Below, piece after piece: positions 1-64,000 of a stretch of DNA of 64,000 nucleotides. How positions within the stretch are numbered: position 1 is the stretch's first letter; every line of letters begins with the position of its first letter. The stretch is taken from contig SZOZ01000009.1 in NCBI GenBank assembly GCA_030263455.1, positions 62,001-126,000 of the forward strand, written 5' to 3'. The translations under genes were made by a program, and so were the position numbers. The stretch comes from Synechococcales cyanobacterium CNB. Its GTDB lineage: Bacteria > Planctomycetota > Phycisphaerae > Phycisphaerales > UBA1924. The notes under the pieces are model-generated. The model ran no database searches and was not told the origin of the DNA. It saw only the letters and a list, made by a program, of their open reading frames with translations.

Positions 1-493
1 TGTGCAGCCCCTCGGCCTGGTAGACGACGGGCATGCCCATGATCTGGCCGTGGCAGGAGAAGCAGGAAACACCCGCCTTCACATGGGCGTCGTGCGGGAA
101 GTTGCGCACGTAGTCGGGGAGCTTGTGGATGCGTCGCCACTCGATGGAGCGGTCTTCCGCATAGGCCTCGCGGACGAATCCGACGCGGTGGATGTCCCAG
201 TTGCGGAGTCGCTCCTCGGCGTGGCAACCGATGCATGTCGCCACGTTGGGGATGTTCGCCTCTGGGGACTTCTCGACCTTGGTATGGCAGTAGCGACAGT
301 CGATGCCGAACTGGCCGGCGTGCAACTGGTGGTTGAAGCCCGTCCCGGGCTGCGTGGGCATGTAGCCGACACGGGTGTAGTCGGGCGTGGCCCAGTACCA
401 GGTTCCCCAGACGACGCCGATCAGCCCGAAGAACGCCGCGCCGGCGCCGAGCGTCGGCAGGGCGTTCATCCATTTCGGGAAGAGTGCCGACAC
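1..493 (-). CDS. actA: Alternative complex III cytochrome c subunit ActA (3' end off window)
   Basis: This is the N-terminal 164 codons of a multiheme cytochrome; the gene runs off the left edge. The product starts MSALFPKW, has one membrane segment (about residues 10-28), then a periplasmic part with heme c motifs CRYCH, CIGCH and CFSCH in the visible portion. The order of an FPKW start, a membrane anchor, a GFNHQLHAG block, CRYCH and a later FPHDAHV segment matches the pentaheme ActA subunit of alternative complex III, the quinol:cytochrome c/HiPIP oxidoreductase that replaces bc1 in many Planctomycetes and Bacteroidetes. Start chosen: GTG at 493, preceded by an AGGAGC ribosome site about 8 nt upstream. 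The divergent neighbour ctaA (heme A synthase) fits a respiratory locus. Another multiheme cytochrome with the same fold is the only real alternative. Confidence 0.85.
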   Translation of the reverse strand, partial: MSALFPKWMNALPTLGAGAAFFGLIGVVWGTWYWATPDYTRVGYMPTQPGTGFNHQLHAGQFGIDCRYCHTKVEKSPEANIPNVATCIGCHAEERLRNWDIHRVGFVREAYAEDRSIEWRRIHKLPDYVRNFPHDAHVKAGVSCFSCHGQIMGMPVVYQAEGLH

Positions 494-641
494 CTTGAAC
501 GCTCCTCTTGGTCGACCCGCGCGGGGCCGACGGGCGGGCGGGAACTGTCGGGGACTCGGACCCCGGAAAAGCCGGACGCGGGAGGTCCGGACCTGGCACG
601 GTGGCCGTCCGGTTTTCCATGCGCCGTTGCTGTGAGGCAGA

Positions 642-671
642 AATGTCCGCAGGTTGCGTGTAGTCTGTCAA
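642..671 (-). promoter_or_regulatory. Candidate actA promoter (-35 TTGACA)
   Basis: On the minus strand a perfect TTGACA lies at 666-671. A weak -10 (GACATT, 642-647) follows 18 nt downstream. It points at actA and sits in the 259-bp gap between the divergent actA and ctaA genes. The -10 is poor, so this is only a candidate. No convincing promoter for ctaA was seen in the gap. Confidence 0.3.
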
Positions 672-752
672 GTCCGGGCGACCGGTTGCGTAGTAAATGA
701 GACGCGATCGCAACAACATCGATACCGTACACAACACTTACAAAGGACGCCG

Positions 753-2162
753 ATGGCTGCCGAGTCCTCCGCTGCTCTCCCGAAATCGGATCGGATTACC
801 GCCCCGCTCGCGCTCGGGTTCGGGACGGCGGTGGCGATGTGGTGCGCGTGGTTCCTGACGCACCTCCCGGGGCTGAACATGCCGCCGATCGCGGTGGCGA
901 TCGTGCTGCTGCTGGCATGGCTGGGCGCAGCGGCAGGGCTGTCGAGCGCGTGGGGGGCAAGCGCGATGACGGGTGCGGCAGGCGGCGTTGTAACCGCATT
1001 TGTGAATCTACTGGCGCTGGGATCGCTGCTCGTCGAGCAGGCGGACCCCGCGACCTACACGGGGGGGCAGCCGGCGGTGAGACCGAATGCCGCGCTTGCG
1101 GCGGCCGGGTTCGTCGCACTCGGCGCGGTCGTCGGCACGATCGGTGGTGCGATCGGCTCCGCGACGCGTGGGCCTCGGCCCGTGCTGCGCGAGGGCGAGT
1201 CGTGGCTTGGGCGACTGGCGCTGGTGGCCGCGGTCGCGGTCGTGCCGCTGATCCTGATCGGCGGGACGGTGACGAGCACGGAGAGCGGGCTGGCGGTCAC
1301 GGGGTGGCCCGACACTTTCGGCGCGAACATGTTCCTGTATCCGATCTCGCTGATGTCGGAACCGCGGGTGTATTTCGAGCACACGCACCGGCTGTTCGGC
1401 GCGATGGTCGGGCTGTGCTTCCTGACGCTGACGGTGATGGCCGGCCTGTCGCCGGCAGGGAGGCCGGTCCGATTCTGGGTGGCGCTGACGTTCGCGGTCG
1501 TGTGCCTGCAGGGCGTGCTGGGCGGCCTGCGCGTGACGGAAGGGAGCGCGAAACTCGGCATCGTGCACGGCGTGCTTGGGCAGGCAGTGCTCGCGCTGGC
1601 GGTGTGTGTCGCGGCGTGGCTCGCACCGCTCTCTCGCACCGCCGAGATCGCACCGGACCCGGCCGACCGCAGGCGCAAGGCGCTGGCAACGGGCACGCTG
1701 CACGCGTTGCTCATGCAACTGCTGCTCGGCGCTGCGTTCCGGCACCTGCGCCGCGAGGACTCGCCGGGCGCGATGCACGCCCTCTGGACGCACATCGGAT
1801 TCTCGCTTGTGGTGGTCGGGCTGGCGTTCGCGGCCGGGTTCGTGCTCCGGAGCAGGTCCGGGGCGGACGCGGTGTCGCGGTTGGTTCGCAGGCTCGGGAC
1901 TGGGCTGGTGGTGGTCGTGGGGGTGCAGTTCGCGCTGGGGTGGGTGGCGTTCTGGGCGGTGCTTTCGACGCCGCGGCGGGGGCCTGTGCCGACGAGCGAG
2001 CAGTTGCCTCACGCCGAGGCGGTGCCGCTGGCGGAAGCGCTTGCGGGGACGCTTCACCAGGCGAACGGGGCGTTGCTGCTCGCTCTGGCCGCGCTGGCGG
2101 TGGTCTGGACGCGCCTGGCGTGGCGTGCGGGGCGTGGAAATGCCGCCCAGAAAGCCGGATAA
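753..2162 (+). CDS. ctaA: Heme A synthase, COX15/CtaA family
   Basis: A 469-residue polytopic membrane protein. Heme A synthase hydroxylates the C8 methyl of heme O to make heme A for aa3-type oxidases. Family marks visible: TESGLAVTGWP (about residue 182), EHTHRLFGA with the paired histidines (about 208), GVLGGLRVT then IVHGVLGQ, and in the second half FRHL, LWTHIGF and LHQANGALLL. These give the two four-helix halves with His ligands expected for CtaA. About 150 N-terminal residues with extra hydrophobic segments precede the first conserved block, which makes it longer than Bacillus CtaA. Start: ATG 753 has AAGGA about 8 nt upstream. The neighbouring actA supports a respiratory role. Confidence 0.9.
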   Translation: MAAESSAALPKSDRITAPLALGFGTAVAMWCAWFLTHLPGLNMPPIAVAIVLLLAWLGAAAGLSSAWGASAMTGAAGGVVTAFVNLLALGSLLVEQADPATYTGGQPAVRPNAALAAAGFVALGAVVGTIGGAIGSATRGPRPVLREGESWLGRLALVAAVAVVPLILIGGTVTSTESGLAVTGWPDTFGANMFLYPISLMSEPRVYFEHTHRLFGAMVGLCFLTLTVMAGLSPAGRPVRFWVALTFAVVCLQGVLGGLRVTEGSAKLGIVHGVLGQAVLALAVCVAAWLAPLSRTAEIAPDPADRRRKALATGTLHALLMQLLLGAAFRHLRREDSPGAMHALWTHIGFSLVVVGLAFAAGFVLRSRSGADAVSRLVRRLGTGLVVVVGVQFALGWVAFWAVLSTPRRGPVPTSEQLPHAEAVPLAEALAGTLHQANGALLLALAALAVVWTRLAWRAGRGNAAQKAG

Positions 2163-2303
2163 ACCCGAAGACGAATGTTCCATCACCGGTCGCCCGACCT
2201 CATACTGGAGGAAGGGTGCAATCCGGTCGGCGTGGCGGCGTTGACCGGACGGGCGCGGGCATCCCCTCGGGCGGGGGTGCGGATCGAACTTTCGGAGGCA
2301 TCG

Positions 2304-3812
2304 ATGCAGCAGGCCTCGACTCGAAGCCCGACCAGCCAGATTCGCCCCGAGGCGTTCGGCTATGACCAGGCCCGGCACCTGCTGTGGCGGGCGGGGTTCG
2401 GTGGGACCCCGGAGCAGGTGCAGACGCTGGTGTCGTGGGGGCCGACGAGAGCGGTGGACTACCTGCTGGACGCGGAGAAGGTCGCGTTCCGAGAGGTGCG
2501 TGCGGACGAGTTCAACTCTTCGATCATGCGCCCGCCGACGGCGGAGGAGCAGGCGACGATCCGCCGCGCTCGGCAGACGCAGGACGAGAACGCGCTGGCG
2601 CAGTTGCGGCTCGAGCAGCAGCGGCGACAGCGGGACGACCGTCGGCAGATCCGCGAAGTGCAGCGGTGGTGGCTGGCGCGGATGATCGAGACGCCACGGC
2701 CCCTCGAGGAGAAGATGACGCTCTTCTGGCACGGGCACTTCGCCACGTCGTACCGGACGATCGAAGACTCGTACCACATGTTCCAGCAGAATCAGATGTT
2801 CCGGTCGCACGCGCTGGGGAACTACGGCGACCTGATGTTCCGCATCATCCGCGACCCGGCGATGCTGGCGTACCTGGACAACAACGACTCGCGCCGCGAC
2901 CGGCCCAACGAGAACCTCGCGCGGGAACTGATGGAGCTGTTCAGCCTCGGGGTGGGGAACTACACGGAGCGGGACATCAAGGAGGGGGCGCGCGCCCTGA
3001 CCGGCTACACCTTCCGCGACGACGAGTTCTTCTTCGACCAGGGGAACCACGACACGGGCGCGAAGGACATCCTCGGCGTACGAGGGAACCTCGACGGCGA
3101 CGGGTTCGTGCGGGCGATCCTGGCCCGGCCGGCGTGCTCACGGTTCATGTGCCGCAAGTTGTACGCGTTCTTCGCCGCCGAACTGCCGGAGAACGACCGC
3201 GACCTCTCGCGGGACTCATCGGCGGCGCTGCGCGAGATGGCGTCGGAGATGCTGCGCTCGCGGTACGCGGTGAAGCCCGTGCTGCGGCGGCTCTTCCTGA
3301 GCGAGCACTTCTACTCACCCGAGGTGATGGGGCAGCACATCAAGAGTCCGACGGAGCTCGTGGTCGGCGCGGTGCGTTCGCTGCTCACGCCGGCGCGCGA
3401 CCTGTCCATCCTGCTCGACGCGATGGACCTGATGGGGCAGAGCCTGCTCTTCCCGCCGAGCGTGGCGGGGTGGGCCGGCGGGCGGGCGTGGATCAACACC
3501 TCGACGCTGTTCGTGCGCCAGAACATCCTCGCGTACCTGCTGACGGGCAAGCGGCCGCAGGGGTACGACCCGCTGGCGGACGAGCAGAAGTACGACCCCG
3601 CCCCGCTGCTGAGCGGGCTGGACGAGTCGGCACGGACGGACCCGTCGCGGGTGATCGACTACCTGCTGCGGTTCACGATCGGCGGCTCGCCGGCGCACGC
3701 CCGGGCGACGCTCGAGCAGTTCGTCGCATCGCACGGCGGCAGGGTGAGCAACGACATGATCACCGGGCTGCTGCTGATCATCACGGCGATGCCGGAATAC
3801 CAGTTGACGTGA
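2304..3812 (+). CDS. DUF1800 family protein
   Basis: 502 residues. It begins after a short leader with RHLLWRAGFGGTPEQV, the usual start of the DUF1800 domain. Further family-like blocks are MTLFWHGHFATS (about residue 140), NENLARELMELFSLGVG (about 205), YTERDIKEGARALTGY, and a C-terminal FPPSVAGWAGG segment. Function is not established; in many bacteria DUF1800 genes sit beside a DUF1501 gene, as here, and the two are thought to work together in a secreted or envelope process. ATG 2304 was chosen over upstream in-frame starts because GGAGG lies 5 nt before it and conservation begins shortly after. No classical signal peptide is visible. The next gene, DUF1501, lies 174 nt downstream. Confidence 0.88.
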   Translation: MQQASTRSPTSQIRPEAFGYDQARHLLWRAGFGGTPEQVQTLVSWGPTRAVDYLLDAEKVAFREVRADEFNSSIMRPPTAEEQATIRRARQTQDENALAQLRLEQQRRQRDDRRQIREVQRWWLARMIETPRPLEEKMTLFWHGHFATSYRTIEDSYHMFQQNQMFRSHALGNYGDLMFRIIRDPAMLAYLDNNDSRRDRPNENLARELMELFSLGVGNYTERDIKEGARALTGYTFRDDEFFFDQGNHDTGAKDILGVRGNLDGDGFVRAILARPACSRFMCRKLYAFFAAELPENDRDLSRDSSAALREMASEMLRSRYAVKPVLRRLFLSEHFYSPEVMGQHIKSPTELVVGAVRSLLTPARDLSILLDAMDLMGQSLLFPPSVAGWAGGRAWINTSTLFVRQNILAYLLTGKRPQGYDPLADEQKYDPAPLLSGLDESARTDPSRVIDYLLRFTIGGSPAHARATLEQFVASHGGRVSNDMITGLLLIITAMPEYQLT

Positions 3813-3975
3813 GCAAATGGCCAAATGAGCAAATGGCCAAAGGGCCAAATTCGGAATGGAGTATGTTGCACACTGGGGATGACGTGTCGGCCGATGGAAG
3901 TTGAACCACACCGAATGCCGTGCCCTTGACGCAGTTCTGATCTGGCCATTTGGCGATTTGGCCATTTGGCGATTT
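3811..3975. repeat. Inverted pair of 8-bp-unit tandem repeats
   Basis: Right after the DUF1800 stop come five 8-mers in a row (3811-3850): GAGCAAAT, GGCCAAAT, GAGCAAAT, GGCCAAAG, GGCCAAAT. At 3944-3975 there are four 8-mers of nearly the complementary unit: GGCCATTT, GGCGATTT, GGCCATTT, GGCGATTT. The two blocks are in opposite orientation about 93 bp apart, so the transcript could fold into a long stem. The right block ends 11 nt before the DUF1501 start codon. The A/T-rich units stand out in this GC-rich DNA. Confidence 0.85.
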
Positions 3976-3986
3976 GGGAGACTCCC

Positions 3987-5309
3987 ATGCCGCTCTCTGA
4001 TCCTGCCGCGTTCACTCGTCGTCAGTTCCTGCATTCCGGGCTGGTGATGGCGTCGGCCGCGGCGACGCTGCCGGCGTTCCTCCAGCGCTCCGCATTCGGC
4101 CTGCCGATGCCTGCGCTCGGGATGTCGTCCATCCCCGGCGTGCCGGAGGACCACATCCTCGTGGTGCTGCAACTCTCGGGCGGCAACGACGGGCTGAACA
4201 CGGTCGTGCCGTTCGGCGAGGACGAGTACTTTCGGCGGAGGCAGGGCATCGCCGTCACGCAGCAGCAGGCACTGCGGCTCGATGCGCGCGCAGGCGGCAT
4301 CGGGCTGCACCCCGCGCTCGCGCCGCTGAAGGAGATGTACGACGAGGGGCTGGCCGCGATCGTGCAGGGCGTCGGCTACCCGAACCCCAACCGCTCGCAC
4401 TTCAAGAGCATGGACATCTGGCACACGGCCGACACCTCGGGCACCGGCGACGGGTGGATCGGGCGGTACTACGACTCGCAGTGCTGCGGCTTCGGCAAGG
4501 GCGAGTCCGGCACGGCGGAACAGACGCAGACAAACCCGCAGCCGGGCATCGCCATCGGGCGCACCGCGCCGCTGGCCATGCAGGGGCGGCGGCTGCAGCC
4601 GGTCGCGTTCGAGACGCCCAACCTGTTCCGCTGGACGGGGCAGGACGTGCACGAGTCGCTGCAGGAGCCGTACCGCGCGATCACGACGGCGGGCGTGCCC
4701 GAGGGCGCGGACGCGAACTCGCAGGCGTCGTTCCTCATGCGCACCGCGCTGGATGCGCAGGTGTCGAGCGACCTGATCCGGCGGGCGGTGGCGCAGCGGC
4801 CGCTGGTGCAGTACCCGGGGTCGGGGCTGGCGCGGAACCTGGCGATGATCGCGAGCATGATCCGCGCGGGGCTGAAGACGCGCGTGTACTACTGCGATCT
4901 CGGCGGCTTCGACACGCACGCCGGGCAGGGGGGGGCGAACGGCCAGCACGCGAACCTGCTGCGGACGTTCGCCGAGGCGGTGCGGGCGTTCTACGCGGAC
5001 CTCAAGGCGCAGGAGAACGACAAGCGCGTGATGACGATGGTGTTCTCGGAGTTCGGGCGCCGGGTGGGGCAGAACGCCTCCGGCGGCACGGACCACGGCA
5101 CGGCCGCGCCGATGTTCGTGCTGGGGCCGATGGTGCGCGCGGGGCTGCACGGCGAGCACCCCTCCATGCGCGACCTCGACGACGGCGACCTGAAGTTCCG
5201 CATCGACTTCCGGCAGGTCTACGCGACCGTGCTGGAACGGTGGATGGGCGCGCCGTCGAAGGAGATTCTGGAAGGGAACTACCGGACACTGCAACTCGTG
5301 CGCACCTGA
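3987..5309 (+). CDS. DUF1501 family protein, Tat-exported
   Basis: 440 residues. The N-terminus carries a twin-arginine signal (TRRQFLHSGLVMASAAATLP), so export folded across the inner membrane is likely. Family blocks: HILVVLQLSGGNDGLNTVVP (about residue 55), GVGYPNPNRSHFKSMDIWH (about 130), FDTHAGQ (about 310), MTMVFSEFGRRVGQNASGGTDHGTA split across about 350-375, and VLGPMVRAGLHG. DUF1501 proteins resemble sulfatase/alkaline-phosphatase-like secreted proteins; no activity is proven. It follows DUF1800 as in many genomes. Start ATG 3987 has GGGAG 6 nt upstream; an in-frame ATG at 3966 lies inside the repeat and was rejected. The 3' end overlaps the convergent MauE-like gene by 31 bp. Confidence 0.9.
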   Translation: MPLSDPAAFTRRQFLHSGLVMASAAATLPAFLQRSAFGLPMPALGMSSIPGVPEDHILVVLQLSGGNDGLNTVVPFGEDEYFRRRQGIAVTQQQALRLDARAGGIGLHPALAPLKEMYDEGLAAIVQGVGYPNPNRSHFKSMDIWHTADTSGTGDGWIGRYYDSQCCGFGKGESGTAEQTQTNPQPGIAIGRTAPLAMQGRRLQPVAFETPNLFRWTGQDVHESLQEPYRAITTAGVPEGADANSQASFLMRTALDAQVSSDLIRRAVAQRPLVQYPGSGLARNLAMIASMIRAGLKTRVYYCDLGGFDTHAGQGGANGQHANLLRTFAEAVRAFYADLKAQENDKRVMTMVFSEFGRRVGQNASGGTDHGTAAPMFVLGPMVRAGLHGEHPSMRDLDDGDLKFRIDFRQVYATVLERWMGAPSKEILEGNYRTLQLVRT

Positions 5310-5767
5310 CCCGGCTCTCCACGTGTATTCCAGCCCGCAAGGCCCGCCAGCATCAGAACGATCGCGAACCCTGCGTTGCGGATCGCGCCTTGCAGAACAG
5401 TCCCGGATGACTCTCCCCCGAGACATCCGCAAGGGAGTTCGGCATCGCCGAAAATCGCCTCGCACGATAGAAACGCCGCAAACCCCAGAAGAACTCCGAC
5501 ACCGACCGATGACGCGAGCGCCGCCAAGCGGATCCAGACAAGCGAAACCGCGAGCAAGGCGCCGATCAAGCATTCGATGATTGGGATCCAGAACGAAACG
5601 GGTCGGATCATGACCTCGGGAATGAGCGCAAACCCGCGGAGTGACGAGTAAAAGGCGGAGGCGTCCGTCAGCTTCCGAACACCGGATGCGATGAACACAT
5701 ACGCGAACCCTGCGGCCACGACCGACCAAGCCGCTCGGCCGAAAACGCGCGCGAACCGATTCATCAT
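5279..5767 (-). CDS. MauE/DoxX-type membrane protein
   Basis: 162 residues, about four membrane segments. Features: SGVRKLTDASAFYSSL after the first helix, a PIIECLIGALL helix, and a CGCLGG motif near residue 122. This layout matches the MauE/DoxX redox-associated family, where a Cys-containing loop between helices 3 and 4 is typical and a role in disulfide or electron transfer to exported proteins is proposed. Start: two adjacent ATGs (5767, 5764), immediately after the stop of the upstream gene (3-nt gap), so it is probably translationally coupled. The C-terminus overlaps the end of DUF1501 on the other strand. It lies in a lower-GC stretch together with the next two genes. Confidence 0.75.
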   Translation of the reverse strand: MMNRFARVFGRAAWSVVAAGFAYVFIASGVRKLTDASAFYSSLRGFALIPEVMIRPVSFWIPIIECLIGALLAVSLVWIRLAALASSVGVGVLLGFAAFLSCEAIFGDAELPCGCLGGESSGTVLQGAIRNAGFAIVLMLAGLAGWNTRGEPGQVRTSCSVR

Positions 5768-5771
5768 GGCG

Positions 5772-6857
5772 TCACTTTGCGCCGAACCGCTTGAACACCC
5801 ATAACCCGGCACCAACCGCGAGAAGACCCACGCCGACGCTTCCCAGCACAGCCGACCAGCGGATCGGCGCGCTGCGTCCGCGAGCGGCGGTGGGCAGTCG
5901 GCCGAGCACGGCACCCGAGGCATCAAGGATCGCTCCCGTGGAACCTTCGATCCGGACAGCATCACCGAGCGATAGCCGCAGCTGCTCATCGGGAATGTCG
6001 TCCAGAACGACGGCGGAAACGAGACGGGCCGGCGAGCGCTCATCCGTGTTCGGTTCGGGACTTATCTTCAGACCGAGGCGGGCGATCGCGTCCGGAGCGA
6101 CAGTGTGCCGCCATGAGACGGGCACGGCGGCACCCATCGAATCCACGAACTCGTAGGCAAGGTACGTCGTCGTCGATGTCTGTCTGCCCTGCCTGTCGAG
6201 CGACGACCACTCGCTTAGAATCCAACCCAAGTCGCCATGAGTTATCACAAATCCGTAATCATGGCCGCGCTGACTCGCAACCCCCAGAACGCGCCAGGGC
6301 TCGACCGATGTCCACTTGATTCCGATATCACCGTCAAGAACTGCCAGCGCGAACAAGACGGGCAGGTTCGACGCGAGACGTAACGCTTCGGTTCGCAGTT
6401 CCTGTGGCGCACTTCCGAGCACGAACTCCTCTCTCCCGCCCACTCGGGAGAGAGGCAGGAGCGAGACCGCCCGTCCTCCCGGCTCGATCGCCCTACCAAA
6501 ACGGGATGGCAAGCGCCGCGCAGTGAGTGCTGCTCCCGTCGTGTTCTTTGCTTCCGCGGCAACCATGTCGCCGGTTTGCAGGAACGCATCGGGCCAGCGG
6601 AACCTCGTCGTCTCCCGGAGCCATCGCACCTCGATCAGTCCGCCGTTCTGGTCGAAGGTACCGATCGGTCTCTCCCAGACAATCTCTGCCGAACGGACGC
6701 GCGCGTACTGTGATGCCCACTTCATGAGCACCGCATCCGCCGAAGAATGGGACGCCTGCCCCCTCGCCAAAGGGAGGAAGAGGAAGCAGAGCATCCAACA
6801 CGCAACCAGAACGAGTCGTTGCGGCATCGACAATGCACCACCACTCATGGTCGCCAT
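5772..6857 (-). CDS. Secreted/anchored protein of unknown function
   Basis: 361 residues, not recognised. It has a hydrophobic N-terminal segment around RLVLVACWMLCFLFLPLARG, likely a signal peptide, then a soluble domain starting KWASQYARVRSAEIVWERP that resembles in style periplasmic lipoprotein-carrier or outer-membrane-factor-like domains, and a C-terminal transmembrane helix (about residues 335-355) ending in KRFGAK. It probably sits in the membrane with its bulk outside. It is located between a Cys-rich secreted protein and a MauE-like protein, all on the minus strand with 25-nt and 3-nt spacing, which suggests one operon. The start is uncertain: ATG 6857, 6848 or 6827 are all possible and none has a strong ribosome site. 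Confidence 0.6.
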   Translation of the reverse strand: MATMSGGALSMPQRLVLVACWMLCFLFLPLARGQASHSSADAVLMKWASQYARVRSAEIVWERPIGTFDQNGGLIEVRWLRETTRFRWPDAFLQTGDMVAAEAKNTTGAALTARRLPSRFGRAIEPGGRAVSLLPLSRVGGREEFVLGSAPQELRTEALRLASNLPVLFALAVLDGDIGIKWTSVEPWRVLGVASQRGHDYGFVITHGDLGWILSEWSSLDRQGRQTSTTTYLAYEFVDSMGAAVPVSWRHTVAPDAIARLGLKISPEPNTDERSPARLVSAVVLDDIPDEQLRLSLGDAVRIEGSTGAILDASGAVLGRLPTAARGRSAPIRWSAVLGSVGVGLLAVGAGLWVFKRFGAK

Positions 6858-6882
6858 CCGGACTATCCAACACCCACGTAGT

Positions 6883-7293
6883 TCACTGTCCGCCGCCACC
6901 ACCCCCACTGCCGACACACGGCACAGGATTCGGGTAGGCCACGAGCTGAGCCTGGAGGACATAGTGATCGTACACATCGCCTCCGACGCACGTCTGAAGA
7001 TCTGGATCCCACGAGCCTCCCGTAAAGACGACGCAGGAGCCCTGGTACGGCACCTGATCGCCGCATTCCTTGTACGCCTGGAACGGCGGCGAGAAACCCG
7101 CACAGGACTCCCCCAAGTCGCAGAGCGCATAGTAATCGCAGGACTGGTTCTCGCTCAAGGTTTCGATCACCGGTATGATGGACTTGTTGCAGTTGCTCCC
7201 GACCGCGACCCCGCCGGCGACTGCAAGGACCGCGAGGATCCAGCAGCAGCAACGAGCACCACTTGGCCTGCCCATGAAGAGCCTCTTTTCCAT
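6883..7293 (-). CDS. Small Cys-rich exported protein
   Basis: 136 residues, unrecognised. The N-terminus (MEKRLFMGRPSGARCCCWIL... then a hydrophobic stretch to GGVAVGSNC) looks like a signal peptide. The mature part is short and rich in cysteine (pairs at SNCNK, QSCDYYALCDLGESC, KECGDQ, GSCVVF, QTCVGG, VPCVG), suggesting several disulfides. It ends in a glycine run. Because a MauE-like redox membrane protein is two genes downstream, disulfide formation of this protein could be what the cluster serves; that is inference. An 11-C homopolymer (7311-7321) lies just upstream and no clear ribosome site is seen, so the start (ATG 7293, or ATG 7275 in frame) is not certain. Confidence 0.55.
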   Translation of the reverse strand: MEKRLFMGRPSGARCCCWILAVLAVAGGVAVGSNCNKSIIPVIETLSENQSCDYYALCDLGESCAGFSPPFQAYKECGDQVPYQGSCVVFTGGSWDPDLQTCVGGDVYDHYVLQAQLVAYPNPVPCVGSGGGGGGQ

Positions 7294-7414
7294 GTTCGCA
7301 CTCTACCGCGCCCCCCCCCCCAGGCGTGTCAAGGGAGAAGTTGAATCCATGGACCGTAGGCCCTCGATTCAATGTATCCCCTGTTCTAGCATGGGATTGC
7401 GCGATTCGTCCTCG

Positions 7415-8167
7415 ATGCGCAAAGCCGGTTTTTCACTCCTCGAACTGCTCGTGTGCCTCGGGGTTGTCGCCATCCTGCTTTCGCTTGTTCTCCCCGCTCT
7501 CGACAAAGCGCGTCTCTCGGCGACCGAGATCGCCTGCCGCGCTCACATTTCAAGCGTCGGACAGCACCTCTCGATGTATGCACTCGACTTCCGCGACACT
7601 CCGATCGTCATCGTACCCGACTCTCCCGAGGTGACGCAAGACCCCTCCCGCTGGGTCGAGTATTCGGTCCAGATGGCCGACGCGCTGCAATCAAAGGCAT
7701 GGCAGGAGGTGACCGGGCTCGAACTCCCCTTTTCCGATGTTTTGTACTGCCCCGCGAACCAGTTCCCGCCGGAATCCCGCTCGATCGACTATTGGCTGAG
7801 CGAATCGTGGTACGCCGATGTGCGATACCTCGATCCCTCCCTGCCTGAGCCTGATTGGCGTAACAGACTCGGCGCGCGCGTTCAGCGCATCTCATCCGTT
7901 CATTTTCCCTCGCTCAAGGCCGGGGCAAGGGAGATCTTTGTCTGGCACGGTTGGGGCGGTTCGGCACACTCCGCCAGCGGTTTCATCGACTATACCGACC
8001 TCGCTCTCTACACCTCTCCGAGGCCCGGCGCCGTGTGGTTCGTCGATGGACACGTTCGCCTTATGCATGCGCGCGACGCCACGCCGGTCGTGTATCGCTA
8101 CCCCAACTGGCCCTACATCCCTTTCGGGACAACCCCGTGGGGCGTGCACGGGCGCGATCGCGACTGA
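7415..8167 (+). CDS. Type II/IV prepilin-like protein with VDGHV C-terminus
   Basis: 250 residues. It starts MRKAGFSLLELLVCLGVVAI: short basic leader, cleavage expected after the Gly, Phe at +1 and Glu at +5, then the hydrophobic helix of pseudopilins. The body (SATEIACRAHISSVGQHLSMYALDF) and the end (GAVWFVDGHVRLMHA) match the planctomycete family of prepilin-like proteins that end in a [F/V]xDGH block; the family's usual upstream His is not obvious here. Role: probably a minor pseudopilin processed by a prepilin peptidase and assembled in the envelope. Start ATG 7415 gives a normal short leader; ATG 7391 is in frame and also possible. Neither has a clear ribosome site. Confidence 0.8.
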   Translation: MRKAGFSLLELLVCLGVVAILLSLVLPALDKARLSATEIACRAHISSVGQHLSMYALDFRDTPIVIVPDSPEVTQDPSRWVEYSVQMADALQSKAWQEVTGLELPFSDVLYCPANQFPPESRSIDYWLSESWYADVRYLDPSLPEPDWRNRLGARVQRISSVHFPSLKAGAREIFVWHGWGGSAHSASGFIDYTDLALYTSPRPGAVWFVDGHVRLMHARDATPVVYRYPNWPYIPFGTTPWGVHGRDRD

Positions 8168-8182
8168 GGCACGGAGCGAGCC

Positions 8183-8722
8183 TCAGCCTCCTCGATGCTC
8201 CAGGAACCCCACCGCCGTGAACTCGAAGGTGGGTGGTTCCGATCCCGGCGGGCGGGCGGCCGGGTCGGTCAGCGGGAGACGGCGAGGCCCGATCTCGCGG
8301 GCTTCGGCATCCACTTCGGGGGCGTGCTCTTCGCCGAGCGCGAAGCGCAGCGCGGCGCGGCCTGGTTCGGTGCGCTGGTCGAGCAGGGCGATCCATGCGC
8401 CGTCGGCGCGCCGGGCCATGCGGCGCGGCTCGGCGTCGTCGATGATGATGAAGACCGGGCGTGCCTCGGAGGACCGGCCCGAGGCGTCGTGCAGGACGAT
8501 CGCGACGCCGCCGGGGAGGGACTCGGCGGGGACGAGGCGCGATCGTCCGGCGAGGTATTCGCCGAGGGCGTTCGCGCCGCCGGTCTGGCCCGCGCCCGCG
8601 CCGACGGGCGGGGCGGCGAGGCGCACGCCGCGTTCGAGCGAGAGGGCGACGGCGTAGAGAAGCCCGGCCACCACGAGGATCGGTGCGGCGAGGAAGAGCG
8701 TGAGCAGCACGCGCCTGCGCAT
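8183..8722 (-). CDS. Single-span membrane protein of unknown function
   Basis: 179 residues, not recognised. One N-terminal transmembrane or signal-anchor helix (MRRRVLLTLFLAAPILVVAG and following) is followed by a soluble domain rich in Ala, Arg and Glu that includes VAIVLHDASGR and ARPVFIIIDDAEPRRMARR. High GC at third codon positions and a clear start (ATG 8722) support a real gene. The C-terminus points toward the pseudopilin gene, whose stop is only 15 bp away on the opposite strand. The small padR-linked reading frame lies 51 bp upstream. Confidence 0.6.
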   Translation of the reverse strand: MRRRVLLTLFLAAPILVVAGLLYAVALSLERGVRLAAPPVGAGAGQTGGANALGEYLAGRSRLVPAESLPGGVAIVLHDASGRSSEARPVFIIIDDAEPRRMARRADGAWIALLDQRTEPGRAALRFALGEEHAPEVDAEAREIGPRRLPLTDPAARPPGSEPPTFEFTAVGFLEHRGG

Positions 8723-8773
8723 GGGCTTGCGCGATGGTAGGTGGCAAGCGTGCCCGGATCGCGCACGCGGCGG

Positions 8774-9026
8774 CTATTCCTCCGGCGGGTTGATGACGGG
8801 CCAGAAGACCCAGTCGCCCCGGTGGCGGTCGCGGCCCATCTGTGTCGTGAGCGAGGCGGCGATCTCGGCCTGCTCGGAGCACCACAGGCGCGTCCCGTTC
8901 ACCGTGCGCCCGACCAGATCGGCGATGCGGCCGGGAAGGCCGAACGAGTCGCAAGTCTCCAGCGCGCCGGCCGGACGGGAGTGTGTGACCCTCCCAACGA
9001 GGCCACCCGGCCGGGGTCGTGGTCAC
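8774..9026 (-). pseudogene. Small gene after padR, apparently frameshifted
   Basis: A GTG at 9026, three bases after the padR stop, opens a frame starting MTTTPAGWPRWEG. From about 8959 to the stop at 8774 a different frame looks coding: about 61 residues from ETCDSFGLPGRIADLVG to WPVINPPEE, with third positions almost all G or C. That second frame has no ATG, GTG or TTG start between its upstream stop and the conserved-looking part, so one base is probably gained or lost between 8960 and 9010, by mutation, assembly error or programmed shift. The product is not recognised. If intact it would be a padR partner of about 84 residues. Confidence 0.4.
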
Positions 9027-9029
9027 GAT

Positions 9030-9383
9030 TCAGGCTCCCACCCCCGCGGCTTCCGGCCCGATCACCCCGAGCGCGGTCATGACCTGGGCCAGCGCTGCCC
9101 ACTGTTTCGAGTCTGTCTCGAGGCGCCGCTTTCCGGCACCCGTCAGGGAGTAGTACTTGCGGGGACGGGCGGCTTCGCCCTCGCGCCACTCGGCCTGGAT
9201 CAGGCCCTTGGCTTCGAGGTTGTAGAGGAGGGGGTAGAGGGTGCTCTGGCCCATGGCGAGGACGCCCTCGGTGCGGCTTGCAAGGGTGTCGACGAGTTCA
9301 TACCCGTACATAGGCCGCACAAACAACAGCCGGAGTACGGCCACAGGGCCGGCACCCCGCATCAGTTCCCGTTCGAGCCTCAT
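9030..9383 (-). CDS. PadR-family transcriptional regulator
   Basis: 117 residues, typical of short PadR proteins. It shows the PadR winged-helix pattern: RGAGPVAVLRLLFVRPMYGYELVDTL, then TLYPLLYNLEAKGLIQAEW, then the wing ARPRKYYSLTGAGKRRL. PadR proteins bind palindromes as dimers and usually repress their own operon and a linked transporter or detoxification gene; the effector here is unknown. A 17-bp palindrome lies 22 bp upstream over a good -10 box, so autoregulation is likely. A small downstream reading frame begins 3 nt after the stop. Start ATG 9383 has AGGAA about 8 nt upstream. Confidence 0.88.
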   Translation of the reverse strand: MRLERELMRGAGPVAVLRLLFVRPMYGYELVDTLASRTEGVLAMGQSTLYPLLYNLEAKGLIQAEWREGEAARPRKYYSLTGAGKRRLETDSKQWAALAQVMTALGVIGPEAAGVGA

Positions 9384-9404
9384 GGCTTGATTCCTGTGTC
9401 ACAG

Positions 9405-9424
9405 ACTATGCAACACATAGTATA
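9405..9424 (-). promoter_or_regulatory. PadR operator palindrome overlapping -10
   Basis: ACTATG-CAACA-CATAGT (9405-9421) is a perfect 6-bp inverted repeat with a 5-nt spacer. On the minus strand the -10-like hexamer TATACT occupies 9419-9424 and overlaps it. The site is 22 nt before padR. PadR regulators bind dyads of this kind, so this is the likely autoregulatory operator. Binding itself is inferred. Confidence 0.65.
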
Positions 9425-9630
9425 CGTCCCTGCCTGAGGCCCGGGATGCACCTTTCAGGCGGAGGGCGGGCGGGATGGCATTTTTTTTGGGTTGCAGCGA
9501 CAAGATTGCTTGCCGAAGTGCGGAGTGTGGGGCATGTTCCAGCGGGTCAGGAAAGACGAGCCCATGTGAGGCTCGAACGGAAACCGGACACGGTCCCATC
9601 AACGTCACTGAAGAAGTGAGGAGATTCAGC

Positions 9631-10230
9631 ATGAAGCGCGCTCTCGCAGTTCTCGCTCTGGCCGGCATCGCCGGCGCGGCCTCGGCTCAGCAGCAGATCC
9701 ACTGGTACTGGACGGTCGGCGACACCGGCAACAACGACGGCGTGATCAGCGCCGGCGAGTCTGCCGTCCTGACGCTCTACGCCCAGTTCACCGCCCCCGG
9801 CCTGCACTACGCCGGCTCGATCTTTGACATCAAGGGCACGGGCAACCTGGACACCGGCACGTACACGTCCCGCGGCGCCAACCCGAAGCTGAAGGCACTG
9901 TCGAACGGCGACGGCAATCTGCAGGCGAACAACGACATCCTCGTCTGCGACACGTTCCAGCTCCCCGAGTTCTTCAACGCCGGCATCGACAAGAGCAACC
10001 CGATCATGGTGTACTCCATGACCTGGCAGCCGAACGACTACTCGAACCGCACGGTGAGCGGCGGCACGACCAACCACCTGAACCACTCTGTCTACATCGA
10101 CACCTTCGGCACCTCCAAGGAGTTCACGCCCACCATCGAGGGCTTCAAGTTTGACGTGGTCCCCGCCCCGGCGTCGCTGGCCCTCGTCGGCCTCGGCGGC
10201 CTGGTCGCGGCCCGTCGCCGTCGCGCCTGA
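9631..10230 (+). CDS. Secreted protein with PEP-CTERM-like anchor
   Basis: 199 residues. Signal peptide: MKRALAVLALAGIAGAASAQ, cleaved after the second ASA. The mature domain starts QIHWYWTVGDTGNNDG and looks like a beta-rich extracellular domain. The C-terminus has VPAPAS, a hydrophobic ALVGLGG helix and the basic end RRRRA: the layout of a PEP-CTERM sorting signal but with PAP in place of PEP. Such signals are processed by exosortase/archaeosortase-type transpeptidases. Start ATG 9631 follows GTGAGGAG by 7 nt. A strong terminator follows 46 nt after the stop, so the gene is probably a single transcript. Native function is unknown. Confidence 0.8.
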   Translation: MKRALAVLALAGIAGAASAQQQIHWYWTVGDTGNNDGVISAGESAVLTLYAQFTAPGLHYAGSIFDIKGTGNLDTGTYTSRGANPKLKALSNGDGNLQANNDILVCDTFQLPEFFNAGIDKSNPIMVYSMTWQPNDYSNRTVSGGTTNHLNHSVYIDTFGTSKEFTPTIEGFKFDVVPAPASLALVGLGGLVAARRRRA

Positions 10231-10276
10231 TCGATCATCCGCATGCCCGGGCATGGGTCCGGGTTCCGATCGAACG

Positions 10277-10311
10277 CCCCCGTCCGCCCTCCGGCGGGCG
10301 GGGGTTTTTTT
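10277..10311 (+). terminator. Rho-independent terminator
   Basis: A 12-bp GC-rich stem (10277-10288 with 10293-10304, one G-T pair) with loop CTCC is followed directly by seven T residues (10305-10311). It lies after the PEP-CTERM-like gene and before groES, so it should end transcription of the former. Confidence 0.9.
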
Positions 10312-10331
10312 GCGGCCGGAACGCGCCGAGA

Positions 10332-10337
10332 TAGAGT
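10332..10337 (+). promoter_or_regulatory. Candidate -10 box, leaderless groES
   Basis: TAGAGT at 10332-10337 lies 6 nt before the groES ATG. With the usual distance from -10 to transcription start, the RNA would begin at or next to the A of the ATG. No Shine-Dalgarno sequence separates them. No clear -35 is seen. Confidence 0.35.
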
Positions 10338-10343
10338 GAGACG

Positions 10344-10718
10344 ATGACCAGTCGTGACAAACCCAGGCGGACTGCCCCGGCGTCTCGACTCGAGACGGTC
10401 GAGCCGATCGGCAAGCGCGTGCTGGTGCGCAAGGACGAGGACCGCAAGCAGACCAAGAGCGGTCTTCACCTGCCGGACAAGATCGAGATTCCGACGCTCA
10501 CGGGGCGGATCGTCGCGGTTTCGTCGCAAGTTGAGCGTGACCCTGACTACCCGGTTCGGCGTTATGACCGGGTGCTGTTCAACCCGAAGGGCGCGGTGCC
10601 GGTGGACTTCGAGGGTGACAACCGGTTGTTCGTGATTCCGGTGGAGGACGTGGTGGCCGTGTTCCGTTCCGCCGCGGATGCCGAGGGTGGATCGGACGGT
10701 CAGGCCCCTCCGAGGTGA
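10344..10718 (+). CDS. groES: GroES-family co-chaperonin
   Basis: 124 residues, longer than the usual ~97. Residues 18-107 form the Cpn10 fold: VEPIGKRVLVRKDEDRKQTKSG, LPDKIEIPTLTGRIVAVSS, YDRVLFNPKGAVPV and FVIPVEDVVAVF. GroES caps the GroEL chamber. Here there is no groEL alongside; the gene is upstream of aroA and its stop overlaps the possible aroA GTG start (GTGA at 10715-10718), so they are likely co-transcribed. The N-terminal ~17 residues are basic and the C-terminal tail (SAADAEGGSDG...) is extra. Planctomycetes often carry several divergent groES copies, and this one may be specialised. The start is the ATG 6 nt after a -10-like hexamer. Confidence 0.8.
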   Translation: MTSRDKPRRTAPASRLETVEPIGKRVLVRKDEDRKQTKSGLHLPDKIEIPTLTGRIVAVSSQVERDPDYPVRRYDRVLFNPKGAVPVDFEGDNRLFVIPVEDVVAVFRSAADAEGGSDGQAPPR

Positions 10719-10720
10719 GC

Positions 10721-12142
10721 ATGGCGTCGATGACCCCTCCGCTTTCGCTTCCCGATCCGTTGCCGGTCGCGCCGCTTCGCGTGGCGCGCGGCGGCGCCCC
10801 GTTTGACGTGACGGTGAGGCCGCCGGGGAGCAAGAGCCTGACGAACCGGGTCGTGCTGCTGGCGGCGTTGGCCCGGGGAACGTCGGTGATCCGAGGGGCG
10901 TTGATCGACGCGGACGATTCCGAGCGGATGGCGGCCGCGGCGACCGCGCTCGGCGCTACGGTCGAGCGAGACGGCGGCGCGGTGCGCGTGACCGGGGTCG
11001 GGGGGAAGTGGCGGGTCCCGACCGGCGGCGTGCGGCTGGACCTGGGGAACGCGGGAACGGCGACACGGTTCCTGGCGGCGTCGGTGATGCTCGCGGACGG
11101 ATCGGTGACGATCGACGGCAACGAACGGATGCGACGGCGTCCGATCGGCGAGTTGATCGACGTGCTTCGAGCGTTCGGCGTTCGCGCCGAGTACCTGGAG
11201 ACGGCGGGGTGTCCGCCGGTGCGCCTGGTTCCGCCGGAGGGCGGGGTGCGCGCGCCCGCGCGACTGGACATCGCGCCGACGCGGTCGAGCCAGTTCGTGT
11301 CGGCGTTGCTGCTGACCGCCCCGTGGCTTCGCGGCGGCGTGACGGTGCGACTGCTGGGAGAAGTGACGAGCGCGTCGTACGTGGAGATGACACTGAACCT
11401 GCTGAGCGCGCTCGGGGCGTCGGTGATGACAAGCGAGGACATGCGCGTGGCGCGTGTCGGCCCGCCGGAATCGCCGGACGGCGATGCTCGGCCCGGGCTT
11501 GACGCCTTCGAGTACGACGTGGAGCCGGACGCCTCCGGCGCGACGTACTTCTGGGGCGCGGCGGCGTTGTTTGCCGGCGCGTCGTGCCGGGTCGTCGGGC
11601 TCGGGACGGACTCGCTCCAGGCGGACGCTCGCTTCCCCGACCTGCTCTCGCGGATGGGGTGCCGGGTGACGGACGGGTCGGCCGGCGGCGTCGTTTCGAC
11701 GACGGTGACAGGTGTTGAATCGCTCCGGCCTGTGATGGCTGACCTGTCGCGGATGCCGGACGCGGCGATGACGCTGGCCGTGGTGGCGGGTTTCGCGGGG
11801 GGGACGTCGGTGCTCCGCGGGCTGGGGACGTTGCGGGACAAGGAGTGCGACCGGATCGCCGCGCTGGAGCGTGAGCTGGGGAAGGTGGGTGTTCGCGTGG
11901 AACCGGGAACGGGCGGCGATGCGGGGACGCTGACGATCACGCCTCCGGCCGGGGGCATCGACTGCTCGGAGGGCGTCGCGCCGGTGGAGTTTGAGACATA
12001 CGACGATCATCGCATGGCGATGTCTCTGTCGCTGGTGGGCCTTCGGCGGCCCGGCGTTTGGATCAGGAATCCGGGCTGCGTGGCGAAGACGTATCCGGGG
12101 TACTGGCGTGATCTGGAGAGCCTGCGGGGGCGCGGTGGATAG
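10721..12142 (+). CDS. aroA: 3-phosphoshikimate 1-carboxyvinyltransferase (EPSP synthase)
   Basis: 473 residues. Sixth step of the shikimate pathway: transfer of enolpyruvyl from PEP to shikimate-3-phosphate in the cytoplasm. Diagnostic blocks: PGSKSLTNR (S3P binding, about residue 34), LGNAGTATRFL (about 110), TRSSQFVSALL, PDASGATYFW, TLRDKECDRI and TYDDHRMAMSL near the C-terminus. The NAGTATR motif has Ala where glyphosate-sensitive enzymes also have small residues; I do not infer resistance. Start ATG 10721 has GAGGTGA 5 nt upstream; a GTG at 10715 overlapping the groES stop is the alternative. It is slightly longer than the ~430-residue norm because of the N-terminus and internal loops. 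Confidence 0.96.
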   Translation: MASMTPPLSLPDPLPVAPLRVARGGAPFDVTVRPPGSKSLTNRVVLLAALARGTSVIRGALIDADDSERMAAAATALGATVERDGGAVRVTGVGGKWRVPTGGVRLDLGNAGTATRFLAASVMLADGSVTIDGNERMRRRPIGELIDVLRAFGVRAEYLETAGCPPVRLVPPEGGVRAPARLDIAPTRSSQFVSALLLTAPWLRGGVTVRLLGEVTSASYVEMTLNLLSALGASVMTSEDMRVARVGPPESPDGDARPGLDAFEYDVEPDASGATYFWGAAALFAGASCRVVGLGTDSLQADARFPDLLSRMGCRVTDGSAGGVVSTTVTGVESLRPVMADLSRMPDAAMTLAVVAGFAGGTSVLRGLGTLRDKECDRIAALERELGKVGVRVEPGTGGDAGTLTITPPAGGIDCSEGVAPVEFETYDDHRMAMSLSLVGLRRPGVWIRNPGCVAKTYPGYWRDLESLRGRGG

Positions 12143-12187
12143 GCTTGTGGCTCGAAACCGGAGCAGGACGGGACGCCGGAGCGCACG

Positions 12188-13654
12188 ATGCCGACACCAG
12201 CCGAACTGACGCAGCAGGCCCGCCGGATGCAAGCGAGCGGGCAGGTCCAGTCCGCGATCCAGATGTACCAGGCAGCGATCAAGGCGCAGCCTCGGAACGC
12301 GGACGCGCATCAGGGGCTTGGGCTTGCGTACCTGCAGATCGGGCAGCACCGCGAGGCGGTGGAGCACATGCAGCGCGCGGCGAAGTTGGAGCCGATGTCG
12401 GCCGAGCGGGTGTTCGTGCTGGCGAACGTGTACCGCAACATCGGCCTGATGAAGGAGGCGCGGGCGACGTTCGAGAAGGCGGTTTGGCTGAACAAGGACC
12501 ACACGGGCGCTGTGGGCGGGCTTGCCCACCTGATGGGGGCGATGGGTGAGCGGGAGGAGGCGTTGGCACTGGTTGCCCCGGCGGCGTCGCGCGACGATGC
12601 ACACCCGGAGGCCGTCGCGGTTCATGCGGAACTGTGCCTGCACCTGGGTCGTGCCGAGGAGGGGCTTGGCAATCTGCGGCGGCACGTGGATCGCCCGAAC
12701 GTGCACCCGCTGGGCAGGCAGAGGCTGCTGTTCCAGCTGGGGCATGTGTACCAGGCGCTGGGGCGGTACGACGAGGCGTTCGATGCGTTCGATTCGGCGA
12801 ACAGGCTGCACCAAGGTCGGTGGGATCGGGCGGGGTTTCGAGCGTCGGTGGATCGTGCGATCGCGGACTGGTCGCGTGAGGCGTTCTCGAACGTGTCGCC
12901 GTGCCCGATGCCGAGCGACCGGCCCGTGTTCATCGTGGGGATGCCTCGCTCGGGCACGACGCTGGTCGAGCAGATCATCGCGAGCCATCCGCGTTGCTAC
13001 GGCGCGGGCGAGCTTGGGATCACGCGGCACGTCATGGCGCGGCTGCACAACACGTCATCGGCGAGCGTGCTGCCGCTGCCGCCGCCTTCGCGGATCGGCC
13101 CGGATGACGTGGTGCAGGCGGCGGCGTTCTACCTGCGCGCGCTGAAGTCGATCGAGGGGACGGCTGACCGCGTGACGGACAAGTTGCCGCTGAACTTCCT
13201 GTACCTGCCGCTGATCGCGCGGATGTTCCCTTCGGGGCACATCGTGCACTGCCTGCGCGATCCGGTGGACACGTGCCTGTCGTGCTGGACGCACAACTTC
13301 GCGGGTCCGATGCACTTCGCATACGACTTCGACAACCTCGCGGCGTTCTACGCGGACTACCTGCGTCTGATGCGACACTGGACGGAGGGGCTTGGCGTTC
13401 CCGTGCTCGAGGTGCGTTACGAGCGACTTGTGGCGGAGCAGGAGCCGCAGAGCCGCCGGATCGTCGAGGGGATCGGGGTCGAGTGGGATGACGCGTGCCT
13501 GCGGTTCTACGAGAACCCGCGGATGGCGATGACGCTGTCGATGGAGCAGGTGAGACGGCCGCTGTACGCGTCGGCGGTGGCCCGACACGAGCGGTACGGG
13601 GATCGGCTGGAACCGCTCCGGCAGGCGCTGCGGCGTGAGGGCGTGGATGCCTGA
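12188..13654 (+). CDS. TPR-sulfotransferase family protein
   Basis: 488 residues. The N-terminal half (1-220) is a run of tetratricopeptide repeats, e.g. AIQMYQAAIKAQPRNADAHQ and AVEHMQRAAKLEP. The C-terminal half is a sulfotransferase domain: FIVGMPRSGTTLVEQIIASHP-type PAPS 5'-phosphosulfate loop (about residue 247), DKLPLNFLYLPLIARMFP and CLRDPVDTCLS (3'-phosphate loop, about 355). Sulfotransferases move sulfate from PAPS to an acceptor; the acceptor here is unknown, and the TPR part may present a protein or glycan. This architecture is common in planctomycetes and cyanobacteria. It lies 45 nt after aroA on the same strand. The start ATG 12188 gives the first TPR directly. Confidence 0.9.
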   Translation: MPTPAELTQQARRMQASGQVQSAIQMYQAAIKAQPRNADAHQGLGLAYLQIGQHREAVEHMQRAAKLEPMSAERVFVLANVYRNIGLMKEARATFEKAVWLNKDHTGAVGGLAHLMGAMGEREEALALVAPAASRDDAHPEAVAVHAELCLHLGRAEEGLGNLRRHVDRPNVHPLGRQRLLFQLGHVYQALGRYDEAFDAFDSANRLHQGRWDRAGFRASVDRAIADWSREAFSNVSPCPMPSDRPVFIVGMPRSGTTLVEQIIASHPRCYGAGELGITRHVMARLHNTSSASVLPLPPPSRIGPDDVVQAAAFYLRALKSIEGTADRVTDKLPLNFLYLPLIARMFPSGHIVHCLRDPVDTCLSCWTHNFAGPMHFAYDFDNLAAFYADYLRLMRHWTEGLGVPVLEVRYERLVAEQEPQSRRIVEGIGVEWDDACLRFYENPRMAMTLSMEQVRRPLYASAVARHERYGDRLEPLRQALRREGVDA

Positions 13655-13680
13655 GCCGGGTCCGCCGGACGCCCGCCCTT

Positions 13681-13689
13681 TGGTAGAAT
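13681..13689 (+). promoter_or_regulatory. Candidate extended -10 for PAS gene
   Basis: TGGTAGAAT at 13681-13689 contains the -10-like TAGAAT (13684-13689) preceded by TGG, in an otherwise GC-rich gap of 74 bp. It lies 39 nt before the PAS-protein start. No -35 was recognised. Confidence 0.35.
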
Positions 13690-13728
13690 CTCCCGTCGCT
13701 GGAAGGACCACGGCCCGGGGGACGGACC

Positions 13729-14937
13729 ATGGCAGAGCGAGATTCGACGGTTTCGGAGCGAGCGTTGATCGTCGCTGCGGTGTACGGCGTCGTCGGCGGA
13801 CTGTGGATCTTCCTTTCCGACGAGGTGGTGGCCGCGTTCACGACGGATGCCGCCCGGCTCACGTACTTCCAGACGAGCAAGGGGTGGTTCTTCGTCGCCG
13901 CTTCGAGCGTGCTGATCTACTTCCTGGTCCGTCATTTCATGGGGCGTGCCGTCGCGAGCGCGGCGGCACAGCACCGGGCGGAATCGAACCTGCTGATGGT
14001 GTTCAATCACCCGGCGATGCGCGTGTTCGTCAAGGATCCGGACGGGAAATACCTGCTGGCGAGCGAGGCATTCACCCGGCTGCTCGGGCTGACCCCCGGC
14101 GAGATCGTCAACCAGACGGACGAATCGCTGTTCGGGGTCGAGGCAGCGGCGGCGCTGCGCCAGGCGGATCGGCGTGCAATGCACTCGCACGGGATCACGG
14201 AATCGCAGGACGTGCTCCCGGTCGCGGGCATCCCGCGGACGATCGCCGTGCTGCGCGCGCGCGTGACCGATGAGAGCGGGCGGTGCGTCGGCGTCGTCGG
14301 CATCGCCGGCGAGGACGTGACGTCTCCTGACCTCGGGACGGCGGTTCGGCAGAGCCTGGAGCACGTGGTGCGGCGGCGCTCGGCCGCGCTGGCCGCGGCC
14401 GTGCGCGACCTGCACGGGCGGATCGCGGCTCTGCACACCGAGGCGGCGGAACTGCGGCGGCACGGTGATCGCCTCGCGGTCGAGCGTGAGAAGCTCGAAG
14501 CCGAGAAGCACGTGCTGACGGCGGACCTGCTCGCGGCCGAGCAGCGGCTGAACACGGTCGTCACGCACGTGCAGGCGATCGTGGCAGCGATCGACCAGGA
14601 GGGCGTCGTCGTGCTTGCGGAGGGGAAGCTGCTCCCCGAGGTCGGCTACAAGCCGGGCGGGTTGGTGGGTCGGAGCATCTTCGAGTTGTTCGCGGGCCGA
14701 CCCGAGATCGTCGCCGCCTGCCGCCGCGCGTTGGAGGGCCGATCGGTCGCCGCGAGGCTGCCGGTGGGCAGGCTCGATCTTGACGCGAGGATCGTGCCCG
14801 TGCGCGACGCGGAGGGGCGCGTGGTGGGCGCGGTCGCGGTTGCCACCGAGGCGGATCGGCCCCCGAACCTCGCGGACGCTCTCCGCGACGATGACTTCGC
14901 GGACAAGCAAGGCGGCGGCTCGCCGCGTGCCGGCTGA
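13729..14937 (+). CDS. Membrane PAS-domain protein without output domain
   Basis: 402 residues. Two N-terminal membrane helices (about 12-35 and 52-70) flank AFTTDAARLTYFQTSKGW, a module usually found at the front of diguanylate cyclases and histidine kinases. Then come a PAS domain (about 85-205; VFVKDPDGKYLLASEAFTRL, GLTPGEIVNQTDESLF), a long helical, probably coiled-coil, stretch (about 215-285) and a second PAS-like domain (about 285-385). There is no kinase, GGDEF, EAL or methyl-accepting domain. It may signal through a partner or bind a ligand only. Start ATG 13729; no strong ribosome site. The gene is flanked by the sulfotransferase and icd; their relation is unclear. Confidence 0.75.
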   Translation: MAERDSTVSERALIVAAVYGVVGGLWIFLSDEVVAAFTTDAARLTYFQTSKGWFFVAASSVLIYFLVRHFMGRAVASAAAQHRAESNLLMVFNHPAMRVFVKDPDGKYLLASEAFTRLLGLTPGEIVNQTDESLFGVEAAAALRQADRRAMHSHGITESQDVLPVAGIPRTIAVLRARVTDESGRCVGVVGIAGEDVTSPDLGTAVRQSLEHVVRRRSAALAAAVRDLHGRIAALHTEAAELRRHGDRLAVEREKLEAEKHVLTADLLAAEQRLNTVVTHVQAIVAAIDQEGVVVLAEGKLLPEVGYKPGGLVGRSIFELFAGRPEIVAACRRALEGRSVAARLPVGRLDLDARIVPVRDAEGRVVGAVAVATEADRPPNLADALRDDDFADKQGGGSPRAG

Positions 14938-15021
14938 CCGGGCCGCCGACCGTTATGCCGCCGCGTATCCTTCCGCCCCGGCCCCGCGGACACGACCACC
15001 CGTGCCGGTGTCTCTTCACGC

Positions 15022-15049
15022 CCACTGTCCGTTGTCCACTGCCCGCTGT
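15022..15049 (+). repeat. 14-bp tandem repeat before icd
   Basis: CCACTGTCCGTTGT (15022-15035) followed by CCACTGCCCGCTGT (15036-15049): two 14-mers with two differences. They end 17 nt before the icd ATG and only a few bases before its ribosome site (AGGAGGAG). Period 14 is twice the 7-bp unit seen elsewhere in the window. Confidence 0.8.
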
Positions 15050-15066
15050 TCCAGGAGGAGTTCCCG

Positions 15067-16434
15067 ATGCCCGCACCGATCACGATGACCGCCAACGGCC
15101 TGCGCGTCCCCGACGAGCCTGTGCTTCCCTTCATCGAGGGCGACGGCACGGGGCCGGACATCTGGCGGGCGAGCGTGCGCGTGTTCGACGCCGCGGTCGA
15201 GAAGGCGTACAGGGGCAAGCGGCGCATCCACTGGAAGGAAGTCCTCGCGGGCGAAAAGGCGTTCAACGCGACGGGCAACTGGCTGCCGGACGAGACGCTG
15301 GACGCTTTCCGCACGTACCTCGTCGGCATCAAGGGGCCGCTGACGACGCCGGTCGGCGGGGGCATCCGCTCGCTGAACGTCGCGCTGCGGCAGATGCTGG
15401 ACCTGTACGTGTGCCTTCGGCCGGTGCGCTACTTCAAGGGCGTGCCCTCGCCGGTCAAGAAACCGGACGACGTGGACATGGTGATCTTCCGCGAGAACAC
15501 CGAGGACATCTACGCGGGGGTGGAGTGGGAGGCCGAGAGCGAGGGGGCGAAGAAGGTCATCGCGTTCCTGCAGAACGAGATGGGCGTGAAGAAGATCCGA
15601 TTCCCCGCGACGAGCGGCATCGGCATCAAGCCCGTCAGCCGCGAGGGGAGCGAGCGGCTGATCCGCGCGGCGATCAACTACGCGCTGCGCGAGGGCCGGC
15701 GGAGCCTCACGCTCGTCCACAAGGGCAACATCATGAAGTTCACCGAGGGCGCGTTCCGCGACTGGGGCTACGCCCTCGCGGCCCGCGAGTTCCGCGCCCA
15801 GGCCGTGAGCGAGCGCGAGTCGTGGATTCTCGGCAACAAGGAGGCCAACCCAGACCTGACGCCGGAGGCCAACGCCCGCATGATCGACCCCGGCTTCGAC
15901 ATGATGACGGCGGAACAGAAGAAGCGTGTCGTCGGTGAGGTCGAGGCCGCGCTGCGGCTGTGGCCCACGCACGGCGACGGCAAGTGGAAGAAGAAACTGC
16001 TCGTCCGCGACACGATCGCGGACATCACGCTCCAGCAGGTGCTGACACGGGCGAAGGACTTCGACGTCATCGCCACCATGAACCTCAACGGCGACTACCT
16101 CTCCGACGCGCTGGCGGCACAGGTCGGGGGCATCGGCATCGCGCCGGGCGCGAACATCAACTACGACACCGGGCACGCCATCTTCGAGGCGACGCACGGC
16201 ACCGCGCCGAAGTACGCCAACCTCGACCAGGTGAACCCAGGCTCGGTGATCCTGTCGGGCGAGATGATGCTGCGGTACATGGGCTGGACCGAGGCCGCGG
16301 ACCTGATCATCCGGGGGATGGACGGGGCGATCGGGGCCAGGACGGTGACGTACGACTTCCACCGGCTGATGGAGGGCGCGACGAAACTGAAGTGCTCGGA
16401 GTTCGGCGAGGCGGTGGTGAAGCACATGGGGTGA
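15067..16434 (+). CDS. icd: Isocitrate dehydrogenase, NADP-dependent
   Basis: 455 residues. TCA-cycle oxidative decarboxylation of isocitrate to 2-oxoglutarate. It is very close in pattern to E. coli Icd: [25 protein letters not shown] (with the Ser that is phosphorylated by AceK in enterics), [31 protein letters not shown]-like [17 protein letters not shown] and [23 protein letters not shown] specificity is shown by Lys-Tyr in PKYANL, Val in LDQVNP and the Tyr/Arg pair in TYDFHRLM. No AceK is seen in the window. Start ATG 15067 with AGGAGGAG about 8 nt upstream. A tandem repeat sits in the leader. The downstream gene is convergent. Confidence 0.96.
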
Positions 16435-16538
16435 AGCATGACGCCACCGCTGCAGAAGCGGAATTCAGAAGGGGAGATGGGGGATGGCGTCCGTGGTGGC
16501 ACGCAACGCGACGGTGTTGGCACGCGATGCACGGGGTT

Positions 16539-18626
16539 TCAGACCTGGACCTTGCGGTTGTAGACGAACCACTCGAGCATCATCACGCCGAGAGCGGCAA
16601 GCAGGAGCCAGGGCCAGAGGCGGCGGTTGACGTTCGAGCGCGAGGGGTCGATGGCGACGACGTCCGTGCCAGCGAGCGAGAGAGATGAGGCCGCGCCGAC
16701 ATCGGACTCGTCGGGGTCGAGCAGGCTGGCGGCGAAGGGGCGCAGGGCGCGCGTACCGACGGCGAGGTCCGCGGGTGTGCGCTCGCCGCGCCAGGTGACC
16801 TCGTGCACGCCGGCCTGTCGCACTGGGCCGTAGACGATGCGCCCGTCGGCTGCGGGCGTGAGCGAGACTTCGGTGCGGTCGGGCAGTCGGATGGCGACGT
16901 CGGCCGCGCCCTGCGGGAGGCGGTCGGTGAGGACGCTGCCGGGGCGAACGGAGCGGGCGTCGAGGCCGAGGTGGGAGGGATCCTGGCCGAGGTAGTTGAG
17001 GGCCTGTGCGATGAAGACGGGGAATGAGACGTAGAAGGGCCAGTAGGAGTCGGCGGGGTTGAAGGCGACGATGACGGCGCGGAGGTCTGCGGAGGCGAGG
17101 TCGAGGATGGCCGGGCCGCGGTCGGTCTCGGCGATGACGGTGATCGCGCTCTCGGGTCCGGGTTGGACGTTGCGGGTGGTGGAGACGACGACGTTGTCGA
17201 GGACGAGGCCGCGGAGCGCGGGGTGGTCGCGTCGCCAGTCGATGAGGACGCCCGGCTCGTCCGGGCCGAGGTCGGCCGCGCCGAGCGGAGGGGGGGGGAC
17301 AGCACCGAGAACGAGGTAGCGGCCGGGGGGCATGGTCGGGCGGTCGCCCGGTGGTGGGAGCCAGGCATCCAGCACAACGACGTCGTATGCGCCGGTTTCG
17401 CCGCGGCGCGAGGCCGCGAGGTACTCGTCGGGCGTGTACTGGATGAGTTTCGCCAGCGGCAAGCCCTGGAGCGCGGACACGAGGAAGAGGCTCCCCTCGG
17501 TGACGACGGCGACGGAAAGCTGGCGGGCCGGGGGGACGACGAGCCAGGCGCGATTGTCGATTTCGAGCACGTCCGGTCCGTCGCCGGGGAGGAGGCGCAC
17601 GGCGAAGAGACCGCCTTCGGGGCGTTCGAGGCGGAAGACGAGACTGGCCGTGCCGGGCCGCCAGAGGTCGGGGGGGGGCGACGTGCCGTCCGCGAGCGTG
17701 GGCGCGTGGGTGGTCGCGGGGGGGATGGTGACGGGCCTGATTCGCTCGACGACGCCGTCGATGACGAGTTCGAGTTCGGCGCGTCGTTCGGTGCGGTCGG
17801 TGCTCTGGAGGCCGACGAAGACGGTGAGTTCCGTGGGGTTGTCGTAGGTGCGTTCGGCGCGGAAAGCGGTGACGGCGAGGTTGGCGGCGTCGGGCGTGCC
17901 GAGGCGCGTGAACTGGACCTTGTCCTCGACGCCGGTGAGAACGCGCTGGGCATCGGGAAGCCGGCCATCGGAGAAGAGGTGGAGCGCGACGCCGCGGGTC
18001 TTGAGGCCCTCGACCGTGACCGCGCCGGTTTCCTCGACGAGCGTCTGGTCGGGCAGGTGGGCGCGGGCGAGGCGGACGGCCTCGTCGAGGCTCGATGGCG
18101 CGGCGGTCGGCTCGATGGCGTTGATGGCGGCCCTGAGCGCGGTCTTGTCGCCCGTGAACTGCTGGCGCACCTCGGCGGTCTGGTCGAAGGCGATGACCAT
18201 GGCCTCATCGGCGCGGTCCGATCCGAGGAGGCTCTCGCCGCGGAGCGAATCGACAAGCCGGACGGCCTCACGCTTGGCGGCGTCGAGGCGCGACACACCG
18301 CCCTCGCCGTCCGTGCTCGACATGCTGGCGGAACGGTCGATGAGGATGACGTGCTGCAGGCCGCGGGGAACCTTGCCCTGCATCTCGGGCTGGCCGACCG
18401 CGACGAGCGCGGCCGCGAGCACGAGGAGTTGGAGCAGCAGGAGGATGTTGCGGCGGAGGCGTTGGAAGGGGGCGTTGGCCTGCAGGTCCTGCACGGCCTT
18501 CTTCCAGAGCAGCGTCGTGGAGACCTCGACCTCGCGACGGCGGAGTTTCAGGAAGTAAAGGATGATGAGCGCAGGCACCGCGATCGCGGCTGCAACGGCG
18601 GCAACGAGCGGGGTGAGCCAGGTCAT
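16539..18626 (-). CDS. BatA-like membrane protein with VWA domain
   Basis: 695 residues. It starts with a BatA N-terminal unit: helix (LVAAVAAAIAVPALIILYFL), KLRRREVEVSTTLLWKKAVQDL, then a second helix NILLLLQLLVLAAALVAVG. A von Willebrand A domain follows (about 90-240) with MIDAS motif DRSASMS. After it are beta-rich extracytoplasmic regions, a GATase-like segment (YDVVVLDAWLP, about 410) and a final helix WPWLLLAALGVMMLEW near the C-terminus. It is the last gene of the minus-strand MoxR operon and overlaps the DUF58 gene by 4 bp (ATGA), so the two are translationally coupled. Bat proteins with MoxR and DUF58 are thought to act in envelope complex assembly; the substrate is unknown. Confidence 0.88.
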   Translation of the reverse strand: MTWLTPLVAAVAAAIAVPALIILYFLKLRRREVEVSTTLLWKKAVQDLQANAPFQRLRRNILLLLQLLVLAAALVAVGQPEMQGKVPRGLQHVILIDRSASMSSTDGEGGVSRLDAAKREAVRLVDSLRGESLLGSDRADEAMVIAFDQTAEVRQQFTGDKTALRAAINAIEPTAAPSSLDEAVRLARAHLPDQTLVEETGAVTVEGLKTRGVALHLFSDGRLPDAQRVLTGVEDKVQFTRLGTPDAANLAVTAFRAERTYDNPTELTVFVGLQSTDRTERRAELELVIDGVVERIRPVTIPPATTHAPTLADGTSPPPDLWRPGTASLVFRLERPEGGLFAVRLLPGDGPDVLEIDNRAWLVVPPARQLSVAVVTEGSLFLVSALQGLPLAKLIQYTPDEYLAASRRGETGAYDVVVLDAWLPPPGDRPTMPPGRYLVLGAVPPPPLGAADLGPDEPGVLIDWRRDHPALRGLVLDNVVVSTTRNVQPGPESAITVIAETDRGPAILDLASADLRAVIVAFNPADSYWPFYVSFPVFIAQALNYLGQDPSHLGLDARSVRPGSVLTDRLPQGAADVAIRLPDRTEVSLTPAADGRIVYGPVRQAGVHEVTWRGERTPADLAVGTRALRPFAASLLDPDESDVGAASSLSLAGTDVVAIDPSRSNVNRRLWPWLLLAALGVMMLEWFVYNRKVQV

Positions 18627-19588
18627 CGCAGTACCCCCCTTCGCCGCATGTAGTCGAGGAGCAGCACGTCGATGGGCGTGTCGGAGCGGACCGTGAGGAG
18701 CGTGATGTCGCGGCGGGCGCAGAAGGTTCGCAACTGGTCGCAGTAGGCGGCGAGGTTGGCCTTGTAGCGTCTGAGAAGGGGCGCGCTGACGGTGATCTCG
18801 GCGAAGTCGGCGTCCTCGACATCGCGCAGGCGGAGGTCGCCGGCGATGTCGGGCTCGAGTTCCTGCGGGCTGAGCACCTGGAGGCAGAAGACGTCGTAGC
18901 CACGCCCCATGAGCAGTCGGAGGCCGGTCTCATAGCCCTCCTTGTAGAAGAAGTCCGACATCACGACCATGACGCCCTTGCCGCGGCGCGAGAGGGCGAT
19001 GCGCTTGGCGGCCTCGGGGAAGTTGCTCCCGCCCTCGGGGCGGAGCGAGCAGAGCCAGGCGGCGAGTTCGTGGGTGCGCCGGCGGCCGCGCAGGTCGCGG
19101 ACGGCGGACATGATGCCGGTGTGCGGGGCATCCCCGGATTCGCTCGCGCTCGTCCCCGGCGTGGCGGGCGTTCCGATGGCGGTCATGGCGACGCGGTTGT
19201 AGTTGACAAGGCCGACGTAGCCGAGGGCCATGGCGGCCTGCTGCATGAAGAAGAACTTGTTGGGCTGGCCGCAGTCGTGGCTGGCGGAGCAGTCGACGAC
19301 GACGTGGAGGCAGAGGTCTTCCTCTTCGAGGAACAGTTTGAGGAAGAGGCGGTCGAGTCGGCCGAAGATGTTCCAGTCGATGTGTCGCAGGTCATCGCCG
19401 ACGACGTAGGGGCGGTGGTCGGCGAACTCGACGCTCTCGCCGCGCTTCTTGCTGCGGCGCTCGCCCTTGAGCTTGCCGGAGAACATTTTGCGGCTGGTGA
19501 CGTCCAGGCGCGAGACTCGTGAGATGAGTCGGCTGTCAAGCAGCTCGTCGAGGGATGCGGGTCGCTTGGGGTTCTCTGTTCGCAGCAT
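18623..19588 (-). CDS. DUF58 domain protein
   Basis: 321 residues, soluble. It has the DUF58 signature FADHRPYVVGDDLRHIDWNIFGRLDRLFLK split around residue 60, and a degenerate von Willebrand A fold starting LHVVVDCSASHDCG (MIDAS DCSAS) and continuing to GVMVVMSDFFYKEGYETGL. DUF58 proteins partner MoxR ATPases. The start ATG 19588 is 3 nt from the stop of the GxxExxY gene. The 14 bases right before the start are two 7-mers (CGGACCC CTGACCC on the coding strand) in place of a normal ribosome site, so expression may depend on coupling to the gene upstream. Four-base overlap with the downstream VWA gene. Confidence 0.92.
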   Translation of the reverse strand: MLRTENPKRPASLDELLDSRLISRVSRLDVTSRKMFSGKLKGERRSKKRGESVEFADHRPYVVGDDLRHIDWNIFGRLDRLFLKLFLEEEDLCLHVVVDCSASHDCGQPNKFFFMQQAAMALGYVGLVNYNRVAMTAIGTPATPGTSASESGDAPHTGIMSAVRDLRGRRRTHELAAWLCSLRPEGGSNFPEAAKRIALSRRGKGVMVVMSDFFYKEGYETGLRLLMGRGYDVFCLQVLSPQELEPDIAGDLRLRDVEDADFAEITVSAPLLRRYKANLAAYCDQLRTFCARRDITLLTVRSDTPIDVLLLDYMRRRGVLR

Positions 19589-19634
19589 GGGTCAGGGGTC
19601 CGAACGCAGAGGACGCAAAGAAGGCGCAGAGGAC
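19589..19634. repeat. Short repeats at 3' flank of GxxExxY gene
   Basis: Two GGGTCNN 7-mers (19590-19603 on the plus strand) abut the DUF58 start codon. Next, CGCAGAGGAC occurs twice (19605-19614 and 19625-19634) separated by GCAAAGAAGG. The repeats encode the last residues (SVSSAPSLRPLRSDP) of the GxxExxY protein. Together with the repeats at 20086-20126 they bracket that gene. Confidence 0.7.
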
Positions 19635-20074
19635 ACGGAGACGGGATCGGGGTGGGAAACCCTTCGGCCGAGGGCCTGGGAGTTGATGCGGCGATAGACG
19701 CCCTTTGTGAGCAGCGGAACGTGGAAGTTGATGAGCAGCCCGAGCGGAAGGTCGGCGACGCGGAGGTACGTGAGCAGTTGCGCGAGGTGCACGTCGGCCA
19801 CGGCCTCGACGGCCTTCAGTTCCACGACAACCGCCCTCTCGACCACCAGATCGAGCCGCTGGCCGTGGAGGTCCACGCCCTTGTACCGCACCGGAACGGC
19901 GACCTGGCGCGCCACTCGCAGGTTCTGGGACGCGAGTTCGTGGAGCATGGCCTCCTCGTAGAGACGCTCCAGCAATCCCGGGCCGAGCGTCCGATGCACC
20001 CCGATCGCACAACCGATGATGCGCTCGCTGACCTTGTTCAGGGCGTCGGGGATGTCGGGGTGCCGTGTGTCCAA
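19592..20074 (-). CDS. GxxExxY family protein
   Basis: 160 residues. It carries the name-giving motif G-L-L-E-R-L-Y (about residue 33, in HRTLGPGLLERLYEEAML) and the core ending RLDLVVERAVVVELKAVEAV, with the D...ExK pattern of PD-(D/E)XK nuclease-fold proteins. LINFHVPLLTKGVYRR follows. The function of the family is unknown. The start is TTG 20074 with AGAGGAAG about 7 nt upstream; that ribosome site is partly formed by the flanking repeat. It lies between moxR and DUF58, whose direct adjacency is the norm, and has repeats on both sides, so it looks like an inserted cassette. The gap to DUF58 is only 3 nt. Confidence 0.85.
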   Translation of the reverse strand: MDTRHPDIPDALNKVSERIIGCAIGVHRTLGPGLLERLYEEAMLHELASQNLRVARQVAVPVRYKGVDLHGQRLDLVVERAVVVELKAVEAVADVHLAQLLTYLRVADLPLGLLINFHVPLLTKGVYRRINSQALGRRVSHPDPVSVSSAPSLRPLRSDP

Positions 20075-20085
20075 ACCAGTTCTTC

Positions 20086-20126
20086 CTCTCTGCGATTTCC
20101 GCGTTCCTCTCCGCGAACTCCGCGTT
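20086..20126. repeat. 21-bp tandem repeat 5' of GxxExxY gene
   Basis: On the minus strand, AACGCGGAGTTCGCGGAGAG plus G is followed by AACGCGGAAATCGCAGAGAG plus G: two 21-mers with four differences, ending about 11 nt before the TTG start. The unit itself contains purine-rich GAGAGG that supplies the ribosome site. 21 is three times 7. Confidence 0.75.
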
Positions 20127-20131
20127 CTGCT

Positions 20132-21196
<1,065 letters not shown>

Positions 21197-21316
21197 GGTG
21201 AACTCCTGCGTTGGCTGGTCGATCGGTCGTCTTATTCGTGATCTGCCGTAATGAGAACGGACGCGAAGATCGCGAGGGACCGGAGATCCGCGATAGAGTC
21301 GTGGTTCGTCACTTCG

Positions 21317-24300
21317 TCACTTCTCCTCTTCCTTCATGCCTTCCCTCGCTCGCTGCTTGGCCTTGAGCAGCCGCGACATCCCGGCCTCGGCGGTTTCGTC
21401 CTCGGCCTCGGTCTTCGGAGCGTGCTGCTTCGGCTGGTCGGGCGCCATCGGCTCGCCGCCGAGCGCGACCGGGCCGGACGCAGCGCGAGCGATCTGCTCT
21501 GCGGAAGCCTCGAACTTGCGCTTGGCGACATGCGGCGCGGCTGTGCCCGGGCCGCCGCTCCCGCCCGAGCGCACGAGGTCGGGGTCCGCCGTTTCGGGAC
21601 GGGCGGTCATGCGTTCCTGCGTCTTCTGGCGCACGGCTTGGAGGGTCTCGAGTTTCATGCCCGCCTGGGCCTTGCTGCGTTCGAGCGCCTTGCGGCTCGC
21701 CTTGAAGGCGCCGATGACGTCGATCCGCACGCGCCGCACGGCGACATCCATGACGAACAGCCCGAGTCCGACGAGCGCGACATAGAGCCAGATCGGCTTC
21801 GTTGCCACGGGCATCGTCAGCCCCTCGCGCCGCCAGAGTTCCGCCGTGGCGGGCGCGGCGTCCAGCGAGAGGACGCGGCCGCCGGTCATCTCGGCGACCT
21901 GCATCAGCAGTGGCGTGTTGTCCTGGAGTGAGCGGAACTCTTCGGCGAATGGCCTCGTGATGGCGGCCTGCACGGTGCCCTCGGTCGCGGGTCCTCCCTC
22001 TTCGGTGGGGGGGGCGTAGTAGCGCAGGCTCATCACGTAGGTGCCGGCATCCGCGGTGGGGACGAGCGCTTCGAACCGTCCTGGACCGACCTGGCGAAGA
22101 TCGACATCCACGCCGCCGCCGCCCGGCCCGGCTACGCGTCCACGGAAGACGGCCGACGGCAGGCGCCGCCCTTCGGCGTCCACCGCATCGACGACAACGA
22201 GCGTCTGTTCGCCGCGGTCTTCGGTGGTGACGCGAAGATTCGCGGAGCCGCTCGGTCGCATGGCCCATCGCGCGTGTTGTTCCCAGAACTGGCGGTACTT
22301 GCCCCACGCAAGCCAGTTTGTGGCCCAGCGTGCGGTAGCGTCGCTGGTGAAGGTGACGACGCGTCCGAGGCCGTACTGCCACTGCGCCCCGATCGGGTCG
22401 TTCTCCTTGCCGCGGATGGTGACCTGGGCCAGCCCCTCGCGTTCGGCGGCGACGACGTAGCCGGTGATGGGGGGCAGGCCGTCGATTCCGGCGGTGGTCT
22501 CGGAGAAGCCGGTCATCGTGGGCGCGAAGGCGGGGCCTTCCCAGATGAGGCTGCGACGGACGACCTGTGCCTCCTTGACGAAGATCTGCGGCAGGCTGGC
22601 GAGGGCAGCGTTGGTGGTGACCTCGTAGTACTCGCCGCCGGTGCGCGTGGCCATGAGCCTCATGGTGCTCAGGTCGCGCATCGAGTGCGGGTAGACGCCG
22701 ACGGCGGAAATGGTGACGCGGTTGGCGCGGTACTGGTCGAGCAGTGCGGTGGAGAGCGACGGGTCGCCGTCGGAGATGACGATGACGTGTCGCTGGCCGG
22801 CGTCCACGGCGAGCAGGCCCTGAAGGGCGAGTTGCAGCGACGGGTCGAAACTCGGCATGTCGCCGAAGACAAGGCGGTTGATGGCCTGCTTGACGGCCAT
22901 CCCATCGCCCTTGGGCTGGAGCGGGAACGTCCAGTCGGTGCCCGCCTGCCAGCCATACTCGACGATGCCGACGTAGTCAAGTCGGCTGAGCGCATCAACG
23001 GCGGCGTTGCAGACCTGCTTGCCGTAGTAGACGCCGTTGGGCATCTCGACGGAGTGGATGACGAGGGCGAGCGCACCGCGCGGCATCTGGCGTTTCTGGG
23101 GCGGGTCGAGACGGATGGGGAGCGCGTCTTCGAGGGGCGATCCGATCCAGCCGCCCGCGCCGAAGGACTGGTCACCGCCGATCATGAGCAGGCCGCCGCC
23201 GGTGTCGTGGACGTATTGGCGCAGGGCCTGCTGCTGGGCTTCGGAGTAGTCGTAGGCGGCCTGGTTCACCATGACGACCGCGTCGTAGGCTGTGAAGCCG
23301 GCGAGATCGACGGGCGCGCTCTCGGGCGTGCGCACGTCGGCGCGTATCTCGGACTCGGCGAGCGCGCCGACCAGGGCGGCTGATTCGTCCACCGGCCCGC
23401 GGTCGCTCCGCAGGACAAGCACGCGGCCCTCGCCGGAGACGAACGTGACCGCGAGGGCCTGGTTGTTCTCGATGATGCCGTCGTTAGGCACGCCCGCCGC
23501 GGTGAGCTCCGGCTCGAACACCGCCCGGAACTGGTGCGCGCCGCGGCCGGGCATCTGGACCGGCACGCTCAGCACGTTCGTGCCCGCGCGCAACTCGACG
23601 GGGACGCTCACCTCGGGCGAGTCGGGGTCGAGGTCCATCGGATGGTCGTTCATCAGGATGGAGAGGCGGCCGTGTGCGGGGCGCGTGGCAGTGAGGACGA
23701 CGCGCAGCGGAACGATCTCGCCCTCGCGCGCCAGCACCGGTGCGACAAGACGATCGGCGATGACCTCGTTGTCATAGCGATAGCGCAGCGGGAGCACGTC
23801 GATCGGCACGCCAGCGGCGCGGGCCGCCTCGGCCGCGCGGACGAGGCTGCCCTCGGTTTCGTTGCCGTCGCTGACGAGCAGGATGCGGTTGGCGGCGTCG
23901 TGGGCGGCGGTGGCGAGGGCGAGTTGCACGGCGGAGGCGAGGTTCGTGCCGTCGGTCGCGCCGACCATGCGCCGCTCGACGCGATCGACGCGACGGCTCG
24001 GGAGGTGCTGGACGTATGCCTCGCGCGCGGTGGCGATGAGGCCGCGCCGATCGTCGGTCTTCTTCTCGGCGGTCGCCTGGTCGATGAAGCGGTCGGCACG
24101 GACCTGCAACTCAACGGGGACGGAGCGGCTGACGTCGAGGATGACGCTCACTGCCACGTCGCGGCTCTGCTTTCGGAGTTGCGGCTCGGCGACCGCGCCG
24201 GCGACGAGCGCGATCACGAGCATCCGCACGCCGACGGCGACACGGCGGGTCGTCCCGCCGAGGCCGCTCAGGCTGCGGCGCGAGAGCCAGACGGTGAGCG

Positions 24301-24379
24301 CCCAGAGCACGGGGATCAGGATCAGCCAGATCGGCCGGAGAAACTCGATCGGTCCCATGGTGAGGGCGGCCAGCGTCAC
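21317..24379 (-). CDS. Large VWA/GATase-like membrane protein
   Basis: 1020 residues. Two N-terminal helices (about 10-33, 45-65), then a VWA domain with DVSRSV as MIDAS (about 80) and LLVSDGNETEG. A GATase1-like Rossmann segment follows (FTAYDAVVMVNQAAYDY, QYVHDTGGGLLMIGGDQSFG, about 345-400), then a second VWA-like domain (LALVIHSVEMP, VIVISDGDPSLS, about 430-570). Next are beta-rich parts, a membrane helix near 850 and a charged cytoplasmic tail (~150 residues, rich in Lys/Glu). This is the usual large partner of MoxR/DUF58/BatA clusters in planctomycetes. GTG start 24379 overlaps the NHL gene stop (GTGA); ATG 24358 is an alternative. The gap to moxR is 120 nt. Confidence 0.85.
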   Translation of the reverse strand: MTLAALTMGPIEFLRPIWLILIPVLWALTVWLSRRSLSGLGGTTRRVAVGVRMLVIALVAGAVAEPQLRKQSRDVAVSVILDVSRSVPVELQVRADRFIDQATAEKKTDDRRGLIATAREAYVQHLPSRRVDRVERRMVGATDGTNLASAVQLALATAAHDAANRILLVSDGNETEGSLVRAAEAARAAGVPIDVLPLRYRYDNEVIADRLVAPVLAREGEIVPLRVVLTATRPAHGRLSILMNDHPMDLDPDSPEVSVPVELRAGTNVLSVPVQMPGRGAHQFRAVFEPELTAAGVPNDGIIENNQALAVTFVSGEGRVLVLRSDRGPVDESAALVGALAESEIRADVRTPESAPVDLAGFTAYDAVVMVNQAAYDYSEAQQQALRQYVHDTGGGLLMIGGDQSFGAGGWIGSPLEDALPIRLDPPQKRQMPRGALALVIHSVEMPNGVYYGKQVCNAAVDALSRLDYVGIVEYGWQAGTDWTFPLQPKGDGMAVKQAINRLVFGDMPSFDPSLQLALQGLLAVDAGQRHVIVISDGDPSLSTALLDQYRANRVTISAVGVYPHSMRDLSTMRLMATRTGGEYYEVTTNAALASLPQIFVKEAQVVRRSLIWEGPAFAPTMTGFSETTAGIDGLPPITGYVVAAEREGLAQVTIRGKENDPIGAQWQYGLGRVVTFTSDATARWATNWLAWGKYRQFWEQHARWAMRPSGSANLRVTTEDRGEQTLVVVDAVDAEGRRLPSAVFRGRVAGPGGGGVDVDLRQVGPGRFEALVPTADAGTYVMSLRYYAPPTEEGGPATEGTVQAAITRPFAEEFRSLQDNTPLLMQVAEMTGGRVLSLDAAPATAELWRREGLTMPVATKPIWLYVALVGLGLFVMDVAVRRVRIDVIGAFKASRKALERSKAQAGMKLETLQAVRQKTQERMTARPETADPDLVRSGGSGGPGTAAPHVAKRKFEASAEQIARAASGPVALGGEPMAPDQPKQHAPKTEAEDETAEAGMSRLLKAKQRAREGMKEEEK

Positions 24380-25458
24380 CCGCCGCCTCCCTGCGTGTCA
24401 TGCCGGGCCGCTCGCACGGTGCGCGGTGAGGGACGATCGAAGCCCAGCACACGGCCGTTGCCCGAGTCGAGCACGAAGACGGTGCGCTCCAGGACGGCGA
24501 CGCCCCAGGGATAGGCGAGTTCGCCGCGCCCTCGCCCGGCGCGGCCGTACGCGGCGAGGGCGTCACCCGTGTCGAGATCGATGCGCTGAACGCGGGAGTT
24601 GCCGAACTCGGCGACGAGGGCGGTGCGATCGGGGAGGACCGCCAGGCCGTAGGGGTAGCGGAACCGGCCCGGCTCCGCGCCGGCGTGTGCGGGCGAGCCG
24701 TACCAGGCGACGAGCGCGCCCTCCGGCGTGAAGCGGCCAACGCGGTGGTTGCAGGAATCGGCGACGATGATCTCGCGGCGGGTCGGCTCCCAGGCGATCG
24801 ACTGGGGCCGGTTGAACTCGACCCCCCCGCCCGAGCCGAACGCCCCGAACGCGAAGAGGAAGTTGAGTCGGGCGTCGAAGACGCTGACGCGGTCGTTCCC
24901 GCCGTACTCGGCAACGTAGACGCGCTCGACACCCCCCCCCTCGGTTGTTACGACCGCGACGTCCGTAGGGTAGATGAACTCGCCTTCGCCCTTGCCGTAT
25001 CGCCCGACGGAGGCGAGCAGGGTCGCCTCGCCGTCCACCTTCGTCGGCGGGCGATAGACCATCAGGCGGTGGTAGTGCGTGTCGGCGATATAGAGGGCAG
25101 GCTCGGGCGGGTCACCGAACGGAGCGGCGGTGATGCCGACGGGTTTGCCCAGCTCCCACTCGGGCATGCGGAACGAAGCGAGGCACTCGCCTGTTCGCGG
25201 GTCGAGCCGCTGCACCCGGGCAGTCTTGTCGATGACCCAGAGGGATTCGCCGTCCGCGTCGATGCAGCGGGGGTAGGCGAACTGGCCCGGTGCCCCGCCC
25301 GGCTCGCCCAGTTCGACGCGGACCTCGATCGGCCCACCTGTTTCGGGGCCGCATCCCGAGACGGAGAGCACGCCGGGAGTGAGCGCAGTGGCGCATGACA
25401 GGCTGAGCGCTCCACGCCCGGCCACCCCGCGCCGTCCTCGCCCGACCCCGGCTCGCAT
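24376..25458 (-). CDS. NHL-repeat lipoprotein
   Basis: 360 residues. N-terminus with Arg-rich start, hydrophobic ALSLSCATALTPGVLS and a possible lipobox VSGC, so probably exported and lipidated; the signal is unusually basic. The rest is a beta-propeller of about six NHL repeats: GQFAYPRCIDADGES, ALYIADTHYHRLMVY, GEFIYPTDVAVV, IIVADSCNHRVGRF, RFRYPYGLAVL, AYPWGVAVLERTVFVLD. NHL propellers bind partners or ligands. It is positioned before and overlapping (4 bp) the large VWA gene, so it belongs to the operon. Start ATG 25458 was chosen because upstream in-frame sequence is antisense-like; 62 nt separate it from the permease gene. Confidence 0.8.
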   Translation of the reverse strand: MRAGVGRGRRGVAGRGALSLSCATALTPGVLSVSGCGPETGGPIEVRVELGEPGGAPGQFAYPRCIDADGESLWVIDKTARVQRLDPRTGECLASFRMPEWELGKPVGITAAPFGDPPEPALYIADTHYHRLMVYRPPTKVDGEATLLASVGRYGKGEGEFIYPTDVAVVTTEGGGVERVYVAEYGGNDRVSVFDARLNFLFAFGAFGSGGGVEFNRPQSIAWEPTRREIIVADSCNHRVGRFTPEGALVAWYGSPAHAGAEPGRFRYPYGLAVLPDRTALVAEFGNSRVQRIDLDTGDALAAYGRAGRGRGELAYPWGVAVLERTVFVLDSGNGRVLGFDRPSPRTVRAARHDTQGGGG

Positions 25459-25520
25459 GTCCCTGACAGGGTACCGGCCGCCCCGCCCGGCGGTTCCCCG
25501 GACCATTCGGGCGGCGTCTT

Positions 25521-27143
25521 TCAGCACCCCTGGCGTGTCGTGCGTGTGGTCAGGACGATCGCGCCGATGCTGATCGCAAGCCCGACAGCGATGAGCAAGA
25601 CAGATGCCGCGGAGAGGTCCGACTGCCGGGCGAAGTGCAGGAAGTTGAGCATGAGCGTGGCGAGTCCTCCCAGCCCGGGCGGCTGGAGCTGGCTCGCGGC
25701 CTCGACTTCGTGGAAGGCGAGCGCGGCGGTCGCCAGCCCCGCGCCTGCCAGGGCGCCGGCCTGCATCGGCCACGCCGTTCGCCACCAGCCGCGCGCGCCC
25801 TCGGCCCCGTCGAGGCGGCGCAGGTCGGCCAGTTCGCGCGGCTGGAGCCGGGCGAGCACGAAACCGATCAGAACGCCCAGAAACCCGAACCGCGCCACCT
25901 CCCCCACCGCCACGACCATGATCGACCCGCCGACGATCGGCGTCCGGCCGTAAGCCGCATCGACGGCCGAACCGATGAGGACACCAGGCAGCAGCGCGGC
26001 CGTGAGCCACGACGCGAGCGCACACGCCGCAATCCCGCGGTGGGCGCGGCGACGAGAGCTGCCGATCGACGCAACGCACACGGCGACGAGGGCAGCGATT
26101 GCACCCGCCACCGCCGCCCACGCCGCGCTGCTCGCGACTGCCGGCGCGATGGTGCGCGCCGTATTGGCGATGGCTCGGAGACTACCCGCGTCGCGCGCGA
26201 GCAGCATGAACGGCACGGCCACGCTGAGCGACCACACCACGGCGGCCGCGCACCACGCGAACGCGCCAACGCCGTGACGTTCGTCGCCTGCGTCATCACC
26301 TGTGCGAGCCGAGGCCGCACGAGCGATCGGACCGGCGATGGCGACGCCGGCGGCGAGGGCGACCGTGACGAGCGGCCACGCCGAGGCCCATGACCGCCAT
26401 CGCTCCGCGAACGGGTGGAAATCCAGCGAGAACCAGACGACCTCGACGGCGTACGTCGGCACGTTGGCGACGTGCAGCGGCACGGGCGAAGCGAGCGTGA
26501 GCAGCGCGGCACACCCGGCCGCGGCGAACCACCCCCACCGCGTCGCCGAGACGATGAACGCCGCTCGGCGCCATCCGGGCATGGGTTCGAGCGCGATCGC
26601 ATCGAGCACGGCGCGGTCGAGCCGGCGCGCCGCGATGGCGAGCACAACGGCAGCGACCGGCCAGACCCACAGCACCAGCCCGAGCCATGCGAAGGCACGC
26701 CCCATCGCCAGCGGCGCCCATGTCGCACCGCGATGGATTGCATCTTCTACAACGCCCGCGAGGAATCCGCCGGGCGCTCGGAGGAGATTCCACCCCGCGT
26801 AGGCGAGGTAGTTCGGCAGGAGCATGGGCGCGAGCAGGAGGGGCGCCCAGGCCGATCGCGCGGCTCGCAGCGCCCATGCGGCCGGCCAGGCCAGCGCGGC
26901 CGCAGGCACGCCGACGCCGACCGCCCACGCCAGGGACCGCGCGAGCGCGGCGGCACGTCCGCGCGTGAGGACCAGGTCGGCCGCGCCGAAGTCGTGCACG
27001 CCTCGCACGACGCCGACCATCGCCCAACCCGCGGGCCAGAGCACGGCGACGCCGACGACAAGCAGCAGCACGATCGCCGGGGGTGAATACGCGACGAACC
27101 GGATCGCGCGTGCCGATGCGGGCGTGTGCGGTTCGTCCGGCAT
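25521..27143 (-). CDS. Fused two-domain ABC permease (FbpB/ThiP type)
   Basis: 540 residues with about 12 predicted membrane helices, organised as two BPD-type permease domains in one chain. Each half carries an EAA-like cytoplasmic loop (LDAIALEPMPGWRRAAF and LADLRRLDGAEGARGWW). Fused permeases like this serve ferric iron, thiamine or similar binding-protein-dependent importers. No ATPase or binding protein is adjacent; the next gene, 62 nt downstream, is the NHL lipoprotein. The substrate cannot be read from sequence. Start ATG 27143 places the first helix (PPAIVLLLVVGVAVLWP) at residue 19; upstream extension to 27290 overlaps the accB promoter region and was rejected. Confidence 0.75.
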   Translation of the reverse strand: MPDEPHTPASARAIRFVAYSPPAIVLLLVVGVAVLWPAGWAMVGVVRGVHDFGAADLVLTRGRAAALARSLAWAVGVGVPAAALAWPAAWALRAARSAWAPLLLAPMLLPNYLAYAGWNLLRAPGGFLAGVVEDAIHRGATWAPLAMGRAFAWLGLVLWVWPVAAVVLAIAARRLDRAVLDAIALEPMPGWRRAAFIVSATRWGWFAAAGCAALLTLASPVPLHVANVPTYAVEVVWFSLDFHPFAERWRSWASAWPLVTVALAAGVAIAGPIARAASARTGDDAGDERHGVGAFAWCAAAVVWSLSVAVPFMLLARDAGSLRAIANTARTIAPAVASSAAWAAVAGAIAALVAVCVASIGSSRRRAHRGIAACALASWLTAALLPGVLIGSAVDAAYGRTPIVGGSIMVVAVGEVARFGFLGVLIGFVLARLQPRELADLRRLDGAEGARGWWRTAWPMQAGALAGAGLATAALAFHEVEAASQLQPPGLGGLATLMLNFLHFARQSDLSAASVLLIAVGLAISIGAIVLTTRTTRQGC

Positions 27144-27209
27144 CGGGCCGAGTCTACACGCCCGCGGAACGCCCCCGCGGGCGGCAGCGCACGCCCCGCG
27201 TGGCCCCGA

Positions 27210-27215
27210 TATCAT
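27210..27215 (+). promoter_or_regulatory. Candidate -10 for accB
   Basis: TATCAT at 27210-27215, within CCCCGATATCATGCCC, is the only A/T-rich hexamer in the 152-bp divergent gap between the ABC permease and accB. It would give a leader of about 75 nt. ATGATA on the other strand could serve the permease. No -35 recognised. Confidence 0.3.
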
Positions 27216-27295
27216 GCCCGCCCTGTGCCGGGGGTTCTCTCCAATCTCTGCAGCGGCCCCAATGAGCGTTGGGCGGCGTGCGACGGACAAGACCC

Positions 27296-27775
27296 ATGAT
27301 CGACATCCGCAAACTGAAGGAACTGGTCCGATTGATGGTCGAGAACGACCTCTCTGAACTCGACCTGCGCGACCAGCAGGAGACGGTCACCATCAAGCGC
27401 GGGCCAAGCGGGATCGTGATGGCGCCGGCGTACCCGCACGCCGGCACGGCCGGGGCGGTCGGCGCGGTCGGCGCGGAGGTCTCTCCGGCGAGCGAGAACG
27501 GCGCGGCCCGAGCCGGCGACGAGGACGACGCGGGACTGGTGGCGATCGAGTCGCCGATGGTCGGGACGTTCTACTCCGCGGCGACGCCGGACGCCGAGCC
27601 GTTCGTCTCGGTCGGGTCGGCGGTCTCCGCGGACACGGTGGTGTGCCTCGTCGAGGCGATGAAGGTGTTCAACGAGATCAAGGCCGAGTGCGCGGGCACG
27701 GTCGAGCGAGTCCTGGTGAACAACGGCGAGGCCGTGGAGTTCGGGCAGAAGCTGTTCCTGATCCGGCCCGCGTGA
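27296..27775 (+). CDS. accB: Acetyl-CoA carboxylase biotin carboxyl carrier protein
   Basis: 159 residues, normal for AccB. N-terminal helical part (IDIRKLKELVRLMVENDLSE), a linker rich in Ala and Gly, then the biotinyl domain from VAIESPMVGTFY to the end with the biotin-lysine motif EAMKVFNEI (Lys about residue 122). It carries CO2 from biotin carboxylase to the transferase for malonyl-CoA synthesis. accC follows after 149 nt with repeats in between; accA and accD are not in the window. Start ATG 27296 (MIDIRK) was chosen over the in-frame start at 27269 because family similarity begins there. Confidence 0.95.
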   Translation: MIDIRKLKELVRLMVENDLSELDLRDQQETVTIKRGPSGIVMAPAYPHAGTAGAVGAVGAEVSPASENGAARAGDEDDAGLVAIESPMVGTFYSAATPDAEPFVSVGSAVSADTVVCLVEAMKVFNEIKAECAGTVERVLVNNGEAVEFGQKLFLIRPA

Positions 27776-27787
27776 GAAGAGAGAAGT

Positions 27788-27899
27788 CGAGGGACGAGGG
27801 ATCAAGGGATCGAGGCGCCGAGAGTCGGACGCCCCACCCCGGAACCCTGATGCCAAAACCCTGATGCCCGCACCCTCGATGCCCCCGACCCTTCGACCC
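27788..27899. repeat. Tandem 7- and 14-bp repeats between accB and accC
   Basis: 27788-27815 holds CGAGGGA twice, then TCAAGGGA and TCGAGG. From 27844 a second set has period 14: ACCCTGATGCC at 27844 and 27858, ACCCTCGATGCC at 27872 and ACCCTTCGACCC at 27888. The first set is purine-rich and the second pyrimidine-rich, with partly complementary units (TCGAGG against CCTCGA), so they could pair. The block ends about 25 nt before the accC ATG. Confidence 0.8.
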
Positions 27900-27924
27900 C
27901 TTTCCCCTTAATCCCTTCCCCACC

Positions 27925-29265
27925 ATGTTCCGACGCATCCTCATAGCGAACCGCGGCGAGATCGCTCTCCGCATCATCCGCGCCTGCCGTGAACTGGGCG
28001 TCGAGGCGGTGTGCGTGTACTCGAAGGCCGACGCCAACGCCCCGTACCTGCGCCTCGCGGATCGGGCCATCTGCATCGGGGAGGGGCCGGCGAAGGAGAG
28101 TTACCTCAACATCAGCCGGATCATCTCGGCGGCCGAGATCGCCGACGTGGACGCGATTCACCCCGGCTACGGGTTCCTCTCCGAGCGGGCGGACTTCTCA
28201 GCGATCTGCCGCGACTGCAAGATCGAGTTCATCGGCCCCAGCCCCGAGGCGATGGGGAAGCTCGGGGACAAGGTCGAGTGCAAGCGCACGGCACGGGCGG
28301 CGAAGGTTCCGATCTTCCCCGGCTCGGAGGGCGCGATCGAGGACGAGGACGAGGCGGCGAAGGTGGCCGAGGAGGTCGGGTACCCGGTCATCATCAAGGC
28401 CGCTGCGGGCGGCGGCGGTCGCGGGATGCGCATCTGCCGAAACGAGGCGTCGCTGCGGTCGAACATCCGGGCGGCGCAGCAGGAGGCCCAGGCCGCCTTC
28501 GGCAACGGGTCGGTGTTCATCGAGAAGTTTCTCGAGCACGCCCGGCACGTCGAGGTGCAGGTGCTGGGCGACAAGCACGGCCACGCCGTTCACCTCTTCG
28601 AGCGTGACTGCTCGGTGCAGCGCCGCCACCAGAAGCTCATCGAGGAGGCACCGGCGCCGAGCGTTGACCGGCGCAAACTCGCCGCGCTGGGCGATGGCGC
28701 GGCGCGGCTCGTGCGTTCGGCCGAGTACGCCGGGGCGGCCACGGTCGAGTTCCTCATGGATGAGAAGCAGAACTTCTACATGCTCGAGGTCAACACGCGG
28801 GTGCAGGTCGAGCACCCGGTGACGGAGATGATCACCGGCGTGGACATCGTGAAGATGTCGATCCTGATCGCGGCGGGCGAGCCGCTCCCGTTCCGCCAGA
28901 AGGACGTGTCGTTTCGCGGGCACGCGATGGAGTGCCGCATCAACGCGGAAGACCCGGATCGCGGGTTCATGCCCTCGGCCGGAGCGGTGGACCTGTGGGA
29001 GCCGCCGGGCGGACCGGGCGTGCGTGTCGATTCGCACGTCGTCACCGGCTACCGGGTGCCGCCGAACTACGACTCGATGGTCGGGAAACTGATCGTCCAC
29101 GCGGACAACCGCGAGGCGTGCCTGGCGCGGATGGCCCGGGCGCTGCGTGAGTTCCGGGTGGGGCCGATCAAGACGACCATCCCGCTGCAGCTGCGCCTGA
29201 TGGAGAACTCCGATTTCCGCACAGGCGGAGTGGACATCCACTTCCTCGAGCGGCTGCTGAAGTGA
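27925..29265 (+). CDS. accC: Acetyl-CoA carboxylase biotin carboxylase subunit
   Basis: 446 residues, standard AccC length. ATP- and bicarbonate-dependent carboxylation of biotin on AccB. Motifs: MFRRILIANRGEIALRI, AIHPGYGFLSER, the ATP-grasp glycine loop KAAAGGGGRGMR (about residue 160), QRRHQKLIEEAP, FYMLEVNTRVQVEHPVTE (metal and biotin site) and ECRINAEDP. It is downstream of accB, as in most bacteria, but separated by 149 nt of repeats with no ordinary ribosome site near the ATG (the bases before it are CTTCCCCACC). Initiation may depend on the upstream structure. Confidence 0.97.
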   Translation: MFRRILIANRGEIALRIIRACRELGVEAVCVYSKADANAPYLRLADRAICIGEGPAKESYLNISRIISAAEIADVDAIHPGYGFLSERADFSAICRDCKIEFIGPSPEAMGKLGDKVECKRTARAAKVPIFPGSEGAIEDEDEAAKVAEEVGYPVIIKAAAGGGGRGMRICRNEASLRSNIRAAQQEAQAAFGNGSVFIEKFLEHARHVEVQVLGDKHGHAVHLFERDCSVQRRHQKLIEEAPAPSVDRRKLAALGDGAARLVRSAEYAGAATVEFLMDEKQNFYMLEVNTRVQVEHPVTEMITGVDIVKMSILIAAGEPLPFRQKDVSFRGHAMECRINAEDPDRGFMPSAGAVDLWEPPGGPGVRVDSHVVTGYRVPPNYDSMVGKLIVHADNREACLARMARALREFRVGPIKTTIPLQLRLMENSDFRTGGVDIHFLERLLK

Positions 29266-29519
29266 TGACCGCCGCGGAGCCGGCAGAACCACTTGGCCTG
29301 CCGCGCGTGAATTCCCTTGCGGCAGACGGTTCGGATCGCTACGCTCGTATCCGGAGTAGCGCCTGCCCCGTCTCGGGCGGGCTGATAAAGGGGATCGTGG
29401 AGGGACCGCCGTGATCATCGGACGATCGCGCCCGCCTCGTGGCCGCGCGTCGTTTCGGCCGTCGTGAACTCGCCTGCTCACGGCCGGCAGGCAGGAACAT
29501 TGCACATAAGGAGAGAACC

Positions 29520-30332
29520 ATGCGTCTGATCGCCAGCACCTTCGCCGCCGTTGGTCTCGCCGCCTCGTTGGCCTCCGGGCAGCTGATCGTGGGGAACGAC
29601 CAGTCCGGGACCGCGCACATCTACCACGTCGACGTGAACACGGGCGTGGCGACGTCGATCTACTCGTCGTCGACGAACACGGCCAAGCCGTGGGGGATGG
29701 CGTACGACCCGGGCACCAACACGCTGTACTGGAACAACGGATCGGTGCTCTACGCGTCCCCGTACGACATCAACGGGCTGAATCCCGTTTCGCTCGGGAC
29801 GATGATGTACAACAACTCGTCCGTGAACTTCGTCGGCCTGGGCTTCCGCAACGGGCTGCTCGTCGGAACGCGCAACATCGCCACCGAGGCGGTCTACGAG
29901 ATCGACCCCGTGACGCTCATCGCCACGCAGACCTACGTGTACTCGAGCACGTTCGACTTCGGCGGGGTGGACGTCGACGCGACGAACAACAACCTGTACG
30001 GGCTGAGCGACACGCCGAGCGACGGCCGCGGCCTGTACCTGATCGACGACACCAACCAGACCGTCACGCTCAAGGCGCCGTACCCCGCCGGCGAGACCGA
30101 CATCGACGGGCTGGCGGTCCACAACGGCATCGCGTACTACGTGACGGACGGCCCGAACACGACGCAGCCGAACTTCTACATCTTCGATGCGAACACAGGC
30201 GTGCAGCTGGGCACGCTCCCGTCGCCCTTCACGGGCAGCGGCACCTTCTCGGCCGCTGCCTTCGTGCCCGCGCCGGGCACGCTGGCGCTCCTCGGCCTGG
30301 GCGGCGTGGCGGCTGCTCGCCGGCGGCGCTGA
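29520..30332 (+). CDS. Secreted beta-propeller-like protein with PEP-CTERM-like anchor
   Basis: 270 residues. Signal peptide MRLIASTFAAVGLAASLASG. The mature part has repeated strands such as TGVATSIYSSS, KPWGMAYDPGTNTLYW, FGGVDVDATNNNLYGLSD and DIDGLAVHNGIAYYVTD, resembling a YVTN/NHL-like propeller. The C-terminus has VPAPGT, a hydrophobic LALLGLGG helix and an RRRR end, the same PAP variant of the PEP-CTERM layout as the protein at 9631. ATG 29520 follows AAGGAGAG by 6 nt. The 254-bp gap before it has no other gene. A GC-rich hairpin follows the stop. Cargo role at the cell surface is inferred. Confidence 0.8.
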   Translation: MRLIASTFAAVGLAASLASGQLIVGNDQSGTAHIYHVDVNTGVATSIYSSSTNTAKPWGMAYDPGTNTLYWNNGSVLYASPYDINGLNPVSLGTMMYNNSSVNFVGLGFRNGLLVGTRNIATEAVYEIDPVTLIATQTYVYSSTFDFGGVDVDATNNNLYGLSDTPSDGRGLYLIDDTNQTVTLKAPYPAGETDIDGLAVHNGIAYYVTDGPNTTQPNFYIFDANTGVQLGTLPSPFTGSGTFSAAAFVPAPGTLALLGLGGVAAARRRR

Positions 30333-30364
30333 TCGGTATGTGATCGACTCCGACCCGTCCCTCG

Positions 30365-30395
30365 CGGGGCCGGCCCCACACCGGGGTCGGCCCCG
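30365..30395 (+). terminator. Hairpin, possible terminator
   Basis: CGGGGCCGGCCCC (30365-30377) pairs with GGGGTCGGCCCCG (30383-30395), a 13-bp stem with one G-T pair and a 5-nt loop. There is no T run after it, so it is either a weak or Rho-assisted terminator or an RNA-stabilising hairpin. It lies between the PEP-CTERM-like gene and the AsmA-like gene. Confidence 0.45.
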
Positions 30396-30450
30396 AATCG
30401 TTGCGCATAGCATTGGTCGCGCCGATTCCGGCGTGCGGGGAGGGTTTGCC

Positions 30451-31356
30451 ATGCGAAAGATGCTGGTCCGGCTCGTCGCGGCGTTCGTCGTGCTGATCGT
30501 CGTCGTGGTCGTGGGCGGCATCGCCGCAGTCGGCATGGCGGCGGACTCCATCGCCCGGCGCGGCGTCGAGGCCGGCGCGACCTACGCCCTCGGCGTCGAC
30601 ACGAAACTCGCGGGCGCAAACGTCGGCATCATGTCCGGCTCGTTCGACATGCAGGGCCTGCGCGTCGCCAACCCTCAGGGTTTCAAGAGCGATACCTTCA
30701 TGTCGCTCGGCTCGGGCGGGGTCTCGGTCTCGTTCGGCACGCTGCGGCAGGAAGTCGTCGAACTCCCTCGCCTCGAACTCGCCGATCTCACCGTGAACCT
30801 CGAACGCGCCGACGGCAAGGCGAACTACCAGGCCATCATCGACAACCTCAAGCGCTTCGAGTCCGGCAAGGACAAGCCTTCCACGGGCGAGGAGAAACGC
30901 TTCGTCATCCGGCGCGTGGACGTGCGCAACGTGCGCGCGAACGTCTCCATGCTGCCGGTCGGCGGCTCGCTCACCACCGTGCAGGTCGTCGTGCCGGAGA
31001 TCGTGCTCACCGACGTCGGCTCGGACGGGAGCGGCGTGACGCTCGGCCAGGCTGCGAACATCATCACGAAGGCCGTTCTGGCCTCGATCGCCGCCAACGC
31101 GGGCAACCTGCTGCCCACGGACTTCGTGAACGACCTGACCACGCAACTCGGGCAGCTGGAATCGCTCCAGTCGCTGGGCGTGAACTTCGCTGCGGACTTC
31201 GGGCAGGGCCTCCAGAACATCACCGGCTCGATCGGCGACGCGGCCAAGAACCTGGAAGACCTCAAGAAGGCGGGCGAGGACGCGACGAAGCAGATCGAGG
31301 ACGCGGCGAAGGGCATCGGCAATCTGCTCGGCGGCAAGAAGGACGGCGGGGGCTGA
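30451..31356 (+). CDS. AsmA-like envelope protein
   Basis: 301 residues. One N-terminal signal-anchor helix (MRKMLVRLVAAFVVLIVVVV and on), then a beta-rich domain with SGSFDMQGLRVANPQGF and LPRLELADLTVNLER, typical of AsmA/DUF748-type proteins that sit in the envelope and, in larger relatives, help phospholipid transport. A C-terminal helical stretch rich in Ala, Lys and Glu (about 255-295) follows. Start ATG 30451, GGGGAGGG about 7 nt upstream. The gene converges on oppB. The family match is by pattern only; the exact role is unknown. Confidence 0.65.
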   Translation: MRKMLVRLVAAFVVLIVVVVVGGIAAVGMAADSIARRGVEAGATYALGVDTKLAGANVGIMSGSFDMQGLRVANPQGFKSDTFMSLGSGGVSVSFGTLRQEVVELPRLELADLTVNLERADGKANYQAIIDNLKRFESGKDKPSTGEEKRFVIRRVDVRNVRANVSMLPVGGSLTTVQVVVPEIVLTDVGSDGSGVTLGQAANIITKAVLASIAANAGNLLPTDFVNDLTTQLGQLESLQSLGVNFAADFGQGLQNITGSIGDAAKNLEDLKKAGEDATKQIEDAAKGIGNLLGGKKDGGG

Positions 31357-31375
31357 GCACGCCGTCTCGCCGCAA

Positions 31376-32383
31376 TCACTCGATGCGCGGGTCCACCCAT
31401 CGGTAGAGGACGTCGACGGCGAGGTTGAAGAGGATGAGCATCGTCGCGAAGACCAGCACGACGCCCATGATCAGGAACAGGTCCTTGTTCTGGACAGCGT
31501 TCACGAAGTGCTGGCCGAGGCCGGGGACGTTGAAGACGCGTTCGACGACGAAGGAGCCGGTCATGGCCAGCGCGGTGGCCGGGCCGAGGTAACTGAGCAC
31601 GGGCAGGAAGGCGTTCTTGAGGGCGTGGCGGAGCAGCACACGCAGTTCGTGGACGCCCTTGGCGCGGGCGGTGCGGACGAAGTCGGAACTGAGGTGCTCG
31701 ACCATGCCCATGCGCGTGAGCCGCGCGATGTACGCCGCGAAGGGGAGCGAGAGCGTGACGGCTGGGAGGATCATCTGCTCGGGGCGACCCCAGCCGCCGA
31801 CGGGGAGGGCGGCCGCCCAGACCCCGAAGACCAGCAGCAGCACCGTGCCGATGACGAAACTCGGGAGGCTGATGCCGACGAGTGCGACGGCGAGCGTGGC
31901 GAGGTCGGCGATCGAGTTCGGCCTGGCCGCGCCGACCACGCCCGCGGTGACGCCGATGACGACAGCCAGCAACATCGCGGCAGCGCCGAGCGTGACCGAC
32001 ACCGGAAGCGCGGCGGCGACGATGTCGTTGACGCGGTAGTCCTTGTACTGGAGCGATGGGCCGAGGTCGAAGACGAAGCGCGCGGGCGGGATGAGGCCGC
32101 TGTCGAGAGCCTCGCGCTCGCGGCGTTCGGCCTCGCCGCCGAGGCTCTCGCGGACCCACTTCACGCCGGTCGCACTGTCGAGGTATGACCAGTAGAACTT
32201 CCAGAAGTTGTCGAGGTTGTACTGGGCCTTCATGGCCTCGACGACCTCGGGGGCGGGCTTGCGGCCCTCGGGGTTTTCGAGCGGGTTGCCGGGCACCTTC
32301 CAAGCGAGCACCAGCGTGAGCGTGTAGATCACGCCCACGATGAGGGGGAGTTGCACGAGCCTTCGCACGATCATGACGATCAC
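31376..32383 (-). CDS. Oligopeptide-type ABC permease OppB/DppB
   Basis: 335 residues, about six membrane helices. Starts MIVMIVRRLVQLPLIVGVIY as in OppB/DppB; it has the permease loop VRTARAKGVHELRVLLRHALKNAFLPVL (quoted in part: ARAKGV..LLRHALKNAF) and ends PRIE. It forms half of the membrane channel of a peptide importer. GTG start 32383 overlaps the oppA-like stop (GTGA). The partner permease OppC and ATPases OppD/F are absent from both sides: the downstream neighbour is the convergent AsmA-like gene. The importer must use subunits from elsewhere, or this is a partial set. Confidence 0.88.
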   Translation of the reverse strand: MIVMIVRRLVQLPLIVGVIYTLTLVLAWKVPGNPLENPEGRKPAPEVVEAMKAQYNLDNFWKFYWSYLDSATGVKWVRESLGGEAERREREALDSGLIPPARFVFDLGPSLQYKDYRVNDIVAAALPVSVTLGAAAMLLAVVIGVTAGVVGAARPNSIADLATLAVALVGISLPSFVIGTVLLLVFGVWAAALPVGGWGRPEQMILPAVTLSLPFAAYIARLTRMGMVEHLSSDFVRTARAKGVHELRVLLRHALKNAFLPVLSYLGPATALAMTGSFVVERVFNVPGLGQHFVNAVQNKDLFLIMGVVLVFATMLILFNLAVDVLYRWVDPRIE

Positions 32384-34332
32384 GGCGCGGCCCCCCCCAC
32401 CGCCGGCCCGCGCGGGTGCATCGGCATCGCGCGCACGCGGTCGCTCCCCTTGCCGTCGCCCAGGACGTCGTAGAGAAAGATGTTCTCGTTGGTGCGCGGG
32501 TGCGGGTTGGGGCCGCTGAGTTCGTGGGCGTTGAACATGGTGACGGTGCAGTAGTGGAAGATGGGAACGAGGGGGAGATCGCGCTCGATGAGGATGCGCT
32601 CGGCCTCAGAGAGCAATGCCATGCGACGGACGGGGGCGGTTTCACGGGCTGCCTGGTCGAGAAGCCCGTCGAACTCGCTGGACGAGTAGGCGCGGTCGTT
32701 GTTGCCGTCGCCCGTGCGGTTGATTTCGAGGAAGGTCGTGGGGTCACCGTAGTCGCCGTACCATCCGGCGCGGCTGGTCATGAAGTTGTGGTTCTTGAGG
32801 TCGTCGCGGAAGACCTTGATCTCCTTCTGGGCGAGGCGGACGGGCACGCCGAGGTACTTCTGCCAGTTGCGTGCGATGGACTGCGCGATGAGGTCGTGCC
32901 CCGCGTCCTTGTTGAAGAGCACCTCGACGGCCGGGAAGCGGGACGGGTCGTCGTAGCCTGCCTCGACGAGCAGGGCGCGCGCCCGTGCCGCGATGGCCTG
33001 CCTGCCCGTTTCGTCGCTCGCGTCGCTCAGGCAGTCCAGGCCTCGCGGCGACTCGTAATCGCCGAGCGAGCCGGGAGGGATGAGTGTGCGGGCCACCGGC
33101 TCACCCAGGCCGCGGACTTCGTCGGTGATAGCCCGCTTGTCGATGCACATGGCGAAGGCCCGGCGAACCCTGGCGTCTGCGAAGGGGTTGGGCCGCCCGT
33201 CCGGCAGCGCGGGGCGGCAGTTGAAGTTGTAGAAGTACGTCCCGAACGCGGGCACGACGTGGACGTGCGCGCGGGGGTCGTCGGGGAGTCGCCGGTCGAT
33301 CTCGAACTGGTCGTGCCCCTCGGCGAGCAGACGCACGTAGTCGTCCCAGCGCTCGCGGTAGAACTCCTGCTTGCGGGCGTGCATCTCGCGCCGATAGGGG
33401 ACGGTGACGTCTGCGAGGTACTGCACCGAGCCGGTGCGGAAGGCGAGGACCTGAGCGTTCGGCTCCTCGATCGAGGGGATGGCGATGGAGCGGATCGCGA
33501 GCGAGTCGGTGTCCCACCAGTGCTCGTTCGCCTCGAGGCGCATGTCGCGCTTGAAGCGCCAGACCGTGAGTTTGAACGGGCCGTTGCTCACGAGACGCGG
33601 CGGCTGCGTCCAGCCTGCCTCGGCGATGATGCGCCCGGTCTCGGTGTCCAGCCGGTCGTACTGCCGCACCAGCGGGGGGTAGACCGGGTAGAACGTGGCG
33701 AACGCGCACAGGTCGAGGAAGTACGGCACGGGGCGGTCGAGGCGGACGCGGAGCGTGCGATCGTCCACGGCGCGCACGCCGACCATCTCGTCGAAGCGGC
33801 GCTCGGTCTCGGCCCAGAGGTCGCGGGCGGCCTGGGCGCGGGCGCCTGCGCTCTGGCCGACGGGGCGCGAACGGGCGAACTCGGCGAGAGCCTCCGTCCG
33901 CCAATCGGCGAAGGCCTGCGCGCCCTCGATGAACATGAACAGGCCGGAATAGTCGGCGGCGGTGTCGGGCAGGATGGCGCGTCGCCAGGCGAAGACGAAG
34001 TCGCCGGCGCGAAGCGGGTCGCCGTTGGACCATTTCGCCGTCGGTCGGATGTGGAAGACGTACTCGCGGCCGTCCTCGGAGACCTCCCAGCGTTCGGCGG
34101 CGGCGGGGATGGGGTCGTAGCCGTCGGTGAAGACATCGTTGGCGGCCAGCCCCTCAAAGAGCAGGCGGGCGACGCGGAGGTCCTGCATCCAGCTCATCTT
34201 CTGGAGGTCGAGCGTGGTGACGTCGTTGCCGTTGCCGAAGGTGAAGTCGGCGGGCGGTTGCGGCCGGTCCAGCGCGACCGACAGCCCGACCAGCAGAACC
34301 AGCAGCAGAACCGGCACGAGCGCGCGCAGCAT
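32380..34332 (-). CDS. Extracellular solute-binding protein, OppA family
   Basis: 650 residues from ATG 34332 (a GTG at 34350 adds six). N-terminal hydrophobic export signal MLRALVPVLLLVLLVGLSVAL without a lipobox. SBP family 5 features: TFGNGNDVTTLDLQKMSWM, RVARLLFEGLA, WSNGDPLRAGDFVFAWRRAI, VSNGPFKLTVWR, FADARVRRAFAMCIDK and SEAERILIERDLPLVPIFHY. It is longer than E. coli OppA (~540) with an insert after residue 130. It binds peptides or related solutes in the periplasm and delivers them to OppB, whose gene overlaps by 4 bp. The ligand cannot be deduced. Confidence 0.9.
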   Translation of the reverse strand: MLRALVPVLLLVLLVGLSVALDRPQPPADFTFGNGNDVTTLDLQKMSWMQDLRVARLLFEGLAANDVFTDGYDPIPAAAERWEVSEDGREYVFHIRPTAKWSNGDPLRAGDFVFAWRRAILPDTAADYSGLFMFIEGAQAFADWRTEALAEFARSRPVGQSAGARAQAARDLWAETERRFDEMVGVRAVDDRTLRVRLDRPVPYFLDLCAFATFYPVYPPLVRQYDRLDTETGRIIAEAGWTQPPRLVSNGPFKLTVWRFKRDMRLEANEHWWDTDSLAIRSIAIPSIEEPNAQVLAFRTGSVQYLADVTVPYRREMHARKQEFYRERWDDYVRLLAEGHDQFEIDRRLPDDPRAHVHVVPAFGTYFYNFNCRPALPDGRPNPFADARVRRAFAMCIDKRAITDEVRGLGEPVARTLIPPGSLGDYESPRGLDCLSDASDETGRQAIAARARALLVEAGYDDPSRFPAVEVLFNKDAGHDLIAQSIARNWQKYLGVPVRLAQKEIKVFRDDLKNHNFMTSRAGWYGDYGDPTTFLEINRTGDGNNDRAYSSSEFDGLLDQAARETAPVRRMALLSEAERILIERDLPLVPIFHYCTVTMFNAHELSGPNPHPRTNENIFLYDVLGDGKGSDRVRAMPMHPRGPAVGGAAP

Positions 34333-34394
34333 CCGCGGGAACGATACCACGGCGGGACCAACAGGGGTCTGTCAGGGATCCTCGCGGCGGCTCA

Positions 34395-35483
34395 TCAGTT
34401 GAACCAGCGTGTCGCGCGGTTCTGCGGCATGGAGACGGGAGGCTGCGTCAGTTCTGCGACCAGCCGGCGTGCCGTGTTGCGGTAGTCGCTGTCCTGCCCG
34501 GCACCGAGCGTGTCCGCCAGGCGCGTCTGCTGGGGCGGGTTTGGGAGTAACTTCTGGCGAGAGAAGAAGACCAGGTTCTCACCGACGTTGACGAGGTCGG
34601 TCTCGAAGCGGCGTTCACCGGACGCGAGTTCGCCACGTTCGAGCAGGCGGGCGACGAAGCCGATGGTCTCCCCGCCGAGCGAGGCGGCGGCGCGGGTCGC
34701 GCGGTCGCCGATGCCCGCCGGGGTCGTGATGGCGTCGCGCATGGCTTCGCCCGCGCGCATGGCGGTGAGCAGCGCGATCCGCCGCTCGGGTCCAGGCTGG
34801 GCTGCGTAGAGACGGTCGCCCACGCCCTCGGCGAGCGCGACCCAGGCGTTTTGCGCCGATGGGGCGAACTCGGCGCGACCGATGGACCCGGCCGCGATGA
34901 GCGAGCGGGCGACGGCGTCGGCGGTCCACGCGTCGCGTTCCGTCCTGAGCCGTTCGCCGAGGTGATCGACGATGCGGCCGGCCGTCGCGGGCGTGAGCGC
35001 GGGCGCCTGGTCGCGCGCGGCGCGGAAACTCGTCGTCAGCGCGGCGATCGCGGCGTAGCGCACGGTCTGTCGGTCGTCGCCCGTTCGCTCCATCACCACG
35101 CGGGCCGCCGCGTCGTCGGCCAGTTCGCCCAGGATAAGCAGAGCGTTGATCGCCACTTCGTCGCGTGCGTCGCTCGCGAGCGGGGTGAGGCGGTCCAGCA
35201 TCACGCCGCGATATGCCTGCCTGAACGCGACCGAGACGCCTGGTCTGCGGAGCGAAGCGACAAGCTCGGCTCGCGCCCGCTCTCGGGCCGCGGCGTCCTC
35301 GCCGGCGAGTGCGACGAGCCGAGGCTCGGTGAACTGGCGGATTTCGTCGGTCTCGGCGGACGAGAGCGCGGTGATCTTGGTGATGAGGTCGTCGCGCAGA
35401 CCGCCGATCGGCTGGGCCGAGGCGTGCGCGGCGAGGAGCACGACGGCGAGCGTTCCCGCCCGCACCAACCCGGCCAGTCTCAC
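34395..35483 (-). CDS. Exported HEAT-like repeat protein
   Basis: 362 residues from GTG 35483. Signal peptide RLAGLVRAGTLAVVLLAAHASAQ, cleaved before PIGG. The mature protein is almost all helical with HEAT-like pairs such as EVAINALLILGELADDAAARVV and TVRYAAIAALTTSFRAARDQ. No catalytic motifs. It likely works as a scaffold in the periplasm. GTG 35483 has GAGGATC directly before it (spacing short); an upstream in-frame start at 35594 would add 37 residues that look non-coding. The oppA-like gene starts 62 nt downstream on the same strand, so they may be co-transcribed. Confidence 0.6.
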   Translation of the reverse strand: MRLAGLVRAGTLAVVLLAAHASAQPIGGLRDDLITKITALSSAETDEIRQFTEPRLVALAGEDAAARERARAELVASLRRPGVSVAFRQAYRGVMLDRLTPLASDARDEVAINALLILGELADDAAARVVMERTGDDRQTVRYAAIAALTTSFRAARDQAPALTPATAGRIVDHLGERLRTERDAWTADAVARSLIAAGSIGRAEFAPSAQNAWVALAEGVGDRLYAAQPGPERRIALLTAMRAGEAMRDAITTPAGIGDRATRAAASLGGETIGFVARLLERGELASGERRFETDLVNVGENLVFFSRQKLLPNPPQQTRLADTLGAGQDSDYRNTARRLVAELTQPPVSMPQNRATRWFN

Positions 35484-35667
35484 GATCCTCGCGCCCAAGG
35501 CTTGATCCTCGCTACGCCCGCTCAGCGGGCACGCGGCCCGCACACGGCAGCCAATCGGAGCCGGCGCCACGACCGCCCGCCCTGCCAACGACACCCCCTG
35601 AGAGCCGGAAACCTACCAGTGCCGCCCCTGCGGGTCAATCCGGATGCCCCAAGGGCTGCCAAGGGCA

Positions 35668-36630
35668 TCAGTAGACCTCCATGAAGACCCGGCGGGTTGG
35701 GCTGACCTGACGATGGATCATTCGACGGGTCCACGCCCCCGGCTCCCCGGCATCCGGCTCGACGCGCAGATAGCCCTCGAGCGTGCTCGGGGGGAGGGTT
35801 CCGGCCATCGACTGAAAGATGCCCAGTTCCATCCCCGCGATGCCGCAGACGTAGACCAGCGTTCGTTCGCTCGCGAGGAGGGGTCCGAGAAGATCGGCGT
35901 GGGTTCTGAGCCGATCCTGGACGTACATGGGAGGGCCGCCGTCGATCTGGGGCTGCCGGCTCAGGGTGCGGAGGTAGGTGAACCTACCGCCGCTCGAAGC
36001 AGCCAAGGCGTCGAGTTCGGCGTCGTAGATCAGGTCGGTCTGGTACGCGACGCCCATCACAAGCACGATGCGCGAAGGAACGGCGGCGGCAAGGAGTTCG
36101 AGGATCATGCCGCGGAAGGGCGCGATGCCTGTGCCCGTGGCGAAGAAGAGGTAATCATGTGCCGCCGGGTCGGCGGGGAGGAGGAATCGCTTGCCGCTGG
36201 GGCCTGTGACGGGCACTTCGTCGCCTTCGCGCAGGTCGCAGAGCCAGTTGGAGGCGACGCCGAGAAAGAGGCGGTGGGTTTCCCAGTGCTCGTCGATGGT
36301 GCGCTTGACGGTGGTGGAGAGGACTTGGCCACGGCCGTCCTCGCCCGCCGTGGGGCAGGCGATGGAGTAGAGACGGACCTTGTGGGGCTTCCCGTGGGCG
36401 TCGAGGCCCGGAGGGATGACACCGAAGGACTGACCGACACGGAAGTTTCCGGCGAGTTTCGTTCGGCCCACATCGATGGCGACGTGTCGGACAAAGCCTG
36501 CGGCCTTGCGCGCGGTGCAGACACGCGTCTCGACGACAACACCGACACCGGGGTCCGCCGGGGTGTGCAGGTGCATCCGCACCTCCGGCAGCGCGGGGCC
36601 GGGGATGCGGATCGGGGCTTCGTGGCTCAT
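35668..36630 (-). CDS. Plant-type ferredoxin/flavodoxin-NADP+ reductase
   Basis: 320 residues. FAD domain: FRVGQSFGVIPPG and VRLYSIACP (flavin binding, about residue 86), then GKRFLLPADP. NADP domain: YLFFATGTGIAPFRGMILEL (about 162), VLVMGVAYQTDLIY, VYVCGIAGMELGIFQSM and the C-terminal aromatic residue in RRVFMEVY that stacks on FAD in plant-type enzymes. It transfers electrons between NADPH and ferredoxin or flavodoxin. An N-terminal extension of ~30 residues precedes the family core. No partner ferredoxin gene adjoins; the neighbour upstream on this strand is the coiled-coil lipoprotein. Start ATG 36630. Confidence 0.88.
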   Translation of the reverse strand: MSHEAPIRIPGPALPEVRMHLHTPADPGVGVVVETRVCTARKAAGFVRHVAIDVGRTKLAGNFRVGQSFGVIPPGLDAHGKPHKVRLYSIACPTAGEDGRGQVLSTTVKRTIDEHWETHRLFLGVASNWLCDLREGDEVPVTGPSGKRFLLPADPAAHDYLFFATGTGIAPFRGMILELLAAAVPSRIVLVMGVAYQTDLIYDAELDALAASSGGRFTYLRTLSRQPQIDGGPPMYVQDRLRTHADLLGPLLASERTLVYVCGIAGMELGIFQSMAGTLPPSTLEGYLRVEPDAGEPGAWTRRMIHRQVSPTRRVFMEVY

Positions 36631-36690
36631 CCGGGGATTGTTCCGCGACGGAGGGCGAGAGCAAAGGAGCGGCCGGAGCGTGGCGAGGGA

Positions 36691-38739
36691 TCAGCCGCCG
36701 CCGGGGGGCTGCATCTGGCCCATGAGTTCCATCATCACCTGCATCATCTTGTTCTGCATGGCGGCCATGACGGCCTGATTGGACTGCAGTTCACCGCGCT
36801 CGACCATGCCGGCAAGGTCGTCGTAGACCTGGGCTGTGGCCCGCATCATCGGCTCCATCATGCCCATCATCTGCTGCATCTCCGGGCCGCCGAGGCCGAG
36901 GTCGTTGATGCTGAAGATGAGCCGCCAAGAGCCGTCGATGCGCCGGAAGGGGATGCGCTGCCCGTTGCCGGCGAGGACGAGGCCCTCGTCGCCCTGGACT
37001 CGGATGTCGAGGTCGGCGGCGCGAACGCCACGAACGTCCAAGCCGCCGCCGAGGTCGCCCATGCCGCCGACCATGCCCTGGGCTGCGGCGGGATTCTCGG
37101 CGACGTAGTCGGTGAACGAAGCCCCGAACTTCTCGCGCGTGATGCGGTCGAGGCGCTCCTGCTTTTCGACCGCAGGACGAACGGCCTGGACGAACGCGAG
37201 GTCCGCGTCGGTCGCGGGATGCACGAACTCCAGCGCGGCGAGGTAGCGACCTTCGTTCACGAGGGCGATCACACGGTCGATCTCGGCTGCGAGATCGCCG
37301 CCGCCGCTGGGCGTCGCGCCGGTGTCGCCGGACGATTCATGGGCCACGGCCGCCGGCGCCTGAGCGTCGAAGGCGGACGAATCGACAACCGAGCCGCCGA
37401 CGCTCTGCGTCAGCAGTTCGAGTTGGCGCGTGACTCGTTCGAGGCGTTCGCGGGCCTCTCCCCGCGCACCGGTCGCGCCGTATGCCTCGCGGGCATCGGA
37501 GTAGGCCTGCGCTGCCCGTTCCAGCGCTTCGCGCTCCGCCTGCCGCGCCTCGGCGGCCCACGCGCGGTAACGGTCCGCGTTCGGGACGGCCGGAGTAGAG
37601 CCGACCAGGGCTTCGAGCAGTTCCGCGAATGACGCCAGACCACGGGCGCGGTTCCAGTGCAGGTCGCCCGCGGCCTGCCTGGCCTGCCCCACCGCGAGTT
37701 GCGCGCCGGCACGATCGGCGGTCATCCCCTTGCGAGCCTCGGAGGCCGAGGCATCGAACCCGCGCGAGGCCTCGTCGTAGGCCTGCACCAGCCGCGCCTG
37801 TCGGAAAGCGTGCAGCCCCGGCTCTCCCCCCGAGCCTTCGAGCAGGGCGGCGAGGCGCTGGGCGGCGGCCTGCGCGTCCGCGCGGGCGGCGGTCGCCTGC
37901 TCCTGCGCGGTGCGCCCGCGCGCCTGCACGCCGACGCGCACCTCGCCGAGCGATTCGATCTGGCGGAGGAGTTTCTCGACGATCACGCCCGACTCGTTGA
38001 CCTCGGGCATCATCAGGTCTGCCTCGACGACGAGCTCCTGGGCCTGGAGTTCGAGGCCGTCGGCCTTGCGACGGTGTTCGCGGGCCTGCTTGACGAGTTC
38101 CAGCCCCTCGGTGTCGGAGACCGTGGGCACGCGGAGTTCGAGCCGGCCGACCTCGTCGCGGTGCTGGCGGGCCTCGGCCTGGAGCGCCCGAGCGCGGGAG
38201 CGCAACTGCTCGACCTTGGCGGTGAGTTCCGCCTGACGTGCACGTTCCTTCTCGACCTCGGCCTGACGCTCGCGCACCTGCCGCTCGATCTCGGCGAGAT
38301 CGTTCGCGGGGTCGTAGGTGGCCGCGGCCACGGCGAGCGCGCTGTGCCCGATCCACGCGCGGTGCTCGGCGAGGATGAGTTCCTTCTGGTGGGCGGCCTC
38401 GCGTTCGAGCCGCATGTGCTCGGCGGCGGGAACGGCCGCAAGCCCACGCTCGGCGTGCGAGACGAGGATGGCCGCCGCGCCGGTCTCGTCCGCCGAGCCG
38501 GACGTCGCCGCACGCTTCAGGTTCTCGCGGACCGAGGTGTAGACGCGAACCGCGTGCTCATCGACGGGGTCGTTGCCGACGCCGGCGTTCAGGGCGGCGA
38601 GTTTGTACGAGGCGTCGCGCACCGCCGCCCCGGCCTGCGATTCACGCTCGCCGCAAGAGGCGAGAACGATCGCCGACGCACTCAGCAGGGCGGCGGCAAG
38701 GCGGCGGGCGGTTCGGAACGGCGGGGGTGTGATGCTCAT
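36691..38739 (-). CDS. Coiled-coil lipoprotein of unknown function
   Basis: 682 residues. Lipoprotein signal: MSITPPPFRTARRLAAALLS... with lipobox VLASC. Residues ~130-450 are long helices rich in Ala, Glu, Arg and Gln (EIERQVRERQAEVEKERARQ, EARQHRDEVGRLELRV), predicted coiled coil. A C-terminal domain (~540-680) begins AAEIDRVIALVNEGRYLAAL, has IPFRRIDGSWRLIFSINDL and ends in a Met/Gln-rich tail. It is not recognised as a known family; it could be a periplasmic spacer or scaffold. The start ATG 38739 is supported by the lipobox. Three GGGGTCN-type 7-mers lie 21-41 nt upstream of the start. Confidence 0.65.
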   Translation of the reverse strand: MSITPPPFRTARRLAAALLSASAIVLASCGERESQAGAAVRDASYKLAALNAGVGNDPVDEHAVRVYTSVRENLKRAATSGSADETGAAAILVSHAERGLAAVPAAEHMRLEREAAHQKELILAEHRAWIGHSALAVAAATYDPANDLAEIERQVRERQAEVEKERARQAELTAKVEQLRSRARALQAEARQHRDEVGRLELRVPTVSDTEGLELVKQAREHRRKADGLELQAQELVVEADLMMPEVNESGVIVEKLLRQIESLGEVRVGVQARGRTAQEQATAARADAQAAAQRLAALLEGSGGEPGLHAFRQARLVQAYDEASRGFDASASEARKGMTADRAGAQLAVGQARQAAGDLHWNRARGLASFAELLEALVGSTPAVPNADRYRAWAAEARQAEREALERAAQAYSDAREAYGATGARGEARERLERVTRQLELLTQSVGGSVVDSSAFDAQAPAAVAHESSGDTGATPSGGGDLAAEIDRVIALVNEGRYLAALEFVHPATDADLAFVQAVRPAVEKQERLDRITREKFGASFTDYVAENPAAAQGMVGGMGDLGGGLDVRGVRAADLDIRVQGDEGLVLAGNGQRIPFRRIDGSWRLIFSINDLGLGGPEMQQMMGMMEPMMRATAQVYDDLAGMVERGELQSNQAVMAAMQNKMMQVMMELMGQMQPPGGG

Positions 38740-38759
38740 GGCGTTCTTGAATCGCGTCC

Positions 38760-38780
38760 AGGGTCGGGGGTCAGGGGTCC
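38760..38780 (-). repeat. 7-bp tandem repeat in lipoprotein leader
   Basis: AGGGTCG GGGGTCA GGGGTCC (38760-38780): three 7-mers differing at the ends. On the coding (minus) strand they read GGACCCC TGACCCC CGACCCT, the same unit seen before the DUF58 start (CGGACCC CTGACCC). They lie about 20 nt upstream of the ATG at 38739. Confidence 0.75.
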
Positions 38781-38839
38781 GGCCGCGGGACTCGGCCCCG
38801 GCGTGCGGAACGGTCAAAACTGTAGCAGAACCTCCCCTC

Positions 38840-40162
38840 TCACCGCTCGGCATTGTCGGGCGTGGGCAGAGGGAGGTTGTCCGGGGGCTTCGGGGGCGTG
38901 TATTCGATCGGGTACTCGGGGCGTGGGCGGTACATGGAGTTGATCCACGCGATCGAGTCGCGGTAGCGGGCCTCATCCGTGGTGCGGAAGACAGGACGCC
39001 AGCGGGAGGTCCGGCCGGTGGCGACCAGGGGATGCGGGTGGAGTGAGTCCTCGCGTGGCAGGCCCATCTGGAGGAGAGGCGAGCGGGCCGGCGCGTCGTA
39101 GTCGATCAGCGGCGTGCCGTCGGCAAGTCGGAAGCGTTCGAGGATGAGGAAGTTGGTGTAGATCGTGTCCTCGGCGTTGCGGCGGTTCGCGCTGAGCCAG
39201 AGCCGGCCGGCGTAGGGACCGCCGTGGCAGTTCGCGGTCGCGCACGAGTTGATGAGCCAGGCCCCGTGGACGTTGTCGCGGAAGAGGCGCATGGACTTCG
39301 GCTCGCCCTGCACCTGGACCTCGCCGTAGTACTGTCGCGCCCGCAGTCGGAACATGAGGTCGAGGATGCGGGCGGGTGGCATCCGCAGCATGGCGGCCCG
39401 TCCCTCGCGCGTCGTCGGGATGAGTTCGTGGCCGGCGTACTCGTCCATGAGGCGGGTGATGACCTGCTGCTGGATTTGCAGCTTCGGGGGGTCGGCGAGG
39501 TCGGTCTCGTACACCTTGATGAGGTTGATCTGGTAGGGGGTGAGGTGCGGGAAGGGTGTTCGGCCGGCGCGGGGCGCATCCTCTCCGTCGCCGCCCGCCC
39601 GCTCCTCCCCGCCGCGGGCGCGATCGACAAGCATCAACTGGCTCTCGACGAGATGTTTGAGCTCGCGCGCCCTCGGGTTCGAAGGCTGGACCGTCAGCAC
39701 GTGCTCGACCTCGCGCAGGGCGACCTCGAACTGCCGACGGTCGATCAGCCACTCGACGAGCACGAGCAGCCGATCGGCATCACGATCGTCGATCGTTTCG
39801 CGGATGCGCTCGTAGCGCTCGAGCACGGGAGCAAGGACCATCACGCGATCCACGAGGTCGGCGTCGAATGAGGTCGGGATGCCCGCGATGCGGACCACGA
39901 CCTTGGACGAATCGCGCGAGACGAGCAGGCCCGAGACGATCCGGCCGTCGAGAAGCACGATGTTGACTTCAGGCTCTTCTTGGGGCTGGCGAGCGGCGGA
40001 TTCGTCTGCTTCGGGCTGCCGCCAAGAGACGGCCGAGACTGCGGGAGGCGGCGGCGCTCGGTGTGGTGCCAGAGCGACGATGAGGCAGGCCGAAGCGACG
40101 GCGATGGCCGCACCGGCCCGGAGTCCCGCCACGAGCGGTAGGGGTGGCTCGCCGTGTCGCAT
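38840..40162 (-). CDS. Signal-anchored protein with CX4CH motif
   Basis: 440 residues. An N-terminal hydrophobic helix (AGAAIAVASACLIVALAP) suggests export or anchoring. A region NIVLLDGRIVSGLLVSRD follows, then a helical part with LLVLVEWLIDRRQFEVALREVEHVL, then a C-terminal domain with LTPYQINLIKVYE, INSCATANCHGG (about residue 335; spacing C-X4-C-H) and NAEDTIYTNFLILE. CX4CH occurs as a heme c site in cytochrome c3-type proteins; here heme binding is possible but unproven. Proteins of this kind are seen in planctomycetes near cytochromes. Start ATG 40162; longer readings run into the tRNA gene and were rejected. Confidence 0.65.
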   Translation of the reverse strand: MRHGEPPLPLVAGLRAGAAIAVASACLIVALAPHRAPPPPAVSAVSWRQPEADESAARQPQEEPEVNIVLLDGRIVSGLLVSRDSSKVVVRIAGIPTSFDADLVDRVMVLAPVLERYERIRETIDDRDADRLLVLVEWLIDRRQFEVALREVEHVLTVQPSNPRARELKHLVESQLMLVDRARGGEERAGGDGEDAPRAGRTPFPHLTPYQINLIKVYETDLADPPKLQIQQQVITRLMDEYAGHELIPTTREGRAAMLRMPPARILDLMFRLRARQYYGEVQVQGEPKSMRLFRDNVHGAWLINSCATANCHGGPYAGRLWLSANRRNAEDTIYTNFLILERFRLADGTPLIDYDAPARSPLLQMGLPREDSLHPHPLVATGRTSRWRPVFRTTDEARYRDSIAWINSMYRPRPEYPIEYTPPKPPDNLPLPTPDNAER

Positions 40163-40256
40163 CGTGGCTCGTGCCTCCGCGGGGGTGCCGTCCGTGCCCG
40201 CGGGGGTCGTCGTTCGCTGCCAAATCGGACGGGCGGGGTGTGCCGCCCGCCCGGAA

Positions 40257-40340
40257 TGCCCAGGAGAGGACTCGAACCTCCACCCGGTTTCCCGGACTAC
40301 CACCTCAAGGTAGCGCGTCTGCCAGTTCCGCCACCTGGGC
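40257..40340 (-). tRNA. tRNA-Leu (GAG)
   Basis: 84 nt. The acceptor stem GCCCAGG (40340-40334) pairs with CCTGGGC (40264-40258), with discriminator A at 40257. The D-arm is GCGGAACTGGCAGACGC. The anticodon arm CTACC-TTGAGGT-GGTAG gives anticodon GAG, which reads CUC/CUU leucine codons. A variable arm (TCCGGGAAACCGGG region) of class II length and a T-arm GGAGG-TTCGAGT-CCTCT follow. CCA is not encoded. A TATACT box lies about 44 nt upstream. Confidence 0.96.
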
Positions 40341-40383
40341 CAGTGGCACGCAGGGTCCGCCTGGGGCGGATCGCGCGAGGCAG

Positions 40384-40389
40384 AGTATA
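40384..40389 (-). promoter_or_regulatory. Candidate -10 for tRNA-Leu
   Basis: Minus-strand TATACT (40389-40384), inside GGTATACTCTG, is a 5-of-6 match to the -10 consensus and is 44 nt before the tRNA 5' end. No matching -35 was found at the usual spacing. Confidence 0.5.
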
Positions 40390-40508
40390 CCTCTCGGCAG
40401 CCGGAAGGAAACCGTCGAGAGACCGCCCTTCATCGTGGGAGCGACGCGTCGGGACGCGATCCGACCGCTACCGTTGAGGCGGCCCCTCTCTGCCTCCCGG
40501 AGTCTGTC

Positions 40509-40967
40509 ATGCCCATGGAAGCGACCCGACGCTCCCTCCTCGAATCCGTTGCCGAGCAGGCCCTCAGGGCGGGGGTCTTCGGGCCGATCGCGGTTGACGA
40601 GTCCAGGTTGACTTGCCTCGCTCGAGATTCGGCGGCGCACGCCGAGTACCGGTTGGGATGGGAAGGCGGCCGGCTATGGGTCTCGCTGGTGACGCCGGAC
40701 CGCTGGCTGAGCGAGTCGATCGAGGCGGACCTGATGCACACGGGCGACGACGTGGAGGAACTGCTGGAAGAGGAACTCGTCGAGCAGGGCCTCGACGCGC
40801 AACGGCCCGTCGTCGAGCACTTTCGTTCCGACGATCGGCTGTTCACGTTCCGCTCGCCGATCGCATCCGAGGATGCGGGGACTGCGGCGCGATGGCTGCT
40901 GGCGTACGAGGCGTGCTTCCGCGCCTTGGGGGACATGGCCGGCGGCGATGAAGAAGAAGGTGCTTAA
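40509..40967 (+). CDS. Small acidic protein of unknown function
   Basis: 152 residues, not recognised, acidic at the C-terminus. No signal or membrane helix. Pattern of alternating helix and strand: EATRRSLLESVAEQALRAGVFG, YRLGWEGGRLWVSLVTPDRW, DVEELLEEELVEQGLDAQRP, LFTFRSPI and AARWLLAYEACFRALGDM. It resembles in layout small YbjN or type III chaperone-like folds (helix, strands, helix), but that is only an impression. Start ATG 40509 (next ATG 40515); CGGAG lies about 7 nt upstream. A gap of 20 bp separates its stop from the stop of the small membrane gene on the other strand. Confidence 0.6.
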   Translation: MPMEATRRSLLESVAEQALRAGVFGPIAVDESRLTCLARDSAAHAEYRLGWEGGRLWVSLVTPDRWLSESIEADLMHTGDDVEELLEEELVEQGLDAQRPVVEHFRSDDRLFTFRSPIASEDAGTAARWLLAYEACFRALGDMAGGDEEEGA

Positions 40968-40987
40968 CCGCGGCCGGAGTGTGTCGA

Positions 40988-41243
40988 TCAGGAATCACCC
41001 TGGTAGATCTGGGTCTTCTCGATCTGGCTCTCGATCTGCTCCATCTGGCGTTGCTGCTCCTCGATGGCCTGCTGCGTCGAACTGCCAAGCAAGGAGCAGC
41101 CCGGCGATGAGGAGGAGGACGACGGCCGCGCCCGCCTTGATCTTGTCCTTCTGGCTCATGCCGCCGCCACCGCCGCCGGATCGCTTGGCCGGGGCTGCGG
41201 TCCCGAAATCCTTCTCGTTGTAGAGCGACTGTCTTCCGGCCAT
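40988..41243 (-). pseudogene. Small membrane protein gene with frameshift
   Basis: The gene starts at ATG 41243 (GGAGG 6 nt upstream) and reads MAGRQSLYNEKDFG, a Gly run, SQKDKIKAGAAVVLLLIAG and a helix. From about 41090 the good frame changes. The remaining frame encodes STQQAIEEQQRQMEQIESQI and ends KTQIYQGDS at a stop at 40988-40990, a clear amphipathic tail. The open frame without correction instead gives an unlikely Pro/Arg-rich end. Removing one base within CTCCTT (41091-41096) fuses helix and tail into an ~84-residue protein with one transmembrane segment and a short coiled coil. It is either a real mutation, an assembly error or a shifty site. Function unknown. Confidence 0.6.
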
Positions 41244-41390
41244 GCATGCCTCCGTTTCGGCCCGTCCGGGACGGACACGCCGTGTGACACCGGCGCTGTT
41301 CGATCGGTGGAGTTCCGGGCCTCGTCTCCGACCGTGAATGGGTCGGAGGATGGATTCAACCAGAAAGCATGATAGCGGCTCCGGGCGTGC

Positions 41391-42815
41391 TCAGCCGACA
41401 TCCCTCCGCTGGAAGAGAGCCACGCCGACAGCGAGGAACGCCGCGATCAGGAGGACCGCGTAGATCGCGAGCGAGGCGAGGTGACCTGGGGGGATGGGGT
41501 TGTTCTGCGTCACGGCGTCCACCAGCCAGAAATGCTGCATGTTGGGGATCAGGCCGTGGAGGATGGCGGGAAGGGGCGACACCTTCGTCGGCGTCACAAA
41601 GACGAAGTCCCCGGTCGCCGGGGGGCGTGAGACTCTTGCCCCGCCGCGGTTTTCGACCGTTACTCGCCTGTCTGTGGTCTCGACGACGTAGATGCCCCTT
41701 GTGCCGTCGGGTTGCATGTCGCGCGTGGCCATGCGGAAGCCATTGGGGCTTGGGCCGTAGTAGAACGGCGTGCCCGAGGCCAGGTCTGCCTCCGGCGCGC
41801 GCTCGAGGAGGACGACGTAGCGGTCGCCGTCCGTGTCGAAGTCTCGCCGAGAGAGCAGGACCGGGTCAGACTCCTGCACGACGGCGACGTGCCGGTTCTG
41901 GTAGGCCTGCCTCCCGAAGGCGTAGTTCGAGATGAGGCCGACGAAGAACACGCCCGCACAGACGACGATCGTCATCACCTGTCCGAGCCTCGTGGAGACC
42001 GCGACGGCGACCGAGGTGAGCACCATGATCGCCATCGTCATCGCCGCGCACGCCATGGCGATCTGCGGCTTGAAGGTCAGATACTTCACCGTGCGGAGCA
42101 GCTCGGGGTCATCGCGGGGGGGGGCGTCGCCGCGTGCCAGCAGGCGGGCGTACTCCTCCTCGGATTTGGGGTGCCCGCCCACCCAGTAGGACACCTCGTA
42201 GAGGGGCTGGAACTTCCACTCCTTGTCGAAGAGGATGACGAGGCCGAAGGCGACAGCCATGGCGGGCAACATGAGGACGGAGGCGACCTGCGGGAACGAC
42301 CATCCGTAGTAGAAGTTGCACCACCCGGCGATGCCGATGGAGAGCAGCACGGCGATGGTTGAGAACAGGATCACGGGCTGGTCGGGTCGGTCACCGGCGG
42401 TGGTCATCACCCCGTGACGGATGGCCATGAAGAGGAAAAGAATCATGGTGGCGACGGCGATGAGGATGGCGGCCGACACGCCGAGGAACTTCCCGACGAC
42501 GACCACGGGCCTCGGGATCGGCTTGCTCACCACGGTCAGGATCGTCTTGTCCTCGATCTCGCGGCTGATGACGGCGGTGGCGACGAAGGCCGCGAGCAGC
42601 GTCCCGCAGACGAAGACCGTCGCCATGCCGATGTCGAGGAGGAGTTTGTCGTCGCCCGAGACCTCGGCCGAGGAGGAATAGCCCATGCTGAACGCGGTGC
42701 CCCAGGTGTTGAACACCTGCAGGATGCCGGAGAGCACGACGAGAATGAAGAAGATGGGCTGTCGAAGGCTCTCGACGAACGCATTCCGCGCGATGGCGAG
42801 CACCTGCTGGGGCAT
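41391..42815 (-). CDS. ABC-2 type transport permease
   Basis: 474 residues. Starts MPQQVLAIARNAFVESLRQP, then the first helix FFILVVLSGILQVF, a periplasmic loop, VFVCGTLLAAFVATAVIS, REIEDKTILTVVSKPIPR (typical ABC-2 cytoplasmic loop), then about four more helices and a C-terminal periplasmic part (VTVENRGGARVS). It ends with a last helix (AIYAVLLIAAFLAVGVAL). It exports an unknown substrate with an ATPase; the ABC-2 ATPase gene in the divergent operon at 47702 is the nearest candidate and the permease at 48913 shares the same layout. Start ATG 42815, AAGGA about 11 nt upstream. Confidence 0.8.
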   Translation of the reverse strand: MPQQVLAIARNAFVESLRQPIFFILVVLSGILQVFNTWGTAFSMGYSSSAEVSGDDKLLLDIGMATVFVCGTLLAAFVATAVISREIEDKTILTVVSKPIPRPVVVVGKFLGVSAAILIAVATMILFLFMAIRHGVMTTAGDRPDQPVILFSTIAVLLSIGIAGWCNFYYGWSFPQVASVLMLPAMAVAFGLVILFDKEWKFQPLYEVSYWVGGHPKSEEEYARLLARGDAPPRDDPELLRTVKYLTFKPQIAMACAAMTMAIMVLTSVAVAVSTRLGQVMTIVVCAGVFFVGLISNYAFGRQAYQNRHVAVVQESDPVLLSRRDFDTDGDRYVVLLERAPEADLASGTPFYYGPSPNGFRMATRDMQPDGTRGIYVVETTDRRVTVENRGGARVSRPPATGDFVFVTPTKVSPLPAILHGLIPNMQHFWLVDAVTQNNPIPPGHLASLAIYAVLLIAAFLAVGVALFQRRDVG

Positions 42816-43130
42816 CGGGGGATGATCCTTGGCGCGTCCGTGCGACCCGGAACGCGGGGATCGGCGGACCGGTGCAGATTTTTCGGGCCTGCGCGAACCC
42901 GCGAGTGAGGTCGGCGTAGACCCGCGTATCGCGGGATTCCGCCCGCGGCCTGCATCCCGCGCGTCGATCGAGACGCCCGCTGGACACCACCGGGGTTGGG
43001 CCTGAGAATAGCACCCCCCGGGGGGACCGCTTCGGATCGGGGGGGGAGACGCCCGGCCGCTCGGCCGCCGTGGCGGCGTCAACCAGGGATCGACCCGCCG
43101 GGCGATCGCGCCAGGGGAACGGAAGACTCC
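42816..43130. other. Divergent intergenic region
   Basis: 315 bp between two divergent membrane-protein genes. It contains a perfect CCCCCCGGGGGG palindrome (43014-43025), a run of G at 43038-43046 and no convincing promoter hexamers. I see no gene on either strand; the reading frames that cross it have no start or conservation cue. Both promoters for the SPFH operon and the ABC-2 permease should lie here. Confidence 0.5.
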
Positions 43131-45203
43131 ATGAAAGCCGACCATCAGAGCTACGGACGCGCGGCACGGGTCGCAACGCTTGGTCTTTCCATCCAGATCG
43201 TGCTCGCGGTCGCCATGCTGCTCTACGGCATCTACGGGAAAGACCACGCCGCGCTCACCGGCGCGTATTTCATCCTGATCGGCCTTCCCGCATGGCTCAT
43301 CCTCATCATCCTGTTCGACCAGCACCGGCGCGAGCGCCTCGAGGCCCAGGAGGCCGACAGTTTCGCCGCGGTCGAGTCGTCCTCGGTGTTCGAGGCCGGC
43401 TCGGCCGAACTCCGCGTTGCGGCCAAGCGGCTGAACGCCATTTACCGCTTCGTCCTCCCGGTCGTCAGCCTGCTGATCGCGGTTGTGCTGCTCGGGGTCG
43501 GCTACTGGCGGCTCCAGAGCGGGCGCGAGCTGATCCAGCCCGGCTCCCTCGATGACGCCGCGCTCCCGGGCTGGGCGATCGCCGTGGGGCTGTGCGTCTC
43601 GTTCATCGGGTTCGTCTTCGCCCGCTTCGTCTCGGGGATGGCCAAGCAGCCCATCTGGGCCAACCTCCGCGGCGGGGCGACCTACTCCGTCGGGGCGGCG
43701 CTCGTCGGCCTAGTCGTCGTCCTCGCCCACTTCATCGACGTTGCCGGCTCGGACGCCCTGCGACGCGTGCTGCCCGCGATCATCCCTGTCTTCATGCTCG
43801 CGCTCGGCGTGGAAGTGGTTCTCAACTTCCTGCTGGCGATGTACCGCCCGCGCAAGAAGGGCGAGCATCCGAGGCCCGCGTTCGACTCGCAGATTCTGGC
43901 GTTCCTCGCCGCGCCGGATCGGCTGGCGCGTTCGGTCGGGGAGGCGCTGGACTACCAGTTCGGGTTCGAGGTCCGCGGGACGTGGTTCTACCGGCTCATC
44001 ACGCGGGCATGGGTCTTGCTCGCGTTGCTCGGCGTCTGCGTGGTCTGGCTGCTCAGTTCGCTGGCGGTGGTGCAGCCTCACCAGCGCGGGATGCTGCTGC
44101 GATTCGGCCGTGTGGTGCACGAAGACCTCGGCCCCGGGCTGCACTTCAAGGCGCCGTGGCCGATCGACCGGCTGGTGGTGCCCGAACAGATGGAGCTCGA
44201 CTCGGCGGGCCGCCCGAGAGTCGTCGCCCGCACGGCGACGGGGGTGCGCACGCTCAACCTCGGCACCCCTCCCGCCGAGGGCACAGGTCCGATCCTGTGG
44301 ACCACCGAGCACGCCAAGGACGAGATTTTCTTCGTATGCCAGCCGTCCGGGGTCGACCGGGCCGGGCAGGAGCGTGCCCGCGACCTGGCGCTGATCGCGA
44401 TCGAGGTTCCGCTGCAGTACGCGGTGAGCAACCCTCGCCTGTACGACGAGCTCGGTCCACCGGCGATGCGCGACGACCTGCTGCGGAGCGTGGGTCAGCG
44501 TGCCGTGACGCGGTTCGTGTCGAGCGTGTCGATCGACGACGCCGTGGGCATGAACCGGGCGCAGCTGTCCGACCGCCTGCGCGTGGAAATCCAGGCGGCC
44601 TTTGACTCGCTGAACCCGGACGTGTCGGGCAGGCCGCGCGGAGCGGGCGTGGACATCCTGCAGGTCGGCGTCGCGGGCGTGCACCCGCCGCGGGAGGTCG
44701 CGCCGAAGTTCGAGCAGGTGGTGATCGCGCAGCAGAACCGCGCGGCGAAGATTGAAGCCGCGCGGGCGGACGAGGCGCAGACCCTCTCCCGCGTGGCCGG
44801 GAGCGTGGAGGCGGCGCGGCGCATCGCCAGGGCGATCGCCGCCCGAGACGCGGCGTCGCAGGAAGCGCAGCCGGAACTCACGCTCGAAGCCGAGCGCCTG
44901 ATCGAAGAGGCGGCAGGCGAAGCTGCGAAGATTCTGGCCGAGGCCCGCGCGGAGCGGTGGCGGACGCACATGGCGGCCAAGTCGCAGGCGGCCGAGTACG
45001 CGGGACGAGTCGCGGCGTACCGGGCGTCGCCGATGGTGTACCGCGCGGGGCTGTACTACGCCGCGCTCCTGGAGGCGATGAAGGACGCCCGGTTGTACGT
45101 CACGCCCGAAGACCTCGGCAACGTCCACGTGCGAGTCGAACTGCAGGACCGCACGACGGCCGGAAGCACCATCTTCACCGACGAGACTTCTGAAAGCCCG
45201 TAA
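43131..45203 (+). CDS. SPFH/HflK-like protein with multi-helix N-terminus
   Basis: 690 residues. The first ~290 residues have about six membrane helices (LSIQIVLAVAMLLYGIY, YFILIGLPAWLILIILF and others), and a seventh at 300-320 directly precedes an SPFH/band-7 domain: VVQPHQRGMLLRFGRVVHEDLGPGLHFKAPWP (quoted motifs HQRGMLLRFG and GLHFKAPWP). A helical region rich in Ala, Arg and Glu (~530-640) follows, with AKILAEARAERWRTHMAAKS. HflK/HflC proteins form ring-like membrane scaffolds that regulate the FtsH protease; the extra membrane domain is not in E. coli HflK. It is first of six genes on one strand. Start ATG 43131; ribosome site GGAAGA. Confidence 0.85.
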   Translation: MKADHQSYGRAARVATLGLSIQIVLAVAMLLYGIYGKDHAALTGAYFILIGLPAWLILIILFDQHRRERLEAQEADSFAAVESSSVFEAGSAELRVAAKRLNAIYRFVLPVVSLLIAVVLLGVGYWRLQSGRELIQPGSLDDAALPGWAIAVGLCVSFIGFVFARFVSGMAKQPIWANLRGGATYSVGAALVGLVVVLAHFIDVAGSDALRRVLPAIIPVFMLALGVEVVLNFLLAMYRPRKKGEHPRPAFDSQILAFLAAPDRLARSVGEALDYQFGFEVRGTWFYRLITRAWVLLALLGVCVVWLLSSLAVVQPHQRGMLLRFGRVVHEDLGPGLHFKAPWPIDRLVVPEQMELDSAGRPRVVARTATGVRTLNLGTPPAEGTGPILWTTEHAKDEIFFVCQPSGVDRAGQERARDLALIAIEVPLQYAVSNPRLYDELGPPAMRDDLLRSVGQRAVTRFVSSVSIDDAVGMNRAQLSDRLRVEIQAAFDSLNPDVSGRPRGAGVDILQVGVAGVHPPREVAPKFEQVVIAQQNRAAKIEAARADEAQTLSRVAGSVEAARRIARAIAARDAASQEAQPELTLEAERLIEEAAGEAAKILAEARAERWRTHMAAKSQAAEYAGRVAAYRASPMVYRAGLYYAALLEAMKDARLYVTPEDLGNVHVRVELQDRTTAGSTIFTDETSESP

Positions 45204-45248
45204 CCCCACCGCCGGGGCGAGCGCCGCTCGGCCCAACGGAGCGACCAC

Positions 45249-46313
45249 GTGCAGCGAGCCATCTCCATTCTGATGACGATCGTCTTCCTCCTCGCCCTGC
45301 TCTCGTTCACCGTGACGTACTCCGTCCGGTTCACGGAGAAGGCCGTGCTGACGACGTTCGGCAAACCCGCCGAGCAGCCGGTCGAGGACGAGGGGCTGAA
45401 GTTCAAGTGGCCTTACCCGGTGCAGGCGGTGACGAAGTACGACACGCGATCGCGCGTGCTCCAGTCGCGCCCCGAGGCGCAGCAGACGCGCGACGACCGG
45501 CAGATCATCATGGAGACGTTCCTGGTGTGGCGCGTGTCGGATCCGCTGGAGTTCTTCCGCACGTTCAGCAACGCCGGCGCGAGGCCGGAGGACCACTACC
45601 GCAAGGCGGAGCAGAGCCTCAACAACCTGCTGCGGTCGGCAATGGCGGAGACGGGCAAGTTTCGGCTCGACGAACTCTTCACGCCGGACGCTGGGGCATC
45701 GAAACTGGCCGAACTGGAGGGGCGGATCCTCGCCGCCCTCGGCTCGCCGGACGAGCGTGGCAAGAGCCTGAAGGACTACGGGATCGAGGCCGAACTTGTC
45801 GGGATCAACCGCATTCGCCTCGCGGAGTCGACGACGCAGGCGGTGAACGAACGGATGGCGGCGAACAGAGACCGCCTAGCCCGGGAGATCGAGAGCGAGG
45901 GCGAGGCCGTCGCCGAGGCGATCCGCTCGCAGGCCGAGTCCGACCGCCAGCGCATCCTCGACTTCGCCCGTGCCCGGGCGCGCGAGATCCAGGCGCAGGG
46001 GGACATCGAGGCGGGGCAGTATCTTGCGCAGATGAACGAGAACCCGGAACTCGCGGTCTTCCTGCGTGAGATCGACCTGCTGAAGCAGACGTGGAGCAAG
46101 CGCGTGACGTTGGTGCTGACGACGGGGACGCCGGGGCTGTCGTTGCTCGCGCCCGACGCGCTGAGCGGCCTGACGCCGGGCCAGATTCCGCCGAGCCGGC
46201 TGCCGGCCGAGTGGATGACCGCGGCCGCGGGTCGTACGGCCGGCGCGGCGCCCGCCTCCGGCTCGCCCGGCGCTGAGCCGGGGTCCGAGCCTTCGTCGGA
46301 GGAGCCGCGATGA
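45249..46313 (+). CDS. SPFH/HflC-like protein
   Basis: 354 residues. A single N-terminal helix (ISILMTIVFLLALLSFTV), then the SPFH domain: VRFTEKAVLTTFGKPAEQP, KFKWPYPVQAVTKYDTRSRVL, and IIMETFLVWRVSDPLEFFRTF; then HflC-style helices (LLRSAMAETGKFRLDELF and YGIEAELVGINRIRLAEST) and an Ala/Glu-rich coiled region to ~270. The C-terminal tail is low-complexity Pro/Ala/Gly/Glu. It likely forms mixed rings with the SPFH proteins before and after it. GTG start 45249 lies 45 nt after the previous stop; the gene overlaps the next by 4 bp (ATGA), so they are coupled. Confidence 0.9.
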   Translation: MQRAISILMTIVFLLALLSFTVTYSVRFTEKAVLTTFGKPAEQPVEDEGLKFKWPYPVQAVTKYDTRSRVLQSRPEAQQTRDDRQIIMETFLVWRVSDPLEFFRTFSNAGARPEDHYRKAEQSLNNLLRSAMAETGKFRLDELFTPDAGASKLAELEGRILAALGSPDERGKSLKDYGIEAELVGINRIRLAESTTQAVNERMAANRDRLAREIESEGEAVAEAIRSQAESDRQRILDFARARAREIQAQGDIEAGQYLAQMNENPELAVFLREIDLLKQTWSKRVTLVLTTGTPGLSLLAPDALSGLTPGQIPPSRLPAEWMTAAAGRTAGAAPASGSPGAEPGSEPSSEEPR

Positions 46314-47689
46314 GCGAGCACGAGACGGGAGCGCCGCAGCCGGAACGGGAGGCCTCGGTCACGCTGCGCCCCGGCGTGGCAGAGACGGACGCTTCGCTGA
46401 TGGACCCGGCGAACCAGTCGCTCGCCGAAGCGCTCCGGCTGACGTTCCGCATCCTGCAACTCATCATGATCGGGCTGGTCGCGGCGTACTTCCTCACGGG
46501 TTTCCAGTCGATCCAAGCGAATGAGCGCGGCGTGGCGCTGCTGTTCGGGCGGGTCGTGGCATCCGAGCTGCCGCCCGGTTTCAGGTTCGCCGCGCCGTAT
46601 CCGATCGGGGAGCTGGTGCGCGTGAACACCGGCGTGAACGCGCAGCCGCTGAACCGGGAGTACTGGCCCTACACGGAGGTCGGGCGCGAGGAGACGACAC
46701 CGATCGACCGGCTTCGGGGGCTGGCCAACATCAATCCGGCGGAGGACGGCTCACTCATTACCGCCGACGGGAACCTCGCGCACACGCAATGGGAAATCCA
46801 GTACCGGCGCGCCAACCCGACCGCGTACCTCCGCAACGTCTACACGCAGAACGAGATGGAGCTGGTCCGCGGCGCGGTGATGCGAGGCATCGTGCAGGCG
46901 GTCGCGGAGGTCTCGATCACCGGGCTGCTCACGCAATCGGGCGAAGGGGACGGCTCGGTGGAGACCCGGGCGCGAACCATCGCGCAGCAGACGCTGGACG
47001 CGCTGGACTCGGGGATCGAGATCGACCGGCTCGCGCTGAAGCGAAAGATTCCGCCGGTCTACCTGCGTGACCGCTTCGCGAACGTGCAGGCCGCGGAGTC
47101 GAAGAAGGGCGCCTCGCGCGAGACGGCGCAGCGCGCCGCGAACCAGCTGCTCAACGAGACGGCGGGGCGTGCCGCGCCGTACATCATCGCCGCGATCGAC
47201 GAGTACGAGGCCGCGCTGGCGCTGGGTGACAACGCCGGCGCGGACGCCGCGCTCGCCCGCATCAACGCGCTGCTGGACGGAGAGGCGCCGCCGGACCACA
47301 CCGGCGAAGCGCTGCTCTCGGGCGAGGTCTCGCGGATCATCGCGGAGGCGCGGCAGTACCGTTCGAGCGTGGTCAGCCGCTCGCGCGCGGAAGTCTCGCT
47401 CTACAAGGCGAAACTGGCCCAGTACCGCACGAACCCCGCCGTCATGGTCCACTCCGAGTGGGCGAACGCCGTGCGCGCCTTCTACCAGAACGACGGGCTG
47501 CAGACCATCCTGAACCCGCGCGGCGTGGGGCATCTCGAGATCGTGATCAACCAGGACCCGTTCGCGATGCAGGAGCGAGAGCGCGCCCGACGCCTGCAAC
47601 TCAACCGCGAGGCGATGCAGCAGCGCATGGAAGAGCAGCGCCGCGAGCGCTTCCGCACGCACGAAGGTCTCACCGCCACGCCCGACTGA
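46310..47689 (+). CDS. SPFH/HflK-like protein (third in operon)
   Basis: 459 residues. An acidic N-terminal ~45 residues face the cytoplasm, then one helix (ILQLIMIGLVAAYFLTGF). The SPFH domain follows: IQANERGVALLFGRVVASELPPGFRF, PYPIGELVRVNTGVN, THTQW-like AHTQWEIQYRRANPTAYL. Next come IEIDRLALKRKIPPVYLRDRF and long helices with EVSLYKAKLAQYRTNPAVM, HflK-like. It ends in a basic Gln/Arg-rich coiled tail. Start ATG 46310 overlaps the previous stop. The ABC ATPase starts 12 nt after its stop. Three SPFH genes in a row with different topology suggest a hetero-oligomeric ring. Confidence 0.9.
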   Translation: MSEHETGAPQPEREASVTLRPGVAETDASLMDPANQSLAEALRLTFRILQLIMIGLVAAYFLTGFQSIQANERGVALLFGRVVASELPPGFRFAAPYPIGELVRVNTGVNAQPLNREYWPYTEVGREETTPIDRLRGLANINPAEDGSLITADGNLAHTQWEIQYRRANPTAYLRNVYTQNEMELVRGAVMRGIVQAVAEVSITGLLTQSGEGDGSVETRARTIAQQTLDALDSGIEIDRLALKRKIPPVYLRDRFANVQAAESKKGASRETAQRAANQLLNETAGRAAPYIIAAIDEYEAALALGDNAGADAALARINALLDGEAPPDHTGEALLSGEVSRIIAEARQYRSSVVSRSRAEVSLYKAKLAQYRTNPAVMVHSEWANAVRAFYQNDGLQTILNPRGVGHLEIVINQDPFAMQERERARRLQLNREAMQQRMEEQRRERFRTHEGLTATPD

Positions 47690-47701
47690 CGCGGAGGAAC
47701 G

Positions 47702-48916
47702 ATGTCCGAACCCGCCACGCCCCCTCCACGCCGGCAGCCCGTCATCGCGTGCCAGGGCGTGACCAAGGTCTTCAAGGACTTCTGGATGCGCGACCGCGCC
47801 CGCGCGGTGGACTCTCTCACCTTCGAGGTCTACCCGCGCGAGGTCTTCGGCCTGCTCGGCCCCAACGGCTCGGGGAAGAGCACCACGATCAAGATGATCC
47901 TGGGGCTGCTGCGTCCCACGTCGGGCCGCATCGCGGTGTTCGCACGCCCGCCCTCGGACGTCGTCATCAAGCGCCGCATCGGCTACCTCCCCGAGGAGTC
48001 CTACCTCTACCCCTTCCTCAACGCCCGGGAGACCCTCGAGTACTACGGCAAGCTGTTCGAGATCGACCACGCCGTGCGCCGTCGGCGCATCGACGAACTG
48101 CTTGACATGGTCGGCCTGACGCACGCGCAGTACCGGCCCGTGCGCGACTACTCCAAGGGGATGCAGCGTCGCATCGGCATCGCGCAGGCGCTCATCAACG
48201 ATCCCGACCTGCTCATCCTCGACGAGCCGACCACCGGCCTCGACCCGATCGGCACGCGCCAGGTGAAAGACCTGATCGTGGAACTCGGCCGGCGCGGGAA
48301 GACGGTCCTGCTTTCGAGCCACCTGCTCGCCGACGTCGAGGACTGCGTGGACCGCCTCGTGATCCTCTACGGCGGCCGCAAGCGCGACGAGGGCACGTGC
48401 GACTCGATGCTCGAACGCCGCTCGCGCACCACGATCGAGACCGACGCGCTGGACGACGCCACCATCGCAGAGATCGACGCCCTCCTGCGCCGGCGATCGG
48501 GGGGCGAACGGGCGATCCTCCGCGTCGGGCACCCGCGCCAGACACTCGAAGAGAAGTTCCTCGACATCGTCGAGCAGGCGCAGCGTGAGCGCGCCGCGAC
48601 GAGCGGCGTCGTCCACGGCGGCGCGACGGCGGCTTTCCTGCGCGGCCCGGGGACAACGGAGGGCGACGCGCTCATCTCGGATTTGATGGCGCAGGAGCCG
48701 CCGCCACCACCCGCACAGCCCGCCCCCCCGGCAGAGCCTGCCCCGATGAGCGTGCTCGAATCGCTCGTGGATCAGGGAGGCGGAAAGCCCGACGCGGGTG
48801 CCGCGCCCACGCGGAGCGCGGAGCCTGCGACACCCGACGAGAGCGTGGATGAATCCGTGATCTCGTCTCTGCTGGATCGACCGCGCGAAGACGAGCAGCC
48901 GGGGCGCACGCCGTGA
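47702..48916 (+). CDS. ABC-2 type transporter ATPase
   Basis: 404 residues. ATPase domain ~17-240: Walker A GLLGPNGSGKSTTIKM (about 58), Q/E loop YLPEESYLYPFLNARETL, signature DYSKGMQRRIGIAQAL (about 143), Walker B LLILDEPTTGLDPIG and H-loop SSHLL. A C-terminal regulatory part (~240-320) is followed by a Pro/Ala/Glu-rich tail to 404, which is longer than usual and may bind SPFH partners or the membrane. Ribosome site GCGGAGGAAC precedes ATG 47702 by 7 nt. It energises the next gene, a 12-helix-type permease; GTGA overlap (48913-48916) couples them. Confidence 0.95.
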   Translation: MSEPATPPPRRQPVIACQGVTKVFKDFWMRDRARAVDSLTFEVYPREVFGLLGPNGSGKSTTIKMILGLLRPTSGRIAVFARPPSDVVIKRRIGYLPEESYLYPFLNARETLEYYGKLFEIDHAVRRRRIDELLDMVGLTHAQYRPVRDYSKGMQRRIGIAQALINDPDLLILDEPTTGLDPIGTRQVKDLIVELGRRGKTVLLSSHLLADVEDCVDRLVILYGGRKRDEGTCDSMLERRSRTTIETDALDDATIAEIDALLRRRSGGERAILRVGHPRQTLEEKFLDIVEQAQRERAATSGVVHGGATAAFLRGPGTTEGDALISDLMAQEPPPPPAQPAPPAEPAPMSVLESLVDQGGGKPDAGAAPTRSAEPATPDESVDESVISSLLDRPREDEQPGRTP

Positions 48917-50835
48917 AGATCAGCGACGCGATCCGCCGACTCAACCTCGTGCAGCGATCGTTCGCCTTCAAGGTGATCGCGTCGATCGTGATGGTGGCCG
49001 GAGCGATCGTCGGGTTCGCCGCGTATGCCGTCTACCGCACGGCCCCGCTGGCCTCGCCGATCATCGAACCCGGCGAGACGCCGGCGGCGACGCGCCCGGG
49101 CGCAACCGACGACCCGATCGAGTCCACCCGGCTCGCCCTCGAACAGATCCTGGCCGCACGCACGGACACGACCGCGCTCGGCGTCGGCGTAGCAGTGGTC
49201 GCCGGTCTCGCGCTGCTGGTGACCTGGTTCGGCCTCGCGCTGACGTATCTCGCGCTGCTCGCGGTCGTCGCGCTCGTCGCCGTGCCGCTCATGCTCGTGG
49301 ACGGCTCGCGGAGCCTCGGCCTGCTGATCGGCGGCGCGGCGGCCCTCACCGCCGCGTTCACGATCCTGCTCGAAGCCGCCCGCGTCGCGCTCTCCGGCAG
49401 CGGCCCGGTGCGCGCCGTCGCCCGCAACGTCCTCGCCGAAGCGGTGCGGATGAAGTTCTCACTGGTCTTCATCGTCATCCTGATCGTGGGCCTGGCCGCG
49501 CTGCCCGGCGTGCTCGACGAATCGCAACCGCTGCGCTACCGCGTTCAGACGTTCATGAGTTTCGGGACGGGACTGTCGTACTGGGTGATCGCGGTGCTCA
49601 CCGTGCTCTTCTCGGCAGCGACGGTCGCCTTCGAGCAGCGCGACCGAATCATCTGGCAGACGATGACAAAGCCCGTCGCCCCGTGGCAGTACGTGCTGGG
49701 CAAGTGGCTCGGCGTCGTCGCGCTGAGCGGCGTGCTGCTCGCCGTGTGCGCATCCGGCGTCTTCCTCTTCGTGGACTACTTGCGCACGCGGCCGGCGATC
49801 GGCGAGCGAGAGGCGTACGTCGCCGCATCGCCGGACGAGTGGGTCACCGAGGATCGCCTGGTGCTGGAAACACAGGTGCTCGCGGCTCGCGTGACGGTGG
49901 ACATCGACCCGCCCGTCAAGCCTACGGACGCCGAGTTCCGCCGCGCCGTCGAGGAGTTCATCCGCAACGAGCGCGTCGGCAACGAGTCCTTCGCCCGCGA
50001 TCCGTCCGAGCGAAAGAAGGTCGAGGATGACCTCTACAAGAGTTGGGAGCGCGCGTTCCGGGCCGTCCCGCCCGGCGGGATCAAGCACTACGTCTACCGC
50101 GGTCTGGGGCCGGCCCGCGCCGCGAACGCCCCCATCACGTTCCGCCACCGCGTCGATGCAGGCTCGAACGCGCCGGACGAGTTCGTCTACGTCTCGTTCA
50201 TTTTCGGGGCCGAAAGCCCGCAGATCTACGTCCGCCGCCTGAGCCTCGGCTTCTACCACTCCATGACCATTCCCGCGGCCGTCGTCGAATCCAGCGGCGA
50301 AGTCCGGCTCGCGGTCGCCAACGGCAACCTCGAGAACGGCGTGCCCAACGACGACACGATCAGTTTCCCCCCCGGCGGCCTGGAACTCTCCTACTCCGCG
50401 GGGAGTTACCGTGCCAACTTCGTGCGCGGCGTCCTGCTGCTCTGGGTGAAACTCGCCTTCCTCTCGATGCTCACCATCCTCGCCTCCACGTCGCTCAGTT
50501 TTCCGGTGACGTGCCTGGTCGCCTTCGGGGCGTTCCTGGCGGCGGAAGGCTCGCTCTACATGACCGGCGCGCTGGAGCACTTCCGCACCGAGGACGAGCA
50601 CGGCAATGTCAACTACCTGCTGGTCGTCGCCGAGTGGATCACCATGGGCGTTGCCTGGGTCTTCTCGGGCTACGGCGAGATCCGGCCGACCGTGAAACTC
50701 GTCGAAGGGAAGCTGATCCCGTGGGGTGAGGTCGCACGGGGCGTCGCCATCCTCGCCTCCATCACAGCCGCGCTGTACGGCGCGGCCGTCCTCGCTTTCC
50801 GCCGGCGCGAACTCGCCACCTACTCGGGCCACTGA
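48913..50835 (+). CDS. ABC-2 type transporter permease
   Basis: 640 residues from GTG 48913. Helices near 15-40, 78-100, 104-130, 140-158 and 174-195 precede the ABC-2-like core: SYWVIAVLTVLFSAATVAFE, QRDRIIWQTMTKPVAPWQYVLGKWLG (typical cytoplasmic loop; quoted in part), then a large extracytoplasmic domain (~290-510; RVTVDIDPPVKPTDAEFRRA and FRHRVDAGSNAPDEFV) and a last group of four helices. The periplasmic domain is unusually large. It is coupled to the ATPase by GTGA overlap. The transported substrate is unknown; a second copy of the general architecture (474 aa) is divergent at 41391. Confidence 0.88.
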   Translation: MKISDAIRRLNLVQRSFAFKVIASIVMVAGAIVGFAAYAVYRTAPLASPIIEPGETPAATRPGATDDPIESTRLALEQILAARTDTTALGVGVAVVAGLALLVTWFGLALTYLALLAVVALVAVPLMLVDGSRSLGLLIGGAAALTAAFTILLEAARVALSGSGPVRAVARNVLAEAVRMKFSLVFIVILIVGLAALPGVLDESQPLRYRVQTFMSFGTGLSYWVIAVLTVLFSAATVAFEQRDRIIWQTMTKPVAPWQYVLGKWLGVVALSGVLLAVCASGVFLFVDYLRTRPAIGEREAYVAASPDEWVTEDRLVLETQVLAARVTVDIDPPVKPTDAEFRRAVEEFIRNERVGNESFARDPSERKKVEDDLYKSWERAFRAVPPGGIKHYVYRGLGPARAANAPITFRHRVDAGSNAPDEFVYVSFIFGAESPQIYVRRLSLGFYHSMTIPAAVVESSGEVRLAVANGNLENGVPNDDTISFPPGGLELSYSAGSYRANFVRGVLLLWVKLAFLSMLTILASTSLSFPVTCLVAFGAFLAAEGSLYMTGALEHFRTEDEHGNVNYLLVVAEWITMGVAWVFSGYGEIRPTVKLVEGKLIPWGEVARGVAILASITAALYGAAVLAFRRRELATYSGH

Positions 50836-50890
50836 CCGATCCCGCACCCGCCCTCGGGCGTACAAAGGGCGCGAGCGACGGAGACGCGAC

Positions 50891-52870
50891 ATGAGACGCG
50901 ACACCTTCGTGCAGATCATCGCCGCGGCGGCCGCCTTCATCGCGCTGGGCGCGTCGGCCCTCCTCGGCGCGCAGCTCACGTCTTCAGCCGGGCAGCACAA
51001 GCTGGTCTACACCGACCGCGCGGAGGACGGCGACCCGCCGCAGGTCGCGGTCGGAATCGCCATGGGCGCGTTCCGGGGCGTGTTCGTGAACTTCCTCTGG
51101 CTGCGCGCCAACACCCTCAAGGAAGAGGGCAAGTTCTACGAGGCGCTCGAACTTGCCCGCGCGATCACGCGGTTGCAGCCTCGGTTCCCGCAGGTGTGGG
51201 TCTTCCACGCCTGGAACATGGCGTACAACATCTCGGTCTCAACGCACACGCCCGACGAGCGCTGGCAGTGGGTGCAGGCCGGCATCCGGCTGCTGCGCGA
51301 CGAGGCGATCCCCGCGAACCCGAACGACATGCTCCTGCACAAGGAGCTGGCGTGGATCTACCTCCACAAGATCGCGGGCATCACCGACGACGCCAACCAG
51401 TTCTACAAGCGCAAGGTCGCGGAGGAATGGACGGTCAACCTCGGCGAGCCACCCCCTCCGACGCCAAAGGACCGGAGCACGGCCAACGCGATCAACCGCT
51501 ACGTCGAATGGCTGACGCCCATCGCCGAGGCGGCGCAGACGCCGGAGGAGCTCGCCCGCCGCTCGCCCCCGGCCGCGGCGTTGCTGCGGCGCATCCAGGC
51601 GGATGTTGGTGACCCGCCGGACCGCACGCTGCTGCGGCGCTACGAGAGGCTCAGGGCGCTGGAGCGTTCGGCCCACCGCCGGCAGATCGAGGCGTCGATG
51701 GGTCCGAACAACTCGGCGATGCTCTCGCTGATGCGCGACCCGCAGTACGCCGACGCCTGGCCCGAGGCGCTCGCGTTCGTGCGTCGAAAGACGCTCACGG
51801 CGGAGTACCGCATGGACCCGCTGCGGATGATCCGCTACACGCGCAAATACGGCCCGATCGACTGGCGCCACCCGGCGGCGCACTCGCTCTACTGGGGCGC
51901 CAAGGGCGTCGAAGAGGCGCTCGGCCGCTGGCACGAGGGGAACAAGCGCGACTTCGATTTCATCAACTCGGATCGCATCGTGATCCAGTCGCTCCAGGAG
52001 CTGTACCGCTCCGGCGAGATCTACTTCAACTTCCTCGAGTTCACGAGCGGCATGGAGAGTTTCTACATGGCCTCGGTGAACCCGCACTTCGTCGATTCCT
52101 ACGGCAACGTGCTGGCCGAACTCGTGCAACGCTCGTGGGCGGACCGCGCCGACCGCGCGTACTCCGTCTACGCCGCGGGGTACGAGAACTTCCTGAAGGA
52201 CGCGGTCCGTTTCTTCTACCGGCGCGGCCAGTTCGACGAGGCCGAACGCCACTACCGCAAACTCGGCACGCTGATGATCGGCGACCAGTACTTCCAGAAC
52301 CTGAACGATCCGATGCGGGCGTGGGACTACTCGCGACCGCTGCAGGAGTTCGTCCACTTCGAGTTGCAGAACGAGCGGATTCTCTCGGCGTACGTCGCCG
52401 TCTCGGAGATCGTCGGCGCGCTCCAGGGGGCCTACGCCTCGGGCCTGCTGGGCGACGACGAGGAGCTGTTCCGCGCACAGTTCGACTACGCCCGCACCGC
52501 GCACGCGTTCTACATGCAGCGGCAGTTGCGCGAGACCGTGGCGATGGGCGCGCAGGCCGGGCGCACCGAGTTCCTCGACCGCGACTTCCGAATCGTGGCG
52601 GGGCAGGTCTTCCGTGAACTGATCCTGCTGGTGCCGGTCGCGGACGCCTCGGCGATGTACAACCGTGCACCCGAGGACCTCCGCCGGTTCGTGTACGACC
52701 TGCTGGCCGAGGTTTATCGCGAGCCGATGGACGCCCAGGCCCGCGAGCAGACGGGCGAGTCGTTCAACGACCTCTTCCCCGAGCCGCCCGGCATGGCCGC
52801 CCACCGCGCCATGATGGAGCAGCGCGCCCGTGAACGGGCCGAGCAACGCATCGACGTCGCGCCGAAGTAG
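50891..52870 (+). CDS. TPR-like membrane-anchored protein
   Basis: 659 residues. One N-terminal helix (IIAAAAAFIALGASALLGAQL) and a soluble region made of helix pairs. The first pairs show TPR character: FVNFLWLRANTLKEEGKFYEALELARAITRLQPRFP (quoted motifs EEGKFYEALELARAI and FPQVWVFHAWNMAYN), and later RGQFDEAERHYRKLGTLM. No catalytic motif. As the last gene of the SPFH-ABC operon, 55 nt after the permease, it probably serves as a scaffold for the complex on the periplasmic side. Start ATG 50891; longer in-frame readings upstream overlap the permease gene. Confidence 0.7.
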   Translation: MRRDTFVQIIAAAAAFIALGASALLGAQLTSSAGQHKLVYTDRAEDGDPPQVAVGIAMGAFRGVFVNFLWLRANTLKEEGKFYEALELARAITRLQPRFPQVWVFHAWNMAYNISVSTHTPDERWQWVQAGIRLLRDEAIPANPNDMLLHKELAWIYLHKIAGITDDANQFYKRKVAEEWTVNLGEPPPPTPKDRSTANAINRYVEWLTPIAEAAQTPEELARRSPPAAALLRRIQADVGDPPDRTLLRRYERLRALERSAHRRQIEASMGPNNSAMLSLMRDPQYADAWPEALAFVRRKTLTAEYRMDPLRMIRYTRKYGPIDWRHPAAHSLYWGAKGVEEALGRWHEGNKRDFDFINSDRIVIQSLQELYRSGEIYFNFLEFTSGMESFYMASVNPHFVDSYGNVLAELVQRSWADRADRAYSVYAAGYENFLKDAVRFFYRRGQFDEAERHYRKLGTLMIGDQYFQNLNDPMRAWDYSRPLQEFVHFELQNERILSAYVAVSEIVGALQGAYASGLLGDDEELFRAQFDYARTAHAFYMQRQLRETVAMGAQAGRTEFLDRDFRIVAGQVFRELILLVPVADASAMYNRAPEDLRRFVYDLLAEVYREPMDAQAREQTGESFNDLFPEPPGMAAHRAMMEQRARERAEQRIDVAPK

Positions 52871-52948
52871 CGGTGGGCATTGTGCCCTGATTTGTGCAAA
52901 CGCAGTTGCGGCAGGCGCGAGGCACGACGGTTGAGCACGCTGGTGAGA

Positions 52949-53725
52949 TCACGGGCAAGCTCGGCATGGCGGTCGCGTCACTGCTGTGTGCCATCCGCGG
53001 CCCGCCTCCGGCCACTCGATGCAGCCGGAAATCAGCCCGAGGAACTTGTACGATCCATTGTCGTTGATCAGCACAGGACTTCCGGACCTCCCCTCGCGGA
53101 TTGCACTCTCCTCCTCAAACTTGACGATCACCACACGATCTCGCCATACTCGGGGTCTTTGCCCGGTTCGATCGGCTTCGGCGGCGTCGATCACCCCGAC
53201 AACGGAACCACCGAACTCCGAACTGTCCATTCGTAGGATTACCGAGGCGCCAAGCGGGACAGCTGATGCAACATCCAGGACACCGGACTCGAGACCGTAA
53301 TCCGGCCGCGGAAGCCAGCCGATTCGCACTTCCGCCCAATCGCCGACAATCCAGTTCCGTCCCGGACTGACGAGCACTTGCCGGCTTCCCGTGACGAAAC
53401 TCGATCCAATGCCGTCGATCGTGATCCCACCTGATTCTGAGTCGGGCAGCAGATGAGCAACAGTCCACAGCAGCCCTGGGGCAGCCATGACGCCGAACCC
53501 CTCGGCCCGACCGAACTCACCGTTGCGCACGGCTGGGACCGAGAGCGCAATGGATCGATCGCCAACGGTCCCGCATCGTCCTGAGGATGGCGCAGTTGTG
53601 CACCCACCATCGGCGAGCATTGCCGCACAAACGAACGCGACCCACTCCAGGGGTACGTGAACGATGCCCGGAGAGGGACGGGCTGGCTGCGAACGCTCAC
53701 TCCGACGTGACTTCGTAAGGCTCAT
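52949..53725 (-). CDS. Trypsin-like serine protease, exported
   Basis: 258 residues. A weakly defined export signal near VPLEWVAFVCAAMLADGGC could be a lipobox-like Cys. Catalytic features of S1-type proteases: His in LLWTVAHLLPD (about residue 89), candidate Asp in GDWAEVRIG, and nucleophile Ser in EGRSGSPVLINDNG with the oxyanion Gly (G-x-S-G-S-P). It is short and ends soon after LISGCIEWPEAG. Codon use is less GC-rich than neighbours. The start is ATG 53725; it overlaps the upstream lipoprotein gene by 29 bp, so the two are coupled. An alternative ATG at 53740 adds five residues. Substrate unknown. Confidence 0.65.
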   Translation of the reverse strand: MSLTKSRRSERSQPARPSPGIVHVPLEWVAFVCAAMLADGGCTTAPSSGRCGTVGDRSIALSVPAVRNGEFGRAEGFGVMAAPGLLWTVAHLLPDSESGGITIDGIGSSFVTGSRQVLVSPGRNWIVGDWAEVRIGWLPRPDYGLESGVLDVASAVPLGASVILRMDSSEFGGSVVGVIDAAEADRTGQRPRVWRDRVVIVKFEEESAIREGRSGSPVLINDNGSYKFLGLISGCIEWPEAGRGWHTAVTRPPCRACP

Positions 53726-54473
53726 CGTAGAAGACGCCATTGTGGGTCAGGAAGACTAGCGGGAGGTCGATCGGTTGAGCGCCGGCCTCTTCACACAGAT
53801 ACTTCAGCGTGACGAGTTCCCACGAGCCATCAGCATTTGTGAACGCCAAGCGATCGAACCCCAGGTAGTAAAGGTTGAATGCCAGGTCCGATGCCGTGCC
53901 ACGCATGTCGACGATGCTCTCAGCGGGAATCCCACCGCCGGGGGAGTATCCCGCGCCGATTGTCGAAAGAACGCCTACGGTGCCGCGCAGCGCGACCGGC
54001 GGGAAGACCTCGTCCTGATGGACTTGCAACAGCATCTGCACCCGGCCGTCATCGTCCAGCGTCGGTCCGATCGGATCGATGAACCGCAGCCGGAGTGCCG
54101 TGTACTCATCCACGTTCTGCGGCACAACAGTGCCGCACCAGACCTCGAATGGCCCACCGTCGCACTTCAGGTCCACGAGCACGCAGCCGTCAGGTATGTC
54201 GGGATGGCTCGGGGCACCGGGTAATGAGCAGAAGATGCAGATCGGAATGCCCCTCGCCGTGAACTCCTCGCACTTCACCCAACCCTGTGGAAGCGTAGGC
54301 AGAATCTTGCGATCGCGCGTCCACCGATCATCGTACTTGAACCCCGGCCCTGTGATGCTCCTTTCGAAGGTGTCGCCAGGCGTGGACTGACAGCCGGTGA
54401 ACATGATGGACGCCGCAGTGATGGACAGCAGCATCACCACCACTGCCACAGCACCCCCTATGAGGCTTGACAC
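53697..54473 (-). CDS. Lipoprotein of unknown function
   Basis: 258 residues from GTG 54473. Hydrophobic signal SSLIGGAVAVVVMLLSITAA with lipobox MFTGC (about residue 26). The mature part has several Cys (GWVKCEEF, IPICIFCSLPG, DGCVLVDLKCDGG, VWCGTVV) and strands such as YTALRLRFIDPIGP and GRVQMLLQVHQDEV. Not recognised. GTG 54473 was chosen because it gives a clean lipoprotein signal; the in-frame ATG at 54563 would add residues encoded by a repeat. Four AGGTCCG 7-mers lie 10-38 nt upstream of the start. A good promoter is at 54639-54667. The protease gene overlaps its 3' end. Confidence 0.6.
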   Translation of the reverse strand: MSSLIGGAVAVVVMLLSITAASIMFTGCQSTPGDTFERSITGPGFKYDDRWTRDRKILPTLPQGWVKCEEFTARGIPICIFCSLPGAPSHPDIPDGCVLVDLKCDGGPFEVWCGTVVPQNVDEYTALRLRFIDPIGPTLDDDGRVQMLLQVHQDEVFPPVALRGTVGVLSTIGAGYSPGGGIPAESIVDMRGTASDLAFNLYYLGFDRLAFTNADGSWELVTLKYLCEEAGAQPIDLPLVFLTHNGVFYDEPYEVTSE

Positions 54474-54483
54474 CCGACATCCA

Positions 54484-54511
54484 AGGTCCGAGGTCCGAGG
54501 TCCGAGGTCCG
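54484..54511 (-). repeat. Four perfect AGGTCCG heptamers
   Basis: AGGTCCG repeated four times without error at 54484-54511 (CGGACCT on the coding minus strand). The block is 10 nt before the GTG start of the lipoprotein gene and fills the place of a ribosome site. Perfect copies indicate recent expansion. Confidence 0.9.
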
Positions 54512-54638
54512 ATCGCAAGTCATGGCTTGCCTCCTTTCTGTTCCGTCCAGCAGGCGCGTCCATACCGCCTCAAGGTGCGTCACCAGCAACGCACGATCAG
54601 GCCTCGAGTCAACCACTCCGCCAATAGGCTCTTACCGC

Positions 54639-54667
54639 AAGATACCGTCCTTGAGCCATGCTGTCAA
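54639..54667 (-). promoter_or_regulatory. Sigma70-type promoter for lipoprotein-protease pair
   Basis: Minus-strand TTGACA (54667-54662) with a 17-nt spacer and TATCTT (54644-54639): perfect -35 and 4-of-6 -10. It is in the AT-richest part of the window (54640-54740). Transcription from about 54632 gives a ~160-nt leader that includes the heptamer repeat. The 310-bp gap between this gene and purC holds no other gene that I can see. Confidence 0.7.
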
Positions 54668-54783
54668 GCACAAATGTTGTTCGTTCCCATGACTTACAAG
54701 GTCTTGATTATCAATAAGTTACCAACCTACTGTTGAGCCCGTCCGTGCAGAGTGATCTACGACTCCTATTCCATCTGCTTTCC

Positions 54784-55764
54784 CTACCGCGTCAGCCGCC
54801 GCGCCGCTTCCTCGTACCGTGCCACCGTCCCAGCCACCACCTCCGGCGGCAGTTCCGGCCCCGGCGCCCGCTTGTCCCAAGTGCCCGCGGCGACCAGCCC
54901 CTCGAGGTACTCGCGGACGAACTGCTTGTCAAAACTGGCCTGCGCCCGGCCCGGCTCGTAGCGGTCCGCGGGCCAGAAGCGCGAACTGTCGGGCGTGAGG
55001 GCTTCATCGATGAGGATCGGCTCGTCGCTCTCGGGCCGGCCGTCCGCGCCGATCGGCACGCCGAACTCGAACTTGGTGTCGGCGATGATGATGCCGTGCT
55101 CGAGCGCGTGCGCCGCCGCCGCGCTGTAGATCGCCAGCGAGACCTCGCGCAGACGGTGCATCACCCCCTCCCCAACCATCGCCGCCGCACGCTCGAACGG
55201 GATGTTCTCATCGTGCCTGCCCTGCTCCTCCTTGGTCGCGGGCGTGAAGATCGGCTCGGGCAGACGGTCGCACTGGCGCAGGCCGGCGGGGAGCGGCACG
55301 CCGCAGACCGAGCCGGTGGCGAGGTAGTCCTTCCACCCCGAGCCTTCGAGGTAGCCGCGCACGACGCACTCGACGGGCACGACGCGGCAGGCCCGGGCGA
55401 TCATCACGCGGCCGTGCAGGCTCGCGCGCGGTGTGTCCCCCGGTCCGAACGCCGAGGCGGGCACCTCATCCGCGTCGGTTGAGAGCAGGTGCGTTTGGCA
55501 GAGGCCCCGCTGTTCCACCCAGCGCAGCCAGAAGGCGGCGATAGCCGTCAGCAGCCGCCCTTTGCCCGGTACCGGCGTGGGCATGACGACGTCGAAAGCC
55601 GAGAGGCGGTCGGAAGCCACGATCAGCAGACGCGGCCTCCCTTGGCCGTCCGGCGGCAGGTCGTAGACGTCCCGGACCTTTCCCCGACGGCGGCCGGGGA
55701 GGGAAAGTCGGGACTCGAAAAGCGCGGCGTCGGACCCCGAGCAAGACCCGCATGAGGTGGTCAT
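54784..55764 (-). CDS. purC: Phosphoribosylaminoimidazole-succinocarboxamide synthase
   Basis: 326 residues; the longer, eukaryote-like form of SAICAR synthase (bacterial ~240). De novo purine step: ATP-dependent ligation of aspartate to CAIR. Motifs: RRGKVRDVYDL (about residue 27), VASDRLSAFDVVMP, VPVECVVRGYLEGSGWKDY, FTPATKEEQGRHDENIPF, IIIADTKFEFG, LIDEALTPDSSRFWP, and SFDKQFVREYL. The start ATG 55764 has a TACGAT hexamer 6 nt upstream and no ribosome site, so the mRNA may be leaderless. A stop at 54784 is followed by the AT-rich gap. Confidence 0.96.
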   Translation of the reverse strand: MTTSCGSCSGSDAALFESRLSLPGRRRGKVRDVYDLPPDGQGRPRLLIVASDRLSAFDVVMPTPVPGKGRLLTAIAAFWLRWVEQRGLCQTHLLSTDADEVPASAFGPGDTPRASLHGRVMIARACRVVPVECVVRGYLEGSGWKDYLATGSVCGVPLPAGLRQCDRLPEPIFTPATKEEQGRHDENIPFERAAAMVGEGVMHRLREVSLAIYSAAAAHALEHGIIIADTKFEFGVPIGADGRPESDEPILIDEALTPDSSRFWPADRYEPGRAQASFDKQFVREYLEGLVAAGTWDKRAPGPELPPEVVAGTVARYEEAARRLTR

Positions 55765-55770
55765 GGGCGG

Positions 55771-55776
55771 ATCGTA
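55771..55776 (-). promoter_or_regulatory. Candidate -10 box, leaderless purC
   Basis: Minus-strand TACGAT (55776-55771) ends 6 nt before the purC ATG. At normal spacing the transcript would start at the A of ATG. No -35 was recognised. Confidence 0.35.
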
Positions 55777-55910
55777 GAGCCGGGTGCCGTGCCCCGGGAT
55801 CGGCGCGCCGAGAATCCTGTCTCCAGCAGGGTTGCAGTCCGCCGCCGGCCGGGGACAATGCCGCAGTCGTCCGGCGGCCGCCGGGGGGCGCAGGGAGGAC
55901 GCCGCTCGCC

Positions 55911-57584
55911 ATGCTGAACTTCGTGGTCTTCAACGGCGGAACGGAGACCGCCCTCAACCTCGGGCACGCCTACCTGATCGGTCCGGACGACGTCCCCTCA
56001 CCGGCTTCCCTCAGGACCGACAACGGGCTGATCCACTGCGACAAGGGCGCGGACGGCTCGGCGGGGCTGGCTTTGCAGTTCGCTCTCGAAGGCCTGCCCC
56101 CCGCCCCGGACGGCGGCGTGGTTCCGACGATCGGGCTGGTGACTGTGCAGACCTGTTTGCTGCCGCAGCGCGAAAGCCCGTACCTGCTGAGCCTCGAACT
56201 CGCCCGGCATCGGATCATGACGTTCCTGAACCGGCTGGAGGACTGGGGGCTGTTCGACCTGCCGACGGACGATCCGATCCTGCGACAGTTCGAGCGTGCC
56301 CGTCAGACGTTCACGGCCGCGCTGGTCGCGCCGCGGCAGCCGACGGAGCAGGACCCGCACGGCTACTCAGCCGAGGCCGACCGGCTGGCGCGCGAATCGC
56401 TCGCTCTGGCGATCGACGCGGGCGAACGGCTCGCGCTGCTGAACGCACAACGGCAACTCGAGCGACGGCTCTCAGGCCGGCTGTACGCGGAGGCGGCCGA
56501 GCGGTACGCGGCGGCATCCGGCGATACACCGCCCGCGAACGCGCCGATCATCCTGCAGAACTCGGTAGGCGTGACGCTGCCGGGTCGCGGGCTGGTGGGG
56601 TGCGAGGTTTCGCCGCGGTCGTTCACGGAGGCGCACCAGCGGGCGGTCGTCTCGGCGTGCGACTTCATCTCGCTGCCGATGCGCTGGGTGGACATGGAGC
56701 CGGGCGAGGGTGAGTACAGTTTCACGGGCACGGACCGGTGGATCGAGTGGGCGGTGCGCAGGGCGAAGCTGCCGGTGCACGCCGGGCCGATCGTGGACTT
56801 CCGCCCGGCGAGCGTGCCGGACTGGCTCTACATCTGGGAGAACGACTACGAGACGCTGCGCGAACTGGTGTACGAGCACGTGCGCACCATCGTGACGCGA
56901 TATCGGCGCACCGTGGCACGCTGGACGGTCGCGTCCGGGCTGCACGTGAACTCGAGTTTCCGTCTGTCGTACGAGCAGATGCTGGACCTGACGCGACTGT
57001 GCGTGCTGCTGGTGCGCAAGCTGCAACCCTCGGCCAAGGTGCAGGTCGAGATCGACCAGCCGTGGGGCGAGTACTACGCGACGAACCGGCAGTCGCTGCC
57101 GCCGCTGGTGTATGCGGACACAATGGCGCAGGCCGGGATCACGGTGGACGCGTACGCGCTCCGGCTGCACGCTGGGACGCCGGAGCCGGGTTGCTCGACG
57201 CGCGACCTGATGGCTCTCTCGTCGATCCTGGACCGCTACGCCGCGCTGGAGCGACCGATCGTGGTGTCGTCGCTGGCCGCGCCGAGCCGCGCTGAGCCTG
57301 CGACCGAGGAGGTAGAGCCTGGTCGTTGGCGATCGCCGTGGAGTGAATCCACGCAGGCGGAGTGGTTGAGCAAGGCGATGGCGATCGCCTTGGCCAAGCC
57401 GTTCGTCCATAGCGTGTGCTGGTCTGAACTGGCGGACGCCTCGGCCCGCCCCGAGGCGCCGGACTGCGGGCTGATGACGGCAACGGGCCAGCCGAAGGCC
57501 GCGCTGGCTCGCCTGATCGAGCTGCGTGCGGCATTGATCGCCGGTCGCACGCCGCCGGACCTGGCCGTGGGATTGCTCTCGTGA
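55911..57584 (+). CDS. GH10-like TIM-barrel protein
   Basis: 557 residues. Residues 1-230 are a non-GH domain beginning LNFVVFNGGTETALNLGHAY. From ~240 on the pattern is glycoside hydrolase family 10: FISLPMRWVDMEPGEGEYSF, DRWIEWAVRRAKLPVHAGPI, VPDWLYIWENDYE, VRTIVTRYRRTVARW. In active GH10 enzymes the acid/base Glu sits in a WDVVNE segment; here the aligned stretch reads ARWTVASGLHVN, lacking Asn-Glu. A nucleophile candidate is Glu in VQVEIDQPWGE. It may be inactive or use another mechanism. No export signal is evident. Ribosome site GGAGG is 12 nt before ATG 55911. GTGA overlap with the ComEA-like gene. Confidence 0.7.
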   Translation: MLNFVVFNGGTETALNLGHAYLIGPDDVPSPASLRTDNGLIHCDKGADGSAGLALQFALEGLPPAPDGGVVPTIGLVTVQTCLLPQRESPYLLSLELARHRIMTFLNRLEDWGLFDLPTDDPILRQFERARQTFTAALVAPRQPTEQDPHGYSAEADRLARESLALAIDAGERLALLNAQRQLERRLSGRLYAEAAERYAAASGDTPPANAPIILQNSVGVTLPGRGLVGCEVSPRSFTEAHQRAVVSACDFISLPMRWVDMEPGEGEYSFTGTDRWIEWAVRRAKLPVHAGPIVDFRPASVPDWLYIWENDYETLRELVYEHVRTIVTRYRRTVARWTVASGLHVNSSFRLSYEQMLDLTRLCVLLVRKLQPSAKVQVEIDQPWGEYYATNRQSLPPLVYADTMAQAGITVDAYALRLHAGTPEPGCSTRDLMALSSILDRYAALERPIVVSSLAAPSRAEPATEEVEPGRWRSPWSESTQAEWLSKAMAIALAKPFVHSVCWSELADASARPEAPDCGLMTATGQPKAALARLIELRAALIAGRTPPDLAVGLLS

Positions 57585-58027
57585 AGGAACGCGCCGCTTC
57601 GAGCGTGGACTGGACGGGTGGGCCGTCGAAATGGGCGGCGGTCGCGATCCTCGGCGGCGCATCGATCGTCGGCATCGGCTGGTCGATCGCCACGCGACAT
57701 TCGGGGCCTGCACCGGCGCGCGCCGCCGACACGACGGCCATGCCCCTGAGCGCGGTACCGGGTGCTTCCCCCCAGCACGAGCCAGGCCGTACCTCATCCG
57801 AAGACCGGGCCGCGCCCGCCTCTTCGATCGCCCGGCTCATCGACCTCAACTCGGCCTCCGCCGCCGAGTTGCAGTCCCTGCCTGGCATCGGACCCGCGCT
57901 GGCGGCACGCATCGTCGAGGACCGCAACGCCACCGGCCCGTTCGGCTCGGTGGACGACCTGCAACGCGTCCGCGGCATCGGGCCGATCACGATCGAGAAG
58001 ATTCGCCCGCTCGCCACGACGCGCTGA
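57581..58027 (+). CDS. ComEA-like helix-hairpin-helix protein
   Basis: 148 residues from GTG 57581. One N-terminal membrane helix (KWAAVAILGGASIVGIGWSI), a low-complexity linker rich in Ala, Pro and Ser, and a C-terminal tandem helix-hairpin-helix domain: IDLNSASAAELQSLPGIGPA (about residue 86) and DLQRVRGIGPITIEKIRPLA. This is the ComEA architecture: membrane-bound, double-stranded DNA-binding in the periplasm, used for DNA uptake. No comEC or pilus assembly genes are nearby. It overlaps the GH10-like gene by 4 bp (GTGA), so they are co-translated. Confidence 0.8.
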   Translation: MKERAASSVDWTGGPSKWAAVAILGGASIVGIGWSIATRHSGPAPARAADTTAMPLSAVPGASPQHEPGRTSSEDRAAPASSIARLIDLNSASAAELQSLPGIGPALAARIVEDRNATGPFGSVDDLQRVRGIGPITIEKIRPLATTR

Positions 58028-58044
58028 CCGTGTCGGCCGGCGGG

Positions 58045-58050
58045 TATGAT
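58045..58050 (+). promoter_or_regulatory. Candidate -10 for mfd
   Basis: TATGAT (58045-58050) within GGGTATGATGG, the only A/T-rich hexamer in the 102-bp gap before mfd; leader about 73 nt. No -35 recognised. Confidence 0.35.
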
Positions 58051-58129
58051 GGCGGCGTTCCAACGCGCGTGGCGAAGGCCGGGCAAGAACCCCCGGCCGC
58101 GTGTGCGCCTGCGCGCGCCGCAGTGATTC

Positions 58130-61100
58130 ATGCCCAACCGCCCGACAGACCGGCTCGACGCCATCGCGGCCCACCCAGCCTTGCGCGACCTCGCCCGCGC
58201 GATGGACGCGGGCCGGCGCGTCGTCGCTGACGGCATCTCCGGTTCATCCACGCCGATCGTCGCGGGCGCGCTGGCTCGTGCGCTTCGCCGGCCTGTCGTG
58301 CTTGTCATGGCCCACACCGACGAGGCCGAGGACGCGCTGGACGAGCTCGAGTCCGTCGGTGTGGATGCGTTGCGCCTCCCCGCGCTCGAAGTTCTCCCCG
58401 GCGAGACGAACGTAAGCCTGGACCTGTTCGCGGAGCGTAGCGCCGTAATCGAGCGCGCCCGCACGCTCGACCCGGCAGCCTCCGTTGTCGTCATCTGCCC
58501 TGTGCAGGCGCTCATGCAGGGCGTGCCGATGCCGGACCGACTCGCGGCGATCTGGCGGACCGTTCGCACGGGCGAGCGATTGCGCCCGGCGGACCTGGCC
58601 CGCTGGCTCGACGGCGCGGGCTATACGCGCGCCGACGCCGCTGACGAGCCGGGGCAGTACGCCGTGCGCGGCGGCATCCTCGACGCCTTCTCGCCCGGCA
58701 CGAACGCGCCGGTGCGCTTCGACTTCTTCGGCGACGAGGTCGAGCGCATCAACGAGATCGACCCGGCGACGATGGCCTCCGACCGGCGCACGGACGCGGT
58801 AAGCCTCGTCGCTGCTGACCCGGCGCGTGTCGTGCCCGACGACCGCTCCACGCTCTTTCTCGACCTGCTCCCGAGGAGCACGGCCGCCGTGCTCGCCGAG
58901 ACGATGGAGGTCGTCGAACAGGCACGGGGCTACTGGGAGCGCACGACGGACAGCAGGGGCATCTTCCCACCGCCCGCGGTCCTCAAGGCTCTCGAGACGC
59001 GCACGAGCGGATTCGCCGAGATCAACCAGTTCTCCGCGGGAGCGGCCTCGGCGGACGTGCGCGTTCCGCTTCCCGTTGCGCCGCTCCCCCACTTCGATGC
59101 CGACGCAGCGGCGGCGGTGCGCGAACTGGCTGCCATCAAGGCAGGACGTGTGGTCGCGCTCTGTCGCAACGAGGGCGAACGCCAGCGGCTGGGCGAACTG
59201 CTCGACGAGTTCGCCCCGGCCGCGGCTGCGCGGGTCGAGCGCACGATCGGCTACCTGCACCGCGGGTTCGTGTGGGGTGACGGCGACGCCTCGCTCGCGC
59301 TCGTTCCGGTTCACGAGCTGCTGCACCGCTTCGACGTGCGCCGACGGGCCGCGCCCGGGCGCCTCCGCGCGGGGCGCGCGATGGATACGTTCCTCGACTT
59401 CGCGCCCGGCGATTTCGTCGTGCACGCCGAGCACGGCATCGCCCGCTTCGTCGGGCTGACGGCGATGAAGCCGCGCGCCATGCCTGGCCGCGCCGCAGTC
59501 GCCAACGACGACCCGCAGGAGTATCTCACGCTCGAGTTCGCCGGGCGGTCGAAACTCCACGTCCCCGCGACGAGCATCGACCTGGTGCAGCGCTACGTCG
59601 GCGGGTTCCGCGGCAAGCCGCAGCTCTCGACGATCGGCGGCACGCGCTGGCAGACGCAGAAGGCCCGCGTCGCCGAGGGCGTGCGCGACCTCGCGGCCGA
59701 GATGCTGCGCGTGCGCGCCGCCCGTGAGGCGATGCCCGGGATCCGATATCCCGCCGACACACCCTGGCAGAAGGAGTTCGAGGCGGAGTTTCCGTACGAG
59801 GAGACCGAGGACCAGCTCGCCGCGCTCGCCGAGATCAAGAAGGACATGGCCTCGCCGCGGCCGATGGACCGGCTGCTCTGCGGCGACGTGGGCTTCGGCA
59901 AGACGGAACTGGCGATCCGGGCGGCGTTCAAAGCGGTCGAGTCGGGCCGGCAGGCGGCGGTGCTGGTGCCGACGACGGTTCTCGCCGAGCAGCACGAACG
60001 CACCTTCCGCGCCCGCTTCGCAGGCTACCCCTTCCGCGTCGAGAGCCTGTCGCGCTTCAAGACCGGGCGCGAGCAGAACGAGATTCTCGCCGATCTGCGG
60101 GCCGGTCGCGTGGACGTCGTGATCGGCACGCACAGGCTGCTCTCCGCCGACGTTGCCTTCGCCGACCTCGGGCTGGTCGTCGTGGACGAGGAGCAGCGCT
60201 TCGGCGTCGAGCACAAGGAGAAACTCCTCCGCCTGCGCATGACCGTGGACGTGCTGACGCTCTCGGCCACGCCGATCCCGCGCACGCTGCACATGGCGAT
60301 GCTCGGGCTGCGCGACATCTCCAGCCTGGCGACGCCGCCGCTCGACCGGCGGGCGATCGTGACCGAGGTCGTCCCCTGGAACGACCGGCGCATCGCGCAG
60401 GCGATCGCACGCGAACTGACGCGCGGCGGGCAGGTCTACTTCGTGCACAACCGCGTCCACAACATCCGGCGCATCGCAGACGAGGTGCGCCGACTGGCCC
60501 CGGACGCCCGCATCGACGTGGGTCACGGCCAGATGCCCGCACGCGAGCTCGAAGCCGTCATGCTCCGATTCATGCGCCGCGAGACCGACGTGCTGGTCTG
60601 CACGACCATCATCGAGAGCGGGATCGACATCCCGACGGCGAACACCATGATCATCAACGACGCCGATCGCTTCGGCCTTGCCGACCTGCACCAGTTGCGC
60701 GGGCGAGTGGGGCGATCCGACCGCCGGGCCTACTGCTACCTGCTGCTGCCCGTCACACGCACACTCAGCGAGACGGCCCGCAAGCGGCTCCAGGCCGTCG
60801 AGCAGTACGCCATGCTCGGCGCCGGCTTCAAGATCGCCATGCGCGACCTCGAAATCCGCGGCGCGGGCAACCTCCTCGGCGCCGAGCAGTCCGGGCACAT
60901 CGCGGCCGTCGGCTACGAGATGTACTGCCGACTGCTCGAACGCGCCGTCCACGAACTGCGCAACGAGAAGCCGCCTGAGCCGACGAGCGGGACGGCGGTC
61001 GAGATCGGCGTCGCCGGCACGATCCCGCGCGCGTACATCCCCAGTGACGCGAGGCGGCTGGACGCATACCGCCGGATCGCCGCGGCGGCGGCGCCCGCGG

Positions 61101-61471
61101 AACTCGAGGCTGTCGCCGCGGACCTCGCCTCTGCCTATGGCCCGCTGCCGCCCGCGGTCCGCCGGCTGTTGGAACTGGCTGAACTGCGTGCGCTCGCCGC
61201 CGCGCTGAGCGTGCGCGCGGTCATCGTCCGCGAGCGGGACGTGGTCTTTCGCACGGCCGACCCCGCGCCGATCGCCGAGCGCCTCCGCCCCGCGCGGGGC
61301 ACCGTTACGGCCCTGCCGCCGAAGGCGCACGACTCGCTGCACGAGGTGTATTACAGACCGCCGGAGCAGTACCTGGAACCGGAGACGCTGCTGCGGGTGC
61401 TGAGAACACGGTTGAACGACTCCGACCGCCGCGAGCCTCTGACGCGCGTCGAACCATCACGCGTTCGGTAG
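58130..61471 (+). CDS. mfd: Transcription-repair coupling factor
   Basis: 1113 residues (E. coli 1148). Mfd frees stalled RNA polymerase and recruits UvrA. Domains: UvrB-homology region with GQYAVRGGILDAFSPG and RFDFFGDEVERI (about 180-215); the RNA-polymerase-interacting CarD-like domain GDFVVHAEHGIARFVGL (about 427); translocase motifs Walker A CGDVGFGKTELAIRAAF (about 584), DEEQ in VVDEEQRFGV, SATPIPRTLHMA, TTIIESGIDIPTAN and QLRGRVGRSDRRAYCYLL; then the C-terminal TRCF domain from ARTIP-like GTIPRAYIPSDARRLDAYRR. Start ATG 58130. The stop is 11 bp from the convergent antiporter. Confidence 0.97.
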   Translation: MPNRPTDRLDAIAAHPALRDLARAMDAGRRVVADGISGSSTPIVAGALARALRRPVVLVMAHTDEAEDALDELESVGVDALRLPALEVLPGETNVSLDLFAERSAVIERARTLDPAASVVVICPVQALMQGVPMPDRLAAIWRTVRTGERLRPADLARWLDGAGYTRADAADEPGQYAVRGGILDAFSPGTNAPVRFDFFGDEVERINEIDPATMASDRRTDAVSLVAADPARVVPDDRSTLFLDLLPRSTAAVLAETMEVVEQARGYWERTTDSRGIFPPPAVLKALETRTSGFAEINQFSAGAASADVRVPLPVAPLPHFDADAAAAVRELAAIKAGRVVALCRNEGERQRLGELLDEFAPAAAARVERTIGYLHRGFVWGDGDASLALVPVHELLHRFDVRRRAAPGRLRAGRAMDTFLDFAPGDFVVHAEHGIARFVGLTAMKPRAMPGRAAVANDDPQEYLTLEFAGRSKLHVPATSIDLVQRYVGGFRGKPQLSTIGGTRWQTQKARVAEGVRDLAAEMLRVRAAREAMPGIRYPADTPWQKEFEAEFPYEETEDQLAALAEIKKDMASPRPMDRLLCGDVGFGKTELAIRAAFKAVESGRQAAVLVPTTVLAEQHERTFRARFAGYPFRVESLSRFKTGREQNEILADLRAGRVDVVIGTHRLLSADVAFADLGLVVVDEEQRFGVEHKEKLLRLRMTVDVLTLSATPIPRTLHMAMLGLRDISSLATPPLDRRAIVTEVVPWNDRRIAQAIARELTRGGQVYFVHNRVHNIRRIADEVRRLAPDARIDVGHGQMPARELEAVMLRFMRRETDVLVCTTIIESGIDIPTANTMIINDADRFGLADLHQLRGRVGRSDRRAYCYLLLPVTRTLSETARKRLQAVEQYAMLGAGFKIAMRDLEIRGAGNLLGAEQSGHIAAVGYEMYCRLLERAVHELRNEKPPEPTSGTAVEIGVAGTIPRAYIPSDARRLDAYRRIAAAAAPAELEAVAADLASAYGPLPPAVRRLLELAELRALAAALSVRAVIVRERDVVFRTADPAPIAERLRPARGTVTALPPKAHDSLHEVYYRPPEQYLEPETLLRVLRTRLNDSDRREPLTRVEPSRVR

Positions 61472-61482
61472 ATGGGGCACCC

Positions 61483-62484
61483 TCACCCCTCCCCGAACCA
61501 CCCCCCCACCACGGTGAACAGCCCCGCCACGTACAGTCCGTAGCCGCACAGCAGCACGGCACCCTCCGTCCTCGAAATCTTCGCCCCGCTCAGCATGATC
61601 GGCAGGCAGGCGAGGCTCGCCGCGAGCATGACAGGCACGTCGAACCAGAGGACCTGGCGCGACACGGCTTGGGGCGTGGCGAGGCAGGTGATGCCCAGGA
61701 TGCCAAGGATGTTGAAGACGTTCGAGCCGAGGATGTTGCCGACGGCGAGGTCGGGCTGCCCGCGCATGGCTGCGACGACGGACGTGAACAACTCGGGCGC
61801 GGACGTGCCGACCGCGACGATGGTCAGGCCGATGACGAGTTCGGAGACGCCCAGGGTGCGCGCGATCTCGCTGGCGGACGCGACGAGCAGGTACGACCCG
61901 CCGACGAGCATCGCCAGCCCCGCCAGCACCATCGCAACACAGACCAGCGGGCGCGTCATGGGGCCGGGCTTGTCGAGGCCGAGTTCGTGCTCGAGTTCCC
62001 GCTCGGCGGCGGCCTCGGCCTCTCGCTGGGCGTCGCGCCGCCCGCGGACGTAGCCGAACCAGACGTAGGCGAGGAGGGCGAGCAGCATGAGCGTCCCGTG
62101 CCAGCGCTCGAGCCGCCCGCCGGAGGTGAGCGCGATCCACGGCACGCAGGCCACCGCGATCACGATGAAGGTCTCGCGGCGGACCAGGTCCAGTTTCAGG
62201 GCGATGGGGCAGATGAGCGAGGCGACGCCGAGGATGAGGGCGATGTTGCAGATGTTGCTGCCGACGACGTTGCCGACGGCGATGTCAGCGCTGCCGCGCA
62301 CGGCGGCTGTCACCGACGTGGCGAGTTCCGGCGTCGAGGTGCCGAACCCGACGATGGTCAGGCCGATGAAGAACGACGACACGCCCATCCGCTTCGCCAG
62401 CGACGCGGCGCCGCGCACCAGCCCCTCCGCCCCCAGCGTGAGCACCAGGAGCGACCCCGCCAGCAGCCCGAGTTGCACCAGCAT
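61483..62484 (-). CDS. Calcium/sodium antiporter, CaCA family (YrbG type)
   Basis: 333 residues, about ten helices. Two alpha-repeat motifs define CaCA exchangers: GFGTSTPELATSVTAA with GNVVGSNICNIALILG (repeat 1, about 48-85) and AVGTSAPELFTSVVAA with GNILGSNVFNILGILG (repeat 2). The Glu of STPEL/SAPEL coordinates cation. A cytoplasmic loop (~150-175; RRDAQREAEAAAERELEHEL) is charged. It exchanges sodium for calcium across the inner membrane. It lies 54 nt downstream of pfkA on the same strand and may be co-transcribed. Start ATG 62484 with no strong ribosome site. Confidence 0.93.
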   Translation of the reverse strand: MLVQLGLLAGSLLVLTLGAEGLVRGAASLAKRMGVSSFFIGLTIVGFGTSTPELATSVTAAVRGSADIAVGNVVGSNICNIALILGVASLICPIALKLDLVRRETFIVIAVACVPWIALTSGGRLERWHGTLMLLALLAYVWFGYVRGRRDAQREAEAAAERELEHELGLDKPGPMTRPLVCVAMVLAGLAMLVGGSYLLVASASEIARTLGVSELVIGLTIVAVGTSAPELFTSVVAAMRGQPDLAVGNILGSNVFNILGILGITCLATPQAVSRQVLWFDVPVMLAASLACLPIMLSGAKISRTEGAVLLCGYGLYVAGLFTVVGGWFGEG

Positions 62485-62538
62485 CTTCCACCCCCGAGCG
62501 CTGCGGCGCGCAAGCGCACAACGCTTCTCGCTGGAATG

Positions 62539-63639
62539 CTACTCCCGCTGTCCGAAACTCGTCCCCACCGCCCGCGCCGCCGCGAGCAGCGGCTCGGTCG
62601 GCTCGATCAGACGCTGCCTCCCCGCCGCTTCGAGCAGGTCGATGTCCCCCAGCCGCCCGCCCTGCATCACGATCAGCCGGTTCATGCGCCCGGCCTGCAG
62701 GAGGTCGAGCGCGCGGTCGCCGAACTGCGTCGCCAGCACACGGTCCGCGGCCACGGGCGTTCCGCCGCGCTGGACGTGCCCGAGCACGACGTAGCGCGAC
62801 TCGATGCCTGTGCGGTTCTCGATCTCGCCCGCGAGCCACCGCCCGATGCCGCCGAGGCGGATCGGGTCCGGGCTGGTCGGATCGACGCGTTCGACCATGC
62901 GCTCGCCGCCGAGGGGCTTGGCGCCCTCCGCGCAGCAGACGATCGAGAACCGCTTCCCGCGCTGCCGGCGCTCGACGATCCCGCTCGCCACCGCGTCGAG
63001 GTCGAAGGGTATCTCTGGGACGAGGATCACGTCCGCGCCGGCCGCGATGCCCGAGTGGAGCGCGATCCAGCCGGCGTTGCGACCCATGACCTCGACGACC
63101 ATCACGCGGTGGTGGCTCGCGGCGGTGGTGCGCACGCGGTCCATCGCTTCGGTGGCGGTCTGCACGGCGGTCTGGAAGCCGAAGGTGATCTCGGTCCCCC
63201 AGAGGTCGTTGTCGATCGTCTTGGGTACACCGACACAGGGCACGCCGCGCTCGGCGAACGGAGCGGCGCACGCCATCGTGCCGTCGCCGCCGATGACGAC
63301 GAGGGCGTCAAGGCCGTGATCTCGCACGTGGCGCATGCACAGGTCGGTGACGTCCTCGAACTTCGGCGTGCCGTCGGGGTTGCGGCCGGTGGCGAACCGG
63401 CAGGGGTTGGCACGGTTGTTCGACCCGAGGATCGTGCCGCCGGTGTGGAGGATGTTCGAGACGTCCTCGTCGGTGAGGGGTCTCACCCGATTCTCGATGA
63501 GGCCGAGGAATCCATCCTCGATGCCGATCACGTCGATGCCGTCGCGGAGGGCGTCCTTGACCACGGCCCGGATGACGGCGTTCAGCCCCGGACAGTCCCC
63601 GCCCCCCGTCAGCACGCCGATTCGGCCGATCTCGCCCAT
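62539..63639 (-). CDS. pfkA: 6-phosphofructokinase (group III-like, G104/K124 type)
   Basis: 366 residues. Glycolysis: phosphorylation of fructose 6-phosphate. Motifs: GRIGVLTGGGDCPGLNAVIR (nucleotide/phosphate loop), ILGSNNRANP, VVIGGDGTMACA (about 118) and VPKTIDNDLWGTEITFGF with the catalytic TIDND. In E. coli numbering residue 104 is Gly (GGDGT), as in ATP-users, and 124 is Lys (PKTIDND), as in PPi-users and atypical ATP enzymes. The donor is therefore probably ATP but needs assay. EVMGRNAGWIAL and GHVQRGG complete the site. A TATTAC box lies 9 nt before ATG 63639, so the mRNA could be nearly leaderless. Confidence 0.93.
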   Translation of the reverse strand: MGEIGRIGVLTGGGDCPGLNAVIRAVVKDALRDGIDVIGIEDGFLGLIENRVRPLTDEDVSNILHTGGTILGSNNRANPCRFATGRNPDGTPKFEDVTDLCMRHVRDHGLDALVVIGGDGTMACAAPFAERGVPCVGVPKTIDNDLWGTEITFGFQTAVQTATEAMDRVRTTAASHHRVMVVEVMGRNAGWIALHSGIAAGADVILVPEIPFDLDAVASGIVERRQRGKRFSIVCCAEGAKPLGGERMVERVDPTSPDPIRLGGIGRWLAGEIENRTGIESRYVVLGHVQRGGTPVAADRVLATQFGDRALDLLQAGRMNRLIVMQGGRLGDIDLLEAAGRQRLIEPTEPLLAAARAVGTSFGQRE

Positions 63640-63648
63640 TCGTGGATC

Positions 63649-63654
63649 GTAATA
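63649..63654 (-). promoter_or_regulatory. Candidate -10 box for pfkA
   Basis: Minus-strand TATTAC (63654-63649), within GGTATTACGATCC, ends 9 nt before the pfkA ATG. Transcription would begin about 3 nt before the start codon. No -35 recognised. Confidence 0.35.
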
Positions 63655-63780
63655 CCTCCGACGCCGGTATGCCGAAGGGGCAATGATTGTCTGTCCGGGG
63701 CGTTCTGCCTGCTGGCCGTTGCTCCCGCGGCGGGCGGCCGTGCGCCCCCCGTCCGTGGCCCGCTTTCGAGGGAATCGACC

Positions 63781-64000
63781 ATGACCCGCAGCAAGACGAT
63801 CCTGGTGGCGTTCGGAGTGGTTGCCGCGGCCGGACTGGCTATCGCCATCCAGCCGGTGCTGACGAAACCGAAACTGGAGCCTCTGTCGCCGGTCACGCTC
63901 GACGACGAGCCTGCCCAGGAGCCGACACCCGCCCCCGTGCGCCGAGCGGCTCCGGCACCGATCGCGGCCGCACCGGCCGATGAACGTCCGTCCCCGGGAC
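63781..64000 (+). CDS. Partial signal-anchored protein (runs off right edge)
   Basis: Only the first 73 codons are in the window. ATG 63781 opens MTRSKTILVAFGVVAAAGLA, one N-terminal membrane helix or signal, then a Pro/Ala/Glu-rich linker (DEPAQEPTPAPVRRAAPAP). The linker suggests a membrane-tethered protein whose functional domain is beyond the edge. No ribosome site stands out (GGGAATCGACC upstream). Divergent from pfkA with a 141-bp gap. No function can be assigned. Confidence 0.55.
   Translation, partial: MTRSKTILVAFGVVAAAGLAIAIQPVLTKPKLEPLSPVTLDDEPAQEPTPAPVRRAAPAPIAAAPADERPSPG

Follow-up and report, generated by a model that had tools for sequence, protein, structure and literature searches.

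Gene organization of the locus

The window, which is the whole 64 kb stretch of DNA that was analysed, carries on its minus strand three consecutive genes in the order MoxR, GxxExxY and DUF58, assigned from profile matches (Table 1). This confirms the position that an earlier note, made from the letters alone, had given to the GxxExxY gene. The note also held that MoxR and DUF58 genes are normally adjacent, as is seen in relatives, and that the GxxExxY stop codon lies 3 nt from the DUF58 ATG, as it does.

Table 1. Genes and repeat features at the GxxExxY locus (positions in the window)
Feature	Position	Strand	Evidence
MoxR-type AAA ATPase gene, upstream operon neighbour	20132-21196	-	Pfam AAA_3 PF07726, E 8.6e-64
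Left inverted array, CRCNRAG units	20088-20126	-	repeat analysis; orthologous array in sister genome G008
Left unit CGCGGAG	20118-20124	-
Left unit CGCGGAG	20109-20115	-
Left unit CGCGGAA (one mismatch)	20097-20103	-
Left unit CGCAGAG	20088-20094	-
Left-flank 21-mer pair, 86% identical	20083-20124
AGGAAG, Shine-Dalgarno-like, inner edge of left array	20082-20087	-	direct reading; presumed ribosome site
GxxExxY gene, 160 aa, TTG start, predicted PD-(D/E)XK nuclease fold	19592-20074	-	TIGR04256, PF13366, alignments, AF2, fold match
Right inverted array, CRCNRAG units	19603-19640	+	repeat analysis
Right unit CGCAGAG	19605-19611	+
Right unit CGCAAAG	19614-19620	+
Right unit CGCAGAG	19625-19631	+
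Right unit CACGGAG	19634-19640	+
Right-flank 20-nt pair, 80% identical	19605-19644
DUF58 gene, downstream neighbour	18623-19588	-	PF01882, E 3e-26

Both flanks of the gene are arrays of the heptamer CRCNRAG in inverted, inward-facing orientation, with four units per side (left spacing 9-12-9, right spacing 9-11-9). Pairs of such units with a period of 8-10 occur only seven times when the two strands of the whole window are taken together, three of them at this locus. The earlier note had described the gene as bracketed by short repeats of two kinds. The bracketing stands, with a 21-mer pair in the left flank and a 20-nt pair with CGCAGAGGAC in the right one; the idea of two different repeats was rejected since both sides consist of inverted CRCNRAG heptamers. 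The repeats were also said to supply the ribosome site and the end of the protein. Consistent with this, the AGGAAG motif, whose role in ribosome binding is presumed, is 7 nt from the TTG start codon, and the right array read on the opposite strand encodes the last ~15 residues (SVSSAPSLRPLRSDP).

Protein sequence analysis and predicted structure

The window protein scores 137 bits against TIGR04256 (cut-off 35) and 133.5 bits against PF13366 (PDDEXK_3, cut-off 22), and by these profiles it is a clear member of the GxxExxY family. The motif that names the family is intact (GLLERLY). Residues E35, D74, E84, K86, Q98 and Y102, in alignment numbering counted from the first residue after the start, are all present, and D74, E84 and K86 are invariant or nearly so in an alignment of 47 sequences. 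The AF2 model is confident (pLDDT 86.8, pTM 0.81); the tail encoded by the right array is predicted to be disordered, pLDDT falling under 50 for residues 142-154 and 156-159. The predicted structure is a PD-(D/E)XK fold whose best match is the Cas4 protein SSO0001 (4ic1; 100 residues with rmsd 3.2, Z 9.2). Other entries of the fold search are lambda exonuclease, Hjc and restriction enzymes, Cas4 alone exceeding the usual background; a PDB search gave no sequence relative. The protein thus resembles the PD-(D/E)XK nucleases Cas4, RecB and lambda exonuclease in predicted fold and catalytic residues, but its gene is not adjoined by CRISPR or recombination partner genes. The open-access papers searched held neither a function or repeat association for GxxExxY, TIGR04256 or PF13366 nor a description of the CRCNRAG repeat sequence.

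Flanking arrays in relatives and in other phyla

A GxxExxY gene is found in 158 of 163 genomes of the same bacterial family. A higher-scoring type, flanked by arms, has a patchy distribution (84 of the 163 genomes), and a lower-scoring paralog is nearly universal. Inward-facing CRCNRAG arrays with at least two units on both sides are present at 94 of 107 family loci; the same layout is found once on the opposite strand and in 0 of 103 outer flanks. It recurs at 32 of 44 loci from other phyla, including Bacteroidota, Acidobacteria, Chloroflexi, Cyanobacteria and Nitrospira (controls: one on the opposite strand, none in outer flanks), and an archaeal locus of Methanoperedens has a weak version of the arms. 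A motif-free test, scoring the upstream flank against the reverse-complemented downstream flank, gave a median of 51. Control medians were 17 both for shuffled flanks and for the direct orientation, 18 with outer flanks and 22 with the arms of other loci. The score exceeds the 99% shuffle level at 95 of 107 loci and is low in the other 12. The layout across related loci is far beyond chance. The earlier note had taken gene and flanking repeats for a cassette between operon genes and proposed to look for the same flanks in relatives; the cassette recurs, its length having a median of 524 nt, and the next ATG follows after a median of 13 nt. The following gene is co-oriented in 69 of 100 cases (median 13 nt).

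The catalytic residues go together with the arms. In arm-flanked copies the residues E, D, E, K, Q and Y are conserved at 97-100%. The armless paralog, of which 30 copies were compared, has another residue in place of the K throughout (M or L in 26), has mostly lost the E, Q and Y, and has arms in 0 of 29 cases. The PD-(D/E)XK core recognized in the earlier note is therefore intact where arms are present and conserved jointly with them. Given the change of the catalytic K to M or L, the armless paralog is probably a non-cleaving, domesticated form. One such near-universal armless gene (L002, G000:C2:543630) adjoins a ketosynthase-like gene.

Matching of left and right arms

Arm units vary in type from locus to locus (CACAGAG, CACGGAG, CGCAGAG, CGCGGAG, CGCGAAG and others), and the two arms of a locus vary together. 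Left and right arms correlate with r 0.95 at unit position 2 and r 0.83 at position 4, values reached in 0 of 10,000 permutations, and when arms are swapped among loci of one genome 0 of 10,000 arrangements match as well. The first unit spacing is the same on both sides at 79 of 97 loci, against 29.7 expected (maximum 45 in 5,000). Copies at the MoxR site have an arm similarity of 0.80 within a locus versus 0.58-0.61 between loci. At an aldehyde-dehydrogenase-like site, occupied in one genus by copies of the same protein clade, these values are 0.88 and 0.71-0.73, and the own partner arm is the best match in 6 of 6 cases. Gene conversion between inverted repeats can by itself homogenise arms. 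Protein columns 107-108, near the carboxyl terminus, are associated with unit type (z ~5), a weak signal that is confounded by phylogeny.

Residence between MoxR and DUF58 and mobility of the cassette

About two dozen genomes carry GxxExxY between MoxR and DUF58. Copies from other sites, 82 in number, group in a single clade (support 100/98). All MoxR-DUF58 copies fall outside it, together with a few neighbouring copies that either are local duplicates or have unrecognised flanking genes. Distances between the resident GxxExxY proteins track those between the MoxR proteins (Mantel r 0.49, 0 of 5,000 permutations, n=22). The arms at this site differ among genera yet match left to right. The gene has been lost in places: in the sister species G007 the MoxR-DUF58 junction is 50 nt long and has no GxxExxY gene. 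The window copy is thus an old resident rather than a fresh insertion. The earlier note favoured a non-autonomous cassette; recent insertion of such a cassette is not supported, given the position of the MoxR-DUF58 copies outside the 82-copy clade, their co-divergence with MoxR, their diverse but matched arms and the lack of near-identical sister copies.

In the MoxR-DUF58 junction of G001 both arms are kept around an internally deleted GxxExxY gene, possibly a step from cassette to short palindrome. The gene-less junction of G007 holds a different palindrome, GCATAGGTCTCATGGGACCCACAGGTCCTATGC. The corresponding junctions of G115 and G173 have array remnants of the GGCACTAG type that resemble the repeats of a four-helix-bundle family described below. 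Copies at the same place without the repeats are limited to a few decayed ones, such as those of G088 and of G035, where the left arm is lost.

An ordinary small transposon, in which the gene and its terminal inverted repeats move as a unit with GxxExxY as transposase, would account for the inverted termini, for the patchy presence across genomes and for the empty sites between operon genes, which exist, as the earlier note anticipated, both at MoxR-DUF58 (G007) and at the counterparts of other cassettes. We consider this explanation unlikely. No pair of copies within a genome exceeds 62% identity among the copies fetched from 30 multi-copy genomes, and the closest relatives of a copy are found in other genomes, in many cases visibly at the same site, so that the whole cassette is unlike a frequent jumper. 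This speaks against hopping of the entire cassette; an insertion sequence would be expected to leave near-identical copies at several places in a genome, and the fetched copies include none. The old residence at MoxR-DUF58 points the same way. At the empty sites, the flanks in the nearest genomes have diverged too far for a target-site duplication to be read. Carriage by plasmids or phages is weakened as well: the gene is almost absent from plasmids, with 6 of 72,556 records matching, and one scan of viral contigs yielded no confirmed relative.

Dispersed repeats

The repeat load of a genome follows the presence of the gene. Copies of a two-unit pattern have a median of 8 per genome (up to 121) where a cassette-type gene is present and of 0 where it is absent, each cassette adding up to two counts, which inflates the low end of the distribution and not its tail. 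At least five dispersed repeats are found in 49 of 84 genomes with a cassette-type gene and in 4 of 79 without, three of these four being less than 90% complete. Many dispersed repeats are palindromic doublets of 74-75 bp or 120-168 bp. Solo copies resemble the cassette arms of their own genome (0.83) more than those of others (0.67; 2 of 20,000 permutations, 8 genomes). At three loci (L168, L178 and L179) CACAGAG doublets enclose an inverted pair of a different unit, of the CACAGATGGACACAGATG type.

The genome of the window has one clear solo palindrome, a doublet of CACC-type pattern whose unit type is unlike that of the resident cassette, and the arms of the cassette are not visibly repeated elsewhere in that genome. 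With a single clear doublet of unlike type, activity of the window copy is not indicated and it may be inactive.

Comparison with REPtrons and with TIGR02436 genes

In the REPtron, or RAYT-REPIN, system a short repeat flanks the gene in inverted copies and is dispersed in the form of inverted doublets; RAYT orthologues at one site have different repeat classes, their most similar copies lie in other genomes, and the gene unit appears not to transpose whole (PMC3116915, PMC3686654, PMC6006769). GxxExxY cassettes share these five traits: the gene is bracketed by inverted copies, and inverted doublets are dispersed in relatives, the window genome holding the one clear pair. They differ in their enzyme, a PD-(D/E)XK nuclease by prediction instead of a HUH Y1 transposase (PF01797); the latter has no match in the window gene, which matches PF13366 and TIGR04256 only. 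Their arms differ too, being tandem heptamer arrays with 8-12 nt spacing, without the GTAG/CGTC tag and hairpin of REPs. Since both the HUH enzyme and the GTAG-type hairpins are absent, the GxxExxY cassette is not a REPtron.

Genes of RAYT type (Y1_Tnp) from the same genomes have mostly long matched hairpin arms of their own (GGCCCCGAAGGGGCC..TGTAGCCACGGGTG), in agreement with expectation from the literature. Ten of these 12 loci (L376-L387) have inverted-repeat scores of 51-170, and they are without CRCNRAG arrays. G077 and G089 have cassettes and no Y1_Tnp match. RAYT was therefore rejected as the mobiliser of the CRCNRAG repeats, its arms being different and cassettes occurring in its absence.

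TIGR02436 genes, which code for four-helix bundles, are like GxxExxY genes bracketed by matched inverted arrays in genomes of the same family, at nearly all of 30 loci (L388-L417). Their protein is unrelated to GxxExxY and their array unit is another one, of ~9 nt (GGCACYAGG, GGCAATAGG and GCGAGTGG types); CRCNRAG is found at 2 of the 30. A search of open-access papers for TIGR02436 led nowhere. RAYT, TIGR02436 and GxxExxY genes differ in their arms, so each family has its own, and such family-specific arms in three unrelated gene families point to cognate pairing.

A proposed partnership of nuclease and repeats

The recurrence of the gene with matched arrays in many phyla suggests that enzyme and repeats work together. 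The explanation that we favour, with moderate confidence, is a REPtron-like partnership of nuclease and repeats in which a PD-(D/E)XK enzyme takes the place of the HUH transposase. The GxxExxY protein would bind the heptamer arrays as DNA, probably with one set of subunits per arm, and nick or cut at them. Repair copied from another array, or from arm to arm, could then preserve the likeness of the arms at a fixed site and now and then seed short doublets of the arrays elsewhere. Movement of the gene cassette as such would be rare, most cassettes staying in a small number of permissive gaps within operons. Counting against this explanation are the four genomes with at least five repeats and no cassette-type gene, the lack of visible further copies of the arms in the genome of the window, the weak association of protein columns with unit type and the 12 loci with low scores for inverted arms.

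We find it improbable that the arrays are instead operators or binding sites for a host task of GxxExxY in repair, replication or immunity, with other machinery dispersing them and gene conversion matching the arms. The long vertical maintenance would suit such a role, as would a predicted fold close to those of Cas4, lambda exonuclease and Holliday resolvases, and gene conversion alone can make arms alike; the patchy presence of the gene, the repeat load that follows it and the cognate pairing indicated by the three gene families argue against it. It is very improbable that the arms are RNA elements that pair in the operon mRNA to hide the GxxExxY ribosome site or to be cut by RNase III so that the operon stays expressed, for although they are inverted, with a Shine-Dalgarno-like motif at the left one and a next gene that is mostly co-oriented, the same units are dispersed outside cassettes and arm mismatches have no G.U bias (206 wobble-compatible versus 241 not; 31 versus 72 at the MoxR site), so that the pressure seems to act on DNA and not on an RNA stem.

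The favoured nuclease-repeat partnership would tie GxxExxY, a widespread family labelled only by its motif, to a specific DNA word, and the arms that change together locus by locus offer a direct and cheap functional test through binding or cutting of CRCNRAG arrays. It would also explain where one class of short palindromic repeats of bacteria comes from, and the architecture of REPtrons would have arisen more than once with unrelated enzymes. More tentatively, and with some doubt, we suggest that GxxExxY and CRCNRAG form a second, HUH-independent class of repeat partners, spread over many phyla, that cuts its own arrays, maintains the likeness of the arms through break repair and disperses short palindromes. 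TIGR02436 proteins, with arrays of their own, may represent a third class that is built in the same way.

A four-helix gene of G053 (G053:C1:2250992-2251306) sits where the sister species G050 has a GxxExxY cassette (L076), one gap being used by two element families.
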